From contig LJCX01000019.1 of assembly GCA_001298545.1 (NCBI GenBank), positions 310,001-374,000 of the forward strand: a stretch of DNA of 64,000 nt, written 5' to 3'. The notes beneath the pieces were generated by a model. It was not told where the DNA came from. It ran no database searches and saw only the letters and a list, made by a program, of their open reading frames with translations. The stretch comes from Actinobacteria bacterium OV320 (lineage in GTDB: Bacteria > Actinomycetota > Actinomycetes > Streptomycetales > Streptomycetaceae). Position numbers and translations under genes: made by a program. Below are positions 1-64,000 of this stretch, piece by piece (the stretch's first letter is position 1; each line of letters begins with the position of its first letter).

Positions 1-160
1 TGGCCGCGGAGGTCTCCAGGCGGTTGTCGTACGCGTCACTCACGTCATGACGCGGCGATACAGGGCGGTACGCTCGACATACTCATGCGCCGTCCCACGG
101 CCGATCCCCCCAACCGGAGCCGTGGCAAGAAGTCACTTCCCGATGCGTAATACTCTCTTG

Positions 161-679
161 ATGAACTCAGGCATTACGCCCAGGAGCGGGCCGATCACGA
201 TACGCCGGGCCGTGGCGCGGGATGCCAAACGGCTCACGCGGCTCGTGCGTGGCTCACGCGCCTACGAAGGTCAGTACGCGCCCATGGTCGCGGACTACCG
301 GGTGGGTCCGGACTACATCGAGACCCACCTCGTCTTCGTGGCCCACGCCGCCGACGAGCACCAGGGCCCCGTCCTCGGGTTCTATTCGCTCGTCCTCGCC
401 CCGCCGGAGCTCGACCTGCTGTTCGTGGCCGACGGCGCACAGGGACGCGGCATCGGACGGCTGCTCGTGGCACACATGAAGGCCGAGGCCCGCGCCGCCG
501 AGCTCGACCGTGTCCTGGTGGTGTCGCATCCGCCCGCCGAGGGCTTCTACCGCAGCGAGGGTGCGGTGCGCACCGGGACCGCGTCCGCGAACCCTCCGGC
601 CGTGGCATGGGACCGTCCCGAGTTCGAGTTCCTCATTCCACCCGATGAGACGACGGCACGCGGCAGCGCATCCGAGTGA
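161..679 (+). CDS. GNAT family N-acetyltransferase
   Basis: Predicted acetyl-CoA-dependent N-acetyltransferase of 172 residues. The acetyl-CoA binding motif A is clear as AQGRGIGRLL (residues 93-102), preceded by the usual beta-strand ELDLLFV and followed by an amphipathic helix; a C-terminal FYRSEGA segment matches the family's beta-bulge/helix end. The substrate cannot be read from the sequence. The frame is open from 47, but homology to the fold begins near residue 12 of the version starting at ATG 161; ATG 143 is an alternative. Neither start has a strong ribosome binding site. It is followed by remnant DNA, so it stands alone. Confidence 0.82.
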   Translation: MNSGITPRSGPITIRRAVARDAKRLTRLVRGSRAYEGQYAPMVADYRVGPDYIETHLVFVAHAADEHQGPVLGFYSLVLAPPELDLLFVADGAQGRGIGRLLVAHMKAEARAAELDRVLVVSHPPAEGFYRSEGAVRTGTASANPPAVAWDRPEFEFLIPPDETTARGSASE

Positions 680-803
680 GGTGACGACTCCGCCGGCTCA
701 GCCGACCTGATCAACGGCCGCGAGGACGCCTGGAGCGGCTTCCAGGACCCGAAGACACCAATAGCGATCACCCCTCAGCGACGGCTACGGCGCGTCGTTC
801 CCA
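680..803. other. Gap with no recognisable gene
   Basis: Between the acetyltransferase stop and the end of the phosphoketolase/PNPOx chimera. Short open stretches exist on both strands but none resembles a family I know. Probably more of the same decayed DNA. Confidence 0.5.
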
Positions 804-1105
804 TCAGCACTGGACTCCGCGCGCCAGGGCGGGCAACGCCTGCCGCATGTACACGATGCGACCCACCGGCACCGCGGAAAGCAGGCTCAGGCACTCCTGC
901 CGGTCGAGACCGGGCGAGGTGCACCAGTGGCCGAGCAGCCGGGGCTTGATGTGCGCGTGCCTCAGGGGCTCGGTCAGCAGCAGGTTTGCCATCAGGCAGA
1001 TCTGTCCGGCGACCGGACAGTTGGCGGTCCGCCTGTGCACGCGTCCAGGGTGCGCGGCTCTTCGTCTGTCAGTACGGTGGCGTCCTGGTGTTCGACCGTG
1101 GACAT
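804..1105 (-). pseudogene. Phosphoketolase N-terminus fused to PNPOx-like N-terminus (chimeric remnant)
   Basis: The start codon (1105) has a GGAG ribosome site. The first codons encode [16 protein letters not shown], like the N-terminus of xylulose-5-P/fructose-6-P phosphoketolase. About 2 extra bases near 1058-1070 shift the frame; the next frame continues the same protein with [15 protein letters not shown] and [10 protein letters not shown], the conserved phosphoketolase start (usual form [26 protein letters not shown]). Directly after SPGL the same frame becomes [24 protein letters not shown], the N-terminus of PNPOx-like flavin-binding proteins, and stops at 804. Neither half keeps a catalytic domain; an intact phosphoketolase is about 800 residues. 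The switch at the shared G-L-D/N suggests deletion between two formerly neighbouring genes. Confidence 0.75.
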
Positions 1106-1156
1106 GGTGGGGCTCCGGAAGTCGTCGGCGTTGGATCAACGGGCGGTGGAGGCGGC
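1106..1156. promoter_or_regulatory. Divergent start region of the phosphoketolase remnant and ppk2
   Basis: Only 51 bp separate the two divergent start codons, and both keep Shine-Dalgarno-like sequences (GGAG for the remnant, GGTGGAGG for ppk2). No clear -10/-35 pair is visible, so a promoter is inferred from the arrangement alone. Confidence 0.3.
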
Positions 1157-1960
1157 ATGGCCGGCAAGAACGCGGCGCAGCTGCCGCGCAAGGCGTACGA
1201 GAAGGAACTGCTGCGACTGCAGACGGAGTTGGTGAAGCTCCAGGAGTGGGTGCGGGCCACCGGCACCCGGCTGGTGGTGGTCTTCGAAGGACGGGACGCG
1301 GCGGGCAAGGGCGGGACGATCAAGCGGGTCGCCGAGCACCTCAACCCACGAGTGGCCCGCATCGCGGCGCTCCCGAAGCCGACCGAGCGCGAACGCACCC
1401 AGTGGTACTTCCAGCGGTATGCGGAGCATCTGCCGGCGGCCGGGGAGATCGTGCTGTTCGACCGGTCCTGGTACAACCGCGCCGGGGTCGAGCACGTGAT
1501 GGGTTTCTGCACGAAGGAGGAGCACCAGCTCTTCCTCCGCCAGTGTCCGATCTTCGAACGCATGCTGGTCGAGGCCGGGGTCCTGCTGCGCAAGTACTGG
1601 TTCTCGGTGAGCGACACCGAGCAGCAGGAGCGCTTCCGGCGCCGGCTGGACGACCCGCTGCGGCGGTGGAAGCTCTCGCCGATGGACCTGGAGTCGATCA
1701 CCCACTGGGAGGCCTACTCCCGTGCCAAGGACGAGATGCTGGTGCACACCGACATCTCCGAGGCGCCCTGGTACGTCGTCGAGAGCGACGACAAGCGCCG
1801 GGCACGGCTGAACATGATCGCCCATCTGCTGTCGTCCGTGCCGTACCGCGAGGTGCCGCCGCCGGTGCTGGAGCTCCCGGAGCGGCCGCCGTCCACCGGC
1901 TACCAGCGCCCGCCGCGGGATCTCCAGACCTACGTCCCCGACCACGCGGCGAGCCTCTGA
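1157..1960 (+). CDS. ppk2: Polyphosphate kinase 2 (PPK2 family)
   Basis: Transfers phosphate between polyphosphate and nucleotides, linking polyphosphate stores to NTP/NDP pools in the cytosol. The 267-residue protein is one P-loop kinase domain: Walker [11 protein letters not shown] (44-53), Walker B with the lid start LFDRSWYNR (100-108), then a family-typical KYWFSVSD and a C-terminal [14 protein letters not shown]. Length fits single-domain PPK2. Start chosen at ATG 1157 because it follows GGTGGAGG and the family homology begins there; the frame is open further upstream without resemblance. Its neighbours are decayed stress-type genes, so it looks like the surviving member of a former cluster. 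Confidence 0.93.
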
Positions 1961-2068
1961 GCAGCCGGGCATCGCTCTCGCCTCCGCTCTCCTCGCGGGT
2001 GATCGGAGGTCATCGGGACCGAGCGGGGGTGATCGGGAGTGAGTGCGGGTGATCGGCGGGTGGGTAAG

Positions 2069-2290
2069 CCGTGGGGGACCACGACGGCGGGGGCGGGGGC
2101 GGTGGAGTGGTGCAGGACGGCGTATGTGACGTGCTCGATGTGGGCACGACCGAGCCGACCGGGAACCCGCCGATCCCGCCGAGGCCGCCGAGGCCGCGCG
2201 AGCCCAGGACGAGCAGTTAGGCGCTCTTCGCCCCCTCGGCCGGTGCGCCACCGGGGTGACCGAAGACCTGCTCTGTTCGCAACTCGACGC
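2069..2290 (-). pseudogene. Universal stress protein (UspA-type) C-terminal remnant
   Basis: On the minus strand one frame reads VELRTEQVFGHPGGAPAEG..KSA, then a TAA stop, then LLVLGSRGLGGLGG..GGFPVGSV. This is the UspA segment before and including the ATP-binding G-S-R-G signature (usual form A-E/D-LLVLGSRG..G), so the TAA probably replaced a Glu or Asp codon. After GSVV the frame must shift to continue as HIEHVTYAVLHH and then AVVVPHG, the normal end of these proteins. A nonsense codon, a frameshift and the missing N-terminal half make it non-functional. Confidence 0.7.
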
Positions 2291-2310
2291 CGGGATGACG
2301 CAGGCGATGT

Positions 2311-2363
2311 CGATGTGCACGAGCAGCCGCACGTCCTCGGGAGTGTGGAACTTCGTCGACGAG
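2311..2363. repeat. Scrambled PucR/CdaR-type gene fragment, exact match to 44.6 kb on both strands
   Basis: 2311-2343 is identical (33 of 33) to 44623-44655, and 2343-2363 is the exact reverse complement (21 of 21) of 44594-44614. In the intact regulator gene at 43748-45106 these two stretches lie next to each other in the same orientation, encoding PEDVRLLVHI and VWNFVDE. Here they are joined head to head, so each strand carries one fragment in sense. The fragment abuts the stress-protein remnant. Confidence 0.85.
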
Positions 2364-2418
2364 CTCAGGGCCGTCACGTGTCCGGTGGATCATGAGGGCA
2401 GACGACGGAAGGCGGCAC

Positions 2419-4131
2419 ATGTCCAAGGCCTCGGGCAGACAGGTCCCGGAGTGGCGCCGGCTGGTGCCCGGTCTCTTCGCGCTCCTCGGCTACCGGCGCG
2501 CGTGGCTCACGGGCGATCTGCTCGCCGGGGTGACCGTGGCCGCCTATCTGGTGCCGCAGGTCATGGCCTACGCGGGCGTGGCCGGGCTGCCGCCGGTCGC
2601 CGGTCTGTGGGCGATCCTCCCGGCCCTCGGGCTGTACGCGGTGTTCGGTTCCTCGCGGCTGCTGTCGGTCGGCCCCGAGTCCACGACCGCCCTCATGACG
2701 GCCGCCGTGGTCGCGCCGCTCGCCGCCGGGGACACGGGGCGTTACGCGTCGCTGGCGGCGGCGCTCGCCGTCACCGTCGGGCTGCTCTGCCTGGTCGCCC
2801 GGGCGGTGCGGCTGGGCTTCCTCGCGGACCTGCTGTCCCGTCCCGTGCTGATCGGCTATCTCGCGGGCGTGGCGCTCATCATGATGGTGGACCAGCTGCC
2901 CAAGCTCACCGGTGTGCGGACGACGGGCGCGGAGTTCTTTCCCCAGGTGTGGTCCTTCCTCGTCCACCTGCCCGACGCGGACCCGGCGACCGTCGTCTTC
3001 TCCGCCGTCGTCCTCGTGTTCCTCTTCGTGACGGCCCGTTACGCCCGCGCCGTGCCCGGCCCGCTGGTCGCCTTCGTCCTCGGGACCGCCGCGGTCGTGG
3101 TCTTCGACCTCGACGGGCGGTACGGGCTCAAGGTGATCGGCGAGGTTCCGGGCGGTCTGCCGAGCCCTGCCGTCCCGGACCTGAGCGAGCTGCCGCACCT
3201 GGTGCTGCCGGCGCTCGGCGTGCTGCTGGTCGCCTACACCGACTTCATCCTCACGGCACGGGCGTTCGCCGACCACGACGACGAAGGCCCCGGGCTCGAC
3301 GCCGACCAGGAGTTCCTCGCCCTGGGCGCGGCCAATCTGGGCGCCGGGGCACTGCACGGCTTCCCGGTGAGCAGCAGCGCCAGCCGCACCGCCCTCGCCT
3401 CCTCGGCGGGCGCCCGCAGCCAGGCGTACTCGCTGGTGGCGGGAGCGGTGGTGCTCGCCGTGCTGCTCTTCCTGAGCTCGCTGCTGGCGCGGACTCCCTC
3501 CGCGGTGCTCGGCGCGCTCGTCGTCTACGCGGCGGTCCGCATGATCGACCTCACCGGCTTCCGGCGGCTCGCCTCCTTCCGGCGCCGGGAACTGCTCCTG
3601 GCGCTCGGCTGTCTCGCGGGCGTGCTCGCCCTCGACATCCTGTACGGGGTGATCGTGGCAGTCGGCCTGTCCGTGGCCGAGCTGCTGACCCGGGTGGCGC
3701 GACCGCACGACGCCGTCGAGGGTCTGGTCCCCGGTGTGGCCGAGATGCACGACGTCGACGACTACCCGCAGGCCCGGACGATCCCCGGGCTGCTGGTCTA
3801 CCGCTACGACTCGCCCCTGTTCTTCGCCAACGCGGAGAACTTCCGGCGCCGCGCCCTGGCCGCCGTCGACGGACAGACCGACCCCGTCCGCTGGTTCGTC
3901 CTCAACACCGAGGCCAATGTCGAGGTCGACATCACCGCCCTCGACGCGGTCGACGCGCTGCGCCGCGAACTGACCCACCGCGGCATCCTGTTCGCCCTCG
4001 CGCGGGTGAAGCAGGACCTGCTGGACGATCTGGAGGCGTACGGCCTCGCGGACACGGTAGGCGCGGACCGGATATTCCCCACGCTCCCGACCGCCGTGGC
4101 CGCGTACCACGCGTGGCTCGGCCGTCAGTAG
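2419..4131 (+). CDS. SulP family anion transporter with C-terminal STAS domain
   Basis: Inner-membrane transporter of the SulP (SLC26-like) family, which moves sulfate, bicarbonate or related anions. 570 residues. The N-terminal two thirds are hydrophobic helices with the family signature VGPESTTALM (84-93) and PVSSSASRTALA near 325. Residues from about 445 to the end form a STAS domain (LVYRYDSPLFFANAENF ... LNTEANVEVDITAL). No carbonic-anhydrase domain is fused. Start chosen at ATG 2419, seven bases after a GGAAGG site, rather than ATG 2392, which lacks one. It is monocistronic: pseudogene DNA lies upstream and a gene on the opposite strand downstream. The transported ion cannot be told from sequence. 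Confidence 0.9.
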   Translation: MSKASGRQVPEWRRLVPGLFALLGYRRAWLTGDLLAGVTVAAYLVPQVMAYAGVAGLPPVAGLWAILPALGLYAVFGSSRLLSVGPESTTALMTAAVVAPLAAGDTGRYASLAAALAVTVGLLCLVARAVRLGFLADLLSRPVLIGYLAGVALIMMVDQLPKLTGVRTTGAEFFPQVWSFLVHLPDADPATVVFSAVVLVFLFVTARYARAVPGPLVAFVLGTAAVVVFDLDGRYGLKVIGEVPGGLPSPAVPDLSELPHLVLPALGVLLVAYTDFILTARAFADHDDEGPGLDADQEFLALGAANLGAGALHGFPVSSSASRTALASSAGARSQAYSLVAGAVVLAVLLFLSSLLARTPSAVLGALVVYAAVRMIDLTGFRRLASFRRRELLLALGCLAGVLALDILYGVIVAVGLSVAELLTRVARPHDAVEGLVPGVAEMHDVDDYPQARTIPGLLVYRYDSPLFFANAENFRRRALAAVDGQTDPVRWFVLNTEANVEVDITALDAVDALRRELTHRGILFALARVKQDLLDDLEAYGLADTVGADRIFPTLPTAVAAYHAWLGRQ

Positions 4132-4158
4132 CCCGAGAACTCCCCTTCGGTGCCCCCC

Positions 4159-4920
4159 TCAACGGCGCCCGGTCTCGGCCGCGAAGCCGTCGAGCAGGGA
4201 GAAGGTGCGCGCAGGCTGTTCGAGATGGGGCAGGTGGCCCGCTTCCGGCACGACCTCGAAGCGGGCGTTGCCGAACGACGCGGCGTACTCCTTGCCGTAC
4301 GCCGGGGTCGCGATGCGGTCGCTCTCGCCCCACAGGACGAGGGTGGGGGTGGTGACGGCCGCGAGGCGGGGGCGGAGGGTGGGGTCGCTCATGGCGGGGC
4401 CGCCGGAGAAGACCCGCAGGGCCGCCATGTTGCCCTGGAAGACGGCGAGTCGCTCGGCCGGCACGGTCGCCGGGTCGACGTAGAAGCGCTCGGAGTCGTG
4501 GTACGCGTACTCGGCGACGCCGCGCGCGTCGAGGGTGAAGAAGTCCCGGATCGGTTCACCGTCGACCTCGATGCCGACCGCGTTCACCAGAACGACCCCG
4601 CTGATCAGGCCCTGCGTGTCGGCCGTGGCCAGCTCGGCGGCGATCCAGCCGCCGAGCGAGGAGCCGACGACGAGGACGTCGGACAGGTGGCGCTCGCGGA
4701 GGAGGCGGAGGTAGGCGGCGGCGAGGTCGGCCACGTGGGTGAAGTCGTCGGGCCGGGGGGTGCCGTTCCAGCCCGGGTGGGTGGGCAGCAGGGTGCGGGA
4801 CGTCGCGGCGAAGTGCTCGGCGATCGGGCCGACGCTGGCGGGGCCACCGCCGCCGTGCAGGACGAGGACGGGGCGGCCGGCGGCGGGGCCGGATTCGGTG
4901 AGCGTCAGTTCCGGAGTCAT
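4159..4920 (-). CDS. Alpha/beta hydrolase
   Basis: 253-residue single-domain alpha/beta hydrolase. The nucleophile elbow is GSSLGG with Ser88, the oxyanion region is HGGGG (22-26), and the acid and base are Asp201 (GESDRI) and His229 (EAGHLPH), so the triad is complete. Substrate unknown; ester or C-C bond hydrolysis are both possible in this family. It is divergent from the MarR regulator that starts 64 bp away, an arrangement in which the regulator normally controls the neighbouring enzyme. The shared spacer carries a concentric palindrome. Confidence 0.88.
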   Translation of the reverse strand: MTPELTLTESGPAAGRPVLVLHGGGGPASVGPIAEHFAATSRTLLPTHPGWNGTPRPDDFTHVADLAAAYLRLLRERHLSDVLVVGSSLGGWIAAELATADTQGLISGVVLVNAVGIEVDGEPIRDFFTLDARGVAEYAYHDSERFYVDPATVPAERLAVFQGNMAALRVFSGGPAMSDPTLRPRLAAVTTPTLVLWGESDRIATPAYGKEYAASFGNARFEVVPEAGHLPHLEQPARTFSLLDGFAAETGRR

Positions 4921-4933
4921 GGCGAGGACTGTA

Positions 4934-4963
4934 ACTAAGGATGTTTATATAAGCAAGTTTAGT
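4934..4963. promoter_or_regulatory. Concentric palindrome, probable MarR operator
   Basis: ACTAA (4934-4938) and TTAGT (4959-4963) are inverted and share their exact centre, 4948.5, with the perfect palindrome TTATATAA (4945-4952); the TG/CA pair at 4942-4943 and 4954-4955 also matches. This AT-rich element is the only low-GC stretch in the 64-bp spacer between the divergent hydrolase and marR genes. TATAAA on the minus strand could be the hydrolase -10, so a bound regulator would block it. Confidence 0.6.
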
Positions 4964-4984
4964 CAGGGTGCTAGCCTGAGGTAC

Positions 4985-5395
4985 ATGTCCGTCGAACCAC
5001 AGATCCTCGGAAGGGCCGTGAAGGCCGCCCAGTACCGCCAGCACCGAGCGCTCGACAGCCGCCTCGCGTCCGTCGGCAGCACACTCGCGCAGTGGGACGC
5101 GCTACGGGCGATCGGCCGCACCCCGGGCTCCAGCGCACGGGAGCTGGCGGCGGCTACGTTCCAGAGCGAGCAGGCGTTCGGCACGCTGGCCGGACGCCTG
5201 GTGGCGCAGGGGCTGGTGGACCGGCGCCCCGGGCGCGGCCGCCGTTTCGAGCACCACCTCACTCCCGAAGGGGAGCGGGTACTGGAGGCGGGACACGAGG
5301 TGGCCGACTCGGTGCTCACGGAGTGCTTCGAGGGTCTGACGGAGTCGGAGCGAGAAGCACTGCTGGGGCTGCTGCGGAAGATCGAGGAGCACTGA
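4985..5395 (+). CDS. MarR family transcriptional regulator
   Basis: 136-residue winged-helix regulator. The MarR core is visible: LAQWDALRAI, then helix-turn-helix SSARELAAATFQSEQAFGTLAGRLVAQGLV and the wing RRPGRGRRFEHHLTPEG, followed by a C-terminal dimerisation helix. Start chosen at ATG 4985, where family homology begins. It is divergent from the alpha/beta hydrolase and probably represses both promoters through the palindrome in the spacer. The ligand is unknown. Confidence 0.88.
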   Translation: MSVEPQILGRAVKAAQYRQHRALDSRLASVGSTLAQWDALRAIGRTPGSSARELAAATFQSEQAFGTLAGRLVAQGLVDRRPGRGRRFEHHLTPEGERVLEAGHEVADSVLTECFEGLTESEREALLGLLRKIEEH

Positions 5396-5406
5396 GTTCT
5401 CACCGT

Positions 5407-5429
5407 CCAGGCGGGGAAACGCCGCCTGG
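5407..5429. terminator. Bidirectional hairpin terminator
   Basis: Perfect 8-bp arms CCAGGCGG (5407-5414) and CCGCCTGG (5422-5429) around a 7-base loop, sitting between the converging marR and kinase genes. No T tract, as is usual in Streptomyces. Confidence 0.65.
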
Positions 5430-5506
5430 AAGAGGCCGAGTCGAGCGTCCGATGCCCGGCCGGGCGCACGCCACCAGGGTGCGGCCCCTCCCGGACAGCG
5501 GAAGGG

Positions 5507-7084
5507 TCAGCTCCCCGTTCCCGCCGCCCAGAGCACGGTGTCGCCGGACGTGATCACGACGTCTCCGTCGGCCTGGAACACGAGGACCGCTCCTGGGTGA
5601 CCAGTGGTCCGCGAGGCCCACACGGGCCGCCCGCCGCTGTTGTAGACGACCAGGTTGCCGTCCGCCTGGAAGCGGGCGGTGTTGCCCTCGCCGCTGGTCA
5701 TCGCGGCCCAACGCGCCTTGCGATCCTGGTCGTAGATCACGAGGTTGCCGTCCTGCTGGATGATCAGACTCCTGTCCCCGGCCCCCACGGACTCTCCGGT
5801 GGCCAGCTCGAACGGGGCCTGGATGACCTTGGGCGCCGCGCCCTCTCCCTGCGGCGCCTGGCTCTTCTGTGACTCCTGGGTCTCCTGAGGCTCCTGGGCC
5901 GTCGCGGACGGCGTCTCCCCCGCGGTCGACGAGGCGGCCGTGCCGGACGGCCGGCCCTGCGCGGACGGGGAGGAGTCGGCCGAGGAACGCTGCGTACCGA
6001 AGTGGACGGCGGCCACCACAGCCACCACGACCGCGACCGCCGCGAGGGCCGCCGTCAGCAGCCAGGCCGGGCGAAGCCGCCGACGGGTCTCCGGCGGAGC
6101 GGCGAGGACGGTGTCCGATCTCGCCGTCGTCGGGGCCGGTTCCTGACCGGCGGAGACCGCCGTGGCGTGCTGCGCGAGGTCGACCAGGGTGTGCGCCGCG
6201 TGCTCGACCTCGGTCAGCTCTCCGGCGAGAACCGTGGGGCATTCGTCGGGCCAACGCCCGGTCCTGCCGCCCCTCTCCTCCAGCCATGCGCCCAGCCGGG
6301 CCGCCGTCGGACGCTCGGCCGGGTCCTTGGCCAGGCACGCGGCGAGCAGCGGTACCAACTCCGGGGGGACGCCTGCGAGGTCGGCCTCCTCGTGGACCAC
6401 TCGGTACATCAGGGTGGCCGCGGGGATCTGCTCCCCCGCGCGCGAGAAGGGGCCGCGTCCGGTCGCGGCGTACACCAGCGTCGCGGCCAGCGAGAACACG
6501 TCGGCGGGTTCGGCGGCGACGCTGCCGATGGCCTGGTCCGGTGCGAGAAAGCCGGGGGAGCCCACGGAGACACCGAGGCGGGTGTGGCGGCTGTCGTCGG
6601 CGGCCCGTGCGACACCGAAGTCGATCAGCCGCGGACGGTCGCCTGCCAACAGGACGTTCCCGGGCTTGACGTCCCGGTGCGCGAGCCCGGCCTGATGCAC
6701 GGCCTGCAGGGCGCCGCACAGTTCGGCGGCGAGGGCGAGCAACGCGGCCTGGGGCAGCGGGCCATGGGCCGCGACCCATTCGGCGAGCGACGGCGCGGGC
6801 ACATACTCGGTGGCCAGCCACTGCGGGCGCTGGCCCGGGGCGCTGTAGTCCACGACGGTCACGGTCCACGGCGAGCGGACGCGGTCGCTGTTGCGTATCT
6901 CGCGGGCGAACCGCTCCTCGAATCCCGGCTCGGAGCTGAGATCGTCGCGGATCGTCTTCAGCGCGAGCAGCCGGCCCGAACCCGTACGGGACAGGAACAC
7001 CTGCCCCATGCCGCCCGCACCGAGCCGGCCGAGCAACGGATAGCCGCCTATGGAAGTCGGGTCCGAAGGCTGAAGGTTGTTCAT
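5507..7084 (-). CDS. Membrane Ser/Thr protein kinase with C-terminal bulb-type lectin domain
   Basis: 525 residues in four parts. An N-terminal eukaryotic-type kinase (about 12-270) has the glycine loop GAGGMGQV, Lys43 (ALKTI), HRDVKPGN with catalytic Asp139, and DFG (Asp156). A juxtamembrane linker with many Ser, Thr and Pro follows, then one transmembrane helix near 335-357 (LLTAALAAVAVVVAVVAAV). An extracellular Ser/Gln-rich linker leads to a B-type mannose-binding lectin fold with the repeated Q-D-N-V-Y signature: QQDGNLVIY, QADGNLVVY and a weaker QADGDVVI. The PASTA repeats of PknB-like kinases are absent, so the sensor is probably a carbohydrate binder. Start chosen at ATG 7084, since upstream codons lack kinase homology. 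Confidence 0.92.
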   Translation of the reverse strand: MNNLQPSDPTSIGGYPLLGRLGAGGMGQVFLSRTGSGRLLALKTIRDDLSSEPGFEERFAREIRNSDRVRSPWTVTVVDYSAPGQRPQWLATEYVPAPSLAEWVAAHGPLPQAALLALAAELCGALQAVHQAGLAHRDVKPGNVLLAGDRPRLIDFGVARAADDSRHTRLGVSVGSPGFLAPDQAIGSVAAEPADVFSLAATLVYAATGRGPFSRAGEQIPAATLMYRVVHEEADLAGVPPELVPLLAACLAKDPAERPTAARLGAWLEERGGRTGRWPDECPTVLAGELTEVEHAAHTLVDLAQHATAVSAGQEPAPTTARSDTVLAAPPETRRRLRPAWLLTAALAAVAVVVAVVAAVHFGTQRSSADSSPSAQGRPSGTAASSTAGETPSATAQEPQETQESQKSQAPQGEGAAPKVIQAPFELATGESVGAGDRSLIIQQDGNLVIYDQDRKARWAAMTSGEGNTARFQADGNLVVYNSGGRPVWASRTTGHPGAVLVFQADGDVVITSGDTVLWAAGTGS

Positions 7085-7594
7085 GACGACTGTTCCCCGG
7101 AAGTGTGCGTCAGCGCTCGAACCCACGCGCTGGGCCTTGGCTTGCGTGCTGGTGAGCAGGGTGGTCCGCGCTCGCAAGTATGCCGGACGGGTTCACCCTT
7201 CGCGCTTCTCTCCAACTCACCCACGTCGAGCAGACGTTGTGCCCGGCCGGGGGCTTCCCGGGACCGTCGGCCCTGACCACGAGGACCGCCGGACATCACG
7301 AAACCGGCAGATATCCGCACGACGACGGGAGATTGCCCGACCTCCCCCACCCGGTCCCGGGCGCCGGATTCCGGGTGCCACCGGCTCGGCAGGACCTCCG
7401 CGGACCACTCTCGCCCCGCCCGGCTCCCGCCCTTGTGCCCCGAAGCTTCCCCGCTCCTGCCCTTACGGACCCGGACTTCATCCCTCAGGCTTCCTCGGAC
7501 TTCCCCCAGGTTTTCCGCCCGCTGCCTCAGGCCTCCTCTTCCCTCGGCTGCCCTCGATCCGGCACGCCGCCCACCGCCCGGCGAACGGCAGGAC
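7085..7594. other. 510-bp gap: kinase upstream region, no gene seen
   Basis: Lies between the kinase start and the stop of the downstream marR gene, both on the minus strand. Positions 7430-7560 are pyrimidine-rich on the plus strand. I see no convincing gene, repeat or promoter consensus. Confidence 0.5.
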
Positions 7595-8074
7595 TCAGCG
7601 CTCGCGCTCCTCCGCCACCGCCGCCTCGTAGGCGCGCAGGGTGTCGACGAAGAGGCGCCGCTGGGCCGGGGCCAGCGGGGTCAGTACGCGGCGCCAGGCC
7701 GTGGCGCCGGGGGCCAGCCAGGCGGCGATCGCGTCGTGCTGGTCGGGGGCGATGGCCACGATCCGGCGACGCCGGTCGGCCGGATCCTCCTGCCGGTCGA
7801 GGATGCCCTTGCCGCTCAGGTCCCCGACCATCAGGCTGGCCGTGGTGGGCGCCACCTCCAGCCGGGCGGCCAGTTCGTTGACGGTCATGGGTCCGTCGAA
7901 CAACAGACAGGCAAGCAGGGAGAGGTGACGAGGCGCCAGCGACTGCGCTTCCAGCGCCTCGGGCACAGGGATGCGCTTCACCCGGCTCACCATCCGCGGC
8001 ATGAGCAACAGGAGCTCGCGCACCGCGGCGTCCACCTCACCCGCCCCGGCCTCGCGCCGCACGGATCCGGCCAT
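7595..8074 (-). CDS. MarR family transcriptional regulator
   Basis: 159-residue MarR-type repressor. The core is LAPRHLSLLACLLFDGPMTVNELAARLEVAPTTAS with the wing DPADRRRRIVAI, the typical DxRxR element. Start ATG 8074 gives the usual length for the family. It is divergent from the tautomerase gene 130 bp away, and the spacer holds two inverted repeats, which suggests autoregulation and control of the tautomerase. The ligand is not evident. Confidence 0.88.
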   Translation of the reverse strand: MAGSVRREAGAGEVDAAVRELLLLMPRMVSRVKRIPVPEALEAQSLAPRHLSLLACLLFDGPMTVNELAARLEVAPTTASLMVGDLSGKGILDRQEDPADRRRRIVAIAPDQHDAIAAWLAPGATAWRRVLTPLAPAQRRLFVDTLRAYEAAVAEERER

Positions 8075-8093
8075 CTCACACCCCTCACCATTT

Positions 8094-8130
8094 ATCTTTG
8101 ACAGTAAAGATGTTTTGCTTGCAAAGACAT
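8094..8130. promoter_or_regulatory. Two abutting inverted repeats, probable MarR operators
   Basis: ATCTTT (8094-8099) and AAAGAT (8106-8111) form a perfect inverted repeat with a 6-base spacer. Immediately next to it TTTGC/GCAAA (8114-8125) is a second, with outer ATGT/ACAT arms. A TTGACA hexamer (8098-8103) lies inside the first repeat and could be a -35 box pointing to the tautomerase, though no good -10 follows. Confidence 0.6.
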
Positions 8131-8203
8131 CACCAGCCGACCCGCCCACCCCAGGCACGAACCACAGGCACGCACCACAACAGGCACGAACGGAGATTCC
8201 ACC

Positions 8204-8587
8204 ATGCCCCACTTCACCGTGCACATCAGCGAGACCGCCCTCGACCGGAAAACCGAAGAGGGCCTGATCCGCGGGCTCGCGGACGCTGTCGGATCGGTCT
8301 ACGGAGAGCGGTTCGGCCGCCTGGCCGCCGTCGACCTCGTCGGCCTTCCCCAGCGGCGGCGGGGCATCGGCGGGGCGCCGACCGACCTGACCGCGCCGAA
8401 CATCACCCTGAGCCTGCGCGAGGCGGCCTACCGGCACCCGGACGTGCCGGACGCGCCCGCGCGCCTGATCACCGCGATCACCGACGCGGTGGCCGGCGTA
8501 CTCGGCGAGCAGGTACGGCATCAGGTGGCGGTCGGCCTGCTGGCCGTCCCCGAAGGCCGCTCCGGCATCGGCGGCCAGGTCGCCTGA
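8204..8587 (+). CDS. Tautomerase superfamily protein (4-oxalocrotonate tautomerase-like)
   Basis: 127-residue protein starting MPHFTVHIS; removal of Met would expose Pro1, the catalytic base of the superfamily. At twice the usual 60-70-residue unit, it looks like two fused beta-alpha-beta units; the second, less conserved half starts near ITLSLREA. Start has a GGAGATT ribosome site. It is divergent from a marR gene, an arrangement often seen with enzymes that act on aromatic or quinone-like compounds. Substrate unknown. Confidence 0.75.
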   Translation: MPHFTVHISETALDRKTEEGLIRGLADAVGSVYGERFGRLAAVDLVGLPQRRRGIGGAPTDLTAPNITLSLREAAYRHPDVPDAPARLITAITDAVAGVLGEQVRHQVAVGLLAVPEGRSGIGGQVA

Positions 8588-8670
8588 CCCGCCGCGGGGA
8601 AAGTCCGGAACTCGCCGACCCGCCTTACGCCCTGCGTGCTGGACGTCCTGCACGCCTTACGTCCCGCACA

Positions 8671-8703
8671 CCGAGGCCCTGGAGCAGAGGTCCGGGGCCT
8701 CGG
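8671..8703. terminator. Hairpin terminator between converging genes
   Basis: CCGAGGCCC (8671-8679) pairs perfectly with GGGCCTCGG (8695-8703) between the tautomerase and msrA stop codons. Confidence 0.6.
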
Positions 8704-8712
8704 CGCGGTGGT

Positions 8713-9225
8713 TCAGCCCTGTGTGCGGGCCGGAAGCCGCCATCCCGGGCGCGGGAAGTGGCAGGTGTAGCCCTCGGGGTAACGCTCCAGGTAGTCCTGG
8801 TGCTCGGGCTCGGCCTCCCAGAAGGGGCCGACCGGCTCGACCTCGGTGACGGCCTTGCCCGGCCACAGTCCGGAGGCGTCCACGTCCGCGATGGTGTCCT
8901 CGGCGACGCGCTTCTGCTCGTCGTCCACGTAGTAGATCGCCGAGCGGTAGCTGAGGCCGATGTCGTTGCCCTGGCGGTTCTTGGTGCTCGGGTCGTGGAT
9001 CTGGAAGAAGAACTCCAGGAGCGTGCGGAAGTCGGTCTTCTCGGGGTCGAAGAGGATCTCGATGGCCTCCGCGTGGGTGCCGTGGTTGCGGTACGTCGCG
9101 TTCGGTACGTCACCCCCGGTGTATCCGACCCGGGTCGCCGTCACGCCCGGGAGCCTGCGGATCAAGTCCTGCATCCCCCAGAAGCATCCGCCCGCCAGCA
9201 CGGCCCTCTGCGTCTGCGCTGCCAT
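8713..9225 (-). CDS. msrA: Peptide-methionine (S)-S-oxide reductase MsrA
   Basis: Reduces the S-epimer of methionine sulfoxide in proteins, repairing oxidative damage in the cytosol. 170 residues. The catalytic GCFWG motif is near the N-terminus (residues 13-17), followed by [12 protein letters not shown] and [24 protein letters not shown], all diagnostic for MsrA. The extra C-terminal resolving cysteines of some homologues are absent; the only cysteines visible are in GCFWG and near the C-terminus (YTCHF). Start ATG 9225 follows a GGAAGG site. It is divergent from padR with the palindrome between them. Confidence 0.95.
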
Positions 9226-9366
9226 CTCAGCACCTTCCGTATCTCTCGTCCCGGACATGTGAGCTGCTCGCTCGCACACCGTCGACGTACCAGCCTCTGT
9301 GGATACAACAGCACGTGAGAGGCCTGAACAATTCCGCGCCCGCACAGGCGGCCACGGCTCATCCTC

Positions 9367-9388
9367 GATTCGATGTGCACATCGAATC
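9367..9388. promoter_or_regulatory. Perfect 22-bp palindrome, probable PadR operator
   Basis: From 9367 to 9388 the sequence is identical to its reverse complement (half-site GATTCGATGTG, no spacer). It ends 26 bp before the padR start and lies between divergent msrA and padR. PadR repressors bind inverted repeats of about this size, so autoregulation is the simplest reading. Confidence 0.8.
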
Positions 9389-9414
9389 GCTGCGAGCTGT
9401 GAGACGATGGCCCC

Positions 9415-10059
9415 ATGCTGGAACTGGCCATCCTGGGCTTCCTCGCCGAAGGACCTCTGCCGGGTCATGAGCTGCGCCGCAAGGTCTCCCAGCTGATCGG
9501 CTATACGCGCCCCGTCAGCGACGGCAGCCTCTATCCGGCGATCAACCGGCTGGCCAAGGCGGGACTTCTGGATCGTCGGGCGGATCCTCGGGCCGGCGCC
9601 GCCCGCTTCGTTCTCAGCCTGACCGAGGCCGGTCACGCCGACATGCTGGAGCGCCTGCGCACTCCGGCAGACCACGAGATCACCGACTTCACCCGGTTCC
9701 TCTCCCTCCTGGCCTTCCTCTCCGAGCTCCCCGACGTGTCGGAGCAGCACGCCGTGCTGCGCCGCCGCCTGGCCTTCCTGGAGGCGCCGGCGAGCTTCTT
9801 CTACGACGGCGGGAAGCCGCTGCGCGCCGAAGAGGTCGACGATCCGTACCGGCGCGGCGTACTGCTCACCGCCCGCGCCGTGAGCCGCACCGAGCGCGCC
9901 TGGCTCCGCGAGGTCCTCGGCGAGGAGCCGTTCGAGGACGACCCGGCCTCCCCCGACGAAGTCGGCAGACCCGTCGAATACACCGGACCCGCCGGAGCCG
10001 CCAAGCTCACCGAACCAGCCGAACCCACCGCCCGAACCACCACGGGAGAACCCGCATGA
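9415..10059 (+). CDS. PadR family transcriptional regulator
   Basis: 214 residues. The N-terminal PadR winged helix starts [20 protein letters not shown] and includes the family's [17 protein letters not shown]; the second half is the C-terminal dimerisation region (vinculin-like) ending in an acidic/Ala-Pro tail. The start is where homology begins. Its TGA overlaps the ATG of the quinone oxidoreductase (ATGA), so the two are translationally coupled. Probably autoregulated through the palindrome at 9367-9388. Confidence 0.9.
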
Positions 10060-11048
10060 TCGCCTCCTGGTACGACGGACAGGGACCGGCCGCCGACGTC
10101 CTGCACGTGGGCGAGTTGCCCGACCCCCGGCCCGGCCCCGGCGAGGTCCGCGTCCGCGTGACCGTCTCGGGCGTCAATCCCGGCGACACCAAGAAGCGGC
10201 GTGGCTGGCTCGGCTCCTCGATGCCCTACCCTCGCGTGATCCCGCACAGTGACGCCGCCGGTGTGGTCGACGCGGTCGGGAACGGCGTCGACGCCCGCCG
10301 GGTGGGGCAGCGGGTGTGGGTGTACGGCGCCCAGTCCTACCGGGCCTTCGGCACCGCCGCCCAGTACACCGTCGTACCCGATCACCAGGCCGTCCCGCTG
10401 CCCGACCACCTCGGCGACGAACTGGGCGCGAGCCTGGGTATCCCCGGTATCACCGCGCACCGTGCCGTCTTCGCCGACGGGCCGGTCGACGGGAAGATCG
10501 TGCTGGTGCACGGCGTACTCGGCGGCGTCGGATCGTCGGCCGCCCAGCTCGCCCGCTGGGGCGGCGCCACCGTCATCGGCACCGTACGGCGCGGCGATGA
10601 CCTGGACCGGGTCGACCCGGCCGTCGTCGCGCACGCCGTCGCCCTGGACTGCGGCGACCCCGCAGCCGCGATCCGCGCCCACGCGCCCGACGGCGTGCAC
10701 CGCGTCGTCGAGGTGTCCCTGTCGGCCAACGCGGACCTGGACAACGCGGTCACCGCGCTCGACGCCGTCATCGCCGCCTACGGAACCCACGCCGACCGCA
10801 CCGAACTGCCTTTCTGGCCCCTGCTGTTCAACAACGTCACCGTGCGACTGCTGGGCAGTGACGACTTCCCGGCCGCGGCGAAGCGGCAGGCCGCCCGCGA
10901 GCTGACCGCGGCGGCCGCGGCCGGTGCCCTCACCGTCGACGTCGGCGGCCGCTTCCCGCTGGCGGACATCGCCGAGGCGCACGACCGGGTGGACGCGGGT
11001 GGACGCGGCCGGGTGCTGGTCACCGTACCCGGCGGCTCCCAGCTCTAG
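10056..11048 (+). CDS. NADPH:quinone reductase-like MDR oxidoreductase
   Basis: 330-residue medium-chain dehydrogenase/reductase of the zinc-free quinone-reductase branch. GroES-like N-terminal domain ([20 protein letters not shown]), then a Rossmann domain with [18 protein letters not shown], in which the A-X-X-G-X-X-G pattern is altered to G-V-L-G-G-V-G. No structural zinc cysteines are visible. Probably reduces a quinone or enone with NADPH. Second gene of the padR operon, so it is likely induced by the PadR ligand. Confidence 0.87.
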
Positions 11049-11054
11049 ATCCAG

Positions 11055-11086
11055 GGTCGGCTGTGGCGGCGCGACCGGCGCCGACC
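11055..11086. terminator. Possible hairpin between converging genes
   Basis: GGTCGGC (11055-11061) and GCCGACC (11080-11086) can pair with an 18-base loop that itself contains complementary bases. It lies in the only gap between the converging oxidoreductase and flavoenzyme genes. Confidence 0.4.
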
Positions 11087-11102
11087 GCACCGCTCCCCCG
11101 GC

Positions 11103-12191
11103 CTATGCCGTGCGTCCCAGGCGGAAGCGGGGATGCGGCTCGGCGCGGCCGGTGGCGAGGTCGGCGGCCATCGCGCCGATGAGCGGGGCGAATTTCGCGC
11201 CGTGTCCGGAGCACGGGGAGACGATGACGAAGGGGCCGTGGCGGTCCAGGACGAAGTCCTCGTCCGAGGTGGTGGTGTAGAGGCAGGTCGCCTCGGCGAC
11301 CGGGTCGGGCTCGAGGCCCGGGAGACGGTCGCGGACGAAGCCGCTCACGCGCGTCCGCGACGACGGATCGACGACCCCGCTGCGGGTGCGGGCGGTGGCC
11401 GGGGTGCCGCGGTCGTGCTCGGCGACCTTGACCGCCGGGAGCGGTCCCCCGTCGCTTCCGGACGGCAGGCCGTAGAGGTGCAGCGCGCCGTCCCAGATCA
11501 GGGTCGGCCACCGGACGGACGGGTCCCGCTGCCGGAAGTGGAAGACCTGCTGCTGGGTCACCGTCAACGGTGGCAGGGTGACGGGCAGTTCGAGCTCGGG
11601 CAGCCAGGCACCGGCCGCGATCACCACCGTGTCGGCGACGATCTCGCGGCCGTCGTCGGTGTGCAGACGCACCTTCTCGCTCCCCCGGACGTCGATGCCG
11701 GTGACGCGGGTGCCGATGACCGCCCGCGCTCCGTGTTCGATCGCCCGCCGGACGCAGGTCCCGACGGTCTCGTCGGCGTCGACCACGCCCGCGTCCGGAT
11801 GGTGGAGCACCGGACCGGTGATGCGGATGTACGGCCAGCGCTCCGCGGCGGCTTCCGCGCCGAGGAGTTCGTGGGGTACTCCGGCCGCGCCGAGGAGGTC
11901 GGCGAGCGCCTTCAGGTCGTGGTCCTCGCCCATGTCGAGCCCACCGGTCGTGCGCAGCAAGGAGGTCGACCCGTCGTCCTCCAGCTCCCGCCACTGCTCG
12001 TAGGCCTGTCCGGTCAGCCGTACGTAGAAGGGGTCGGCGTACACCCGCCGGAAGATCCGTGAGCTGCCGTGCGAACTTCCGTGCCGGTGGCCGATGTCGT
12101 ACGCCTCGACGAGCGTGACCTCGTGGCCTCGGCGGGCCAGTTGCCAGGCGGTGGCCGCGCCCATGAGTCCGGCGCCGACGACGGCGATCAC
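11103..12191 (-). CDS. Monomeric sarcosine oxidase / N-methyltryptophan oxidase-like flavoenzyme
   Basis: FAD enzyme of the MSOX/MTOX family, which oxidatively demethylates N-methyl amino acids to formaldehyde and peroxide. 362 residues. Rossmann dinucleotide motif GAGLMGAATAWQLARRG (6-22) lies at the very N-terminus, followed by E30 and the GSSHG/SRIFR stretch typical of the family. Cys303 in CLYTTTSDEDF sits where the covalent-flavin cysteine lies, and CSGHGAKF (327-334) is the following active-site loop. Start set at GTG 12191: it follows GGGGAGGG and puts the FAD motif at residue 6. Upstream codons in frame show no homology. The true substrate amine is unknown. Confidence 0.85.
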   Translation of the reverse strand: MIAVVGAGLMGAATAWQLARRGHEVTLVEAYDIGHRHGSSHGSSRIFRRVYADPFYVRLTGQAYEQWRELEDDGSTSLLRTTGGLDMGEDHDLKALADLLGAAGVPHELLGAEAAAERWPYIRITGPVLHHPDAGVVDADETVGTCVRRAIEHGARAVIGTRVTGIDVRGSEKVRLHTDDGREIVADTVVIAAGAWLPELELPVTLPPLTVTQQQVFHFRQRDPSVRWPTLIWDGALHLYGLPSGSDGGPLPAVKVAEHDRGTPATARTRSGVVDPSSRTRVSGFVRDRLPGLEPDPVAEATCLYTTTSDEDFVLDRHGPFVIVSPCSGHGAKFAPLIGAMAADLATGRAEPHPRFRLGRTA

Positions 12192-12530
12192 AGTCCCTCC
12201 CCAGGGATCCGGTCGGTGCCCGCGAGCGGAACGCGGGCCATGACACGGACTCGATCGTACGGGCGACCAGGTCCTGGGGTTCCAGGTGGAGGGGGTGGGT
12301 CCCCAGTGGGCCATGCCGCAGGCGGACGGCGGACCGCCTTCCGGAGGTCGGCTGTGGGACCCTCAGCCCGCGGACGGCCGGTTGGAGGTTCACGCCCACC
12401 ATCTTCGCGCGGCGCTCCGGCCGCTGATCCGGCGTCGATTCGCGAACGGCTCGTGAACGCGCTCGTGAACGCGAGAAGGCCCCCGGGGTGCTTCCGTGGG
12501 CCCTCCCGTCGGATCGTCGTGCCGGTGGGG
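12192..12530. other. Gap upstream of the flavoenzyme and downstream of cbtA
   Basis: No convincing gene. It holds the flavoenzyme's upstream region and short direct repeats (GCTCGTGAACGC twice near 12449-12472). A GC hairpin near 12478-12502 (GGCCC/GGGCC, 15-base loop) may terminate cbtBA. Confidence 0.4.
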
Positions 12531-13292
12531 TCAGTGTGGGGCGGCCACCGGCGTGCCCGCGGACACCGTGGCGGGCTTGGGGTGCAGCAGCCGTTCGGCC
12601 AGTTCACCGAAGACGAGGCCGAAGCCTGCCCAGAGCGTGACCTGCATGGCGAGGGCGGACAGACGGAACCGCCACAGCAGGGCGGCCGGGAAGTCGCTCG
12701 GCACCTCGTTGACGGCGGGCAGGAACTCGTAGGCCAGCCCGATGGCGAGCACGAAGCCGAGGACGGCTGCGACGGAGGCGTTCCAGGTGCCCAGCCCCGG
12801 TGCGAGCCGCTTGCCCAGGATCACCGCGGCGACCGCGAGCAGCACGCCGAGCACCATCATCAGGAAGTACAGCGTGGTGCGCTTGCCGATGGTGTCGGGG
12901 TCGCCGACCGCGGGCGGGTTCGCCGGGTACTTCAGGAACGGCACGACGTACACGGCGAGCAGGGCGGTCCCCGACAGCAGAAGTGCCGTGGCCCGGGGGC
13001 TGAAGCGGCCGACGCGGCCGAGGGCGAAGCAGAAGGCGAGGGCGGCGATGCCGCCGAAGGCCACCCCGTAGATCAGCACGCCGGTGGCGAGACCGGCGGT
13101 GGACTGGAGGCTGCGGGAGACGAGTTCCACCTCGTGGTGCTCGTGGCCCGCGGCGTGCGACTCCTCGAAGCCGATCGCGCTGTCGACGTTCGGCTCACCG
13201 AGGAAGTAGGCGACGATCAGGGCGAGCACGCCGGCGCCGAGGCCGGCGAGCATGCCCCGCACGAGGAGGTTTCTTACCGTTGCGGAGTTCAT
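12531..13292 (-). CDS. cbtA: Cobalt transporter subunit CbtA
   Basis: 253-residue membrane protein with about six hydrophobic helices and a His-rich loop (GHEHHEVEL, near 49-57) between the first and second, as in CbtA proteins predicted to import cobalt for cobalamin synthesis. The first helix begins VRNLLVRGMLAGLGAGVLAL. It lies 25 bp downstream of cbtB on the same strand and so in one transcript, behind a cobalamin riboswitch. The link to B12 rests on the riboswitch and the known CbtAB association. Confidence 0.88.
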   Translation of the reverse strand: MNSATVRNLLVRGMLAGLGAGVLALIVAYFLGEPNVDSAIGFEESHAAGHEHHEVELVSRSLQSTAGLATGVLIYGVAFGGIAALAFCFALGRVGRFSPRATALLLSGTALLAVYVVPFLKYPANPPAVGDPDTIGKRTTLYFLMMVLGVLLAVAAVILGKRLAPGLGTWNASVAAVLGFVLAIGLAYEFLPAVNEVPSDFPAALLWRFRLSALAMQVTLWAGFGLVFGELAERLLHPKPATVSAGTPVAAPH

Positions 13293-13317
13293 GGGTGCGC
13301 TGGGGTTCCCCTCGGGA

Positions 13318-13539
13318 TCAGTGGCAGGGGAAACCGAGCAGGTGGCGGGCGTCGTGCACCCACTCGTGAACGTCCTCGCCGGAGACGACGGCTGTCGCGC
13401 CCTGCTCCGCGCCGACGAAGTACAGCAGGACCAGCATCAGGACGCCGAAGAAGACCGCCCACGGGGCGATGTCCTTCAGCGGCAACTTGGCGGGTACGAC
13501 GGGCGTGGTGGTAGTCGGCTGGGCGACATGCTGCGCCAT
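13318..13539 (-). CDS. cbtB: Cobalt transporter subunit CbtB
   Basis: 73-residue protein with one transmembrane helix (PWAVFFGVLMLVLLYFVGAEQ) and the C-terminal HDARHLLGFPCH that is the CbtB hallmark and a likely cobalt-binding site. Start ATG 13539 follows a strong AGGAGGT site. First gene of the cbtBA operon; the riboswitch ends about 50 bp upstream of the start, so cobalamin should switch the operon off at transcription or translation. Confidence 0.9.
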   Translation of the reverse strand: MAQHVAQPTTTTPVVPAKLPLKDIAPWAVFFGVLMLVLLYFVGAEQGATAVVSGEDVHEWVHDARHLLGFPCH

Positions 13540-13589
13540 GGCAGGACCTCCTCTGGGAGTTCGCGTCCCATCTCGGTGGTGCACATGAC

Positions 13590-13715
13590 GACGGCCACGG
13601 GTCTGACTCGCGGTGTGTGCCCCTTCGGGGTACACCGTCCACAGTGGCGCGACCGTGCCGGGTTCTCACCGGCTTCCGTCTCGCCGTCGTCGATATCAGA
13701 GCGACGGTACCGCGT
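13590..13715 (-). promoter_or_regulatory. Cobalamin riboswitch upstream of cbtBA
   Basis: On the minus strand the conserved B12 elements appear in order: GGAAGCCGGTGAGAACCCGG (13679-13660), then the GCGCCACTGT B12-box core (about 13650-13641), then a variable hairpin TACCCCGAAGGGGCA, and finally GAGTCAGACCCG (13610-13597). Spacing matches the known cobalamin riboswitch. The leader ends just before the cbtB ribosome site. Confidence 0.9.
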
Positions 13716-13799
13716 GCCGGGCCGCTGGCCAATACCGCCCCACCTGGCGTGATTCCACTCTCCACGGCCAGGTGGCCCGGATCACCATGCCGGTCCCGC

Positions 13800-14876
13800 T
13801 CAGCGGAGCCCCTCCGCGGTGGTCTCGGGTCGGGCGAGCCCGAGTTCGCGCTCGCCGAGCGGGGTGAAGAAGCGCTCGACGTCGGCCGGGGTGACCTCGG
13901 CGAGGGTGGCGGGCGACCAACGCGGGTTCCGGTCCTTGTCGATGACCTGGGCGCGGACGCCCTCGACCAGGTCGGGCGTGGTCAGGGCGGCGCAGGAGAC
14001 GCGGTACTCCTGGTCCAGCACCCGTTCCAGCGAGCCGAGTCGCCGGGCACGGCGCAGGGCGGCCAGGGTGACCTTGAGCGAGGTGGGCGACCTGGTCAGG
14101 AGGGTCTGCGCGGCCTCCTTCGCCGCCGGGTCGCCGTGGGCGAACAGCCGTCGGACGATCTCCTCGACGGTGTCGGCCGCGTAGCAGGTGTCGATCCACG
14201 CCCGGTGGCCGGTCAACTCGCCCGCCGGCAAGGGCTGTACATGACGGTCCAGGGCTTGTCGTACGGGCAGCTCGGCGAGGTCGTCGGCCAACTGCCGGAG
14301 GGAGGCGGACGGTACGCAGTGGTCGGCGAGCCCGCACGACACCGCGTCCCCGGCGCCGATCTGGGCGCCCGTCAGGGCGAGATGGGTGCCCAGTTCGCCC
14401 GGGGCGCGGGCGAGCAGGTGGGTGCCGCCGACGTCCGGGACGAAGCCGATGCCGGTCTCGGGCATCGCGATCCTCGACCGCTCGGTGACGATCCGGACGC
14501 TGCCGTGTGCGGAGACGCCGACACCGCCTCCCATCACGATGCCGTCCATCAGGGCGACGTAGGGCTTGGGGTAGCGGGCGATGCGGGCGTTGAGGTGGTA
14601 CTCGTCGCGCCAGAAGGCGGCCGAGGCGGTGCCGTCGTCGTCGCGGGCGTCGTCGTGGACGGCACGGATGTCGCCGCCCGCGCACAGGCCGCGCTCCCCC
14701 GCGCCGGAGACGACGACGGTCTCGACGGCCGGGTCGCGCTCCCATGCCGTCAGCGCGGCGTCGATGCGGCGCACCATCGCGTGGTTCAGGGCGTTGATGG
14801 CCCTCGGTCGGTTGAGCGTGATGTGGGCGACTCGGCCGGCGGTGTGCAGCAGGACGGGTGCCTCGATGTCGTTCAT
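13800..14876 (-). CDS. 3-hydroxyisobutyryl-CoA hydrolase (enoyl-CoA hydratase/isomerase family)
   Basis: 358 residues, longer than enoyl-CoA hydratases (about 260) and right for the HIBYL-CoA hydrolase branch of valine catabolism. The crotonase core shows LNRPRAINALNHAMV, the CoA/oxyanion loop GLCAGGDIRA, and GIVMGGGVGVSAHGSVRIVTE, then AMPETGIGFVPDVGGTHLLAR, the last with Glu and Asp placed as in the hydrolases. Start ATG 14876 overlaps the stop of the upstream acyl-CoA dehydrogenase remnant (ATGA), keeping an old operon junction. Alternative: a divergent enoyl-CoA hydratase. Confidence 0.85.
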   Translation of the reverse strand: MNDIEAPVLLHTAGRVAHITLNRPRAINALNHAMVRRIDAALTAWERDPAVETVVVSGAGERGLCAGGDIRAVHDDARDDDGTASAAFWRDEYHLNARIARYPKPYVALMDGIVMGGGVGVSAHGSVRIVTERSRIAMPETGIGFVPDVGGTHLLARAPGELGTHLALTGAQIGAGDAVSCGLADHCVPSASLRQLADDLAELPVRQALDRHVQPLPAGELTGHRAWIDTCYAADTVEEIVRRLFAHGDPAAKEAAQTLLTRSPTSLKVTLAALRRARRLGSLERVLDQEYRVSCAALTTPDLVEGVRAQVIDKDRNPRWSPATLAEVTPADVERFFTPLGERELGLARPETTAEGLR

Positions 14877-15025
14877 CGGGATTCCTCCGTCAGGCCGCGG
14901 GCCACGATGACGTGCATGATCTCGTTGCTTCCTTCCAGGATCCGCTGGACGCACAGGTCATGGACGATCTTCCCCACTCCGTGGTCGATGCGGTAGCGCC
15001 GGCCCCCGCCGCCGAAGCCGGCCGC
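14873..15025 (-). pseudogene. Acyl-CoA dehydrogenase C-terminal remnant
   Basis: The minus-strand frame ending at the TGA that overlaps the hydrolase ATG reads YRIDHGVGKIVHDLCVQRI and LEGSNEIMHVIVARGL, the last helix of acyl-CoA dehydrogenases (usual form RDLRVHRILEGTNEIMR.IVAR). Upstream the frame is closed by a TAG at 15028-15026 and no further dehydrogenase homology is seen, so at least 300 residues are missing. In related genomes an isobutyryl-CoA dehydrogenase gene commonly precedes this hydrolase. Confidence 0.8.
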
Positions 15026-15161
15026 CTACAGGCGCGGAGGGCTTCCGACCCGGCCGATCCGGGCGGGCCGACCTCCCCCGGTGGGACGATCGAGCATGTG
15101 AGCGGTGTGCGGGCGGCCGTTCCGGTCCCCGGCCGGGAAGCCGACCGGCCGACCGGGGCGG

Positions 15162-15216
15162 CGCGCACAGCGAGGTGTGGAGCCAGATCGCGCACAGCAG
15201 AGGTGTGGAGCCAGAT
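15162..15216 (+). repeat. 27/28-bp tandem duplication inside the sugar-kinase remnant
   Basis: Unit 1 (15162-15188) and unit 2 (15189-15216) both run from CGCGCACAGC to GTGTGGAGCCAGAT; unit 2 has one extra A. The duplication shifts the frame of the kinase remnant. Confidence 0.85.
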
Positions 15217-15400
15217 GTTCGCCCACGTGCTGCGGCGGCCGGTCGTGGTGACCGACGTGCGCGAGAGTGCCGCCCGGGGAGCCGTCCTGCTCGACGCCAC
15301 CGCCGTCGGCCTGCTCGGCGACGTGGCGGGCCCGCGCGCCGGAGCCGCGGTGCTCCGGGAGCCCTCACCGAAGGTCCCGTTCCGCTCCGCCGGAGCGGCT
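15176..15400 (+). pseudogene. FGGY-family carbohydrate kinase C-terminal remnant
   Basis: The plus-strand frame reads GARSRTAEVWSQMFAHVLRR then PVVVTDVRESAARGAVLL and AVGLLGDV, which is the C-terminal ATP-binding part of xylulokinase/gluconokinase-like FGGY proteins (usual form GG.ARS..WSQMLADVLGRPV.V..V.E..ARGAALLA). The preceding 400 or so residues are missing and the frame continues into unrelated codons. Probably a relic of a deletion that also removed the acyl-CoA dehydrogenase 5' end. Confidence 0.65.
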
Positions 15401-15521
15401 GGGTCCACGGCTTCGTGGAGCGACCGGCCGAGAAGGACTCCCGTCGCGCACAGCCACGGAACCGTCCACGGTCCCGGAGCTCGTCATCCCCATACCCGGA
15501 GGTACGTGGAAGGCTTGAGGC

Positions 15522-16643
15522 ATGGCCCTTCGATCAACGCCGGACTCGCGGCGTTCATGGCGGCCGGGTCACGCCCCCTGGCTGGTCGTGATCCCACTGG
15601 GACTGATCGTCACGGTCTGCGTGGTCGATGTGCTGGCTCCGCCGCACATCCACCTCGGCCCACTGCTGGTGGCGGCACCCGCGATCACGGTGGCGTTCGC
15701 CGGCGCCCGCGTGACCGCGCTGATGGGAGCTCTCGCGGTGACGGCCCAGGTGCTGATCGGCGCGCTCAGAGGGGTCCTTCCCACCGCCAACATCCAGGCC
15801 CAGATCACCGCCCTGATCGTCGTCTCCTTCGTCTGCGTCACCATCTGCGTGGTCCGGGACCGGCGGGAGCGGCAGTTGCAACGGGTGCGTTCGGTGGCCG
15901 AAGCAGCGCAGAGTGTGCTGCTGCAGCCACTGCCCACCCGCGCCGGCCCGCTGCGGATCGCCGGCCTGTACATCCCCGCCGAGGAGGAAGCCGACCTAGG
16001 CGGAGACCTGTACGCGGCCGCACGGACCGACCACCACAGCACCCGGATCCTCATCGGCGATGTACGCGGCAACGGTCTGGGCGCGATCAACAACGCGGCC
16101 CTGCTGCTCGGTGCCTTCCGCGCGGCCGCCCATCGACAGGCCACCCTCCCCCGCCTCGCGATCCACCTGGACGCCGCGTTCCGCTGGGACACCGCCCAGT
16201 GGCGACCAGAGGCGACTCAGGACACCGACGAGGACTTCGCCACAGCCATTCTGCTCGACATCCCCGACGACGATCCGGTCGTCCATCTCATCGCCTGCGG
16301 CCACCCACCGCCGCTCCTCCTGCGGGGGGACCGCCTCACCCCACTGCTGCCCGAGGCGAGCCACCTCCCGATCGGCTTCGGCGGGGTCTTCGGCGTCGCC
16401 GCCTACGACGTCCAGACCTTCCCGTTCGAGGTCGGCGACCTGCTGCTCCTCTACACGGACGGCGTCATCGAAGCACGTAACGGCGACGGACTCTTCTACC
16501 CCTTCACCGAACGGGCACCGCAATGGTGCAAGGACGCCCCCGACGAACTGCTGCGCCTCCTCCAGGACGACCTGCTGGCCCACGTCCACGGGCACCTCGA
16601 CGACGACGCGGCCGTGGTCGCGATCCGTCGCCTGGCGGTCTGA
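15522..16643 (+). CDS. Membrane PP2C-type (SpoIIE-like) Ser/Thr phosphatase
   Basis: 373 residues. Three hydrophobic helices at the N-terminus (about 20-115; APWLVVIPLGLIVTVCVVDVL is the first), a short coiled linker, then a PPM/SpoIIE catalytic domain. Metal-site motifs are ADLGGDLYA, IGDVRGNGLGAI, LIACGHPPPLLLR, LLLYTDGVIEAR and a final DDDAAVVAI. The usual second Asp of GGDFYD is Ala here (GGDLYA). In Streptomyces such proteins dephosphorylate anti-anti-sigma factors, but no sigma-regulation genes adjoin it. A paralogue with the same layout is at 55603-56718. Confidence 0.88.
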   Translation: MALRSTPDSRRSWRPGHAPWLVVIPLGLIVTVCVVDVLAPPHIHLGPLLVAAPAITVAFAGARVTALMGALAVTAQVLIGALRGVLPTANIQAQITALIVVSFVCVTICVVRDRRERQLQRVRSVAEAAQSVLLQPLPTRAGPLRIAGLYIPAEEEADLGGDLYAAARTDHHSTRILIGDVRGNGLGAINNAALLLGAFRAAAHRQATLPRLAIHLDAAFRWDTAQWRPEATQDTDEDFATAILLDIPDDDPVVHLIACGHPPPLLLRGDRLTPLLPEASHLPIGFGGVFGVAAYDVQTFPFEVGDLLLLYTDGVIEARNGDGLFYPFTERAPQWCKDAPDELLRLLQDDLLAHVHGHLDDDAAVVAIRRLAV

Positions 16644-16762
16644 TCGCCGGCCTGCCGGACCGACCGTGTGGTCGGACAGACGACAGAACCAGGAATGCGG
16701 ACGAGCCACTCTTTACGGATCCCGCCTCCGGACGGGCAACCATGGTCGATGATGGTCCGGCC

Positions 16763-17419
16763 ATGACCGGGACCAGCACATCGACGACGCGACGGGCGCC
16801 CCTGCCCGCACTGCGGGCCGCGGTGTTCGCGATCGTCGGGACGGTGCTCGGGGTGAGCGCGCATCATCTGGTCGCCGAAGGGCCGGCGCCCTGGCGGCAG
16901 AGCGCGCTCGCGGCCCTGGTGCTCTTCGCCGTCGGGCTGGTCGGCGCGCGGCGCCCCCGCTCCCTGGTCACGGTCGCGGCGACCTGCGGCACCGCACAGA
17001 CGGGGCTGCACCTGTGGCTCATGACCGCGCACGCACACAATGACGCGGCGTCGCCGACGCACATGCCGGTCCACCCGCACCACGACGCGCACGAGGCGTG
17101 GCACGAGCGCCTGCACGACTCCATGACGATGACGGCCGTGCACGTGGCGGCGGCGTTGCTCGTCGCCGTCCTGCTGCACCGCGCGGACACGGTCTGCTGG
17201 GCGCTGGCGCACGGTCTGACCACGGCCGTCGAGGCGGCGCGGACGCGGATCGCGGCGATACGGGCGGTGCTGCTCGACGGCCGCCCGGTGGTACCGCGGC
17301 CCGAGGCGTCGACGCTCGTCCTCTCCTGGCTGGAACTGCCACCGCCCGAAAGCGCGGTGCTCGCGGACATGGTGGTACGGCGGGGTCCTCCCCGGGCGGG
17401 CTTCGCCCACGCCCACTGA
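16763..17419 (+). CDS. Histidine-rich membrane protein, possibly metal related
   Basis: 218 residues with four or five hydrophobic helices (PLPALRAAVFAIVGTVLGVSA first). Between helices three and four lies a His-rich loop, MTAHAHNDAASPTHMPVHPH then HDAHEAWHERLHD, with about ten histidines and two methionines, resembling a metal-binding site. No named family is recognised with certainty. It lies 74 bp upstream of the YcnI-like gene on the same strand, and a copper or other metal role is inferred from this pairing. ATG 16742, seven codons earlier, is an alternative start. Confidence 0.7.
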   Translation: MTGTSTSTTRRAPLPALRAAVFAIVGTVLGVSAHHLVAEGPAPWRQSALAALVLFAVGLVGARRPRSLVTVAATCGTAQTGLHLWLMTAHAHNDAASPTHMPVHPHHDAHEAWHERLHDSMTMTAVHVAAALLVAVLLHRADTVCWALAHGLTTAVEAARTRIAAIRAVLLDGRPVVPRPEASTLVLSWLELPPPESAVLADMVVRRGPPRAGFAHAH

Positions 17420-17493
17420 CCTTGCCGAGAGCGGCTCCCACGATGACGGGAAGGCCGCCGCGCGCCACCCCCATGCCTGGAGACACCCACCTC

Positions 17494-18210
17494 ATGAAGA
17501 AGCTCAGTGCCGCCCGTCGTCCGACCCTGGCGACCGCCGTCGCCGCCACCGCCGTGCTGCTGACCGCCGGGCCGGCCTCCGCCCACGTGGAGGTCGAGTC
17601 CGAGAGCGCTCAGGCGCTCGCCCAGAACGTCGAGATCGCCTTCGACGCGGAGTCGGAGTCGGCCACCGCCGGCATCACCGAGATCCGCGTCGTCCTGCCC
17701 GAGGGCATCGCCCCGGCGGACGTGGCGTACGGCGAGGGCCCCAAGGGCTGGGCGTTGACCGTCAACGACGACGGCTACACCGTGAAGGGACCGGCGGTGA
17801 AGGCCGGCGTCAACGCCGAGTACTCCGTCGTCGTCAAGCAGCTGCCCGACGCGAAGGAACTGCCGTTCAAGACGATCCAGACCTACGGCGACGGACAGGT
17901 CGACCGCTGGATCGAGCTGGACGAGAACGGGGAGAACCCGGCGCCGGTCCTCAAGCTGAAGGCCGCGGCGGCCGGTGCGACGCCGATCGGCTCCCCCTCC
18001 CCCAGCGCGTCCGAGTCCGCGCCGCCGTCACCGAGCGCCGAGGCGACGACCCCCGCCGCGTCCCCGGATGCCGAGACCGCCACCGAGGAGAAGGACGGCG
18101 ACGGCGGGCTGTCGGGCGGCGCCTGGGCCGGAATCGTCGCGGGCATCCTCGTCGTGGCCGCCGCGGTGGTCTTCTTCGTGCGCCGCAAGGGTGGCACCGC
18201 GGCGGAGTAG
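17494..18210 (+). CDS. YcnI-like copper-binding secreted membrane-anchored protein (DUF1775)
   Basis: 238 residues: signal peptide with cleavage after GPASA, giving mature His1-Val-Glu; a YcnI (DUF1775) domain (about 31-150; LPEGIAPADVAYGEGPKGW and FKTIQTYGDGQVDRWIE); a Ser/Pro/Ala-rich stalk; and a C-terminal transmembrane helix followed by VRRKGG. In YcnI the N-terminal histidine and a conserved Trp bind copper; both His1 and the WALTV tryptophan are present. Likely a cell-surface copper chaperone working with the His-rich membrane protein upstream. Confidence 0.88.
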   Translation: MKKLSAARRPTLATAVAATAVLLTAGPASAHVEVESESAQALAQNVEIAFDAESESATAGITEIRVVLPEGIAPADVAYGEGPKGWALTVNDDGYTVKGPAVKAGVNAEYSVVVKQLPDAKELPFKTIQTYGDGQVDRWIELDENGENPAPVLKLKAAAAGATPIGSPSPSASESAPPSPSAEATTPAASPDAETATEEKDGDGGLSGGAWAGIVAGILVVAAAVVFFVRRKGGTAAE

Positions 18211-18227
18211 TCCCCTCGCGCGCCACC

Positions 18228-18260
18228 GGGCCCTCGCATCCCGACCGGGCGCGAGGGCCC
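18228..18260 (+). terminator. Hairpin terminator after the YcnI gene
   Basis: Perfect 10-bp arms GGGCCCTCGC (18228-18237) and GCGAGGGCCC (18251-18260), 13-base loop, 18 bp after the stop codon. Confidence 0.75.
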
Positions 18261-18414
18261 TCGTACGCCGGTCAGCCGGTCAGCGGGCCGTCCGTCGTGC
18301 GGGATGTTTCCGCCCGCCCGGTGGTCCGGCCGGCTCGCAGAGGCCCGGCACCGGTGAAATCCGAGTGCCCGGCACCGGCCCGGTCCGCTACCGTCTCAGT
18401 CGTGCAGGTGCGCA

Positions 18415-18518
18415 GGCTGCGGATACTTCGCCTGTCAAGCGGGTAACGCGGGTTCGAATCCCGCCGCCGGCCCGGCCGGTGTCGTCCAGTGGCCCAGGAC
18501 TCCTACGTCTCCGCCGCC
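18415..18518 (+). tRNA. tRNA-Asp(GTC)-like sequence with permuted halves
   Basis: The 3' half comes first (18429-18472): anticodon stem CGC, loop CTGTCAA (anticodon GTC), GCGGG, variable TAAC, a perfect T arm (GCGGG-TTCGAAT-CCCGC, 18448-18464), acceptor CGCCGGC and C73. Two bases later the 5' half (18475-18503) has acceptor GCCGGTG, T8, D stem GTCC/GGAC around AGTGGCCCA, T26 and CC. Joined, all four stems pair fully (one T-G in the acceptor), and T8-A14, G15-C48, G18-G19 and TTC are in place. The flanks GGCTGCGGA (18415-18423) and TCCGCCGCC (18510-18518) pair with one mismatch. CCA is not encoded; C73 and T26 are atypical for tRNA-Asp. A relic of two tandem tRNA genes is the alternative. Confidence 0.55.
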
Positions 18519-18748
18519 GACCCTGATCTCTGCACACTCACGGCGCAGGCCGCCCGTCTCGGGGGACGAGGGCGGGCGGCTCGCCTCCCCACGTGCGCGT
18601 TCTCCCGCACAGTTCTTACGTGTCCATGACGCACAGCCCCAACAGCGGCTGCGAGCAGTCGCCTTGAGTGAGGCTGAGGACTCCCCGGCCGACGAGCGAC
18701 ACGCCTCGCCGCCGGGCCAAGGACCACGTCGTGACATCGGGAGTTCTC

Positions 18749-20203
18749 ATGCGAGCAGATCACAGGCGCGGCCGAAGCCGCCGCAACGCCATCCTGGCGG
18801 TCACGGCGCTACTGGCAGGGGGCGGTGGTCTTGTGGCCGTGAACTACGCCGCGAACGCGTCCGACGTCAGCGCCGCCGCCCCCACGACGCGGTCCGCCCA
18901 GACGATCAGCTGTCCGGACGTGAAGGGCGAACTGCCGGCCGTTCCCCAGCAGGCGCAGACCGAAGTGGACCGGAACCTGGCGTTGTTGGACCGACAGACC
19001 GCGGAGGCCAACCAGCGGCTGGTGAACACCCATGGGGAGGGAGGCCCGGACTTCGTGCGGAACGCGATCCTCGGCCCCCTCGAAAGCAAGAGGACGGCGG
19101 CCATCGAACGGATCGCCGTCGCCATCGGGCGGGTGGCCGCCAAGCCCTCGGGGCTGGGCGGCCTCGCCGCCTGCGACCTCGGCCTGGACACGTCCGGGGC
19201 CGGGGCCGCGAGCCAGATCCCGGGCGGCGCCCAAGGCGACGGAGGCGACGAAAACAACGGAAGCGACGGAAGCGACGCCGGACAGCAGGGGAACGGGTCC
19301 GGTGCCGGAGAGCAGAGCGACGACGGGCCCACCGCGGCCGACTTCGTCGACATCACCACGGTGGCCCCGAACGTGCCCAGGGTCCGTCGGCAGGCAGGCG
19401 CCTCGACCGGAGCATTCGTCTCCCGGTGCGGAGTCAACAAACAGGGACAGCACAACTCGGACAACGACATCGTGGCTCCGGGTGTCAGCAACGGGGCACA
19501 CCATGTCCACGACTACGTGGGCAACCGGAAGGTGGACTTCACCTCGACGAACGAGTCCCTGAGCGCCCAGGGCACCTCCTGCACCAACGGCGACCAGTCC
19601 GCGTACTACTGGCCCGTCCTGCGGGACACCACCCGTCAGGGCCCCGACGCCGACGCACTCGGCGGCGGCGCCGAGGGCAACAAGGGAGCCATCCTGGTGC
19701 CCGCGACCGTCTCGATCAGTTACCAGGGCAGCCCCACGGGCAAGGTCGTGGCGATGCCCCGCTTCCTGCGGATCATCACCGGTGACGCGAAGGCTTTCAC
19801 CAACGGCACCAAGAACGCCAACGCCCACTGGAGCTGCACCGGCTTCGAGAACAAGGTCCAGCTCACCGACAAGTACCCGATCTGTCCCGGCGGCAGCAAG
19901 GTGGTGCGCAGCTTCGCCTTCCAGAGCTGCTGGGACGGCCGCAACGTCGACAGCGCCGATCACCGCAGCCACGTCGCCTTCGCCGACGCAGACGGCAACT
20001 GCGCCCAGGGCTTCAAGGCCATCCCGCAGCTGACCATGCGGCTCACCTACAAGGCCCCTGCGGCACCGGACTTCGCCGTCGACGGCTTCCAGGGACAGCG
20101 GCACGGCGCCATCACGGACCACAACGACTTCATCAACGTCATGAACGACCGGCTCATGAACCAGGCGGTCTCCTGCATCAACTCAGGTCGCCGCTGCGGC
20201 TGA
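18749..20203 (+). CDS. Secreted DUF1996-containing protein
   Basis: 484 residues. An N-terminal Arg-rich region followed by a hydrophobic segment (RRNAILAVTALLAGGGGLVAVNYAA) acts as signal peptide or anchor. A helical, Gln/Glu-rich region (about 55-145) comes next, then a low-complexity Gly/Asp/Asn/Ser linker. The DUF1996 domain occupies about 230-470, with NDIVAPGVSNGAHHVHDYVGN, SAYYWPV and PICPGGSKVVRSFAFQSCWDG; its conserved His, Trp and Cys residues are present. DUF1996 proteins are secreted and of unknown function, common in Streptomyces and fungi. Start chosen at ATG 18749 after GGGAG; earlier in-frame codons overlap the tRNA-like locus flank. Confidence 0.88.
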   Translation: MRADHRRGRSRRNAILAVTALLAGGGGLVAVNYAANASDVSAAAPTTRSAQTISCPDVKGELPAVPQQAQTEVDRNLALLDRQTAEANQRLVNTHGEGGPDFVRNAILGPLESKRTAAIERIAVAIGRVAAKPSGLGGLAACDLGLDTSGAGAASQIPGGAQGDGGDENNGSDGSDAGQQGNGSGAGEQSDDGPTAADFVDITTVAPNVPRVRRQAGASTGAFVSRCGVNKQGQHNSDNDIVAPGVSNGAHHVHDYVGNRKVDFTSTNESLSAQGTSCTNGDQSAYYWPVLRDTTRQGPDADALGGGAEGNKGAILVPATVSISYQGSPTGKVVAMPRFLRIITGDAKAFTNGTKNANAHWSCTGFENKVQLTDKYPICPGGSKVVRSFAFQSCWDGRNVDSADHRSHVAFADADGNCAQGFKAIPQLTMRLTYKAPAAPDFAVDGFQGQRHGAITDHNDFINVMNDRLMNQAVSCINSGRRCG

Positions 20204-20250
20204 CCCGCTCCACCCGGGCCGCCACTCCCCCGGCTTGAAAGTCCTTCGCT

Positions 20251-20280
20251 CCGGCCTCGCCGCATGAACGGCGAGGCCGG
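20251..20280 (+). terminator. Strong hairpin terminator after the DUF1996 gene
   Basis: Perfect 12-bp arms CCGGCCTCGCCG (20251-20262) and CGGCGAGGCCGG (20269-20280) around CATGAA, followed by TTCGT. Confidence 0.85.
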
Positions 20281-20403
20281 TTCGTCGCGTTCGGCGGATC
20301 GGTCCCCACTGGTGCTCGCCCCCCGAGGCAGCGGCACCACACAAGATCTTACGAAGCCCTTACGCGGCCACCTCGCGTGACGTGACGCGCCTACGATCGC
20401 GAG

Positions 20404-21087
20404 GTGTCGACCATCCGGAACATCGCCCTCGTCACCGCTGCACCCCTTCTGCTGGCCGCGGCGGGCGCCGCACACCCGCACGGCCTGTCCAGGGCGAGCG
20501 CCGCGGACTGGACACATCTGCACATCGCACTGCTGCCGGTCTTCCCGCTGCTCACGGCCGGCCTCCTGGTCCCGCTGTGGTACCGCCCCCGACCGGACCT
20601 CGCGGGCTTCGCCACGGTGATCGCCTGGACGAGCGCGTTCCTGTACGCGGCTTTCTACACCGGCCTCGACGCGGTGGCCGGTATCGCGGCGGGAACGGCC
20701 GTCGAGCACGCCGCCGGCACGGCGAACATCGGCCCCCTCAAGTACCCGCTCTACGACACGGGTGAGTCGCTCGGGCAGGTCGGCGCCTACGCTCTCATCG
20801 TCGCTGTCGTGGCCACGGCGGTCGCGCTCTACCCGGAGCACGGCGCGCGGGTCCTGCCCGGCACCGTGGTCCTCCTGGTGGCCGGCTGGTCCTTCATGGA
20901 CAGCCACATCTTCTGGCCCCGCGGTGTGTGGACGATGCTCGGCTTCGCACTGGGTTTCGCCCTGCTCACCGCCGGGACCGGAAGGAGCGCATCCCTCCCG
21001 CTCCGCGCCCGCGTGGAACTCCGGGGGCGCGGAGGCGGGCCGGCGGGTTCTGGGACACGGTGCGACACGATCAGCCCTGCCCCCTGA
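20404..21087 (+). CDS. Putative membrane protein, function unknown
   Basis: 227 residues with about five hydrophobic helices (for example LHIALLPVFPLLTAGLLVPLW and ALIVAVVATAVALY). His, Trp and Asp residues lie near helix ends (DWTHLHIA, FMDSHIFWPRGVW). The C-terminal 35 residues are Arg/Gly-rich and not membrane-like. I do not recognise the family. Start is the GTG at 20404; no strong ribosome site. It stands between the DUF1996 terminator and a pseudogene. Confidence 0.65.
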   Translation: MSTIRNIALVTAAPLLLAAAGAAHPHGLSRASAADWTHLHIALLPVFPLLTAGLLVPLWYRPRPDLAGFATVIAWTSAFLYAAFYTGLDAVAGIAAGTAVEHAAGTANIGPLKYPLYDTGESLGQVGAYALIVAVVATAVALYPEHGARVLPGTVVLLVAGWSFMDSHIFWPRGVWTMLGFALGFALLTAGTGRSASLPLRARVELRGRGGGPAGSGTRCDTISPAP

Positions 21088-21193
21088 CGCCCGCCGTAGG
21101 CAGGCCGAGATGTGCCAGGGCGTGTCCAGCGGGGGTGTGACAGGGCCCCTCTCGACGGGCAGGTCGTGCCGGGGGTGGAGAGAGACTGGCGGT

Positions 21194-21409
21194 ATGGCAC
21201 CCGAGCAGCAGAGCGGCGGCGACGAACTGGGGCGCTTCCTGCGTGCCCGCCGCACCCGGACCAGCCCCCGGTCCGCCGGCCTCACTCGCTCCGCGTCGAC
21301 GACCGGAATCCGGGACCCGGCGGAGACAGGGCACGCCCCTACGCGGATGGTGGGCGAGCCCTGTCCACCGGTTCCGATTCTCGGGTCCAGGAGGTCGTCG
21401 GGCAGATGA
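21194..21409 (+). pseudogene. MmyB-type XRE regulator N-terminal remnant
   Basis: From ATG 21194, preceded by GGAGAGAG, the frame encodes MAPEQQSGGDELGRFLRARR then TRTSPRSAGLTRS. This matches the opening of actinobacterial helix-turn-helix regulators with an MmyB ligand-binding domain (usual form ELG.FLRARRARVSPE..GLP..G.RRVPGLRREE). After that the match moves to another frame (RNPGPGGD for RVPGLRRE), and no helix-turn-helix follows. No regulator C-terminal domain is recognisable up to 21650. Confidence 0.5.
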
Positions 21410-21707
21410 GTGCGGGGGTGCCGGCCGTGGTGAACGGCGCACACCCCGTACGAGTGGCGCACACCCCCGCACGGGCCCCGCACGGACCGCCGGCCCGCGG
21501 GCCGGATCCGGACGCGTGACCTGTGCCGCGCCGGGGAAGGCACACCCCGGCGGGGCGCCCACCGGTGTCCACGCCATCGACCCGCTTGATCGCACACCCC
21601 CCGCGGCGAGCGATACTGGCCTTCGCACGTCGTCGCCACGTCGTCACCGCACTCACGAATGGACTCACCACATCTCCGCGACCGTTCCGCCCACGACGCC
21701 CTCCACG
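21410..21707. other. Gap before the hypothetical gene
   Basis: Nothing recognisable is coded here. A GATACT hexamer at about 21613-21618 could be a -10 box for the next gene, without a clear -35. Confidence 0.35.
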
Positions 21708-22874
21708 GTGTGGCAGACCCGTGGCCGTCACACCGGCCCCACCGCTCCGGACGTCCTGCGCAAGCACCTTCAGGCACTCAAGGACGCCGAGACCGTCCAG
21801 GACTTCATGGAGCTGCCGGACACCGACACCCCCGAGGGGGAGACGGCCTTCGAAGCCCGGTGGCTGGTCGCGGAGGAGGTGACCGTCCGTGCCCGGCTCA
21901 GGCTCGCCGAGTGGTCGGGCCAGGGCCAGGAATGGACGCTGACGGCGGAGGCGGAGCGACCGTGGGACCAGCGGTGGCCCTCGCCCGCCGGGATGTTCTG
22001 GTCCTGGGAGGCGGACACCCCGTGGGGCAACGAGACCGTCACCGGTGAGCGTTTCCTCGTCGCGAACCCGCTTCCGGCCGACGAGAAGGAGCTGCGGCGC
22101 ACGCTCCGGGGCGCCCTGCGGGACACCTGGGCCGTCCACCTCGTCGTGCACGAGGCCATGACACCCGACGAGCGGGGCCGGCGGTCGCTGGTCCCGCTGC
22201 TGCCGCCCGGCCTGCACCACCGGGTCGTCGAGCACCGCGCGGCCCCGCACCAGCTGCGCACCGTGAACTGGGCGCTCAAGGAGGCCCGGGTGGAGGTGCC
22301 GCGCGGCGGGGCGCTGGTGCTGCCGGGCGTCCCCGCCCCGGCCGACTACGACGCCGCCGACCACTCGGTGCGCAGCGTGTTCCTGGACGGCACGCATCCC
22401 ACCGAGCTGCTGGACGCGGTACGGCGCTTCGCGGCGCTGCCCAGGCCGCTGCCGGAGGACGCCGACGCCGCGCTCACCGCCCTGCGCGAGGAGTGGCAGC
22501 TGCTGACCCCGGAGGAGGAGCTCGCCCGCGAACGCAAGCTCGTGGTGATGTACAAGGAGGCGCTGGAGGCGATGACGGAGTCCCGGGACCTGTACCGGGA
22601 GGCCGCCGAGCACGCCCACGAGGCGCTGGCCGCGTACCGGGAGGCGGCGGCCGAGGCCGGGGAACCGCAACAGGCGCCGGCCAGGAAGAGCGGCTCGCCG
22701 TTCCAGCAGCTGGGCCGGACCCTGGAGCGGTTCAAGGAGTCGACCAAGGGCCTGCGCCCGGTGGGGCCCGCCGCTCCCGCGGCTCGGGTGGAGTCGCCGG
22801 AACAGGACCGCACCGGCGCCGGGAGCACGACCGGGGCCACCGGCGGCGACGAATCCGAGGTCACCGACCGGTAA
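21708..22874 (+). CDS. Hypothetical protein with C-terminal coiled coil
   Basis: 388 residues if the GTG at 21708 is the start; the frame is open for another 155 codons upstream but without a good start. The sequence is charged and soluble, with no signal peptide. The first 300 residues contain aromatic-rich strands (GMFWSWEADTPWGNETVTGERF). A Glu/Arg/Ala-rich helix of about 60 residues follows (ELARERKLVVMYKEALEAM onward), likely a coiled coil, and then a Pro/Thr/Gly tail. I do not recognise a family. Codon bias is fully Streptomyces-like, so it is a real gene; its start is uncertain. Confidence 0.7.
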   Translation: MWQTRGRHTGPTAPDVLRKHLQALKDAETVQDFMELPDTDTPEGETAFEARWLVAEEVTVRARLRLAEWSGQGQEWTLTAEAERPWDQRWPSPAGMFWSWEADTPWGNETVTGERFLVANPLPADEKELRRTLRGALRDTWAVHLVVHEAMTPDERGRRSLVPLLPPGLHHRVVEHRAAPHQLRTVNWALKEARVEVPRGGALVLPGVPAPADYDAADHSVRSVFLDGTHPTELLDAVRRFAALPRPLPEDADAALTALREEWQLLTPEEELARERKLVVMYKEALEAMTESRDLYREAAEHAHEALAAYREAAAEAGEPQQAPARKSGSPFQQLGRTLERFKESTKGLRPVGPAAPAARVESPEQDRTGAGSTTGATGGDESEVTDR

Positions 22875-23066
22875 GGGGTCGGCGGGCCGGCAGGCCGGGA
22901 GGTATGTCGGTAGGTGCCGGTGGGCGCCCTGTCGGCGACCGTGCCCCGTGCGTGTCCGTCCGTGTCCGTCCGTGCGCGAATTACCTCGTACCGGGACGTG
23001 TCACACGCCGCTGTCTGGATACGCGGTCCCCACGGCATCACGGACCGCCCCGGAAGGGACCCGCAC
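22875..23066. other. paoA upstream region
   Basis: 192 bp containing CGTGTCCGTC in two tandem copies near 22950-22970. No confident promoter was recognised. The operon's promoter must lie here or be read through from the hypothetical gene. Confidence 0.35.
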
Positions 23067-23627
23067 ATGGGCAGCGAGCACGGCCCCCGGTCATCGCCCC
23101 ACCGATCCGACACGACGCTGCGCGTCAACGGCAAGCCGCACACCCTCACCGTCGACCACCGGCGCGTACTGCTGGACCTGCTGCGGGAGGATCTGGACCT
23201 CACCGGAGCGAAGAAGGGCTGCGACCACGGTCAGTGCGGCGCGTGCACCGTTCTCGTCGACGGGCGGCGCGTCAACAGCTGTCTGCTGCTCGCCGTCACC
23301 CTGGACGGCAGCGACATCACGACCGTCGAGGGCCTGTCCGGGGACGGCGAGGATCCGCATCCGCTCCAGCGGGCCTTCCTGGAGCGCGACGCCTTCCAGT
23401 GCGGATACTGCACACCCGGACAGCTCTGCTCGGCGGTGGGCGCGCTCGCCGAGGCGGAGTCGGGCCATCCCTCGCACGTCACGGACCCCGCGACGCCCTC
23501 CGGACGGCCGGTCGCGCTGGACCGGGACGAGATCCGCGAGCGGCTCAGCGGCAATCTCTGCCGCTGCGGCGCGTACCCGCGCATCGTCGACGCCGTCGAG
23601 GACGTGACCGGGGCGGGCGGCACATGA
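23067..23627 (+). CDS. paoA: Aldehyde dehydrogenase 2Fe-2S subunit (PaoA/YagT-like)
   Basis: Small electron-transfer subunit of a periplasmic-type molybdenum aldehyde oxidoreductase. 186 residues. Plant-type ferredoxin cluster CDHGQCGAC ... C at about 52-74, and the helical second 2Fe-2S domain QCGYCTPGQ ... CRCGAYPRI. The long N-terminal extension of E. coli YagT with its Tat signal is absent, so this complex should be cytosolic. Start ATG 23067 follows GGAAGGG. First gene of paoABC; the next gene starts 82 bp later. Confidence 0.92.
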   Translation: MGSEHGPRSSPHRSDTTLRVNGKPHTLTVDHRRVLLDLLREDLDLTGAKKGCDHGQCGACTVLVDGRRVNSCLLLAVTLDGSDITTVEGLSGDGEDPHPLQRAFLERDAFQCGYCTPGQLCSAVGALAEAESGHPSHVTDPATPSGRPVALDRDEIRERLSGNLCRCGAYPRIVDAVEDVTGAGGT

Positions 23628-23662
23628 CGGGGCAGCACATGACGGGGCAGCACATGACGGGG
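23621..23662 (+). repeat. 15-bp tandem repeat at the paoA stop codon
   Basis: CACATGACGGGGCAG occurs as 23621-23635 and 23636-23650, with a third partial copy to 23662. The first copy contains the paoA TGA. It fills most of the 81-bp gap to paoB. Confidence 0.9.
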
Positions 23663-23708
23663 CCGGCGGCCCAAGGGCACGACCGGGGCAACCAGAGGAC
23701 GTGATCCG

Positions 23709-24749
23709 GTGGAAACCTTCGCCTACGTACGGGCCGGCAGTCTCGCGGAGGCCGCCGAAGCCTTCGCCACGCACCCGGGCGCACGCTATCTGGGCGGCGG
23801 CACCAACCTCGTCGACCTGATGAAGCTCGGCGTGGAACGGCCGACCGCCCTCGTCGACGTCACCCGGCTGCCGCTGGACGAGGTGACGGAGCTGCCGGAC
23901 GGGTCGCTGCGGATCGGCGCCCTGGTGCGCAACAGCGACCTCGCGGCGCACCCACGCGTGCGTGACCGCTACCCCGTGCTCTCCCAGGCGGTGCTCGCGG
24001 GCGCCTCGGGTCAGCTGCGCAACGCCGCCACCACCGGCGGGAACCTGCTCCAGCGCACCCGCTGCCCGTACTTCCAGGACGTCTCCAAGCCGTGCAACAA
24101 ACGGGAGCCGGGCAGCGGCTGCGCCGCCCGGGACGGCGTGCACCGCGACCACGCGGTGCTCGGGTACTCCGAGCACTGCATCGCCACCCACCCGTCGGAC
24201 ATGGCGGTGGCCCTGGCCGCGCTGGACGCCGAGGTCGAGCTGTACGGCACGGCGGGCGTGCGCCGGGTGGCGGCGGCCGAGTTCCACCGGCTGCCCGGGG
24301 AGGAACCGGAGCGGGACACCGTGATCGAACCCGGCGAGCTCGTCACCGCCGTCCTGCTGCCCGCCGCCACGGCCGGGCTGCCGTCCGCGTACCGCAAGGC
24401 GCGCGACCGGGCCTCGTACGCCTTCGCGCTGGCCTCCGTCGCCGTGGTCCTGGAGGTCGCCGACGGGGTCGTCGCGCGGGTGGGGATCGCCTTCGGGGCA
24501 CTGTCCCACCGCCCGTGGCGGGCGCGGCGGGCCGAGGAGGCACTGCTGGGCGCGGCTCCCACCCGGGCGGCCTTCGAACGCGCCGCCGAGCTGGAACTCT
24601 CCGAAGCCCGGCCGCTGCGCGACAACGCGTACAAGGTGCCGCTGGCCCACAACCTCGCCGTCGACGTCCTGACCCGACTCGTACCGCACGAGCCCGGACC
24701 GGACGGGCCGCCACCGCACGAGCCCGGATCGCGGGAGGAGGACTCATGA
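23709..24749 (+). CDS. paoB: Aldehyde dehydrogenase FAD-binding subunit (PaoB/YagS-like)
   Basis: Flavin subunit passing electrons from the molybdenum centre; 346 residues. The FAD-binding loop is GARYLGGGTNLVDLMKLGV (24-42) and the second is GASGQLRNAATTGGNLLQRTRC. The insertion CPYFQDVSKPCNKREPGSGC carries the extra 4Fe-4S cluster that distinguishes PaoB from other xanthine-oxidase-family FAD subunits. The last Cys of the four is probably the one at SEHCIAT. Start is GTG 23709; the stop overlaps the paoC start (ATGA). Confidence 0.93.
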   Translation: METFAYVRAGSLAEAAEAFATHPGARYLGGGTNLVDLMKLGVERPTALVDVTRLPLDEVTELPDGSLRIGALVRNSDLAAHPRVRDRYPVLSQAVLAGASGQLRNAATTGGNLLQRTRCPYFQDVSKPCNKREPGSGCAARDGVHRDHAVLGYSEHCIATHPSDMAVALAALDAEVELYGTAGVRRVAAAEFHRLPGEEPERDTVIEPGELVTAVLLPAATAGLPSAYRKARDRASYAFALASVAVVLEVADGVVARVGIAFGALSHRPWRARRAEEALLGAAPTRAAFERAAELELSEARPLRDNAYKVPLAHNLAVDVLTRLVPHEPGPDGPPPHEPGSREEDS

Positions 24750-26860
24750 CCGCCGTGGGCGCTTCCGCCGAGCGCAGGGAGGGCCGGGAGAAGGTCACCG
24801 GAACTGCCCGCTACGCCGCCGAACAGCCCCTTCCCGGGCGGCTGTTCGCCCGTCCGGTCCCGGCGGCGATCGTGCGCGGCCGGGTGACCGACATCGACGA
24901 CACGGCGGCGCTGGCGCTGCCCGGTGTCGTCACCGTGCTCACCCACCGCAACGCGCCCCGCCTCGCCTCCGCGGACGACGCCACCCTCGCCGTGCTCCAG
25001 GACCCCGAGGTTCCGAACCGGGGCTGGTTCGTCGCCCTGGTGGTGGCCGACAGCCCCGAGGCGGCCCGGGCCGGCGCCGCCGCCGTGCGGGTCACCTGTG
25101 TCGAGGACAAGCACGACGTCACGCTCACCGCGACGCACCCGCAGGCGTACGTCCCCGAGAAGATCAACGGGATGTTTCCGGGCGTACGGGAACTGGGCGA
25201 CCCCGACGGCGCGTTCGCCGACGCGGACGTGCGGGTCGACGTCGGCTACCAGGTGCCGCCCCTGCACAACCACCCCATGGAGCCGCACGCCAGCACCGCG
25301 CACTGGGACGGCGAACGGCTCACCGTGCACACCTCCAGCCAGGGCACCACGGCCGTACGCGCCGTGCTCGGCACGATGTTCGGGCTGGCGGACGAGCGGA
25401 TCACGGTCGTGGCCGAGCATGTCGGGGGCGGCTTCGGGTCCAAGGGCACGCCCCGGCCGGACGTGGTGCTCGCCGCGATGGCCGCGTGGCACACCGGACG
25501 CCCGGTCACCGTGGTCCTCCCCCGGCGCGTGCTGCCCACCTCCGTCGGCCACCGGGCGTCCACCCTGCACCGGCTGCGCCTGGGCGCGGACTCCGACGGC
25601 CGGCTCACGTCACTTGTCCACGAGGTGACCACGTACACGTCGCGGATCAAGGAGTTCGTCGAGTACGCGGGCATGCCGGCCCGCATCATGTACGCCGCCC
25701 CGAACCTGCGCAGCCGGCATCACGTGGTCCGGCTCGACGTGCCGACGCCGTCCTGGATGCGGGCCCCCGGTGAGGCGCCGGGCATGTACGCCCTGGAGTC
25801 GGCGCTGGACGAGCTCGCCGAGGCCCTCGGGATGGATCCGGTCGAGGTGCGGGTCCGCAACGAGCCGGACGCCGAACCGGACAGCGGCAAGCCGTTCAGC
25901 AGCCGACACCTCGTCGAGTGCCTGCGGGAGGGCGCCCGCCGGTTCGGGTGGTCCGACCGGGACCCCCGTCCCCGCACGCGTTCCGCCGGCCCGCTGCTGC
26001 TCGGGACGGGCGTGGCCGCCGCCACGTACCCGGTGCAGGTGTATCCGTCGAGGGCGGCGGCGCGTGCCCTGCCGGACGGGTCCTTCCTCGTCGAGGTGAA
26101 CGCCGCGGACATCGGCACCGGCGCCCGTACGGTCCTTGCGCAGGCCGCGGCGGACGCCCTGCAGGCACCCCTGGAGCGGGTGCGGATCCACGTGGGCAAC
26201 AGTGATCTGCCGCCGGCCCCGCTGGCGGGCGGTTCCTCGGGTACCGCCTCCTGGGGCTGGGCGGTGCACGATGCCTGCACACGGCTCGCCGCGCAGCTGG
26301 CGGAACATCAGGGTCCGCTGCCCGACGAGGGGTTGGAGGCGCGCGCCGACACCAAGGGGGCGGCCGACGCCGAAAGTCCCTTCGCGCGGCACGCGTTCGG
26401 GGCGCACTTCGCGGAGGTCTCCGTGGACACGGTGACCGGAGAGGTGCGGGTGCGCCGGCTGCTCGGGGTGTACGCGGCGGGACGCATCCTCAACCCCCGT
26501 ACCGCGCGCTCCCAGTTCGTCGGCGGGATGACCATGGGCCTGGGCATGGCGCTGACCGAGGGCAGCACCCTGGACCCCGCCTTCGGCGACTTCACGGAGT
26601 CGGATCTCGCGGCCTATCACGTGCCCGCGCACGCCGACGTCCCGGACATCGAGGCGCACTGGATCCACGAGGACGATCCGCATCTCAACCCGCTGGGCGG
26701 CAAGGGGATCGGAGAGATCGGCATCGTGGGCACGGCGGCCGCCCTCGGCAACGCCGTGCACCACGCCACGGGCGTCCGCTTCCGCGAACTGCCCCTGACC
26801 CCCGACCGGGTGCTGACGGGCCTGCTGGAGACCCCTCGGCACCCGGTACCGGCCGGTTAG
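24746..26860 (+). CDS. paoC: Aldehyde dehydrogenase molybdenum-binding subunit (PaoC/YagR-like)
   Basis: Catalytic subunit with molybdenum cytosine dinucleotide; 704 residues, as usual for PaoC. Conserved molybdopterin-family segments are EHVGGGFGSKG, WMRAPGEAPGM and GKGIGEIGIVGTAAALGNAV near the C-terminus, which holds the catalytic base Glu (about residue 670). The complex oxidises aromatic or aliphatic aldehydes to acids; the acceptor in Streptomyces is not known. Its stop overlaps by 4 bp the stop of the convergent repeat-membrane-protein gene. No paoD-type maturation chaperone is seen in the window. Confidence 0.92.
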   Translation: MTAVGASAERREGREKVTGTARYAAEQPLPGRLFARPVPAAIVRGRVTDIDDTAALALPGVVTVLTHRNAPRLASADDATLAVLQDPEVPNRGWFVALVVADSPEAARAGAAAVRVTCVEDKHDVTLTATHPQAYVPEKINGMFPGVRELGDPDGAFADADVRVDVGYQVPPLHNHPMEPHASTAHWDGERLTVHTSSQGTTAVRAVLGTMFGLADERITVVAEHVGGGFGSKGTPRPDVVLAAMAAWHTGRPVTVVLPRRVLPTSVGHRASTLHRLRLGADSDGRLTSLVHEVTTYTSRIKEFVEYAGMPARIMYAAPNLRSRHHVVRLDVPTPSWMRAPGEAPGMYALESALDELAEALGMDPVEVRVRNEPDAEPDSGKPFSSRHLVECLREGARRFGWSDRDPRPRTRSAGPLLLGTGVAAATYPVQVYPSRAAARALPDGSFLVEVNAADIGTGARTVLAQAAADALQAPLERVRIHVGNSDLPPAPLAGGSSGTASWGWAVHDACTRLAAQLAEHQGPLPDEGLEARADTKGAADAESPFARHAFGAHFAEVSVDTVTGEVRVRRLLGVYAAGRILNPRTARSQFVGGMTMGLGMALTEGSTLDPAFGDFTESDLAAYHVPAHADVPDIEAHWIHEDDPHLNPLGGKGIGEIGIVGTAAALGNAVHHATGVRFRELPLTPDRVLTGLLETPRHPVPAG

Positions 26861-27966
26861 CCGCCGCTGAGCGGACGCCGGTCCGGCGTGCTCGGCGCCA
26901 CGCGCGTCCGCCGCCCGCCCACCAGGCTCACGAGGAGTGCGAGGAGCGCCGTCAGCGCGGCGGCCGCGGCCGTCGGGGCGGCCAGCCAGGCCGGCGCGAG
27001 GGTCGCCTCCGTGAACCCGGCCGATTCCGTCATCTCGACGCGCGGGGCGAGCAGTTGGGCGCCGGCCAGCGCCGCCGGCACCAGTGCGGCCACCATGAGC
27101 AGTGCCGGCGTGGGCCCGCGGACCAGCAACAGGGCCAGCAGCAGGCAGCTCCCGGCCGACGCGAGGGCGGCCGCCAGGACGGCCACGGGTACACCGTCGT
27201 GGTGCACGGGGACGTACGCGACGGCGCACAGGGCCAGTGCCACAGCTGCCGCCCACGCCGTCCACGGCACGACCGCCGCCGACCGGTCCGGTGGCGCTTG
27301 CGGTGTCTGCGGTGTATGCGCCTGCGCCCGAAGCGGTTGCGCGGGCCGGAGTTCGCCGTCGGCGGGGGACGGCGCGGGCGGCCGCTCCCCCTGCGGGACG
27401 GACGGCGGCGCCACGAGCCCCGCCCGCTCCCGCGCGAGCCGTTCGACGAGTTCCACGACCTCCTCGACCGGCCGGTGGGTGGCCGCGGTACGGACCGCCT
27501 CCTCGCCGCAGTGCGGCTCGAGGGGCTCGCGGTACAGCAGCGCCATGAGCCGGGTGACCTCCTCCACGGAGCGGCTCTCGGCCGCGGCGCGGATCATGTG
27601 GCCGGCGTGCTCCGGGTGGTGCGGCGGCCGGGACAGCACGGTCACCAGCAGGGGTACGTCCTCCAGGGGCCGGTCGGTGCCGACCACGCGCAGCACGCCG
27701 GCGGCCGCGCCCTCGCCCCCCTCGCCCTGTTCGAGCAGGGTGATGAGCCGGGCGACGTCCTCCAGCGGCCGGTTGGCCGCGGCGGCGTAGAGGAGGCCGT
27801 CGACGGGGTCGGGGTACGCGGGTCCGGCCTCGCTCGGCGGGCCGGCGTCGGGCCCGTACACGGGAGCGGCAGGTGGGACCGGAGGCAGTGCGGTGCTGGC
27901 GGCGGAAGCGTCGGGGAGGGGTGGGACGGAACGGTCCGTGAGGGACCGTGTGGAGCGGGTGATCAT
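26857..27966 (-). CDS. Membrane protein with four short helical repeats
   Basis: 369 residues. After a Ser/Pro-rich start, residues of roughly 65-190 hold four copies of a 30-40-residue unit whose cores are RPLEDVARLITLL, RPLEDVPLLVTVL, RSVEEVTRLMALL and RPVEEVVELVERL, each preceded by an A-A-x-x-R/H turn. A Pro-rich linker follows, then five hydrophobic helices to a GGRRTRVAP end. The repeats look like alpha-solenoid hairpins suited to binding a protein partner on the cytosolic side. Family name unknown to me. Divergent from the DUF1232 gene; start ATG 27966. Confidence 0.78.
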   Translation of the reverse strand: MITRSTRSLTDRSVPPLPDASAASTALPPVPPAAPVYGPDAGPPSEAGPAYPDPVDGLLYAAAANRPLEDVARLITLLEQGEGGEGAAAGVLRVVGTDRPLEDVPLLVTVLSRPPHHPEHAGHMIRAAAESRSVEEVTRLMALLYREPLEPHCGEEAVRTAATHRPVEEVVELVERLARERAGLVAPPSVPQGERPPAPSPADGELRPAQPLRAQAHTPQTPQAPPDRSAAVVPWTAWAAAVALALCAVAYVPVHHDGVPVAVLAAALASAGSCLLLALLLVRGPTPALLMVAALVPAALAGAQLLAPRVEMTESAGFTEATLAPAWLAAPTAAAAALTALLALLVSLVGGRRTRVAPSTPDRRPLSGG

Positions 27967-28193
27967 GCTGAGCTCTCTCTGGAAGGTGCGGTCGCCCCTG
28001 CATCCCCGAGATGCGACACGCGACGTGACCCTGCCCATTACACGGGCCGCCCGGCGCGCTCCGCCACTCGGACGCGGCAGCCGTGTGAGCCGCCTCCGAA
28101 GCGGTAATCCCGCCGGAAACGGGAATCCGGAAACCGAAAGCGGGGAAATCGAGTAAGTGCAGACGTCGCGCGACGGACCATATGGGAGGGCCC

Positions 28194-28478
28194 GTGGATG
28201 CGCCAACCACGCTCGTCGTCGTCGCGGTGCTGGCCGCCGCGGCGCTGTTCGCCGTGGCCGCCGCCGTGCTCGTGCGTCTGATCCGCGCCCGCCGGGGCCT
28301 GAGACGAGCGGGGCTTCCCACCGGGCCGCGCTGGGTGTTCTGGGGGGCGGTCCTGTACTTCGTGCTTCCCACCGACGTACTGCCGGACCCCGTCTATCTC
28401 GACGACATCGGTGTCCTCCTGCTGGCTCTGCGTTCCCTGCGCCGTACCCCCGGTGACACCGCACGCCTCCCCGACTGA
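28194..28478 (+). CDS. DUF1232 (YkvA-like) small membrane protein
   Basis: 94 residues from GTG 28194, which has GGGAGGG directly upstream; ATG 28182, four codons earlier, is possible. One N-terminal helix (TTLVVVAVLAAAALFAVAAAV), an Arg-rich loop, and the DUF1232 signature LYFVLPTDVLPDPVYLDDIG, in which P-D-x-x-P-D and DD-I-G are the conserved residues. Function of the family is unknown. Confidence 0.8.
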   Translation: MDAPTTLVVVAVLAAAALFAVAAAVLVRLIRARRGLRRAGLPTGPRWVFWGAVLYFVLPTDVLPDPVYLDDIGVLLLALRSLRRTPGDTARLPD

Positions 28479-28572
28479 CCGTCCGGGAAGAGGTTTTCAC
28501 CCCCGCTCGACCCGATCTCCCCTGCTCCGCGCCCTGTTCGGTGCCCGACCGCGCGATGATCACGGAGAGTAA

Positions 28573-28600
28573 GGAAACCAACCACCCGTTCGATTCGTAT
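28573..28600 (+). promoter_or_regulatory. Possible ECF-sigma promoter upstream of the graspetide genes
   Basis: GGAAAC (28573-28578), 17-base spacer, CGTAT (28596-28600): the GGAAC/CGT layout of ECF sigma factor promoters, about 100 bp upstream of the precursor peptide start. A single match, so tentative. Confidence 0.4.
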
Positions 28601-28701
28601 AAGTGACTGAAGGACGCACCTATCCAGCACCACGCAGCGGGCCCGAGTGACGTCGCACAGCGGCACCGCTTGATCGAAGCAGTACCGACGAGGGAGAGAC
28701 G

Positions 28702-28893
28702 ATGCAACCGTTCACGCTCAACTACGCACGCCCAGCGGCCGAGTTGGAGTTCAGCACTCCGTACGCCTATGACCCCGGAATGCAGTTGAACGTAACTCTC
28801 GACGGCCGGATCGCCGCCCGCGACCACGCCCTCCTGAGAGAACTCGGGACAACGACCTCGACGGCGGGCTCCAAGACCCACTTCGACGACTGA
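28702..28893 (+). CDS. Putative ATP-grasp-modified RiPP precursor (graspetide)
   Basis: 63-residue peptide with a GAGGGAGAG ribosome site. The N-terminal leader MQPFTLNYARPAAELEFSTPY and the middle GMQLNVTLDGRIAARD resemble the ATP-grasp target peptide family that accompanies SAV_5884-type maturases. The C-terminal core TTTSTAGSKTHFDD has five Thr/Ser followed by two terminal Asp, fitting side-chain ester (or amide) links between Thr/Ser/Lys and Asp. Only 16 bp separate it from the maturase gene. No protease or dedicated exporter follows directly. Confidence 0.82.
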   Translation: MQPFTLNYARPAAELEFSTPYAYDPGMQLNVTLDGRIAARDHALLRELGTTTSTAGSKTHFDD

Positions 28894-28909
28894 ACACGGA
28901 CCGACGAAA

Positions 28910-29896
28910 ATGACCGTGCTCATCCTTACCTGTGAAGAGGACGTCACGGCGGACATGGTGGTCGTGCACCTGAACGCCGCGGGCGTCCCCGTCGTCCGGC
29001 TGGACCCGGCCGACCTGACCCATTCCGTCGCGCTCTCCGGCGAGTACGTGCACGGTGCCTTCCGAGGCCACCTGTCGTCCGCCGGACGGCTGGTGAGCCT
29101 CGACGGGCTGCGGTCGGTGTGGGTCCGGCGGCCCGGCGAGGCGGCGGCCCGGGCGGCCCAGCCGTCCGCGTGGCTCACGGAGGAGGCCTCACAGGCGCTG
29201 TACGGCATGCTCCGCGGTACCGGGGCACGCTGGATGAACCACCCGGACGCGTCCCGGCGCGCCCGGTACAAGCCCTGGCAGCTGCGACTCGCGCAACTCA
29301 GCGGGCTGCCCGTGCCGGCCACGATCGTCACGACGTTCCCGCAGGCGGCGCGCGAGTTCGCGGACCGCTACCCGGATCTGGTGGTCAAGCCGGTGTCCGG
29401 GGCACATCCGCAGGACCCGCCCCGGGCGGTGCCCACCACCCGGGTCCCGCCGGGCGCGGACTTCGCCGCCGTGGCCTACGGGCCGACGCTGCTCCAGCGC
29501 CGGGTGGCCAAGCGGGCCGACATACGGCTGACCGCGGTCGGCGACCGCATCCTGGCCGCCCGCAAGGAGACGGCCCCCGGCGGCGACCCCGACGTGGTGG
29601 ACGTGCGCTACTCGCCCTCCACCGCACCGTGGCGTCCCGCCGACGTCCCGCCGCGCCTCGCCGAGGCCGTGCGCAGGTATCTGCGGGAGGCGGAACTGGC
29701 CTACGGAGCCTTCGACTTCGCGGAGGACGCCGACGGGACGTGGTGGTTCCTGGAGTGCAACCAGTCCGGCCAGTTCGGCTTCGTGGAGGTGGACACCGGG
29801 CAGCCGATCGCCCGCACCATCGCGCAGTGGCTGGCCGACGCGCCCCCGGAGCGCGATGCCCGGCAGCCCGACCGGTGCGACTCCACCGCCTCGTGA
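28910..29896 (+). CDS. ATP-grasp ribosomal peptide maturase (SAV_5884 family)
   Basis: 328 residues. An N-terminal pre-ATP-grasp domain (MTVLILTCEEDVTADMVVVH) is followed by an ATP-grasp fold: WVRRPGE, KPWQLRLAQLSGLPVPATIV, the nucleotide-binding VVKPVSG (Lys160), KRADIRLTAVG (201-211), AYGAFDFAED and the Mg-binding ECNQSGQFGF (282-291). This order is that of the peptide maturases related to MvdC/D and TgmB, which activate Asp/Glu side chains with ATP to form ester or amide macrocycles. It directly follows the precursor gene, making a two-gene cassette. The methyltransferase often found with these genes is not nearby. Confidence 0.88.
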   Translation: MTVLILTCEEDVTADMVVVHLNAAGVPVVRLDPADLTHSVALSGEYVHGAFRGHLSSAGRLVSLDGLRSVWVRRPGEAAARAAQPSAWLTEEASQALYGMLRGTGARWMNHPDASRRARYKPWQLRLAQLSGLPVPATIVTTFPQAAREFADRYPDLVVKPVSGAHPQDPPRAVPTTRVPPGADFAAVAYGPTLLQRRVAKRADIRLTAVGDRILAARKETAPGGDPDVVDVRYSPSTAPWRPADVPPRLAEAVRRYLREAELAYGAFDFAEDADGTWWFLECNQSGQFGFVEVDTGQPIARTIAQWLADAPPERDARQPDRCDSTAS

Positions 29897-29905
29897 GACG
29901 TCCGG

Positions 29906-29939
29906 GCGCGGCGGGCACCGCTGGGGCGCACCGCCGCGC
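29906..29939. terminator. Hairpin terminator after the maturase gene
   Basis: GCGCGGCGG (29906-29914) pairs perfectly with CCGCCGCGC (29931-29939) between the converging maturase and DUF5133 genes. Confidence 0.7.
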
Positions 29940-29960
29940 CGGATCCGCTCGGTGCCGCGC

Positions 29961-30206
29961 TCAGACGGCCAGGGACAGTCCGCTCTCCGGCTCACGCGCC
30001 GGCACCGCCGCCGCGGCCTCGAGCAGGGCGTCCGCCGCGGCGACCGCCTCCCGGACGTCGGGCGTGTCCATCAGCACGCACAAGGTGTACGTCACGTCCT
30101 GCAGTTCACGAGCCGTCTGCGGCCTGTCCCACTCCGCCTGAGCGATCCTCAGCGTCGCGTACCGGGTCAGCAACGTCCTGGCGACCTTCGGGTCCGGAAC
30201 GATCAC
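29961..30206 (-). CDS. DUF5133 domain protein
   Basis: 81 residues from GTG 30206, which follows GGAGAGAGG. The sequence VPDPKVARTLLTRYATLRIA then TARELQDVTYTLCVLMDTPDVREAVAAADALL is characteristic of the small all-helical DUF5133 proteins found in Streptomyces, some as co-regulated partners of secondary metabolism genes. Function unknown. It converges on the graspetide maturase, so it is not part of that transcript. Confidence 0.8.
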   Translation of the reverse strand: MIVPDPKVARTLLTRYATLRIAQAEWDRPQTARELQDVTYTLCVLMDTPDVREAVAAADALLEAAAAVPAREPESGLSLAV

Positions 30207-30311
30207 GAGCGCCCCTCTCTCCTGTTTGCGCTGCGTGTGCCCGGACCTGGGCGAATCATGCACGGCGGGCGGGAATGTCACCCGCCGGGGTCATGATCCG
30301 GCCATCTGCGC

Positions 30312-32081
30312 TCACGCGACCTGCCCGCTGTGCAGCTCCGTGTAGGCGCCGCCCCGGTGCAGGAGCTCGTCGTGCGTGCCGGTCTCCAGGATCCGCCCCT
30401 CCCCCATCACCACGATCCGGTCCGCGCCGCGCACGGTGGACAGCCGGTGCGCCACCACGAAGGTGGTGCGGCCGCGCAGCAGCCGGGCGAGGGCCTGCTG
30501 GACGAGCGCCTCGGACCGGGTGTCCAGCGCGGACGTCGCCTCGTCCAGGACCAGCACCTTCGGGTCCCGGATCAGGGCGCGGGCGATGGCCAGCCGCTGC
30601 TTCTGCCCGCCCGACAGCCGGGCCCCGCGCTCCCCGACGAGGGTGTGCAGGCCCTCCGGGAGCCGTTCGACGAACTCCAGCGCGTTGGCGTCGCGCAGGG
30701 CGGCGCGGACCGTATCCTCGTCGGCCTCGTCCTCCATGCCGTAGGCGACGTTCTCGAGGATCGTGCCGTCGAAGAGGATCGACTCCTGGGGCACCACGGA
30801 CACGAACCGTCGGTAGGTGCGCAGGTCCAGGCTGTTCATGTCGGTCCCGTCGAGCAGTACCCGGCCCGAGGTCGGCCGGATGAAGCCGATGACGAGGCTG
30901 AGCACCGTGGACTTGCCCGCGCCGGAGGCTCCCACGAGGGCGACCGTCTCCCCGGGGGTGACGGAGAGGGTGAAGTCGCGCACCGCCGCGCCGCCGTCGT
31001 CGTAGGAGTAGCCGACGTCCTCGAAGGTCACGGAGCCGTGCAGCGCGGTGAGTTCGGACTTGCCCTCGTTGTCCTCCAGTTCGGGTGCCTGGAGGACCTC
31101 GCCGACCGAACGCACCGACTCCAGGCCCTTGGTGATGACCGGGGCCAGGCCGGTCAGGGTGGTGGTGGAGTTGGTGAGGGTGGTCAGGAAGGCGCTCAGC
31201 ATCACGACGTCGCCTGCGCTGACGCCCCAGACGCCGTAGTACGAGATGAGCGCGGCGCCGGTGAGGACGAGCACCCCGATCACGTTGAGCAGCACCCAGG
31301 CCAGTGAGCCGAAGCGGCCGTTGAGCAGGTCGAGTCGCATCCCGGAGGTGAGCAGCCGGCTCAGGGTGCCGTCCATGCGGCGCAGCGCCTTGCCCTCCAG
31401 CCCGTGGGCGCGGGTGACCGGGATCAGGCGGGTCATCTCGGTGACGCGCGAGGACAGGGTCTCCACCTCGTGCCGGAAGTCCTCGTTGTGGGTGCGCAGC
31501 CGGGCCCTGAGGCGGTCCACGAGCACGGCGGCGACCGGCACGACGACGAGGAAGACGGGCACGAACTCGGGGGTGCGCACGGCGATGATGACGAGGCCGC
31601 CGGTGAGCACGGTCAGCGCGCCGAGCCCCTGCTCGGCGGTCTGCTGCACCATCTGCTCCACGGTCTCCACGTCCCGCACCACCTTGGCCTGGAGCACGCC
31701 GGCGCTGACCCGGGAGTGGTAGCCGATGGACAACTGCTGCATACGGGTGCACAGCGCGGACCGCAGGGTGGTGCCCATGCGGCGGACGCTGCCGTAGAGC
31801 AGCCGCACGTAGAGGAGGTGCAGGGGGAAGTTGACCAGCAGGATGAACAGGATGACGCCGGTGCTCGTCCAGAGTCTGCCGATCGGCTGGTGCTGGACGA
31901 CGGTGTCGATGATGGACGCGGTGATCAGCGGCAGCAGCCAGATCGGGCTGTGCTTGACGGTGAACACGCCGGCTGCGGCGGCGAGGCTGCGCCGGTCGGC
32001 GCGCAGGAGGTAGGCGAGGGTGCGGATCGGGTGCTCGCCCCGGTAACGGTGGTCGAGCGGTCTTTCGTACGACGACGCCAT
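30312..32081 (-). CDS. ABC transporter, fused permease/ATPase (exporter type)
   Basis: 589 residues: six transmembrane helices (about 20-320) and a nucleotide-binding domain (about 355-589). ATPase motifs: Walker A GASGAGKST, Q-loop SVVPQESILFDG, signature LSGGQKQRLAIARALI, Walker B VLVLDEATSALD, H-loop VVAHRLSTV. Exporter-type half transporter acting as a homodimer, or a heterodimer with an unlinked partner. Start ATG 32081 follows GGAGGA. Its stop is 105 bp from the DUF5133 start, and it lies 27 bp after the aldo/keto reductase gene on the same strand, so the two may form an operon. Export of the graspetide is possible but only by proximity. Confidence 0.9.
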   Translation of the reverse strand: MASSYERPLDHRYRGEHPIRTLAYLLRADRRSLAAAAGVFTVKHSPIWLLPLITASIIDTVVQHQPIGRLWTSTGVILFILLVNFPLHLLYVRLLYGSVRRMGTTLRSALCTRMQQLSIGYHSRVSAGVLQAKVVRDVETVEQMVQQTAEQGLGALTVLTGGLVIIAVRTPEFVPVFLVVVPVAAVLVDRLRARLRTHNEDFRHEVETLSSRVTEMTRLIPVTRAHGLEGKALRRMDGTLSRLLTSGMRLDLLNGRFGSLAWVLLNVIGVLVLTGAALISYYGVWGVSAGDVVMLSAFLTTLTNSTTTLTGLAPVITKGLESVRSVGEVLQAPELEDNEGKSELTALHGSVTFEDVGYSYDDGGAAVRDFTLSVTPGETVALVGASGAGKSTVLSLVIGFIRPTSGRVLLDGTDMNSLDLRTYRRFVSVVPQESILFDGTILENVAYGMEDEADEDTVRAALRDANALEFVERLPEGLHTLVGERGARLSGGQKQRLAIARALIRDPKVLVLDEATSALDTRSEALVQQALARLLRGRTTFVVAHRLSTVRGADRIVVMGEGRILETGTHDELLHRGGAYTELHSGQVA

Positions 32082-32107
32082 GGACGGCGGTCCTCCCGGT
32101 GGTCGGG

Positions 32108-32968
32108 TCAGAGGGCGGCGTCGAGCTCGGCGAGTTCGGCGGCGGTGAGGACGAGGTCCGTCGCGGCGAGGGAGTCGAGGATCGTCTCGGGGCGGCTCGC
32201 GCCGGGAATGGGCACCACGACCGGTGACCTGGCGAGCATCCAGGCCAGGCACACCCGTTGCGGGCTGACCCCGTGGGCCTCGGCCACATGGGCGAACGGG
32301 GCGTAGGAGGAGCCCAGTTCGCGGGCCCGGGAGATGCCGCCGAGCGGGCTCCACGGCAGGAACGCGATGCCGAGTTCGTCGCACAGGCGCAGTTCGGGCT
32401 CGCTGGAGCGGAAGGCCGGGGAGAACTGGTTCTGTACGGCGGCCAGGCGCCCGCCGAGGATGTCGTTCGCCTGCCTGATCTGCTCGGGGTTCGCGTTGGA
32501 GATGCCGGCGGCGCGGATCTTGCCCTCGTCCAGCAGCTCCCGTACCGCGCCGACGGACTCCTCGTAGGGGATCCGCGGGTCGGGGCGGTGGAACTGGTAG
32601 AGGCCGATGGCGTCCACGCCGAGCCGGCGCAGCGACGCCTCGCAGGCCGCCCTGAGGTGGGCGGGGCTGCCGTCCAGGGTCCAGCTGCCGTCGCCGGGGC
32701 GCAGATGGCCGCCCTTGGTGGCGACCAGGACGTCCCGTCCCCGGTCGTGGCCGGCGAGGGCCTTGGCGATCAGGGTCTCGTTGTGGCCGACCTCGTCGGC
32801 GTGCAGGTGGTAGGCGTCCGCGGTGTCGATCAGGGTGACACCCGCGTCGAGTGCGGCGTGGATGGTGGCGAGGGACCGGGCCTCGTCCGGTCGTCCCTCG
32901 ATCGACATGGGCATGGCGCCGAGGCCGATCGCGCTGATGTCCAGGTCACCGATACGGCGGGTCTGCAT
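32108..32968 (-). CDS. Aldo/keto reductase
   Basis: 286 residues, TIM-barrel NADPH oxidoreductase. Signature segments: SAIGLGAMPMSIEG, GVTLIDTADAYHLHADEVGHNE (catalytic Asp and Tyr of the tetrad), VLVATKGGH (Lys) and GLYQFHRPDP (His). Then GISNANPEQIRQA, LPWSPLGG and VVPIPGASRPETI for NADPH binding. Start ATG 32968 is where homology begins. It sits just upstream of the ABC transporter on the same strand. Substrate unknown. Confidence 0.9.
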   Translation of the reverse strand: MQTRRIGDLDISAIGLGAMPMSIEGRPDEARSLATIHAALDAGVTLIDTADAYHLHADEVGHNETLIAKALAGHDRGRDVLVATKGGHLRPGDGSWTLDGSPAHLRAACEASLRRLGVDAIGLYQFHRPDPRIPYEESVGAVRELLDEGKIRAAGISNANPEQIRQANDILGGRLAAVQNQFSPAFRSSEPELRLCDELGIAFLPWSPLGGISRARELGSSYAPFAHVAEAHGVSPQRVCLAWMLARSPVVVPIPGASRPETILDSLAATDLVLTAAELAELDAAL

Positions 32969-33021
32969 GGGCTCGCGACCTCTTTCGGATGCGGGCGGGC
33001 AGGGCGAAGTCCGGTGCACCG

Positions 33022-33190
33022 GGAGGTGATCGCGGTGCACCGGACGTCCTCCAGCCTGGCCCCGCCGTCACCCGCGGGTCCAATGGAGATAAGCGAACGC
33101 ATTCAGCAGCACGGCCGCTGAATCACGGGAGTGCGGGTCAGGAGCGGCCCGCCCGGGACTCCGTCACGCCCGGCGCCTCGTGCGCGCCCT
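33022..33190. repeat. 172-bp-period tandem duplication, copy 1
   Basis: Position p here matches p+172 in copy 2 over about 169 bp with few mismatches (identical from 33067 to 33153). It carries a decayed duplicate of the last codons of the binding-protein gene (about 33138-33190, EAPGVTESRAGRS) and its 3' flank with a hairpin ATTCAGC/GCTGAAT (33101-33123). Confidence 0.9.
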
Positions 33191-33193
33191 CCC

Positions 33194-33362
33194 GGGGGTG
33201 AGCGGGGTGCACCGGACGCCCCCCGGCCGGGCCCCGCCGTCACCCGCGGGTCCAATGGAGATAAGCGAACGCATTCAGCAGCACGGCCGCTGAATCACGG
33301 GAGTGCGGGTCAGGAGCGGCCCGCCAGGTACTCCGTCACGCCCGGCGCCTCGTGCGCGTCCT
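33194..33362. repeat. 172-bp-period tandem duplication, copy 2
   Basis: The functional copy: it includes the real stop codon of the binding-protein gene (33310) and the last ~17 codons, plus the same hairpin (33273-33295). Homology to copy 1 fails beyond 33362. Confidence 0.9.
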
Positions 33363-34587
33363 CCACACCCACCAGGCCGCCGACCGCCTTCGCGTCCGGC
33401 TTGAGCACATAGGTCGACAGGGCGGCGGGGCGGGGCACGTCGGAGAAGTCCTGCGGGGAGCCGAGTCCGGTGTCGACGCTCTTCTGCCCGCGGTGCGCCT
33501 TCACCACGTCCTCCCGGGCGAGGCTGCCGGCCGCGCAGGCCTTCTTGAGGTCGGCGCCCAGCAGTTGGGCCGCGTTGTAGCCGGACAGCACCCCGGAGTC
33601 CACCGGGGAGGCCGGGTACTTCTTCCCGTACGCGGCCACCATCTTCTGGACGCCGGGCAGGTCCGAGCTGACGGCGGGCGCCGCACTGACCACGTTCAGC
33701 AAGCCCAGCAGGGCCGGTGCCGCGGGCGTCTTCAGCAACTGCGGAGCGTAGCCGGGCGCGCTGCTGACGACGGGCACCTTCAGTCCGCGGGAGGCGGCGA
33801 CCCCGACCAGGGAGGCGGTCTGGGCCGGGCCCGCGCTGATCAGGACGGCCTTCACGCCCGCCTTGCTCAGCGCCGACACCTGAGCGGTCAGATCCGTGTC
33901 CGTCGCCTTGATCTTCTGCGGGACGATCTTCAGCCCGGCCTTCTCGGCCGCCCAGGTCGAACCCTCCAGGGCGTTCGCGCCGTAGTCGCCCTCGAAGTAG
34001 ACGTGTCCGATGGAGTCACCCTTGGCGAGGCCCTTGGTGCGGGTGAGGAAGTCGACGGCCGTGATCATGTCGACGTCGTAGGTGGTGCCCATGACCTGGA
34101 CGGAGTCCTTGCCCAGCAGGGAGGCCGCCCAGGCCTGCGGGAAGGTGAGCAGGTGGTCGCGCTCGATGTCGTCGAGGAGGGCGGCGACGACGGGGGATCC
34201 GATGACCTGCGGCAGCGCGACCACGTCCGGGGAGAGGTCGGCGTAGGCGGTGACCGCCTTCTGGACGTCGTAGCCGTGGTCCTTGACGACGATCTCGACC
34301 TTGCGGTCGCAGATGCCGCCGGCGGCGTTGGTCTCGTCGGCCCACAGCTGCTGGGCCTGCACGATGCTCTTGCCGAGGGTGGCGTAGGGGCCGGTCAGGT
34401 CGGTCAGGGCGCCGAGCTTGATGGTCTTCGCGGTCACGCCCGGGCCGGACTTGACGCCGTCGGCGCTGTCGGAGCCGCTGTCGCCGTCCGCCTTGGAGCT
34501 GCAGCCGGTGGCCGCGACGAGCAGGGCCGCGAGCGCGGCGGCGAGGAAGGTTCCGGGGACGCGGTGTCTGTGGTGCGTGCGGTTCAC
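33310..34587 (-). CDS. Branched-chain amino-acid-type ABC transporter substrate-binding lipoprotein
   Basis: 425 residues. Signal peptide with lipobox LLVAATGC (Cys is the lipidated residue, about 29), then a periplasmic-binding type 1 (Leu/Ile/Val-binding) domain: IKLGALTDLTGPYATLGKSI, AAGGICDRKVEIVVKDHGYD, HVYFEGDYGANALEG and VLSGYNAAQLLG. GTG start overlaps the livM stop (GTGA), so it is the last gene of the livF-G-H-M operon. Such systems in Streptomyces import amino acids, amides or related compounds. The final codons are duplicated downstream. Confidence 0.9.
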   Translation of the reverse strand: MNRTHHRHRVPGTFLAAALAALLVAATGCSSKADGDSGSDSADGVKSGPGVTAKTIKLGALTDLTGPYATLGKSIVQAQQLWADETNAAGGICDRKVEIVVKDHGYDVQKAVTAYADLSPDVVALPQVIGSPVVAALLDDIERDHLLTFPQAWAASLLGKDSVQVMGTTYDVDMITAVDFLTRTKGLAKGDSIGHVYFEGDYGANALEGSTWAAEKAGLKIVPQKIKATDTDLTAQVSALSKAGVKAVLISAGPAQTASLVGVAASRGLKVPVVSSAPGYAPQLLKTPAAPALLGLLNVVSAAPAVSSDLPGVQKMVAAYGKKYPASPVDSGVLSGYNAAQLLGADLKKACAAGSLAREDVVKAHRGQKSVDTGLGSPQDFSDVPRPAALSTYVLKPDAKAVGGLVGVEDAHEAPGVTEYLAGRS

Positions 34588-35696
34588 GGGGTGGGCTCCT
34601 TGGTTCGGACGGCGGAGGCGGATGGACGGGTGGCGGGCGCCGGGGCCGGGGCGGCGGGGCGCAGACGGGTGCGGACACGGCGGGTGATGCCGGTCAGTCC
34701 GTCGGGGGCGTACAGCAGGACCAGGACGATCGCCGCGCCGTAGAGGTAGCGGGCGGCCTCGGTCGGACCCACCCCGCCTTCGGTGGTGCCGGGGGCGGTC
34801 ACCAGGGGCAGCTGGTCGGCGTAACGGGTCATCAGCAGGGGCAGCGCGGTGACGAAGACGGCACCCGCGGCGGCCCCGGCCACCGAGCCGAGTCCGCCGA
34901 TCACGATCATCGCCAGGTAGTCGACCGAGAGGGCCAGGCCGAAGTAGTCGGGGACGACCCGCCGGAAGGCCAGCGCGAGCAGCACCCCCGCCAGGCCCGC
35001 GTACATCGACGACACGACGAAGGCCGACGCGCGGTGGCGGGCGACGTCGACGCCCATCACCGCGGCCGCCGTCTCGCTGTCGCGCAGGGCCGCGAGGGCA
35101 CGCCCCGGGCGTCCGCGCAGGAGACCGCGCGCGGTCCACCAGGTGCCGGCCAGCAGGGCGAGACCGAGGAACCACAGGCGTTCCTCGGCGCCGAACGGCA
35201 CGCCGAGGACGACGAGTCCGCCACCGTCGTCGCCGAAGGAGAACCCGCCGAGGCTCAGCGGGGGCACGGAGCGGCCGTTGAACCCGCCGGTGACGGAGTC
35301 GGCGGTGAGCAGCACGTGGTGGCCCAGGAAGACCAGGGCGAGCGTGGCGACGCCCAGGTAGATGCCGCGCACCCGGCCGGCCACGGGACTGAACAGTCCG
35401 CCCGCCGCCCCGGCGAGCCGCACGGCGAGCAGGGCGGCGAGCCCGGTCGGCAGTCCGGGGCCGGGTTCTCCGGCCAGCCAGGTGTAGCCGTAGGCGCCCA
35501 CCGCGAGGAAGAAGGCGTGCCCCAGGGAGAGCTGGCCGGCGGTGCCGGTGAGCAGGCCGAGGCCGACGGCGCCGATGGCGGCGGCCATCGAGAACAGGCC
35601 GATGCGCAGCCAGAAGGCGTCCAGGTAGAAGGGCGGCGCGCACAGGAGGAGGGCGGCCAGGAGCACGACGGCGCCCTTGGGGATCCGCTCAGACAC
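34584..35696 (-). CDS. Branched-chain amino-acid-type ABC permease, LivM-like
   Basis: 370 residues with about ten transmembrane helices. LivM signature GTAGQLSLGHAFFLAVGAYGYTW near the N-terminus, and the cytoplasmic coupling loop ALRDSETAAAVMGVDVARHRASAFVVSSMYAGLAGVLLA, in which E-x-x-A-x-x-x-G contacts the ATPases. GTG start at 35696 overlaps the end of the LivH-like gene. It pairs with the LivH-like permease as the membrane channel. Confidence 0.92.
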   Translation of the reverse strand: MSERIPKGAVVLLAALLLCAPPFYLDAFWLRIGLFSMAAAIGAVGLGLLTGTAGQLSLGHAFFLAVGAYGYTWLAGEPGPGLPTGLAALLAVRLAGAAGGLFSPVAGRVRGIYLGVATLALVFLGHHVLLTADSVTGGFNGRSVPPLSLGGFSFGDDGGGLVVLGVPFGAEERLWFLGLALLAGTWWTARGLLRGRPGRALAALRDSETAAAVMGVDVARHRASAFVVSSMYAGLAGVLLALAFRRVVPDYFGLALSVDYLAMIVIGGLGSVAGAAAGAVFVTALPLLMTRYADQLPLVTAPGTTEGGVGPTEAARYLYGAAIVLVLLYAPDGLTGITRRVRTRLRPAAPAPAPATRPSASAVRTKEPTP

Positions 35697-36585
35697 GAGC
35701 CGCTCCCCTCGCGCCGAACAGTCCGGTGGGCCGCACCAGCAGGACGGCCACCATGACGGCGTACGGGGCGACGTCGCCGAACCCCTCGCCCAGCACGTGC
35801 AGTTCGGACTGGTAGCCGGCCGCCAGCGCCTCGGTCAGGCCGATCAGCAGGCTGCCGGCCAGGGCGCCCGGTGGGGAGGTGAGGCCGCCGAGGATCGCGG
35901 CCGGGAAGGCCTTGAGGGCGATCTGGCCGGTGGTCCGTTCCAGCCCGGGTGCGGGGAACGCGGCGAGGAACACGGCGGCCAGCGCGGCCAGGGCGCCGGC
36001 CAGGCACCAGGCGAGCATCCGCACCCGGCTCAGCCGTACGCCCATCAGGGCGGCCGCCTCGGTGTCCTCCGCGGCGGCCCGCAGGGACAGGCCCCAGGAC
36101 GTGTAGCGGAACAGGGCGAAGACGGCGCCGATGGCGAGCGCGGAGACGGCGATCGCCGCGAGCCGGCTGTCCGCGACGGTCACGGAGCCCAGGCGGGTCA
36201 CCGAATCGCCCCACGGGTCGCCGAGGGTCAGCAGGTCACCGCCGATGCGCCGGGAGAGGTCGGTGAGCAGCACGATGTCCACCCCGATGGTGACGATGGT
36301 CTGCACATGGGCGGCCTTGGGGTCGGGGTCGCCGCGCTGGAGCAGCAGCCGGTCGAGGGCTCCGGCCAGCGCCGCGGTGGCCAGGACGGACACCGCGAGG
36401 GCGCCGGCGAAACCGAGGTCGTCGTGGAGGACGGCGACGAGGTAGCCGCCGAACAGGAGCAGCGATCCGTGGGCGAAGTTGAGCACCCCCGACGCCTTGA
36501 AGATCACGACGAAGCCGAGCGCGACCAGGGCGTAGACCGCGCCGAGCGCGAGCCCGGTGAGGATGCTGTCGAGGAAGGCGGTCAT
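35689..36585 (-). CDS. Branched-chain amino-acid-type ABC permease, LivH-like
   Basis: 298 residues, about eight transmembrane helices. LivH hallmarks: LGAVYALVALGFVVIFKASG, LNFAHGSLLLFGGY and the coupling loop SLRAAAEDTEAAALMGVRLSRVRM. Start ATG 36585 overlaps the LivG stop (ATGA), and its stop overlaps the LivM start by 8 bp, so the operon is tightly packed. Confidence 0.92.
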   Translation of the reverse strand: MTAFLDSILTGLALGAVYALVALGFVVIFKASGVLNFAHGSLLLFGGYLVAVLHDDLGFAGALAVSVLATAALAGALDRLLLQRGDPDPKAAHVQTIVTIGVDIVLLTDLSRRIGGDLLTLGDPWGDSVTRLGSVTVADSRLAAIAVSALAIGAVFALFRYTSWGLSLRAAAEDTEAAALMGVRLSRVRMLAWCLAGALAALAAVFLAAFPAPGLERTTGQIALKAFPAAILGGLTSPPGALAGSLLIGLTEALAAGYQSELHVLGEGFGDVAPYAVMVAVLLVRPTGLFGARGAARV

Positions 36586-37502
36586 ACGGAGTCCCCTTCG
36601 GAGTCGGTTACCTCTTCGAGGGCGGTGCCCTGTGCGGTGGTGCTCTTCGCGGTGGTGCTCTTCGCGGTGGTGTCCTCGCCGGCGGTTTCCTCGCCGGGGG
36701 TGCCGAGGTAGGCGCGCAGCACTTCGGGATGGCGGCGGACCTCGTCGGGGGTGCCGTGGGCGATGCACCGGCCGAAATCGAGCACCGTGACCTCGTCGGC
36801 CAGCCGCATCACGAGGCCCATGTCGTGCTCCACCAGCAGGACGGACAGGCCGAGTTCCGCGCGGACGGTGTGGATCACCTCGGCCGTCCGGGCGCGTTCG
36901 GCGCCGTTCATCCCGGCCACGGGCTCGTCGAGCAGCAGGACGCGCGGCTCGAGACAGAGCGCTCGGGCGAGCTCCACGCGCTTGCGGTCGCCGTACGACA
37001 GCAGGGCGACGGGCGTCTCGAAGCGGGCCGCCAGTCCGGTGAGTTCGGCGATCTCCCGGGCCCGGGCGAGGTGGGCGCGCTGTTCGCGCACCGCTCGGGG
37101 CAGACGCAGGGCGGTCGCGGCGAAGCCCGCGCGGGAGAGGACGTGCCGGCCGAGCATGAGGTTGTCGGCGACGGTGCCCTCGGTGGTGACGATGTTCTGG
37201 AAGGTACGGGCCACGCCGAGGGCGGCGATCCGGTGGGGCGCGAGTCCGGTGAGTGTCTCGTCGCCGAGCCGGACCTGTCCGGACACCGGGCGGTACAGGC
37301 CGGACAGGACGTTGAAGCAGGTGGACTTCCCGGCGCCGTTGGGGCCGATCAGGGCGTGCACGGACCCCGGGGCTACGGTGAACGACACCGTGTCCAGCGC
37401 GGTCAGGCCGGCGAAGCGCACGGTCACGTCCTGAACCCGGAGTTCGGGAGGTGCTGCCGCGAGACGGCCGGGAGCGGTGGCGGTGGTGGGGCGCAGGCTC
37501 AC
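36582..37502 (-). CDS. Branched-chain amino-acid-type ABC ATPase, LivG-like
   Basis: 306 residues. ATPase motifs: Walker A GPNGAGKST, Q-loop VARTFQNIVT, signature LLSYGDRKRVELARAL (with S-Y-G-D replacing S-G-G-Q, as in LivG), Walker B LLLDEPVAGM, H-loop LVEHDMGLV. The last 40 residues beyond the ATPase are Thr/Glu-rich and contain KSTTAKSTTAQ, encoded by a 15-bp tandem repeat. GTG start overlaps the LivF stop (GTGA). Confidence 0.92.
   Translation of the reverse strand: MSLRPTTATAPGRLAAAPPELRVQDVTVRFAGLTALDTVSFTVAPGSVHALIGPNGAGKSTCFNVLSGLYRPVSGQVRLGDETLTGLAPHRIAALGVARTFQNIVTTEGTVADNLMLGRHVLSRAGFAATALRLPRAVREQRAHLARAREIAELTGLAARFETPVALLSYGDRKRVELARALCLEPRVLLLDEPVAGMNGAERARTAEVIHTVRAELGLSVLLVEHDMGLVMRLADEVTVLDFGRCIAHGTPDEVRRHPEVLRAYLGTPGEETAGEDTTAKSTTAKSTTAQGTALEEVTDSEGDSV
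36636..36672 (-). repeat. 15-bp tandem repeat in the LivG 3' end
   Basis: GGTGGTGCTCTTCGC occurs at 36636-36650 and 36651-36665, with seven bases of a third copy. Being a multiple of three it adds the pentapeptide repeat TTAKS to the protein's tail without a frameshift. Confidence 0.9.
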
Positions 37503-38281
37503 GCGGCCCCCTGGTCGCCGGCGTCGTCACCGAGGTAGAGACGCCGTACCGCGTCCGTGCTCGCGAGGTCGTCGGCCGGGCCGGACAGCCGGACCTCGCC
37601 CACTTCCAGGACGTAGGCGTGGTCGGCGAGGGACAGCGCCATGCCCGCGTTCTGTTCGACCAGCAGGACGGCCGTGCCCTGGGCGTTGATCTCCCGGATC
37701 ACCTCGGCGATCCGGAACACCATGCGCGGGGCCAGGCCGAGGGACGGCTCGTCGAGCAGGAGCAGCCGTGGTGCGGCCATCAGGGCCCGCCCGATGGCCA
37801 GCATCTGCTGCTCTCCCCCGGACAGCAGACCGGCCGCCTGCCGACCGCGCTCGGCGAGCACGGGGAACAGCGTGTACACGCGGTCGCGGGCCTCCCGGAC
37901 CTGTTCGGGTGCCCGTCGGCCGAGGCCGAGGCCGCCGGTGCGCAGGTTCTCCTCCACGGTCAGGCCGGCGAAGACCCGGCGGCCCTCCGGGACCTGGACG
38001 ACGCCGGCCCGTACCGCCGCCACCGGGTCACGGCCGTCCAGGACCGTGTCTCCGTAGCGGACGAGGCCGGCCGTGACGGTGCCGCGGTGCAGGCGCAGGG
38101 TGCCCGACACCGCCCGCAGCAGCGTGGACTTGCCGGCGCCGTTGGCGCCCAGCAGCGCCACGACCGCGCCGTGCGGGACGGTCAGGGACACGGAGCGCAG
38201 GGCTGACAAGGCCCGCCCGTACGTCACGTCGAGACCCTCGACGTGCAGCGCGGGCCGCTCCTGCGGGGGTACTCCGGGCAT
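37499..38281 (-). CDS. Branched-chain amino-acid-type ABC ATPase, LivF-like
   Basis: 260 residues. Walker A GANGAGKST, Q-loop VVQVPEGRRVF (the LivF-specific variant), signature LLSGGEQQMLAIGRAL, Walker B LLLDEPSLGLAP, H-loop LVEQNAGMAL. Start ATG 38281 with a GAGGAG site. First gene of the five-gene importer operon; the promoter should lie just upstream, between 38282 and about 38450. Confidence 0.93.
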   Translation of the reverse strand: MPGVPPQERPALHVEGLDVTYGRALSALRSVSLTVPHGAVVALLGANGAGKSTLLRAVSGTLRLHRGTVTAGLVRYGDTVLDGRDPVAAVRAGVVQVPEGRRVFAGLTVEENLRTGGLGLGRRAPEQVREARDRVYTLFPVLAERGRQAAGLLSGGEQQMLAIGRALMAAPRLLLLDEPSLGLAPRMVFRIAEVIREINAQGTAVLLVEQNAGMALSLADHAYVLEVGEVRLSGPADDLASTDAVRRLYLGDDAGDQGAA

Positions 38282-38852
38282 CGCGGCTCCTCGGGTCCGT
38301 GCCGGCGGGCACGGAGTTTCTGGGGAAGGGGAGCTCACGACAGCACGCCGGAGGAGGGCCGGTACAGGCGCGGACGCGGGGTCGCTGCGCCACCCCAACG
38401 GGAGGTCGGCGGGGTTGTGCGGCTGCCCAGGCGAACGGACCGCGGATACCCGCCCAGAGGCGGGACACGAGTGACCAGAGGTCGGGCCGGGGTCTCTGGG
38501 AAGAGGTGGGCCGCAGGGTGCGGTGGGCGTACCCAGTGGGCCGGGGACCGGAGTTCAGTGTGCGGGCCCGGGACACCCCCGTGGCCGGGCATCGGTCGGT
38601 GGCGCGGGAGAGCCGGCGGGGCGCCGACACGCCCGGGGAGCCGGCCCGCCGGCCACCGCCGGCATGCGGTCCGCGCCGGCAGCGCGGACCCGGACGGCAC
38701 GGACGGCACGGCCGGAGGGGCCGGAGGGGCCGGAGGGGCCGGAGCCGACGGCACCGATGGCACGGACGGCGGAGTGACTGTACGGACGGCGGAGCGGGCC
38801 GGGTGCCGCCGGGCTCAGTGGCGGCACCCGGGACTGCCGGCCCGCCGTCGCG
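38282..38852. other. 571-bp gap upstream of livF
   Basis: Holds the presumed liv promoter and the 3' flank of the acyltransferase gene. Positions 38696-38770 are a low-complexity patch: CACGGACGG twice and GGCCGGAGG in four tandem copies. Open frames on both strands are GC-rich shadows; I see no gene. Confidence 0.5.
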
Positions 38853-40130
38853 TCACTTCGCGCGTCGCGCCTTGCTCCTGTGGCCGTCGGGCCACAGGCG
38901 TGGCTTCCTCTTCGCCGCGATGTCCTCGATCCAGCCGGTCGCGAGGATCATCACCGCGATGAGGGGCCAGACCAGCAGGAACATCCACAGCATGTAGCTG
39001 GAGTCGAGGGCGGCCGTGCCGCTCCCGCTCTCCATGAAGGGGAGTCCGTACGCCAGGTCGATGATCGGGACCGTGGCCATGATCAGCAGGTTGTGCCACA
39101 GGTAGATCGTGACGGCGCGGTTGTTGGAGAGCGTGATCAGCCTGTCCCAACGGGCCAGCCCGGACGGGAGTTCCTGCCACGAGGGCGAGTACTGGAGCAG
39201 GATCACCACGAACCCGAAGGACCAGGCCGCCTGGGCGAGCGGGATGTCGTTGAGGTCCCAGCCGTCCGGTCCCAGGTGCCCCGAGGCCCACCACAGGCCG
39301 AAGGCCATGACGAGCGCGGAGCCGGAGACCGCTGCGTAGCGGGGTATGCGCGCGAGCACCCCCTCCTGGTGGGCGAAGCCCAGCACCCAGCAGCTGCCGT
39401 AGACGGCGAAGTCGCTGACCGCGTTGCCGGTCTCGCCGGGTATGGACACGACGCCCGTGCCCACGACCGCCGTCAGCGCCAGCGGCGCGAACAGCGTGAC
39501 CCAGGGCGCCCGGCGGAACGCCCACAGCAGCAGCGGCGAGGCGAGCACGAACCACAGGTAGGCCCGCAGGTACCAGAGCACACCCGCCGCCTGGACCGCC
39601 CAGGTGTTCTCCAGCAGGCCGGACTTGGAGCCGATGTCCCACGGGAACGGAGGCGCGCCGAGCGGGACGATGTAGTTGAGCAGTTCGACGACGCCCAGGG
39701 TGCCCCCGTGGTCGGGGTCGTCCAGCGGGTTCCAGCCGCCCGCGAACATCAGCGTCAGGACGACCGCCCCGAACAGCCACAGCGGTGGCAGCAGCCGCCG
39801 GACGCGGTCGCGGATCACGCCCAGCGGCGGACGCTTCAGCGAGCGCGCCATCAGCGAGCCCGCCAGGGCGAACATGACGCCCATGGACGGGAACAGCACG
39901 GTGAGCCAGGCCCAGCCGAACAGGTGGTAGACGACCACACGGACCAGAGCGATCGTGCGCAGCAGGTCGAGGTAGCGGTCGCGTCCCGGCTTCTTGGCGG
40001 CCGTCGTGCCCACGGCCCCCGCCGTGGCGGGTGGTTCCGGGAGGGCCCCCGCGGTCCGCTGCTGCGGGACGCCGAAGGCCGGCGTCCGCTCGGGACCCGT
40101 GTTCGTCCCGGTCGGGTAACCCTGGGTCAT
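38853..40130 (-). CDS. Membrane acyltransferase (acyltransferase 3 family)
   Basis: 425 residues with about ten transmembrane helices. The family's N-terminal RDRYLDLLRTIALVRVVVYH contains the conserved R-x-x-x-L-D and the active-site His after the first helix; GVMFALAGSLMARSL and RLLPPLWLFGAVV follow. Such enzymes acetylate or otherwise acylate exopolysaccharides or cell-wall sugars. Start ATG 40130 overlaps the stop of the deacetylase-glycosyltransferase gene (ATGA), so it should act on the same polymer. Confidence 0.85.
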   Translation of the reverse strand: MTQGYPTGTNTGPERTPAFGVPQQRTAGALPEPPATAGAVGTTAAKKPGRDRYLDLLRTIALVRVVVYHLFGWAWLTVLFPSMGVMFALAGSLMARSLKRPPLGVIRDRVRRLLPPLWLFGAVVLTLMFAGGWNPLDDPDHGGTLGVVELLNYIVPLGAPPFPWDIGSKSGLLENTWAVQAAGVLWYLRAYLWFVLASPLLLWAFRRAPWVTLFAPLALTAVVGTGVVSIPGETGNAVSDFAVYGSCWVLGFAHQEGVLARIPRYAAVSGSALVMAFGLWWASGHLGPDGWDLNDIPLAQAAWSFGFVVILLQYSPSWQELPSGLARWDRLITLSNNRAVTIYLWHNLLIMATVPIIDLAYGLPFMESGSGTAALDSSYMLWMFLLVWPLIAVMILATGWIEDIAAKRKPRLWPDGHRSKARRAK

Positions 40131-42328
40131 GCGACAGGCCTCCGGTCGTTGGTGCTGCCGGTGTGCTGACGCGGCGCGGGACCGCCCGGCGCCTCGACGG
40201 CGCCGGTGCGGCGCAGCTTCTGCCAGCGCAGCCGGCCGCCGGTGAGGGCGGTGATCCAGGACTGGAGCAGCACGACGTACATGAGCTGGCGGTAGAGGAT
40301 CTGCTGGAGGGGCAGCGAGATCAGGTGGATCATGCGTTCGCGGTCGAGCCGGAAGGCGTAGGCCGCGCAGACCGCCTGGACGGCGAGGACGCCCAGCCAG
40401 GCCACGATCGTCTTCTGGGTGGGGCCGAAGACCACTCCGTAGAGGAGGAAGACGTCGATGAGCGGGGCCAGCAGCGGGGCCAGGACCATGAACAGCGAGA
40501 CGAACGGCAGACCCACGCGGCCGAACCGGCCGGACGGGCCGCGCTCGAAGACCGCCCGGCGGTGCTTCCAGATCGCCTGCATGGTGCCGTACGACCAGCG
40601 GTAGCGCTGGGACCACAGCTGCTGCACCGACTCCGGGGCCTCGGTCCAGGCGCGCGCCTTCTCCGCGTAGACCACCTTCCAGTTGTCGCGGTGCATGGCC
40701 ATGGTGATGTCGGTGTCCTCGGCGAGGGTGTCGTCGCTCATGCCGCCGACCCGCTCCAGGGCCGAGCGGCGGAAGGCGCCGACCGCGCCGGGGATGGTGG
40801 GCATGCAGCCCAGGACGTCGTACATCCGGCGGTCGAGGTTGAAGCCCATCACGTACTCGATGTGCTGCCAGGCGCCGATCAGCGAGTCCCGGTTGCCGAC
40901 CTTGGCGTTGCCGGCCACGGCGCCGACCTTCGGGTCGCCGAAGGGCTGCACCAGTTCGCGGACGGTGGACGGCTCGAAGACGGTGTCGCCGTCCATCATC
41001 ACGATGAGGTCGTACCGGGCGTTGGCGATGCCCCGGTTGAGGGCCGCGGGCTTGCCCGCGTTGTGCTGGCGGACGACCCGGACGTTCGGCAGGGCCATGG
41101 CCTCCACGATCAGCGCGGTGCCGTCGGAGGAACCGTCGTCGATGACGAGCACCTCGATGGGGTGCTCACTCGCCATCAGCGAGCGGACGGTGTTCTCGAT
41201 GCACTTGGCCTCGTTGTACGCCGGCACCAGCACCGACACCGGTTCGGTGACCGGCGGGCCCCAGCTGAACCCGGGCCGACGCACCCTGCGGGCGTGCAGG
41301 GCGGACAGCAGCAGCATGAGCACGAACCGGCTGATGACCAGGACACCGATCACCGAGAGGCCGACCATCAGTACCCCGGTGATGTTCTCGGCGGCTCCGA
41401 CGAGGAAGATCCAGGCCTTGCCCTTCCACAGATCGAGACCGGTGACGGGGGTGTGTGCGCTGGGCGCGCCGAGGGCCTCGGTGAGATTCTCGAACTCGTA
41501 GCCACGGGACTTGAGTTCGGGCAGGAACCGGTCCAGCGCCTGGACCGTCTGGTGACGGTCGCCGCCGGAGTCGTGCATCAGGACGATCGCGCCCTTGCCG
41601 CCCTTGGGCGTGGCGCGCCTGATGATCTCCTCGACGCCGGGCTTCTTCCAGTCCTCGCTGTCGGTGTTGTTGACGACGGTCAGATAGCCGAGTGAGCCGA
41701 TGTACTCGGTGACCGGCCAGGACTTGTCGTCCATCGCGTCGGCGAAGGACGAGTAGGGCGGGCGGAACAGCGAGGTGCGGGCGCCCGCCGCGCCGGCCAG
41801 CGCGAGCTGGTTCTGGGACAGCTCCCAGGAGATACGTTTCTTCGACTGGTAGGAGAGGTCGGGGTGGTTGAAGGTGTGCAGGCCGACCTCGTGACCCTCG
41901 TCGACCATCCGCTGGACCAGGTCCGGGTAGCGGGAGGCCATGGTGCCGGTGACGAAGAAGACGGCGTGCGCGTGGTGCATCTTGAGCACGTCCAGGACCT
42001 TGGGGGTCCAGACCGGGTCGGGTCCGTCGTCGAAGGTCAGGACCAGCCGGTGGTCGGGCACCTCGCGGCTGGTGCTGCGGCCACCCCGGCTGTCGATGAC
42101 CGGGCCGCCGTCCAGGATCTCGTCGGGCACCTTGTCGGCGGACGCCTCGGGCTGGACGCGGTGGTCGGCGAGGATCTCGCTGTGGACGTAACCGCGCACC
42201 ATCAGCATCGCCATCATCGCGACGAGGACGAGGCTGGGCAGCATCAGGCGCATCGGTACACGGCGGCGCCGGGCGGCGCTGTCACGGGCCGCGGCTGCGG
42301 CCCTGCGACGGCGGGCGGGGAATGCCAT
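40127..42328 (-). CDS. Polysaccharide deacetylase-glycosyltransferase 2 fusion (MatB-like exopolysaccharide synthase)
   Basis: 733 residues. After an Arg-rich start and one helix, a NodB-type deacetylase (about 90-290) has LTFDDGPD (Asp100-Asp101), HTFNHPD (His151, His155) and RPPYS. Another helix and a GT2 domain follow (about 362-640): VSVLVPAYNE, VIDDGSSDGT, MMDGDTV (446-448), TLAEDTD and QRYRW (574-578), the processive-synthase motifs, ending in further helices. This combination makes and trims beta-1,6-GlcNAc-type polymer, as described for the Streptomyces mat (mycelial aggregation) genes. It is coupled to the acyltransferase; the Ser-rich anchor protein precedes it on the same strand. 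Confidence 0.9.
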   Translation of the reverse strand: MAFPARRRRAAAAARDSAARRRRVPMRLMLPSLVLVAMMAMLMVRGYVHSEILADHRVQPEASADKVPDEILDGGPVIDSRGGRSTSREVPDHRLVLTFDDGPDPVWTPKVLDVLKMHHAHAVFFVTGTMASRYPDLVQRMVDEGHEVGLHTFNHPDLSYQSKKRISWELSQNQLALAGAAGARTSLFRPPYSSFADAMDDKSWPVTEYIGSLGYLTVVNNTDSEDWKKPGVEEIIRRATPKGGKGAIVLMHDSGGDRHQTVQALDRFLPELKSRGYEFENLTEALGAPSAHTPVTGLDLWKGKAWIFLVGAAENITGVLMVGLSVIGVLVISRFVLMLLLSALHARRVRRPGFSWGPPVTEPVSVLVPAYNEAKCIENTVRSLMASEHPIEVLVIDDGSSDGTALIVEAMALPNVRVVRQHNAGKPAALNRGIANARYDLIVMMDGDTVFEPSTVRELVQPFGDPKVGAVAGNAKVGNRDSLIGAWQHIEYVMGFNLDRRMYDVLGCMPTIPGAVGAFRRSALERVGGMSDDTLAEDTDITMAMHRDNWKVVYAEKARAWTEAPESVQQLWSQRYRWSYGTMQAIWKHRRAVFERGPSGRFGRVGLPFVSLFMVLAPLLAPLIDVFLLYGVVFGPTQKTIVAWLGVLAVQAVCAAYAFRLDRERMIHLISLPLQQILYRQLMYVVLLQSWITALTGGRLRWQKLRRTGAVEAPGGPAPRQHTGSTNDRRPVA

Positions 42329-42360
42329 CGGAAGGTGTGCTCCAGAACGGGACAGGAAGG

Positions 42361-42503
42361 GGAGATGAGCGGGGACTGAGCGGGCCGAGCAGGGACTGAG
42401 CGGGGACTGGGCGGGCCGAGTGGGGCTGAGCGGGAGCTGGGCGGGCCGAGTGGGGCTGAGCGGGAGCTGGGCGGGCCGAGTGGGGCTGAGCGGGAGCTGG
42501 GCG
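42361..42503. repeat. 30-bp minisatellite between two exopolysaccharide genes
   Basis: Consensus TGGGGCTGAGCGGGAGCTGG plus GCGGGCCGAG; two and two-thirds perfect copies (42421-42500) preceded by two degraded ones. It lies in the 184-bp spacer upstream of the fusion enzyme's start. Confidence 0.92.
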
Positions 42504-42512
42504 TGAGCGGCG

Positions 42513-43415
42513 TCAGCCGGCGGACACGGAGTTCGCCTCGCCGACGATCTCGCCGGTTCCCCCGGTGTCCTCGACGGCGCTCGGCGAGGGGCTCGCGCCG
42601 ATGTCGGGCTGGCTCACCTCGGGCGAGGCGGCGGCGGACTCCGACGCGGCCGGACCGGACGCGCTCGCCGTGACGGTGGGGCGCGCGGTCGTCGTCCCGG
42701 TGGACGCCTCGGGCAGCGCGGACGCCTCGGTCCCGCCGGGGCTGGCGCCGGCATCGGGCACGTCGCCGGCACCGCCCAGGGACGACGCCGTCGGGACGGA
42801 ATCCGACGCGCCCGCGTTCGGAGCGGCGCGGTCCGAGCCCGAGGGGCTCTCCGAGACCGACGGCACCGACGAGGTCTCGACCTTCCCGGCGGGCGTGTCG
42901 TCGCCTTGTCCCGGCAGGGGCAGCCAGGGCGCGCTGGAGTTGCCCGAGACGAGGGTGGCGACGATGACGAGGGCGTACACGGAGCAGGCGATGCCGACGG
43001 CCACACCGAGTCGGCGCAGCCGGCGGCTGCGGCGACCCGACTCGTCGACGAAGACAGGGGTGCCGGGGACACCGGGGGCGCCGTGGGACTCGAGCCGACC
43101 GCCGGCGGCACCTGCCGTGGACGCCGGGTCGATGCCCGCGAGCTGCACCGTCAGTTCGTCCGCGTCGTGGAGGGGCTCGGCCGTGGTGGCGTCCGTGAAG
43201 GTGTCCGCGAAGGCGGGGTACACCGCGGTGCCGCCGGGCAGGAGGGCCGTCGCCTCGGTGCGCGCGGAACCGGGTTCCTCCGCGGCCTCCCAGAAACTCC
43301 CGGCTCTTGGCGTCCTCGCCCGAAGGCCGGTTCTGCGCCCGGCGAACGCGGTGCCGTCGGGCCCGGATGCATCGTCCGACCCTTCAGGTTGGGCGTCATC
43401 CAGCCAATGTTCCAC
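42513..43415 (-). CDS. Ser/Ala/Pro-rich single-pass membrane protein
   Basis: 300 residues. Acidic N-terminal cytosolic part with WLDDAQPEGSDDASG, one transmembrane helix near 138-158 (LGVAVGIACSVYALVIVATLV) after an Arg-rich stretch, and an outer region of about 130 residues rich in Ser, Ala, Thr, Pro and Gly with no fixed domain. Likely an unstructured surface anchor or wall-spanning stalk. It heads the exopolysaccharide operon; its exact role is unknown. Confidence 0.75.
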   Translation of the reverse strand: MEHWLDDAQPEGSDDASGPDGTAFAGRRTGLRARTPRAGSFWEAAEEPGSARTEATALLPGGTAVYPAFADTFTDATTAEPLHDADELTVQLAGIDPASTAGAAGGRLESHGAPGVPGTPVFVDESGRRSRRLRRLGVAVGIACSVYALVIVATLVSGNSSAPWLPLPGQGDDTPAGKVETSSVPSVSESPSGSDRAAPNAGASDSVPTASSLGGAGDVPDAGASPGGTEASALPEASTGTTTARPTVTASASGPAASESAAASPEVSQPDIGASPSPSAVEDTGGTGEIVGEANSVSAG

Positions 43416-43532
43416 TTACCCAACCCCCACGAGACTGCTGCGGGGGTGCGCAGACGATGCCAAGCACACGTCGACCGAACCAAGCCCCCACCTGGTCCGA
43501 GCGCCCCCCAAATAGTTGATGCTTGGACGGTG

Positions 43533-43561
43533 ACTATAACTCACCTAGTGAAAGCGTGAAA
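43533..43561 (-). promoter_or_regulatory. Possible promoter of the exopolysaccharide operon
   Basis: On the minus strand a TATAGT -10 (43538-43533) with a weak TTTCAC -35 (43561-43556), 17-bp spacer, in the only AT-rich patch of the 332-bp gap upstream of the anchor-protein gene. Confidence 0.35.
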
Positions 43562-43747
43562 TTTGTGTCAGAAGTGTGAAGAGATTGGCCCGCCAGGCGT
43601 GACTGAAAATGATCCTCGCACATTCGTGCACCTTGAATGCATCCCCATCTCACAAGGCGGACGACTTTCACGCGTGGCGCCATAGGTGACTGTTCGGGAA
43701 CTCAGGCCAAAAGGTGCTTGTCGTTCCATAACGCCGACGTCGGGCGT

Positions 43748-45106
43748 TCAGCGGGTGCGCAGGCCCCGCGCCGTCAGGGCGAGGCTGATCTCCACCAGGT
43801 CGGCCGGACGGGACAGGGAACGGCCCGTCAACTGCTCGTAGCGGCGCAGTCGGTTGAGGACGGTGTTGCGGTGGCAGTACAGCCGCTCCCCCGCCCGCTG
43901 CGCGGAGCCGTCACACGCCAGCCAGGTGGCCAGGGTGTCCAGCAGGACGGCCTCGTCGGCGGGTTCCAGACCGCTCAGCGGGCCGAGCACCCGCTCGACC
44001 AGCGCCGCACCCAGGTCGGGGGTCGAGACCACCAGCGCGGCCGGGAGGTGCTCGGTCAGCCGGATCGTGCCGCCGGTGCGTGGGCACATGTCCAGCGCGA
44101 TGTCCGCGAGGCGGCGGGCGTCCCCGACCGCGGCCAGCCCCGACACCGCCGTGCTCACCCCGGTCCGTGCGCTGCCCGAGGCCGGCGGGACGGCCGAGGT
44201 CGGCCCCTGTGAGCCGTCCCGACTCCCACCCCCGCTCCCGCTCCCGCTCCCGACCTCGCTCCCGACCTCGCTTCCGCCCTCGATCCCGCTCTCGTTCTCG
44301 CCCAGGAGGACGATGCCGTAGTCCGCCTCCACCCCCGTGTGCCAGTACACGCGCCTGCCCCGGCCGTGGGCGGCCCGCGCGCCTGCGGCGTCGGAAGGAC
44401 AGCCGGCCGTGACCGCCACGACGACGTACCGGCCCTCTTCGGGGAGGTCCAGCGCCTGGGCCGTCTCGGGCAGGTCCGCGATCCGGCTGGCGCCGTCGAG
44501 CAGGGCGCCGGCCAGCACCCGCAGCCGGTTCTCGCGCCGCCAGGCGAGCTGCCGCTCGACCTGCCGGTAGGCGTCCGCGACGAGGGTGCAGTGCTCGTCG
44601 ACGAAGTTCCACACGTCGGCGGCGATGTGCACGAGCAGCCGCACGTCCTCGGGAGCCGTGCGGCAGGTCTCCTCGATGAGGCCCTGCCACACCAGGGACC
44701 CGCCCAGCCGGAACGCGTGCAGCAGGGCGTCCAGCGGCAGGCCCTGCTCCGCGCGGGTGGCACCGATCTTCCACGAGCAACGGCGGGCCGCGTCCCGGCT
44801 GCCGCGCGGGTCGATCAGCGAGGCCACGCTGTGCCGCAACGAGCGGTGCACCTCCTGCCAGATGGCGGCGGGGTCGCTCGTCACGGCCGCGCGGTAGGCG
44901 GGCTCCTGGTCCTGCAGCGCGGCCACCAGCCGGTCGGTGAGGTCGGGCAGGTCCGCCAGCAGCACCCGGGCGGCACGGTGCAGGACCCGGAGGGCGTCGG
45001 CGTCGATCAGCGACCGGACGTGCTGGGGATGCGGCCGGGGGCCGGGGGCAGCCGGTGCGCCGGCCGCGGGGCGGAAGACGGTCCGTGACCGTAGGGCCTG
45101 ATGCAT
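43748..45106 (-). CDS. PucR/CdaR-type transcriptional regulator
   Basis: 452 residues. N-terminal helical region (about 30-200), containing the PEDVRLLVHI...VWNFVDE segment also found scrambled at 2.3 kb; a middle GGDEF-like region; and the C-terminal PucR-type helix-turn-helix YCHRNTVLNRLRRYEQLTG. A low-complexity Gly/Ser/Glu stretch near residues 271-297 (SEVGSEVGSGSGSGGGSRDG) is encoded by a repeat CTCGCTCCCGAC-like. Start ATG 45106. Target genes not evident; the exopolysaccharide operon lies downstream on the same strand, 330 bp away. Confidence 0.85.
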   Translation of the reverse strand: MHQALRSRTVFRPAAGAPAAPGPRPHPQHVRSLIDADALRVLHRAARVLLADLPDLTDRLVAALQDQEPAYRAAVTSDPAAIWQEVHRSLRHSVASLIDPRGSRDAARRCSWKIGATRAEQGLPLDALLHAFRLGGSLVWQGLIEETCRTAPEDVRLLVHIAADVWNFVDEHCTLVADAYRQVERQLAWRRENRLRVLAGALLDGASRIADLPETAQALDLPEEGRYVVVAVTAGCPSDAAGARAAHGRGRRVYWHTGVEADYGIVLLGENESGIEGGSEVGSEVGSGSGSGGGSRDGSQGPTSAVPPASGSARTGVSTAVSGLAAVGDARRLADIALDMCPRTGGTIRLTEHLPAALVVSTPDLGAALVERVLGPLSGLEPADEAVLLDTLATWLACDGSAQRAGERLYCHRNTVLNRLRRYEQLTGRSLSRPADLVEISLALTARGLRTR

Positions 45107-45214
45107 CGCGGTCCTCCCCCGGGGCAGTGTCCAGCCGTCCGACTCGTCCTGCCACGAAGGATGGCATACCGTCCGGTCGGTCCCTAGGGGTGTGCACCAT
45201 TGTTTTCTCTCCGG

Positions 45215-48200
45215 TCAACCCTCCTGTCCGGCCTTCTCGACCATGCGCACCAGTTCGACGCGGGAGCGGACGCCCAGCGTCGCGAAGACCTTTCGCAGGT
45301 GGTAGTCGACGGTTCGGGTGCTGACCGAGAGGGTCAGCGCCACCTCCCGGTTGGTGGCGCCCTCGGCGACGCACCGGGCGATCCGCAGCTGCTGTGGTGT
45401 CAGTCCGTCCAGCCCCAGGCCCGGCCCCATCGCTCTCACACCGCCTCCCGGTGCCACGCCCCCCGCCCGCAGTTCGGCGCGGGCCTGGTCCGCCCAGGCG
45501 CGCGCGCCGCAGCGTTCGAACCCGACCAGGGCGGCGCCGAGACGGTCGCGGGCCTCGCTCAGCCGGCGGCGCCTGCGCAGCCACTTGCCGTGCAGAAGTT
45601 CGGTGCGGGCCCGTTCGAAGTCGCCGCCGGCGGCCACGTCGTGCAGGTCCAGCGCGCGACGGAACAGGGCGTCGGGCCGGTCGGCCGGAGCCAGCAGCGC
45701 ACGACAGCGGGTCAGTTGGGCGGGGGCCTGCGGGTCGGCGCCGAATCCGGCCCACCGGGCGAACTCCTCGACGACCTCGGCGACGCCTTCGTCGGCCCGT
45801 CCGGTCGAGGCGGCGGCCTCCACGAAGCAGGGCACGGCGAGCATCCACACCGCGAAGTGCCCCCTGCGCGGCCCCGGGCGCACGAGGGGACCGAGCCGGT
45901 CCGCGGCCTCCCGGGGGCGCCCGCGGGCGAGGTCGGCGCGGGCCGCCGCCCACTCCGCCAGCGTCGCGGCCTGGACCAGGCCGTGCCGGCGGGCGGTGGC
46001 CAGCGCGGTATCCACGTGGGCGGCGACCTCCTGCGGAGTGCCCTCGATCGACGCGGCGAGGGCGAGCACCGCGTGGTGGTGGGCGGCCGTGTTGCGCTGC
46101 CCCGTGCGGTGCGCGGCCCGCAGCCCCTCCTCCGCGTGGGTCCTGGCCAGCGTGTGCCGTCCGGCGCGCAGCTCGGCGTAGGCGAGGTACTCCCGGGCCC
46201 GCGCGAGGGCCACGGCGGTCCCGGGGGTACGGGCGGCGGCCAGGGCCCGCGCCCCGGCGCGGCGGGCCGCCGCCAGGTCGCCCAGCAACAGGGCGGCGGC
46301 GGCCGCGCGCAACGCCGTGTCCGGCTCGTCGGCGGCGGCCGCGTCCCCCGCATCACCCGCAGCCTCCGCGTCCACCACCAGCCGCCGCAGAGGCCCCGCC
46401 GCCTGCGCGAACTGCCCTTCGAGCAGGCGGCGGAGGCCGGTGCGATAGCCACGCAACACGGCACTGCCGCCTGCGCGGACCGGCACACCGTCGTACGCCG
46501 GATCGCCCGGGGACTCGGACCGGACCACCGAAAGGTCCCGGAACGGCCGGACGCCGGACAGGGGGCCGGTGCCCGGGCCACCGTCCCCGCCACCCAGCAG
46601 GTGCGGCCTGCCCGGGGCATCACCACCTCCGGGCACCAGCAGGCGACCCGTGCCGTCACCCGGGCGCCCCGGCCGGTCCGCCGGTCGGCCCCCGAGGGGC
46701 CGGGGGCCGGGCCACGCGTCGGGGTCCGGGAGGCCGTTCTCGCCGTCGAGCGGTACGTGCGGGCGCCCCGAGGCGGCATCCGGGGCGTCGGCGCCGGTGC
46801 TCAGCAGGTGCAGGCAGCCCTGGGCGTCGCCCGCCGCCCAGGCGGCGTCCACTGCGGCCAGGAGGGCCGATTGGGCTTGCCGAGGGGACGACTCGGTCAG
46901 CAGGCGGGCCGCCAGGAGCAGGGACGCACGGGCCTCGTCGACCGGGCCGTCGTACAGGACCGTGGTGCCGCGGACCAGTTCGACGCGGCCGCGCAGCGCC
47001 GTGGGCGCCGCGCCGTCCCGGGCCCTGTCGAGCAACCGCAGGGCCCGGTGCGTGCGGCCGCCGAGCAGGGCCTGCTCGGCCGCGGCCGTGTACCACTCCG
47101 CACACCGCGTGCCGTCCTCGGCCAGTGCGGCGGCGTGGGCGTACGCCGCGCACCGCAGGCTCCGGGGATGCGTCCGGTCACCGGCCGCCACGGCCAGTTC
47201 GGTCGCCGTCCCGCGACGGGGCACGGTGGCGGACCGGGCCCGGTGCAGCAGGGCGGGCAGCCTTGCGGCCCCCGCCTCCTCCAGGGCCCGGGCCAGCGCG
47301 CGGTGCGCGGCGCGGCGCCGCTCGGGCCGCGCCCCCGCGTACACCGCGCGGCGCAGCAGATCGCTGTGGAACCCGACCTCGCCGTCGGCCAGGACGAGCA
47401 CCTCGGGAAGCGGATCGGGGGGAGGGACGGACCCCGTGCCGGGACGCGTGCCCCGCAGGTGCTCCGCTGCCCGCCGGGCGAGTGCCAGGCCGATCCGGGA
47501 GTCCTCCGTGTCGTCCGCGTCCCGTACGGCCGCCGCGACCGTCAGCAGCAGGTCCTCCTGCACGGGGGTGAACCCGGTCAGGAAGCCGCGGACCAGGCCG
47601 GTCAGGAGCTCGGCGTCGGCCGGCGGGCCCGGCAGCCTGCGGTGACCGCGGATCTGGGCGGGCGACAGCCGCCGGACCATGCCCAGCAGCAGGGCCGGAC
47701 TGCCCTCGGCCGCGTCCACCAGGTCGTCGCGCACGGCCCGGTCGAGGGCCCCGCCCGTCGCCTCGTCCAGGAGCGCGGCCGCCTCCACCGGGGAGAGCGG
47801 GTCGACGCGGACCACCGGCAGCGCGGCGAACTCGCGGTCGACCGGGCGGTGTCCCGACACACTCAGCAGCACGCCCACCCGGCCGTTCCCGCGCAACTGC
47901 TCGGCGGCGCGCCCCACCGCGGCCCTGGTGGGGGCGTCCCACAGATGCGCGTCGTCGACGCACAGCAGCATCGGCCTGTCGGCGGAGGCGGCCCGCAGGG
48001 CGTCGAGGAGCGCAGCGCAGGGCTGCCCCGTGGCGGACCACGGGCCCACCGGTGCGCCGAGGGCTCGCAGCAGCGCGCGCAGACCCCCGAGGGGTACGGC
48101 CGACGCCACCCGGTCGGCCCGGACATCGACCACCGACGCGGCCGGGCAGGAACGGGCGACGCGGGCCAGGAACGCCGTGCGGCCGCAACCGGGTTCACCG

Positions 48201-48250
48201 GTCACCACCCGCACACCGCCGTCTTCGGCGGCGGTCGTCTGTCCGGTCAT
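45215..48250 (-). CDS. Large LuxR-family ATPase regulator (LAL type)
   Basis: 1011 residues. N-terminal AAA-type domain with Walker A GEPGCGRT (18-25), in which the invariant Lys is Arg, and Walker B MLLCVDDAHL; a long tetratricopeptide-like helical middle, interrupted near 490-560 by a Gly/Pro/Asp low-complexity stretch; and a C-terminal LuxR helix-turn-helix (LTPQQLRIARCVAEGATNRE and VSTRTVDYHLRKVFATLGV). Such regulators often activate biosynthetic or catabolic genes in response to a ligand. The K-to-R change may impair ATP hydrolysis. Confidence 0.88.
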   Translation of the reverse strand: MTGQTTAAEDGGVRVVTGEPGCGRTAFLARVARSCPAASVVDVRADRVASAVPLGGLRALLRALGAPVGPWSATGQPCAALLDALRAASADRPMLLCVDDAHLWDAPTRAAVGRAAEQLRGNGRVGVLLSVSGHRPVDREFAALPVVRVDPLSPVEAAALLDEATGGALDRAVRDDLVDAAEGSPALLLGMVRRLSPAQIRGHRRLPGPPADAELLTGLVRGFLTGFTPVQEDLLLTVAAAVRDADDTEDSRIGLALARRAAEHLRGTRPGTGSVPPPDPLPEVLVLADGEVGFHSDLLRRAVYAGARPERRRAAHRALARALEEAGAARLPALLHRARSATVPRRGTATELAVAAGDRTHPRSLRCAAYAHAAALAEDGTRCAEWYTAAAEQALLGGRTHRALRLLDRARDGAAPTALRGRVELVRGTTVLYDGPVDEARASLLLAARLLTESSPRQAQSALLAAVDAAWAAGDAQGCLHLLSTGADAPDAASGRPHVPLDGENGLPDPDAWPGPRPLGGRPADRPGRPGDGTGRLLVPGGGDAPGRPHLLGGGDGGPGTGPLSGVRPFRDLSVVRSESPGDPAYDGVPVRAGGSAVLRGYRTGLRRLLEGQFAQAAGPLRRLVVDAEAAGDAGDAAAADEPDTALRAAAAALLLGDLAAARRAGARALAAARTPGTAVALARAREYLAYAELRAGRHTLARTHAEEGLRAAHRTGQRNTAAHHHAVLALAASIEGTPQEVAAHVDTALATARRHGLVQAATLAEWAAARADLARGRPREAADRLGPLVRPGPRRGHFAVWMLAVPCFVEAAASTGRADEGVAEVVEEFARWAGFGADPQAPAQLTRCRALLAPADRPDALFRRALDLHDVAAGGDFERARTELLHGKWLRRRRRLSEARDRLGAALVGFERCGARAWADQARAELRAGGVAPGGGVRAMGPGLGLDGLTPQQLRIARCVAEGATNREVALTLSVSTRTVDYHLRKVFATLGVRSRVELVRMVEKAGQEG

Positions 48251-48468
48251 TCCCGTGACGTTACGTACGGGTAACGGGCGGTGGAAGCCGTGCGACCGCG
48301 CGGGCGACGACGCCGATGCGGGCCGTTCGGGGCCTGTCACCAGTGGGTTCGTGTGCGACGGGCCCGGCAGACCTTGTGCCGGGTCCCAACGGCCGCCGCC
48401 GCGCCGCGTGCACGGGCACAGCGACGGCGACGGCGACGGCGGCAGCGACCCCGTTCTCCTCACCTGGC
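48251..48468. other. Gap between the cutinase stop and the LAL regulator start
   Basis: 218 bp upstream of the regulator on the minus strand. It has a short CGGCGA hexanucleotide repeat near 48425-48450. The regulator's promoter should be here, but no consensus is recognised. Confidence 0.35.
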
Positions 48469-49389
48469 TCAGGACGTGTGCGGGCAGTTGCCCCGGTACT
48501 CGTCGATCGTCGTGCTCGGCTGCGGGAGCGGGCACAGGAACTGCTCGTAGCGCGTGTCGTTGTCGACGAAGCGCTTCAGCCACGAGATGCCGTACTTCGC
48601 GATCGTCGTGTTCGACGAGTTCGGGGTGAAGTGGGTGGCGTTGTTCAGCTCCAGATAGGCGCGGTCCAGGGAGGACGGCAAGCTGGAGTAGAACGGCTCG
48701 GCATGGCTGGCGACGGGGGCGACCGTGTCGCCGTCGGCGCCGACGATCAGCGTGGGGGTGCCGACCTCGGGCCAGGACTTGTCGAGGTTCCACGGCGTGA
48801 GCGGGATCGCGGCCTGGAGCGAGGGCCGCGCCTTGGCGGCCTCCAGGCTGCCGCCGCCGCCCATCGAGTGGCCCATGACGCCGAGCCGGCTGCCGTCGAC
48901 GCGGGTACGCACGGAGCTGACCTGGGTGAGGTGGTCCAGGGCGGCGAGCAGTTGACGGCCTCGGGAGTCGGGCTGGTCCAGCGTGGTGAGGGTGTCGATG
49001 GTGAAGACGACGAAGCCCTGGGACGCCAGCCGCGGGCCCAGCCAGGCGATGGAGGACTGGGTGGCGGTGTAACCGGGCGAGACGGCGATCGCGCCGAAGG
49101 TGCCGTCGCCGGTGCTGGTCGGGTAGTAGATCGTGCCGCCGCCGAAGCCGGTCACGGCGAGCGAGGAGACGGTGGTCTGGGAGACCGCGTAGGGGCCGCG
49201 TGCCGCCTCGATGCTCGCGGTGGTCGGCGCCGGGCCCCGCTCGTAGGGGTTGTCCGCCGCCTGCGCGCCGGGGCCGCTGAGCGTGGTGAGGCCGACGACG
49301 GCGGCGACCGCGGTCGCGAGCCGGGCGAGCTGTCCGGACCTGCGGTGGGGGGAGCCGGTGGAGGCGTGGTGGGCCGCACCGGTGCGCAT
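48469..49389 (-). CDS. Secreted polyester hydrolase / cutinase of the PET-hydrolase type
   Basis: 306 residues. Signal peptide with cleavage after GAQA (near 44), then the mature domain starting [11 protein letters not shown] as in LCC and Thermobifida cutinases. Family landmarks: [12 protein letters not shown] (Tyr107 oxyanion hole), GHSMGGGG with nucleophile Ser175, TPWNLDKSW with Trp200, GADGDTVAP (Asp221), NATHFTPNS (His253), [11 protein letters not shown] and a final Cys (286 and 302), which form the C-terminal disulfide. Start ATG 49389; earlier in-frame codons add an Arg-rich extension. Predicted to hydrolyse cutin or other polyesters outside the cell. Divergent from a PucR-type regulator. 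Confidence 0.92.
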
Positions 49390-49639
49390 GTGATCCTGCA
49401 CGAGGAGTCGTCCTCTCGGTCGGGCGGGCCGCGGGGGGCGCCGCCGCTGGGATGGCGGTGCCACTGTCGGGGCGGGACCGGTGCGTGGGGATCGGCGAAG
49501 TCACCGGTCTCAGGGCTTTCCACCGGAGGAAACCGGGGAGACGGCGCCCCGGTGCGGCCCGTGTCGCCGGCCGGGACGCCTATCGTCGGCGGGGAGCACA
49601 CGGGGTGCGTCGTAGGGACGAGGGCGGGAGCGTCGGACG
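49390..49639. promoter_or_regulatory. Divergent spacer between the cutinase and PucR-type regulator
   Basis: 250 bp with both promoters implied by the divergent arrangement. No clear -10/-35 or inverted repeat was identified. Confidence 0.3.
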
Positions 49640-51598
49640 ATGAACGAGGAGCCTCCGGCCCCGCGGGAGGCCGCCGCGACACTGCGGTCCCTGCTGGCCT
49701 TCGAGGACGGCAACGCGGTGCGGCTGCTGTACGCGCCCGCCGCGCCCGACACCGTCGTCCGGCGGATCGCCGTCGGCCTGGACGACCTCGACGATCCCGA
49801 TGGCCTCCGCAATCTCGAAGGCCTCGGCGACCTCGACATCCCGCACGGCCTCGACGAGCCGGACGACCTCGGGCGGGGTCAGGGACCGGGATCGAGCCCG
49901 CGGCCGGGGCCGAGCCCGGGACCAGGACCTGCTCCGGGACCCGGATCAGGATCGGGATCGGGATCGGGCCCAGATCCGGAATCGGGATCGGGATCGGGAC
50001 CGGCCCCTGGATCGGCCGTTGGTCCTGGATCGGCATCTGGACCGGGACCGAAGCCGGGTCCGGATCCGGGTCCGGATCCAGGTCCGGGGCATCCGGCGGC
50101 TGGCGGCGTCCTGCTGCTGGCCGTGGGCGCCGCGCCGGACGCCGGTACCGTGCGCGAGGCCGCCCGGCGGGGTGCCTGTGCCGTCGTGCTGGGCGATACC
50201 GGCGAGGAGGTCACGGGCCAGGGGGTCACCGGTCCGGTGCAGGCGGCCCGGGAGACCGGCGTCGCCCTGCTCGCCCGTGCCGAGGGCACCGGCTGGGCCG
50301 AGGCCGCCGCGCTGTTGCGGTCGGCGCTCTCCTACGTCCGGGCCGGTCGGGCCGACGACGCCGGGGCGCTCCGGGGCCCGGAGACGGCGCCCTCCCTCGC
50401 GGTCCTGGCGGCGCGGGTCGCGGCGGACGTGAAGGGGTCGATCACCATCGAGGACACCCGGTTGCGGGTCCTGGCCCACTCCGCCACCGGCCCCGGCGCC
50501 GACCCCCTGCGCCGGACCGTCATCCTCGGCGGCCGGGTGCCCGACTGGCGGGTCGCCGAGCTGCGGCGCAGCGGTCTGCTGCGCGCCCTGTGGACCTCCG
50601 AGGACGTCATCCACCGGCCCGCCGACGGCGACAACCCGGAGCGGCTGGTCGTCGCCGTGCGCAGCGGGCGGGAGGTTCTCGGTTCGATCTGGGCCGCCGC
50701 GGACGGCGCCGCCCTGGCCCCGGACGCCGCCCGCCATCTGCGTACGGCCGCCGGGCTCGCCGCTCCGCTGCTGGTGCGCGAGCGGCTGAGCGAGAGCGGT
50801 ACGGCCCACCGCCGGGAGGCCGCGCTGCGCGGTCTGCTGCACGGTCTCGGGGACCGGCGTACGCACGCCTGGTCGCTGGGGCTGTCCCCGGACGCGCCGT
50901 GCGCGGTGGTGGTGGCCGAACGGCGGCCGGGCGCGCGGGCCGACGACCGGGCCCTGGACGTCCTCGCCCTGGAGATCTCCGCGCACCGGCCCGGCACCGG
51001 GATCCTGCGGGGCGGCGACCGCCTGGCGCTGTTCCTCACCGGGGGTGCCGCCGCGGCGGACCATGCGGGGGCCGTGCTCGGCGTCGTGCGCGAACTGGAC
51101 GCGGTCGTCTCGTCGTTGCCGGGTGCGCCGGCGGTGTGGCTGGGCGTCGGCCCGGTCGTCACCCCGGAGCGGGCCGACCTGTCGTACGGGCGGGCCGGGC
51201 TCGTCGTCCGGGCGTTGCGGGAGCGGGAGGCCAGGGCGTCGGCCGCCGGGCGGCCCCGGCCCCCGCGGTATGCCGACGCGGCCGGTGCGGGCGCGGCGTT
51301 GGAGGTGCTGCGGATCCTGGACGCGGCGCGTCCGGTGTGGGAGTCCGGCAGCGGGCCGGTCCACGACCTGATCCGCGCGGACCTCGCGGCGGGCGGCGAG
51401 CTGGTACGCACCCTGGCGGCCTGGTTCGACGCCGGGGGCGACGTCCCCGAGGCGGCGCGACGCCTGGTCGTGCATGCCAACACGCTCCGTTACCGGCTGG
51501 GCCGGGTCCGGGAGCGGTACGGCGTGGACCTCGACGATCCCGACGCCCGGCTGCTGCTGACCCTCGCGGCCCGGCTGGTCCCGCCCGAGGAATCCTGA
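49640..51598 (+). CDS. PucR/CdaR-type transcriptional regulator with Gly/Pro-rich insert
   Basis: 652 residues. An N-terminal PucR ligand domain is split by a Gly/Pro/Ser/Asp low-complexity stretch (about 80-150, SSPRPGPSPGPGPAPG onward), encoded by a repeat of GGATCGGGATCGG-type hexamers. The ligand fold resumes at GGVLLLAVGAAPDAGTVREA. The C-terminal helix-turn-helix is VVHANTLRYRLGRVRERYGVDLDD, the family's conserved end. Start ATG 49640. The PLP decarboxylase gene follows on the same strand 151 bp later, making it a likely target. Confidence 0.86.
   Translation: MNEEPPAPREAAATLRSLLAFEDGNAVRLLYAPAAPDTVVRRIAVGLDDLDDPDGLRNLEGLGDLDIPHGLDEPDDLGRGQGPGSSPRPGPSPGPGPAPGPGSGSGSGSGPDPESGSGSGPAPGSAVGPGSASGPGPKPGPDPGPDPGPGHPAAGGVLLLAVGAAPDAGTVREAARRGACAVVLGDTGEEVTGQGVTGPVQAARETGVALLARAEGTGWAEAAALLRSALSYVRAGRADDAGALRGPETAPSLAVLAARVAADVKGSITIEDTRLRVLAHSATGPGADPLRRTVILGGRVPDWRVAELRRSGLLRALWTSEDVIHRPADGDNPERLVVAVRSGREVLGSIWAAADGAALAPDAARHLRTAAGLAAPLLVRERLSESGTAHRREAALRGLLHGLGDRRTHAWSLGLSPDAPCAVVVAERRPGARADDRALDVLALEISAHRPGTGILRGGDRLALFLTGGAAAADHAGAVLGVVRELDAVVSSLPGAPAVWLGVGPVVTPERADLSYGRAGLVVRALREREARASAAGRPRPPRYADAAGAGAALEVLRILDAARPVWESGSGPVHDLIRADLAAGGELVRTLAAWFDAGGDVPEAARRLVVHANTLRYRLGRVRERYGVDLDDPDARLLLTLAARLVPPEES
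49888..50095 (+). repeat. Hexanucleotide microsatellite inside the regulator gene
   Basis: Imperfect GGATCG/GGGACC/GGTCCG hexamers over about 200 bp, in frame. It is a recently expanded low-complexity insert between two conserved parts of the PucR domain. Confidence 0.85.
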
Positions 51599-51748
51599 GC
51601 GCCCGAGTGCCGGATGCGGTCTGTCCGATGACACAAAGGTTCCGCTTGTCTTTGGCCCGCTCCCCAAAGACGTGTCGCCGGCACGGGAGGAATCTGGAAG
51701 TGTCACCCGACCGCGTGACACCCTTCCTCGCCCGAAGGAGACGAGCAC

Positions 51749-53140
51749 GTGCTGCTCCCCACCGAGAACCAGCGGACCGGCCGGCGAGCCGACCGGCCGA
51801 CCGATCAGCCGACCGACGACTCTCCCGTAGCCCTCGCCGTCCGGCAGGCCGTCGCGGACGGGCTGCTCGGCGAGGACCGGCCGCTGGCCGGGTTCGTCGA
51901 CGTGCGGGGCGTGCGCGACAGCGTCGCCGGCCTGCACGAGGCGTTCGCGCGGGTGCCGGACGTCCTGCACACCTTCGCCGCCAAGGCCTGTTCCCTGGTG
52001 CCCGTGCTGCGGCTGCTCGCCGACGCCGGCATGGGCTGCGAGGTGGCGAGCCCCGGCGAGCTGCGACTGGCGCTGGACGCGGGGTTCGATCCGGCGCGCA
52101 TCGTGCTGGACTCGCCGGCGAAGACCCGCCGGGAGATCCGGGAGGCCCTCGCCCTGGGCGTCGCGCTCAACGCGGACAACCTCGACGAGCTGGACCGGAT
52201 CGACGCGCTGCGCCCCGAGGACTGCGCGTCGGTGCTCGGACTGCGGGTGAACCCGCAGGTCGGGGGCGGTTCGATCGGCGCGATGAGCACGGCGACCGCG
52301 CACTCCAAGTTCGGGGTGGCCCTGCGTGATCCGGGGGCCCGCACCCGCGTCGTGGAGGCCTTCGCGCGGCGGCCGTGGCTGACCCGGCTGCACGCGCACG
52401 TGGGCTCGCAGGGCTGCCCCCTGCCGCTGATCGCGGAGGGGCTCGCGCAGACGCACCGGCTCGCCGAGGAGATCAACGCGTACGTCGGCCGCCGTCAGGT
52501 GACCAGCCTCGACCTGGGCGGCGGGCTGCCGGTGAACTTCGCCGACGACACGGTCACGCCCACCTACGCGGAGTACGTGGCCGCGCTCACCGCCGCCGAG
52601 CCGGCGCTGCTGGACGGCCGCTATCAGGTCGTCACGGAGTTCGGCCGCTCCCTGATCGCGAAGAACGGCTTCACGGCGGCCCTGGTCGAGTACGTCAAGG
52701 ACGCCGGTGGACGCCGGGTCGCGCTCACCCACGCCGGCGGGCAGGTCGCCACCCGCACCGTCTTCATGCCGGACGACTGGCCGCTGCGGGTGTCCGCGTA
52801 CGGCCCGGACGGCACGCCCAAGCGCACGCCGCTCGTCCGGCAGGACGTCGCCGGGCCGCTCTGCTTCGCCGGGGACGTCGTGGCGCACGACCGGCCGCTG
52901 CCCGCCCTCTCCGAGGGGGACCTGGTGGTGCTGCACGACACGGGCGGGTACTACTTCTCGGCGCACTGGTCGTACAACAGCCTGCCGAGGCCCGCCGTGT
53001 ACGGCTACCGGCTCGCGGACGGCCGGGTCACGTTCGCCACCATCCGGTCCGCGCAGACGGTGCGGGAGATCTCCGTGGAGAGCGGGCTGGCCCAGGCGGA
53101 CGCCCTGTTGACGGGCTTCGCCGCGCCGCCTCGCACCTGA
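51749..53140 (+). CDS. PLP-dependent decarboxylase, alanine-racemase-like fold (Orn/DAP/Arg group IV)
   Basis: 463 residues. Schiff-base Lys in HTFAAKACSLVPVLRLLADAG (about residue 80), substrate/PLP-site segments GCEVASPGEL, LRVNPQVGGGSIGAMST and HAHVGSQG (His), GGGLPVNF, and the C-terminal GPLCFAGDVVAHDRPLP ... TGGYYFSAHWSYNS. The active-site CESGD of DAP decarboxylases is CFAGD here, keeping the Cys but not the Glu. The substrate could be a diaminopimelate-, ornithine- or carboxynorspermidine-like amino acid. GTG start with AAGGAG. It follows the PucR-type regulator on the same strand. Confidence 0.85.
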   Translation: MLLPTENQRTGRRADRPTDQPTDDSPVALAVRQAVADGLLGEDRPLAGFVDVRGVRDSVAGLHEAFARVPDVLHTFAAKACSLVPVLRLLADAGMGCEVASPGELRLALDAGFDPARIVLDSPAKTRREIREALALGVALNADNLDELDRIDALRPEDCASVLGLRVNPQVGGGSIGAMSTATAHSKFGVALRDPGARTRVVEAFARRPWLTRLHAHVGSQGCPLPLIAEGLAQTHRLAEEINAYVGRRQVTSLDLGGGLPVNFADDTVTPTYAEYVAALTAAEPALLDGRYQVVTEFGRSLIAKNGFTAALVEYVKDAGGRRVALTHAGGQVATRTVFMPDDWPLRVSAYGPDGTPKRTPLVRQDVAGPLCFAGDVVAHDRPLPALSEGDLVVLHDTGGYYFSAHWSYNSLPRPAVYGYRLADGRVTFATIRSAQTVREISVESGLAQADALLTGFAAPPRT

Positions 53141-53184
53141 TGCGCGCACGGCAGGCATCAGCGGCCCGATTCTGAGCACCCGGC

Positions 53185-53415
53185 ATGGCGTCGCCTGCCG
53201 AGGAGAGAACCGTGCTCTGGGTCGCCGTGCTGCTGCTGCCGCTGCTGTCCGTCCTGATGGCCGTCATGGACCGGGTCGAGGAACGCCTGCTCGCGCCGGT
53301 CCGGGACAAGCGACGCCATGCCGGGCGCAGGCGGCATCTGCGCCTGGTCCGGGGCACCTCCGCCGCCGCCCCGGTGGCGGACGACTCCCGCTCCGCGGAG
53401 GCCCGGGCGGCCTGA
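53185..53415 (+). CDS. Small single-pass membrane protein
   Basis: 76 residues: one helix (VLWVAVLLLPLLSVLMAVMDRV) followed by an Arg-rich cytosolic tail and an Ala/Ser end. It lies 44 bp after the decarboxylase on the same strand and is probably co-transcribed. No named family. Confidence 0.6.
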   Translation: MASPAEERTVLWVAVLLLPLLSVLMAVMDRVEERLLAPVRDKRRHAGRRRHLRLVRGTSAAAPVADDSRSAEARAA

Positions 53416-53546
53416 CGGCCGGGAGCACCGCCCGGGGTGTCCCGGGCGACGGCGGTGTGCGAGGCTCGCGGTCGGAGTCGGCGTCCCGGCGGGGCGTCAC
53501 CCGTCACCACCCGTCACGTCGGTCGGCATCAGGGAGAGTCAGCGGT

Positions 53547-54437
53547 ATGCGCATCGGTCTGCTCGGCACCGGCCCCTGGGCACAGATGGTCCACGCCCCC
53601 GTCCTCCAGGCGCACGAGGCGCTCGACTTCGTCGGCGTCTGGGGCCGTCGCCCGGAGGCGGCGAAGGAACTCGCCGAACGGCACGGGACTCGGGCCTACG
53701 ACGACGTGGACGCCCTGCTCACGGACGTGGACGCGGTGGCCGTCGCGCTGCCGCCGGACGTCCAGGCGCGGCTCGCCGTGCGGGCCGCCGGGGCCGGCTG
53801 TCATCTTCTGCTCGACAAGCCCGTCGCCGCGACGGTGCCGGGAGCGCGGGCCGTGGTCCGGGCCGCGCAGGAGGCCGGGGTCGCCTCGGTCGTCTTCTTC
53901 ACCACCCGGTTCGTGCCCGAGGCCGGTGCCTGGATCGCCGAACAGGCGCAGACCGGGGGATGGTTCACGGGACGCGCCGAGTGGCTGGGCGACGTGTTCC
54001 ACGGTACGGGCGACCACCCCTTCGCCACGCCCTGGCGCGGTGAGAAGGGTGCCCTGTGGGACGTGGGTCCGCACGCGCTGTCCGTGCTGCTGCCGGTCCT
54101 GGGCGACGTCCGCCGGGTGACGGCCGCGGCCCGTGGTCCCCGGGACACCGTGCACGTGGTCCTGGACCATGTGGACGGTGCCTCCGGCACGCTGACGCTC
54201 AGCCTGACGGCCCCGCCCGCGGCGACGGGCTCAGGCGTGGAGCTGCGCGGCACGGCCGGGGTGACGCGGCTCCCCCAGGGCGGCGGCGACGCCGCCGACG
54301 CCCTCACCCGGGCCGCCGACGCACTGCTCGTCACGGCCCGGGACGGCCGCCCCCACGCCTGCGACGCCGCGTTCGGCCTGCGCGTCACGGAGATCCTGGC
54401 CGACGTCGAGACCCTGCTGGAGGGCGGAGCGCACTGA
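53547..54437 (+). CDS. Gfo/Idh/MocA family oxidoreductase
   Basis: 296 residues. Rossmann N-terminus MRIGLLGTGPWAQMVHAPVL with the G-x-G-x-x-A pattern changed to G-T-G-P-W-A, then DAVAVALPPDVQARLA and the catalytic Lys in LLLDKPVAATV (E-K-P form here D-K-P). The C-terminal domain follows with GALWDVGPHALSVLLPVLG and its conserved HAL. NAD(P)-dependent sugar or alcohol oxidoreductase; substrate unknown. Start ATG 53547 follows GGGAGAG. Confidence 0.88.
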   Translation: MRIGLLGTGPWAQMVHAPVLQAHEALDFVGVWGRRPEAAKELAERHGTRAYDDVDALLTDVDAVAVALPPDVQARLAVRAAGAGCHLLLDKPVAATVPGARAVVRAAQEAGVASVVFFTTRFVPEAGAWIAEQAQTGGWFTGRAEWLGDVFHGTGDHPFATPWRGEKGALWDVGPHALSVLLPVLGDVRRVTAAARGPRDTVHVVLDHVDGASGTLTLSLTAPPAATGSGVELRGTAGVTRLPQGGGDAADALTRAADALLVTARDGRPHACDAAFGLRVTEILADVETLLEGGAH

Positions 54438-54467
54438 CGCACCGCCCTCCCCGGGCCCGCGGGCCGT

Positions 54468-54499
54468 TCACCCGATCTCGAAGATCACCCGATCTCGAA
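54468..54499. repeat. 17-bp tandem duplication at a stop codon
   Basis: TCACCCGATCTCGAA occurs at 54468-54482 and 54485-54499. The second copy contains the stop codon and last residues (FEIG) of the acetyltransferase gene; the first is an untranslated spare. Confidence 0.85.
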
Positions 54500-55372
54500 A
54501 TTCACCCGCTCCCGCACGATCGGATAGCCGGCCTTGGCGAAGTGCGCCGCCATCGGGAAGTTCCCCTGGTCGGTGGCGGCGGCGATGAACTCGGCACCCC
54601 GCTCGACGAGATAGTGGGTGCACTCGGCGAGCAGGTCGTAGGCGTAGCCGTGACCCCGGTGCTCCGGCAGCACGCCGATGAAGCCGACGCAGGGTCCCGA
54701 GGGGTTGTGGGCCGGGATGTGGATGCCGGCCAGTTCTCGCCGCGGGGTGCGGGCCACCTGCCACCACTCGCGCGGCGACGGGCACCAGCGGAAGAAGTCG
54801 ATCTCCTCCTGGGCGGCGCGGTCGAGGCCGCCTTCCCCGATGGCCTTGCGGGCGTGGGCGTCGAGGGTGGCGGAGTGGATGCGGCGCAGCGCGTCGAAGA
54901 ACACCGCGTCGTCCGGTTCGGGGGCGAAGCTCAGGCGGCCGGGACGGTCGGGCAGCCCGCACTCCGGGGTCCAGCGGTACACGAAGCGTTCCACCAGCGG
55001 GGTGTGGCCGGCCGCGCGGGCTGCGCGGTGCCGGGCCTCGGCGGCGGCCCGCAGGGCGGGGTCGTCGCGCCAGCCGCCGGGCATGACGAGTTCCAGGCCG
55101 ACCTGCCAGGGGGCGGTGCGCAGGAGTTCGGCCGCGGCCTCCTCCTCACCGTCGGCGAAGTCGAACCACTCCACCACGAGCGGTTCGGTGTCCTCGGGTC
55201 CGCCCCACCAGACGGCGCGGGCGACGACCCGGCCGTCCCGCAGGGCGACGCGCTTCCAGTCGGGCCGGTAGGTGATCCTGCCGAAGGCGTCGGCGGCGCG
55301 CAGCGGGTCGGGCAGGGTGTCGAACAGATGGACGTCGCTCTCGTCGAGAGCGCGGATGACCAGATCGGTCAC
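54485..55372 (-). CDS. GNAT family N-acetyltransferase
   Basis: 295 residues from GTG 55372. The N-terminal half is a degenerate GNAT-like unit; the C-terminal half has motif A VLPEHRGHGYAYDLL (about 232-246) and FPMAAHFAKAGY, the usual acetyl-CoA and C-terminal elements. A tandem GNAT is likely. Substrate not evident. Divergent from the PP2C phosphatase gene. Confidence 0.82.
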   Translation of the reverse strand: MTDLVIRALDESDVHLFDTLPDPLRAADAFGRITYRPDWKRVALRDGRVVARAVWWGGPEDTEPLVVEWFDFADGEEEAAAELLRTAPWQVGLELVMPGGWRDDPALRAAAEARHRAARAAGHTPLVERFVYRWTPECGLPDRPGRLSFAPEPDDAVFFDALRRIHSATLDAHARKAIGEGGLDRAAQEEIDFFRWCPSPREWWQVARTPRRELAGIHIPAHNPSGPCVGFIGVLPEHRGHGYAYDLLAECTHYLVERGAEFIAAATDQGNFPMAAHFAKAGYPIVRERVNFEIG

Positions 55373-55602
55373 GGATTCCTCCGGGTCGCGTACGGCGTGG
55401 TGCGCTCCCGGGGCGTCGGACGAGGGTCAGACGCGGCACGCCGGGGTCACGGAGTGGGAGCGCGGGATGAATGCGGTTCGCATGGCGCTCGCCTCCTTCC
55501 GTGGGTGTCCGGGCGTGCGGTCACACGTTAGGGCGCCGCCCTCGATCGCGTCCACGGGTTTTTCGGCGTGCGCCCGTCGCGGCCACGGTGGAGCGTGGGG
55601 GT

Positions 55603-56718
55603 GTGGGACGACTCGACGGGGACCGGCGGGGCTGGCTGCGGGGCGCGCCGCCCCCTCGCTGGGTACGGGCGCTGCCGCTCCTGCTGATCGCGGGCGTCTG
55701 TGTCGCCACCCTGACCAGCCCCGAGCCGCTGGACATCGGGTTCATGCTGGGCGCGATCCCGCCGCTGGCGGTCCTGTCGTACGGTCCGGCGGCCACCGCG
55801 CTGCTCGGCGCGGCCGTGGTCGTGATGCTCAACCTGCCCGCGTTCCAGCTCGACCAGCCGGGCCAGACCGATGTGCTGACGGTGTCTTTCGTCGCGGTGC
55901 TGAGCGTGTTCGTGGCGTACGTCCGCCGCCGCCGGGACGACCAGCTGGACACCGAGCGCACGATCGCCGAGGCCGCGCAGAACGCCGTCGTGCCGCCGGT
56001 CCCCGAGCGGGTGGGTCCGGTGCGCTGCGCGGGTCTGTACCGGGCGGCCCAGCGCGGGACGCTGGTCGGCGGTGACTTCTTCGACGTCCGGGCGAGCGAT
56101 CACGGGGTGCGGGCGGTGCTCGGCGACGTCCAGGGGCATGGGCTGGCGGCGGTGGCGACGGTGGCCTCGCTCCTGGGGGCGTTCCGGGAGGCGGTGCTCG
56201 ACCAGCCGGACCTGGCGCGGGTCGCCGCCCGGCTGGACCGGCGGCTGACGGTGGACTCGGCGCGGGTGACGCACGCCGAGCTGTTCGCGACGGCGGTCCT
56301 GCTGGAGTTCACGCCGGACGCGGAGGCCGTGAGCGTGGTCGTCTGCGGGCATCCCCCGCCGGTGCTGCTGCGCGAGGGCACGGCCACGGAGCTGGACGTC
56401 GTCCCGTGGACGCCGCTGGGGCTCGGTCTCCCGGAGGGCGCCCCGCTCACCGCCCACGTACTGCCGCTGCGCCCCGGCGACCGCCTCTTCCTGGCCTCCG
56501 ACGGCGTCTCGGAGGCCAGGGACGCCGCCGGAGTCTTCTACCCCCTGCTCGACCGGCTGCCCGCCCTCGCCGCCGGCGCCGACCCGGCGACGACGGGCGA
56601 GCGGGTGTGGACGGACGTCCTGCGCCACTGCCCCGCCGTCCGCGACGACGTCACGATGCTCGTTCTCGAGCCGGCGGATCGGGCGGACCGCCGGGCGGAC
56701 GGCCGGGCGGACCACTGA
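55603..56718 (+). CDS. Membrane PP2C-type (SpoIIE-like) Ser/Thr phosphatase
   Basis: 371 residues from GTG 55603, which has GGTGGAG upstream; GTG 55588 is an alternative. Three hydrophobic helices ([17 protein letters not shown] first), a short linker, then the PPM domain with [44 protein letters not shown] and a final DDVTMLVLE. Unlike its paralogue at 15522-16643 it keeps the second Asp of GGDFFD. The last 68 bp overlap the convergent MMPL gene. Likely target an anti-anti-sigma factor, none of which is nearby. Confidence 0.9.
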
Positions 56719-58927
56719 GGTTCTCCGCGTCGCCCTCGGCGTCGATGTGCGGCAGGATCCGGTCCAGCCAGTGCGGGGTCCACCAGGCGCGCGCCCCCAG
56801 CAGGGTCATGACGGCGGGCACCATCAGCAGCCGTACCACGGTGGCGTCGATCAGCACGCTGACGGCGAGGCCGAGGCCCAGCATCTTGACGACGATGTTG
56901 TCGCTGATGATGAACGCCGAGAACACGCTCACCATGATCAGGGCCGCGCAGGTGATGACCCGTGCGGTGATCTCCAGGGCGTGGGCGACGGAGTCCTTGG
57001 CGTCGCCGGTGCGCAGCCAGGCCTCGTGCACCCGGGACAGCAGGAAGATCTCGTAGTCCATGCTGAGGCCGAAGATGATCGCGAACATCATCATCGGCAC
57101 ATAGCTCTCGATGGGCACGTCGCCGTGCACGCCCAGCGCGGGCCCGCCCCAGCCCCACTGGAAGACGGCGACGACGACGCCGTACGAGGCGGTGATCGAC
57201 AGGACGTTGAGGACGGCGGCCTTGACCGCGACGAGGAGCCCGCGGAACACGGCGAGGATGATCAGGAAGGCGAGGAGGACGACCACGCCGATGATCAGGG
57301 GCAGCCGGCTGGCGACGATGTCCCGGAAGTCGACCTGGGCGGCCGTGGTGCCGGTGACGTAGCCCTTGGCGTCGTAGCCGGAGACCGCGTCGGGGAGGGC
57401 GTCGTCGACGAGCCGGTTCGTCAGCTCGGTGGTGCTCGCGTCCTGCGGGGCCTTCTGGGAGTAGACGGTCGCGAGCAGCACGTCGCCGTCACTGGTGGGG
57501 GTCAGCGGGGTGACCGTGGCGGCGCCGGGCACCGCGCCCAGCGTCTTCTGTGCCTGGGAGGAGAGGGCGGAGCGCTTGTCGGACGGGACGGACGTCTGGT
57601 CGATGACGACGGTGAGGGGTCCGTTGGAGCCGGGCCCGAAGGCGTCGGTCATCAGGTCGTAGGCCCGCCGGTCGGTGAAGGAGGTCGGGTCGGCGCCGTC
57701 GCCGATGTGGCCGAGCTGGATGGAGAAGACCGGGATCGCGAGGACCGCGATGACGGCGACACCGGCGCCGAGGTACTGCCAGGGCCTGCGCTCGACGCGC
57801 TTGGCGTAGCGGTGCCAGGTGCCGTGCGGGGTGGCGCCCGGTTCGGCGTCGGTCTCGGCGACCGGTTTGCGGACGTGGTAGCGGTCGATGTGTCTGCCGA
57901 TGAGCCCGAGGAGGGCCGGCACCAGGGTGAGGGCGCCGATGACGGCGGAGACGACGGTGATGGCGGCGGCGAGTCCGAGTTTGCCGATGAAGGACACCCC
58001 GGACGCGTACAGACCGAAGAGCGCGATGATCACGGTGGTGCCGGACACGAGCACGGCGCGGCCGCTGGTGGCGTTGGCGTGTCCGGCGGCCTCGGCGGGA
58101 TCGGCGCCGTCCATCAGGTTCTGCCGGTGCCGGGTGGTCAGGAAGAGGGCGTAGTCGATGCCGACGCCCAGTCCGATCATGGTGGCGAGGGTCGGCGAGA
58201 CGGTGGCGAAGGTGAAGGCGGCGGCCAGCAGCCCGAGACAGGCGAGTCCGCCGACCACGCTGATCAGGGCGGTGACCAGGGGCAGTCCGGCCGCGATGAC
58301 GCTGCCGAAGCCGACGAGCAGGACGACGATGGCGACCGCGAAGCCGATCAGCTCGCTGATCCGGTCGTTCGCTGCGGGCCGGGCGAGTTCGCCGAGCGAT
58401 CCGCCGTACTCGACGTCGGCGCCGGCCGCCCGCAGCGGCTGGACGGCCTTGTCGACGCCGGTCAGGTAGTCGTCGCCGAGGGTGGAGGGCTGCACGTCGA
58501 AGCGGACGGTGACATAGGCGGTCTTGCCGTCGCTCGACACCGGGCCGACCTTCGACGACGTCACGGAGAGCGGGTTCACGGCCGTGAGCACATGGGGGAG
58601 CTTCTGGAGGTCGCCGACGGCCGTGGACAGCTGTGAGCTCAGGGTGCTCACGGCCTGGTCGTCGTGCAGGACGATCTGGCTGCTGTAGCCGCCGGCCTGC
58701 GGGTCGTGCTCCTTGAGCACGTCCAGGCCGTCCGTGGACTGCACGCCCGGCAGTTGGAAATTGTCCTCGTAGGTGCCGCCGACGGAGCGGCTGACCACCT
58801 GGAGGGCGACGACGGCCACGAGCCAGGCGATGATGACGATCAGGAAGTGACGGGCGCACCAGGCGCCGAGCCTGCGCAGTCCCCCGCGGTGCGGGTTCCC
58901 GGCGTTGGTGGGTGCCATGGAGCCCAT
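56651..58927 (-). CDS. MMPL family exporter
   Basis: 758 residues from ATG 58927 (ATG 58918 is also possible). Twelve transmembrane helices in two halves with large periplasmic loops: [20 protein letters not shown] opens the first loop, and the RND-type helices include [20 protein letters not shown] and [18 protein letters not shown]. In the second half [18 protein letters not shown] carries the D-Y pairs that relay protons. Probably exports lipids or hydrophobic compounds. The C-terminal 23 codons overlap the PP2C gene on the other strand. Confidence 0.92.
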
Positions 58928-59068
58928 TAGACGCCCGGTGGATCTTCCCGGCATCTCGGGCCGGAGCTGATCGGGATTGCAGGGTGCGGCTCCAGGATGA
59001 ATGGTGTTAGTGGACCCGATGACCGCACCGGGCCGAAGCCCTCCCTTCGGACGCGAGGAGCAGACATC

Positions 59069-59275
59069 ATGCCGACGTCACAGCCAGGCGGCTCCCGGCC
59101 CTCACCGGAGCGCGCCACCCCGGACAGCCTGCTCCACACGCGTACCGGCACGGAGGTGTCGCCGGAGGACATGGTCCTCGCCACCGGCCGGGACATCACC
59201 CCGCGCAATCTCGAGTGGGCACGGCGCAAGCTCGCCGAGGAGGGACCCAGCGCGATCGAGAAGCTGCTTCCCTAG
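59069..59275 (+). CDS. Small conserved protein of unknown function
   Basis: 68 residues, start ATG 59069 after GAGGAG. The core [20 protein letters not shown] then [23 protein letters not shown] has a helix-rich C-terminus. I recognise it only as the kind of short protein found next to transhydrogenase genes in Streptomyces. Co-directional with sthA 64 bp downstream. Confidence 0.6.
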
Positions 59276-59338
59276 TAATCCGGGGCAATCGGGGCCCGCC
59301 CTTCCGCGGCGGGCCCTGCGGCTGCCAGACTCCGGAGC

Positions 59339-60742
59339 GTGCCCGACTTCGACATGCTCGTCCTCGGATCAGGTCCCGGCGGTCAGAAGGCCGCCATCGC
59401 CGCGGCCAAACTGGGCCGCCGGGTCGCCGTAGTAGACCGCCCCGACATGGTCGGCGGGGTCTCCCTCCACACCGGCACCATTCCCTCCAAGACGCTGCGC
59501 GAGGCGGTGCTGTACCTCACCGGTCTCACCCAGCGGGACCTGTACGGACAGAGCTACCGCCTCAAGGAGAACATCACCGTCGCCGACCTGACCGCCCGTA
59601 CCGAGCATGTGGTCGGGCGTGAGATCGATGTCATCCGCAGTCAGTTGTCCCGCAACCACGTCGCCCTGTTCGCCGGCACCGGCCGGTTCGTCGACGCCCA
59701 CACCGTCGCGCTGCGCGAGATCACCGGGCAGGAGCGGCTGATCAGCGCCGAGCACATCGTGATCGCCACCGGGACGCGCCCGGCCCGGCCGGACAGCGTG
59801 GAGTTCGACGGGCGGACCATCCTCGACTCCGACAACGTGCTGACGATCGAGCGGGTTCCGCAGTCCATGGTGATCGTCGGCGCCGGTGTGATCGGCATGG
59901 AGTACGCGTCCATGTTCGCCGCGCTCGGCAGCAGGGTCACGGTGGTGGAGAAGCGGGCCGGGATGCTCGACATGTGCGACGTCGAGGTCATCGAGTCGCT
60001 CAAGTACCACCTGCGGGACCTGGCGGTGACCTTCCGGTTCGGGGAGACCGTCGCCGCCGTGGAACGGCATGCGCGGGGTGCGCTGACCGTGCTGGAGAGC
60101 GGCAAGAAGATCCCCGCGGACGCGGTGATGTACTCGGCGGGCCGACAGGGCCTGACCGACGAACTGGATCTGGACAAGGCCGGTTTGGCGGCCGACCGGC
60201 GCGGCCGGATCGAGGTCGACGAGCACTACCGCACGCCGGTCCCGCACATCTACGCGGTGGGCGACGTCATCGGCTTCCCGGCGCTCGCGGCGACGGCGAT
60301 GGAGCAGGGCCGGGCGGCCGCCTACCACGCGTGCGGCGAGCCCGTCGGGCAGATGCACCACCTCCAGCCGATCGGCATCTACACGATCCCGGAGATCAGC
60401 TTCGTGGGGCGGACGGAGGACCAGCTCACCGAGGACAGCGTGCCGTTCGAGGTGGGCATAGCCCGCTACCGCGAACTGGCCCGCGGGCAGATCATCGGCG
60501 ACGCCCACGGCATGCTGAAGCTGCTGGTCTCGCCCGGGGACCGGACGCTGCTCGGGGTGCACTGCTTCGGCACCGGAGCGACCGAGCTGATCCATATCGG
60601 GCAGTCGGTGATGGGCTGCGGCGGGACCGTCGACTACCTGGTCGACGCGGTGTTCAACTACCCGACGCTGGCGGAGTCGTACAAGGTCGCCGCCCTCGAC
60701 GCCACCAACCGGCTGCGGCAGTTGGACCGCATCGGCGACTGA
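59339..60742 (+). CDS. sthA: Soluble pyridine nucleotide transhydrogenase (SthA-like)
   Basis: 467 residues, FAD flavoprotein that moves hydride between NADH and NADPH in the cytosol. FAD motif [18 protein letters not shown] (9-26), NAD motif [23 protein letters not shown] motif [21 protein letters not shown] and the C-terminal dimer interface [11 protein letters not shown]. The region of the redox disulfide in related oxidoreductases reads [16 protein letters not shown], without either Cys, as expected for a transhydrogenase rather than a dihydrolipoyl dehydrogenase. GTG start. The DUF5709 gene converges on it. Confidence 0.9.
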
Positions 60743-60778
60743 CGGGCGGGCGGGCCACTGACGGGCTCGGGGGGCCGC

Positions 60779-61240
60779 TCACTCCTCCACGATGTGGACG
60801 GCGGCCTCCTCGGCGCCCGCGGCCCCGCCGTCGATGCCCACGTCCTGGGCGATCTCCTCCTTGACGGCGTCGGGGTGGGCGCCCTCGTCGGGGGCGACCA
60901 GCCGGCCGGCGCGCCGGTCACCGGCCTCGGCGTCGACGGGTTCGCCCTCGCCGTCGGGGAGGTCGCCGACGCCGTCGCCGGCCGGTTCCGAGACGTCCGG
61001 GACCTCCTGGGCGAGGCGTTGGTCGAGGTTCTCGCCCTCGTGCTGTTCGGCCGCGGTGGTGCCGTACTTGGTCACCCCGAGCGGCTTCTCCGGCGGGGAG
61101 TAGCCCTCGTCGAGGGTGTCGTCGTAGGTGCGTTCGCCGATGGCGTCCTGGAGGTCGAGCGGGGCGGCGTCCTGCTGTTCCTCGTTGGTTCCGGTGGGCT
61201 GGTAGACGTCGTCGCCCATCGCCTCGGACTCCGTACCCAT
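60779..61240 (-). CDS. DUF5709 domain protein
   Basis: 153 residues, acidic and probably mostly disordered. MGDDVYQPTGTNEEQQDAAPLD then EGYSPPEKPLGVTKYGTTAAEQ is the conserved DUF5709 pattern. Start ATG 61240 follows AAGGAG. Function unknown; converges with sthA and is divergent from the permease. Confidence 0.85.
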   Translation of the reverse strand: MGTESEAMGDDVYQPTGTNEEQQDAAPLDLQDAIGERTYDDTLDEGYSPPEKPLGVTKYGTTAAEQHEGENLDQRLAQEVPDVSEPAGDGVGDLPDGEGEPVDAEAGDRRAGRLVAPDEGAHPDAVKEEIAQDVGIDGGAAGAEEAAVHIVEE

Positions 61241-61360
61241 GGGTTGCTCCTTCGCCGTCGGGGACTGTGGTCTCCCCGTCCGCGTTTCCCGTGCGGGCCG
61301 CTCCAATCGCGGCACATGCCACCTGCACGGGCGGCCGTGAACATTACTTATCCGTCAATC

Positions 61361-61388
61361 TTGAAACCTCAATCGTTAGGGCTATAGT
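61361..61388 (+). promoter_or_regulatory. Sigma-70-type promoter of the permease gene
   Basis: TTGAAA (61361-61366), 16-bp spacer, TATAGT (61383-61388), in the AT-rich part of the divergent spacer; start codon 185 bp downstream, so a long leader. Confidence 0.75.
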
Positions 61389-61572
61389 CACTCGCACACT
61401 CGGTGTGACCGTCCGCCGACACAGTGCTGGCACGGTACCCCTCCGCGCTTTCTCCGCCGACGTTTCCCGAGGTCATCCCTCTCGACGCGCGGCGGCGCTC
61501 CATCCCTCACCCCCCATACGCCGCCGGGTCCTCCCCGCTCGGGCGGCGTGCACGACGGAAAGCAGCGCAACC

Positions 61573-63045
61573 ATGAGCAACAGCACCGGAAGAGGCCTCC
61601 AGGCGAATGTCCTGGGCACCTTCGACACGGTGGTGATGGCGGTCGCCGGCAGCGCGCCGGCCTACTCCATCGCCGCCACCACGGCGGTCCTGGCGGGCGC
61701 CGTGGGCCTGGCCGGACCGGCGGCGCTGCTGTACTGCGCGATACCCATGCTGGGCATCGCGCTGGCCTTCAGCCGACTCAGCCGGATCGACGTCAACGCG
61801 GGCGCCAGTTACTCCTGGGTGGGACGCACGCTGCACCCCTTCCTGGGCTTCATCAGCGGCTGGGCGCTGGTGATCTCGGCGACCATCTTCATGGTGGCGG
61901 GATCGCTGCCGGCCGGGTCGATGACGCTGGCCCTGTTCGACGAGGGCCTCGCCGACGACACGGCACTGTCGACCGTCGTCGGCGCCGCCTGGTTCCTGGT
62001 GATGCTGGCGGTGGTGCTGGGCGGGGCCCGGCTCACCGTGCGCGCACAGTTGATCATGTCGGGTGTGGAGCTGGCGATTCTGGCGCTGTTCGCGGTGCTC
62101 GCCGTCTTCCACACGGACACCTCGCTGCCGTTCGACTGGTCCTGGCTCGGATTCAGCCACTTCGACGGGGTGTCCGGCTTCGCCGCGGGGGCGCTGGTCG
62201 CGGCCTTCTACTACTGGGGCTGGGACGTGACCAGCAACCTCAGCGAGGAGACCCGCGACAGCCGCCGAACGACGGGCCTGGCGGGCCTGATCGGGGTGGG
62301 CATCGTCTTTCTCCTCTTCGAGGTCTTCACCATCGCGGTCAACGTCGTCCTCAGCTCGCAGCAGATCGAGAACAACGGGGCCAACGTGCTGGCGGCGCTG
62401 GGCGAGGAGGTGTGGCCGGGCTGGGGCGGCAAGGTGCTGGTCGTGGCCGTGCTGCTGTCCACCGTCGCCACCCTGGAGACGACCCTGATCCAGGTGACGC
62501 GCTCGCTGTTCGCAATGGGCCGGGACCGTACGATGCCGTCCGCGCTGGGCCGGGTGCACCGCACCTGGAACACGCCCTGGGTGGCGATCGCGGTGGTGGG
62601 CGGGGTGGCGCTGGTGCTGTTCGTCGCCTCCAACGCGCTGGGCTCGGTGGGCGACATCCTCGCCGACGCCATCTCGGCGATCGGACTCCAGATCGCCGTC
62701 TACTACGGGCTGGCGGGGCTGGCGGCGGTCGTCGCGTACCGCAAGACGCTGCTGAAGTCCCCTGCCGACTTCCTCCTCGGCGGGCTGTGGCCGCTGTTCG
62801 GCGCCGCGTTCATGTTCTGGATCCTCGTGGAGTCGCTCGGTGAGCTGGCCCCCGCGGCGGTCGCCATCGGCATCGGCGGGCTCGCCGTGGGACTGGTGCC
62901 GATGCTCTGGTACTGGCGGCAGGGCAGCGACTACTACCGCCCCGCCCGGCTGGACGCCTCGCGCACCGTCGAGGCCGACTACGTGCCCGAGGGGCGCCCG
63001 GCGACGCACGCCGCCGGCCACGAGGGTCTCTCCACCGACTTCTGA
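61573..63045 (+). CDS. Amino acid permease (APC superfamily)
   Basis: 490 residues, about twelve transmembrane helices. The APC start GLQANVLGTFDTVVMAVAGSAPAYSI, with the G-x-x-x-P of the substrate site, then FFAMGRDRTMPSALGRVHRT-like loop (SLFAMGRDRTMPSALGRVH), typical of amino acid/polyamine permeases. Probably imports an amino acid or amine. Start ATG 61573 with AAAGCAGC upstream, weak. The unknown gene at 63057 follows directly, so they share a transcript. Confidence 0.88.
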   Translation: MSNSTGRGLQANVLGTFDTVVMAVAGSAPAYSIAATTAVLAGAVGLAGPAALLYCAIPMLGIALAFSRLSRIDVNAGASYSWVGRTLHPFLGFISGWALVISATIFMVAGSLPAGSMTLALFDEGLADDTALSTVVGAAWFLVMLAVVLGGARLTVRAQLIMSGVELAILALFAVLAVFHTDTSLPFDWSWLGFSHFDGVSGFAAGALVAAFYYWGWDVTSNLSEETRDSRRTTGLAGLIGVGIVFLLFEVFTIAVNVVLSSQQIENNGANVLAALGEEVWPGWGGKVLVVAVLLSTVATLETTLIQVTRSLFAMGRDRTMPSALGRVHRTWNTPWVAIAVVGGVALVLFVASNALGSVGDILADAISAIGLQIAVYYGLAGLAAVVAYRKTLLKSPADFLLGGLWPLFGAAFMFWILVESLGELAPAAVAIGIGGLAVGLVPMLWYWRQGSDYYRPARLDASRTVEADYVPEGRPATHAAGHEGLSTDF

Positions 63046-63056
63046 GAGGGGTCCCG

Positions 63057-64000
63057 ATGGCGCGCGACCGCTTCGCTCCCGATTTCGACCCCGACTGCGG
63101 GGACGCTCCCCTCTCCTCCACCCGGCACGACATCGTCATCGGCCGCTGGCAGGGCCTGCGGGACCTGCTGCGCGCCACCGGCCCCGCCTGGCTCGCCCGC
63201 GGTCACCGGGTGCGGCTGCTGGCGCAGGCCTGCGCCGGCAGTTCGACGGTGGAGACCTGGCTGGCCGCCGAGCCGCACAGCGCCGACGCGCTGGTGCTGC
63301 GGGCGGCCACGGAGACGGCCCGGGCGTTCAACCTGGCGATCACCGCGGGCCGTGGTGTGCCGATCGACCAGACCCGGGTCGACGCCGCGGTGCTGTCGTG
63401 CCTGTCCGCCGCCGAGGCGTACCTGGACGACCCGACGCCCTGGACCTCGCTGATCTCGGTCGCCCGTCTCTATCCGGCCGGGGTGCGCCGCCAGGAACTG
63501 GCCCGCTGGTGGGACGAGTTGCACCAGCGGGATCCGTACAGCATGGAGGGCCACCTCCAGGTGCTGCACTACTACTCCGCCCGCTGGCACGGCTCGCACG
63601 GGCTGATGTACGACTTCGCCCGTGACGCGGCCGGCGCGGCCCCGCCGGGCTGTCCGCTGCCGGTGCTGGTGCAGTACGCGCGCGTCGAGGAGTTCCGTCA
63701 CGCCCTCGACACCACGCAGGACCGCTCCACCGCCGTGGGGCTCGGCCAGCACTGGAACAACGACGGCGCCGCCAGCGACGTCCGCCGCACCTGGGAACGC
63801 TGGATCATGGGCCGCAAGGACGACACCGTCGCGCCGGGCGAGCTGCGCGACTTCAACTACCTTGCCCACGCGGCGTGTTCGGCGGGCACCGCGGACGTGG
63901 CGACGCCGCTGCTGCGGATCCTCGGCCACCGGGCGACCCGCACGCCCTGGTCGTACACCGGCGACCCGGTCCAGCAGATCGCCAGACGGCGCAAGGAATG
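63057..64000 (+). CDS. Hypothetical protein, 3' truncated by the window edge
   Basis: At least 314 residues; the frame runs off the end. Start ATG 63057 follows GAGAGG, 11 bp after the permease stop. Alternating helix-forming segments (TWLAAEPHSADALVLRAATE, VAVLSCLSAAEAYL-like, ELARWWDELHQRDPYSMEGHL and QVLHYYSARWHGSH) suggest a tetratricopeptide-like helical protein. Several Trp-rich pairs (WTSL, WWDEL, TWERW). No signal peptide. I do not recognise the family. Confidence 0.7.
   Translation, partial: MARDRFAPDFDPDCGDAPLSSTRHDIVIGRWQGLRDLLRATGPAWLARGHRVRLLAQACAGSSTVETWLAAEPHSADALVLRAATETARAFNLAITAGRGVPIDQTRVDAAVLSCLSAAEAYLDDPTPWTSLISVARLYPAGVRRQELARWWDELHQRDPYSMEGHLQVLHYYSARWHGSHGLMYDFARDAAGAAPPGCPLPVLVQYARVEEFRHALDTTQDRSTAVGLGQHWNNDGAASDVRRTWERWIMGRKDDTVAPGELRDFNYLAHAACSAGTADVATPLLRILGHRATRTPWSYTGDPVQQIARRRKE

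What the first reader, a model, noticed from the sequence alone, without database searches (positions are those of the whole stretch)
18415..18518. tRNA with permuted halves: 3' half precedes 5' half and they rejoin into a perfect cloverleaf
Read directly: 18429-18472 is a 3' tRNA half from position 29 to discriminator C73, with anticodon GTC and a perfect T arm. Two bases on, 18475-18503 is a 5' half from G1 to position 28. Joining them gives complete acceptor, D, anticodon and T stems, and T8-A14, G15-C48 and G18/G19-TTC all present. The break falls between 28 and 29 of the anticodon stem. In addition the leader GGCTGCGGA can pair with the trailer TCCGCCGCC with one mismatch. Permuted tRNA genes are known from some algae and archaea but I know of none in bacteria, where two-piece RNAs are known for tmRNA. 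RNase P cleavage at G1 would leave a nicked two-piece tRNA.
Basis: partly seen in the sequence, partly recalled or inferred. Interest (0 to 1): 0.95.

Follow-up and report, generated by a model that had tools for sequence, protein, structure and literature searches.

The report
Y RNA mimicking a whole tRNA
The "scrambled tRNA" in this Streptomyces-group genome belongs to a family of small-RNA genes most of whose sampled members sit right beside the gene for the RNA-binding protein Ro60, though this copy stands alone; it is predicted to fold into a complete but rearranged tRNA shape and likely works as a tRNA look-alike docked on Ro60, not as a tRNA for making protein.

Summary
Window 18429-18503 holds a 3' tRNA half followed by a 5' half that rejoin into a full cloverleaf. 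It is not a tRNA gene but the head of a longer RNA (18402-18535) whose ends pair into a two-part stem: the layout of bacterial Y RNAs (YrlA type), Ro60 partners already known to be circularly permuted tRNA mimics. Best Rfam hit is YrlA, below its cut-off. Of 197 distinct relatives parsed, 167 lie just upstream of a Ro60 (TROVE) gene, two of them in the window's own genome. The window copy stands alone, with 21 sampled counterparts. Covariation supports the stem and every tRNA arm. New here: these RNAs also carry a complete anticodon arm. The Ro60 stem enters it between nucleotides 28 and 29; pair 28-42 covaries across the junction; the loop keeps CU...AA while the anticodon drifts (Glu, Asp, Cys, Tyr, Gly, Val types among 22 copies). 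Rfam's YrlA model lacks that arm. Expression and binding are untested; the function (Ro60-bound tRNA mimic) is inferred. New variant of a known kind.

The parts
18389..18394 (+). predicted -10 promoter box TACCGT (TANNNT)
   Evidence: TANNNT stands 12 nt (20 copies) or 11 nt (2 copies) upstream of the RNA in 22 of 22 copies; no hit in the generic sigma-70 scan; untested
18402..18535 (+). whole RNA, stand-alone tRNA-mimicking Y RNA (called Y4 here)
   Evidence: model R1 match 137.7 bits over its full length (G000:C20:328401-328536; but R1 was built with this copy); Rfam lax hit YrlA 25 bits, E 0.0046, cut-off 69
18402..18407 (+). P1, outer closing helix 5' strand GTGCAG (pairs with 18530-18535)
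   Evidence: third pair GC 7, UA 7, CG 5, UG 3 in 22 copies; GTCCAG/CTGGAC and TGCCCG/CGGGCA in other copies
18408..18414 (+). conserved internal loop GTGCGCA (candidate Ro60-binding side)
   Evidence: GGTGCG invariant in the 17 rows of A1; binding inferred
18415..18423 (+). P2, upper Y stem 5' strand GGCTGCGGA (pairs with 18510-18518; mismatch at 18418/18515)
18424..18429 (+). conserved TACTTC; its last C is nt 29 of the tRNA body
   Evidence: invariant in the 17 rows of A1
18429..18443 (+). anticodon arm: stem 29-31/39-41, loop CTGTCAA 18432-18438, nt 42-43 at 18442-18443
   Evidence: 7-nt-loop hairpin in 22 of 22 copies; C32 and U33 22/22, A37 20/22, A38 21/22
18448..18464 (+). T arm
   Evidence: read directly; 100% of cells paired in 22 copies
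18465..18481 (+). acceptor stem, 7 bp, closed by a 3-nt loop CCG (18472-18474)
   Evidence: read directly; all cells with letters paired in 22 copies, one cell gapped at one pair and three at another
18484..18500 (+). D arm GTCC/GGAC
   Evidence: read directly; 97.7% of cells paired
18502..18503 (+). nt 27-28, completing the anticodon stem across the junction with 18442-18443
   Evidence: 28-42 is TA 12, CG 9, GC 1 in the aligned 22 copies, highest mutual information of all columns with nt 42, 0 of 20000 permutations
18510..18518 (+). P2 3' strand TCCGCCGCC
18530..18535 (+). P1 3' strand CTGCAC
18549..18580 (+). GC-rich hairpin just downstream, predicted terminator
   Evidence: folds (z -2.02); a perfect stem of 7 or more pairs lies within 75 nt downstream in 18 of 22 copies against 6 of 22 for stretches 600 nt further on; no T run, not called by the scan

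Best explanation
The locus is a stand-alone gene for a bacterial Y RNA that is predicted to fold into a complete, circularly permuted tRNA and likely acts as a tRNA mimic carried by the Ro60 protein, not as a tRNA or two-piece tRNA. Shown by sequence comparison: the RNA's two ends pair into a two-part stem with a conserved internal loop, and its head carries anticodon, T, acceptor and D arms in that order. The acceptor stem is closed by a short loop, so there is no free 3' end for an amino acid without cleavage. The Y stem enters the anticodon stem between nt 28 and 29. Inferred from work on Y RNAs in other bacteria: Ro60 would hold the stem, while the tRNA-like head would be offered to tRNA-binding enzymes or to the nuclease PNPase, steering RNA decay or repair. 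Inferred here: since the anticodon drifts but C32, U33, A37 and A38 stay, something probably reads the shape of the anticodon arm and not its codon meaning. In the window's genome this copy would add to the three Y RNAs (two tRNA-like, one short) beside the Ro60 gene on another contig.
For: Rfam lax scan: best hit YrlA, same arm order. Own genome: one TROVE gene with three tandem Y RNAs directly upstream. Relatives: of 197 distinct tRNA-like RNAs parsed from 147 fetched loci, 167 have a TROVE match starting within 1200 nt downstream on the same strand. Across 295 genomes a strong RNA match (E 1e-9 or better) and TROVE go together: both 130, RNA only 5, TROVE only 17, neither 143; of 28 genomes with an unlinked copy 27 have TROVE. 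Covariation. RNAalifold, given no structure, returns the permuted arms from 22 copies. 28-42 pairing across the junction. Drifting anticodon with fixed loop flanks. Copies with the arm just upstream of TROVE outside Streptomyces: a Bradyrhizobium record, an actinomycete MAG, Gordonia phage VanLee.
Against: The window copy is not beside TROVE (no match in the 64-kb window), and its Rfam score is well under the YrlA cut-off (25 against 69 bits; Ro60-adjacent copies in this genome 34.8 and 37.7). No transcript and no Ro60 or PNPase binding was tested. RNAalifold prefers a local extension of the anticodon hairpin (U-G, then U-A or U-G) over pairs 27-43 and 28-42, so both may exist. One of 28 genomes with an unlinked copy has no TROVE hit, and 5 of 135 genomes with a strong RNA match have none. 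Most copies beyond the first DNA search were found with model R1, built from copies with the arm, so the arm frequencies (79 of 81 Ro60-linked Y1, 22 of 22 window type) are biased upward; the first DNA-similarity search gave 12 of 14 Y1 and 4 of 4 of the window type. Most third (Y3) copies lack a 7-nt-loop hairpin (16 of 83 linked ones have one).
Confidence: 0.9

Rival explanations
1. A true permuted tRNA gene, matured (by ligation or as a nicked two-piece tRNA) and used in translation.
For: Joined halves are called tRNA in 22 of 22 copies; U33 and all arms kept, A37 in 20 of 22; some Ro60-linked Y1 relatives even carry ACCA after the acceptor strand (12 of 81).
Against: Anticodon identity is not conserved; ordinary tRNA-Asp(gtc) present in the genome; conserved end-pairing stem shared with Ro60-adjacent copies; the window copy's cap is CCG, no CCA.
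Confidence: 0.03
2. A relic of tandem ordinary tRNA genes that only looks permuted.
For: Tandem tRNA genes elsewhere in this genome do give weak YrlA hits.
Against: No tRNA called in the window and no outer halves seen on either side; flanking stems covary; -10 box upstream in 22 of 22 copies; the closest of 64 distinct tRNA sequences called in the fetched tRNA loci of this genome is 77% identical to the joined sequence.
Confidence: 0.01
3. A Y RNA descendant that has left Ro60 and now works alone, for example as a free decoy or regulator.
For: Unlinked in 22 of the 25 copies classed as this type, with mostly unshared neighbours; one genome has a copy but no TROVE hit.
Against: 27 of 28 genomes with an unlinked copy have TROVE; the internal loop GGTGCG and P1/P2 are kept; a copy of this type lies 169 nt from TROVE in L156.
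Confidence: 0.06

Closest known systems
YrlA bacterial Y RNA (Rfam RF02553; Salmonella structure 6CU1)
   Same: Ends pair into a Y stem; T arm, short-capped acceptor stem and D arm in permuted order (alignments); circularly permuted superposition of 6CU1 on tRNAs reported in PMC11472068 (passages read); encoded beside Ro60/Rsr in Salmonella (PMC7790460, passages read)
   Different: The Rfam model has a continuous Y stem and no anticodon hairpin; the review PMC8394870 (passages read) lists D, T and acceptor arms. Here a 5-bp anticodon arm with a 7-nt loop is present, and the window copy is unlinked to Ro60. The original papers (Chen 2014, Wang 2018, Sim and Wolin 2018) are not held, so whether they mention such an arm is unchecked
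Circularly permuted tRNA genes of algae and archaea
   Same: 3' half before 5' half, intervening sequence joining the acceptor ends (PMC3978253, passages read)
   Different: Those are spliced at a bulge-helix-bulge into working tRNAs; here the outer ends form a conserved stem and the anticodon drifts
Permuted two-piece tmRNA
   Same: Permuted bacterial RNA with a tRNA-like part (PMC3978253, passages read)
   Different: No tmRNA match at the locus; weak partial tmRNA hits occur only in some relatives
Ro-like proteins with adjacent tRNA annotations in actinophages
   Same: R1 matches just upstream of the Ro-like gene (VanLee 99.6 bits, with the anticodon arm)
   Different: Some are annotated there as tRNAs

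Membership tests
bacterial Y RNA, tRNA-mimicking (YrlA) type | 5' and 3' ends pair to form the Ro60-binding stem | tested here: met
   P1 and P2 covary; that Ro60 binds it is inferred
bacterial Y RNA, tRNA-mimicking (YrlA) type | T, acceptor and D arms in permuted order, acceptor capped by a loop | tested here: met
bacterial Y RNA, tRNA-mimicking (YrlA) type | encoded beside a Ro60/TROVE gene | tested here: not met
   not met for this copy (no TROVE match in the 64-kb window or in the 15, 13.4 and 14 kb loci of three counterparts); met for 167 of 197 distinct relatives and for three RNAs of the same genome. I treat linkage as a usual, not a necessary, feature
bacterial Y RNA, tRNA-mimicking (YrlA) type | binds Ro60 | not testable with these tools
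   co-occurrence only
Rfam RF02553 as curated | score at or above the gathering score of 69 bits | tested here: not met
   25 bits; copies in the 20 relative loci scanned reach at most 59. Hence filed as a variant of the kind, not as a member of RF02553
permuted tRNA gene | conserved amino-acid identity (anticodon) | tested here: not met
   seven anticodons among 22 copies
permuted tRNA gene | bulge-helix-bulge at the junction and splicing | not tested
   no BHB search run; splicing needs an experiment
permuted tRNA gene | mature, charged tRNA | not testable with these tools
   needs RNA work

The most novel reading that the evidence does not exclude
Actinobacteria and their phages make a family of Ro60 Y RNAs that are entire tRNAs cut open and re-closed, with a working-shape anticodon arm whose anticodon is free to change. 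Grafting the Ro60 stem between nt 28 and 29 lets Ro60 hold a full tRNA look-alike that baits whatever attacks or reads anticodon loops (anticodon nucleases, loop-modifying enzymes), and stand-alone copies with their own promoters widen the set of anticodons on offer.
Probability: 0.2. Interest if true: 0.85.

Novelty: new variant of a known kind. Interest (0 to 1): 0.55.

Why it matters
It explains an apparently impossible bacterial permuted tRNA as a Ro60-type Y RNA. It extends tRNA mimicry by Y RNAs to a complete anticodon arm, which makes a concrete test possible: does the Ro60-Y RNA system act on, or against, enzymes that recognise anticodon loops? It also shows Y RNA genes standing alone, away from Ro60, and phage tRNA annotations beside Ro-like genes that overlap matches to this Y RNA model.

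Tried and rejected
Permuted tRNA gene: rejected because the anticodon drifts and the flanks are a conserved stem. Tandem-tRNA relic: rejected, although tandem or single tRNA genes do give false YrlA hits in this genome (C34, C31, C29, C26 hits looked at; the two weakest of the 10 hits were not looked at). tmRNA: partial weak hits only in some relatives. Single-sequence folding gave no signal (z -0.49). Generic promoter/terminator scan found nothing. Looking for conserved neighbours of the stand-alone copies failed: the window's neighbours DUF1775 and DUF1996 gave no hit in 21 counterpart loci of 3 to 15 kb, and only four pairs among the 22 copies clearly share flanking genes, with three short weak pairs besides. 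A search of 246 genomes of the phylum with R1 gave 11 with a match at E 1e-6; seven are of the window's genus (itself included) and the four outside it (42.9-47 bits, L224-L227) lie on ordinary tRNA genes, judged by eye; the strict filters used there may miss weak relatives, and other genera were found by pattern. In A2 six rows of 20-28 bits are loci of ordinary tRNAs and three rows (L026, L007, L006; 36-55 bits) are short Y2 RNAs, so its counts are not used as main evidence. A first regex parse with a wrong anchor was discarded and redone. Four of 197 RNAs had no acceptor stem found by the parser and were left out of the joined-tRNA test, in which 57 of 79 Y3-linked copies were called tRNA; in native order ARAGORN called 16 of 197. 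13 of 147 loci gave no tRNA-like RNA. The parser read one of 22 copies (L163) as A28-A42; the alignment places T there. L207 of the named set was misparsed (acceptor 4 of 7) and is the one CA cell. One listed strong match (G016:C15) was held in L033 and not parsed.

Full report
What is there. ARAGORN finds no tRNA in the native order and calls the joined halves tRNA-Asp(gtc). The RNA as defined by these pairs is 134 nt, 18402-18535; its real ends are untested.

First identification. A lax Rfam scan of 551 bases gives YrlA (RF02553, Y RNA-like) as best hit, 25 bits, E 0.0046, covering T arm, capped acceptor stem and D arm in the same permuted order; the family's cut-off is 69 bits. A bacterial Y RNA structure (6CU1) has been reported to superpose on tRNAs with a circular permutation (PMC11472068, passages read), and a review describes YrlA as a stem of paired ends plus a domain like the D, T and acceptor arms, tethering the Ro60-like protein Rsr to PNPase (PMC8394870, passages read).

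Ro60 link. The window's genome (G000) has one TROVE (Ro60) gene (its two PDB matches are named TROVE domain-containing protein), and directly upstream lie three tandem RNAs of this family: two tRNA-like and one short. They are on contig C23, the window on C20. A DNA search of 61 genus genomes (43 with a match, some of them only ordinary tRNA genes) and then a covariance model R1, built from 17 aligned copies, over 295 genus genomes (166 with a match at E 1e-5 or better) gave the relatives. I fetched 86 further loci for listed matches of 98 bits or more that had no locus yet, leaving out one that overlapped another. From 147 loci parsed, 197 distinct tRNA-like RNAs were read; 167 have a TROVE match starting within 1200 nt downstream on the same strand and 30 do not. 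Strong RNA match (E 1e-9 or better) and TROVE over the same 295 genomes: both 130, RNA only 5, TROVE only 17, neither 143. Weaker matches (E 1e-5 to 1e-9) add 26 RNA-only genomes, which I take to be mostly tRNA look-alikes; these were not examined one by one.

The window type (Y4). Twenty-two of the 30 unlinked copies, the window's among them, share a GTCGTCCAGCGGCC-like D arm. Three linked copies were put in this type by the same rule: L081 is a poor parse, L160 lacks a clean 7-nt hairpin, and L156 is true to type and lies 169 nt from TROVE. A TANNNT box stands 11 or 12 nt upstream in 22 of 22, and a perfect stem of 7 or more pairs lies within 75 nt downstream in 18 of 22 (control stretches 6 of 22). 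Only four pairs of these 22 clearly share flanking genes. An exact pattern for the anticodon and T arms in named genomes gave 52 stretches: Streptomyces mostly, with Planobispora, Planomonospora and Rhizohabitans, a MAG and one Bradyrhizobium record; TROVE matches lie in 9 of these 52 loci. One copy is on a Streptomyces linear plasmid (137.1 bits). That the window is Streptomyces is inferred: contigs of its genus mates match named Streptomyces records in length (for example G016:C3, 825906 bases, and NZ_JACHJK010000003.1).

Structure. On the 22 copies the permuted cloverleaf with Y stem forms 99.5% of 766 cells; 11 of 35 pairs have changes on both sides; 0 of 500 shuffles reach this, and slid structures fall to 36.0-59.7% paired. 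On the first 17 copies it is 94.2% and 13 pairs, despite misaligned D arms. RNAalifold without a given structure finds the same arms.

The anticodon arm. Rfam's YrlA model has a continuous stem where these RNAs have a hairpin. In the window it is CGC-CTGTCAA-GCG with GG (42-43) able to pair with CC (27-28) of the other half. Nt 28 and 42 are TA 12, CG 9, GC 1 in the 22 aligned copies; nt 28 has the highest mutual information of all columns with nt 42, and 0 of 20000 permutations reach it; 27-43 is CG 21, AG 1. These controls do not correct for relatedness. In the 51 distinct named-genome copies 28-42 is TA 26, CG 17, GC 6, TG 1, CA 1 (the CA row is a misparse). RNAalifold instead pairs the U's of TACTTC with 42-43; that local pair fits U-A and U-G but not the one C42 copy, while 28-42 fits all 22. 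Loop: C32 and U33 in 22 of 22, A37 in 20, A38 in 21; positions 34-36 vary, and the joined RNAs read as Glu 8, Asp 7, Cys 3, Tyr 2, Gly 1, Val 1. In 79 Ro60-linked Y1 copies with the hairpin, C32, U33 and A38 are in 79, U36 in 77, A37 in 73. Most of these copies were found with a model that contains the hairpin, so the shares with the arm (79 of 81 Y1, 22 of 22 Y4) are biased; in the set from the first DNA-similarity search it is 12 of 14 for Y1 and 4 of 4 for Y4 (one Y1 lacks it, one has a 6-nt loop). Most Y3 copies lack a 7-nt-loop hairpin (16 of 83 linked ones have one).

Outside the genus. A Bradyrhizobium record (L200) and an actinomycete MAG (L172) have R1 matches (68.3 and 74.6 bits) with the arm just upstream of a TROVE match. 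Gordonia phage VanLee has a 99.6-bit match with the arm upstream of its Ro-like gene, where a tRNA-Arg(tct) is annotated.

How it likely works. By analogy with YrlA, Ro60 would hold the stem, and the tRNA-like head would face PNPase or tRNA enzymes. The capped acceptor stem argues against charging. A fixed loop frame with a drifting anticodon fits recognition of shape, such as bait for anticodon-loop nucleases; the idea that YrlA's tRNA-like domain is a competitive inhibitor of an anticodon nuclease is raised in PMC7790460 (passages read). None of this is tested here.

Known and new. Permuted tRNA mimicry by Y RNAs and their link to Ro60 are known; yrlA has been predicted in some mycobacteria (PMC9569102, passages read), and a TROVE protein of unknown role is noted there (PMC8628891, passages read). 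In the top listings of my searches (several hold more papers than were listed) I saw no paper on Streptomyces Y RNAs or on an anticodon arm in Y RNAs. The three key papers are not held, so this is not a claim that nothing is in print.

Noticed in passing
window 13575-13729 (-): Cobalamin riboswitch above Rfam's cut-off (36 bits).
   Followed up: no
L307:1128-1265, L306:1191-1336, L309:1183-1329: Features annotated as tRNA-Arg(tct), tRNA-Ser(gct) and tRNA-Arg(cct) just upstream of Ro-like genes of Gordonia phage VanLee and Streptomyces phages Alone3 and GiJojo overlap R1 matches (99.6, 36, 39.4 bits) and look like permuted Y RNAs annotated as tRNAs.
   Followed up: partly
L007:1744-1895, L026:1443-1593, L011:1445-1581: Some third Y RNAs beside Ro60 carry a GTGGCGGAA D arm like leucine-type tRNAs, two with a long variable arm; the tRNA-type name is from memory.
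   Followed up: no
Ro60-linked Y1 copies, e.g. L007, L011, L015, L021, L025: The loop capping the acceptor stem begins ACCA in 12 of 81 linked Y1 copies (ACAA in 32), as if a discriminator base plus CCA were encoded.
   Followed up: partly
upstream of Y1 and Y4 copies: An A/T-rich element resembling TAATTCGCGTGC lies about 30-45 nt before many Ro60-linked and stand-alone copies, hinting at shared control; judged by eye.
   Followed up: no
L135, L143, L147, L153: A second stand-alone type with AGG(A/G)GCGGGCTACTTC and a different D arm.
   Followed up: no
L082: Two tandem Y RNAs with no TROVE match in the fetched flanks, although that genome has a TROVE hit elsewhere.
   Followed up: no
G000:C29:498759-498908 (L051, L287): Two adjacent tRNA genes with anticodon-like TCA and CGA and T loops lacking the usual GGTTC.
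   Followed up: no
G196 (L119): A stand-alone copy in a genome with no TROVE hit.
   Followed up: no
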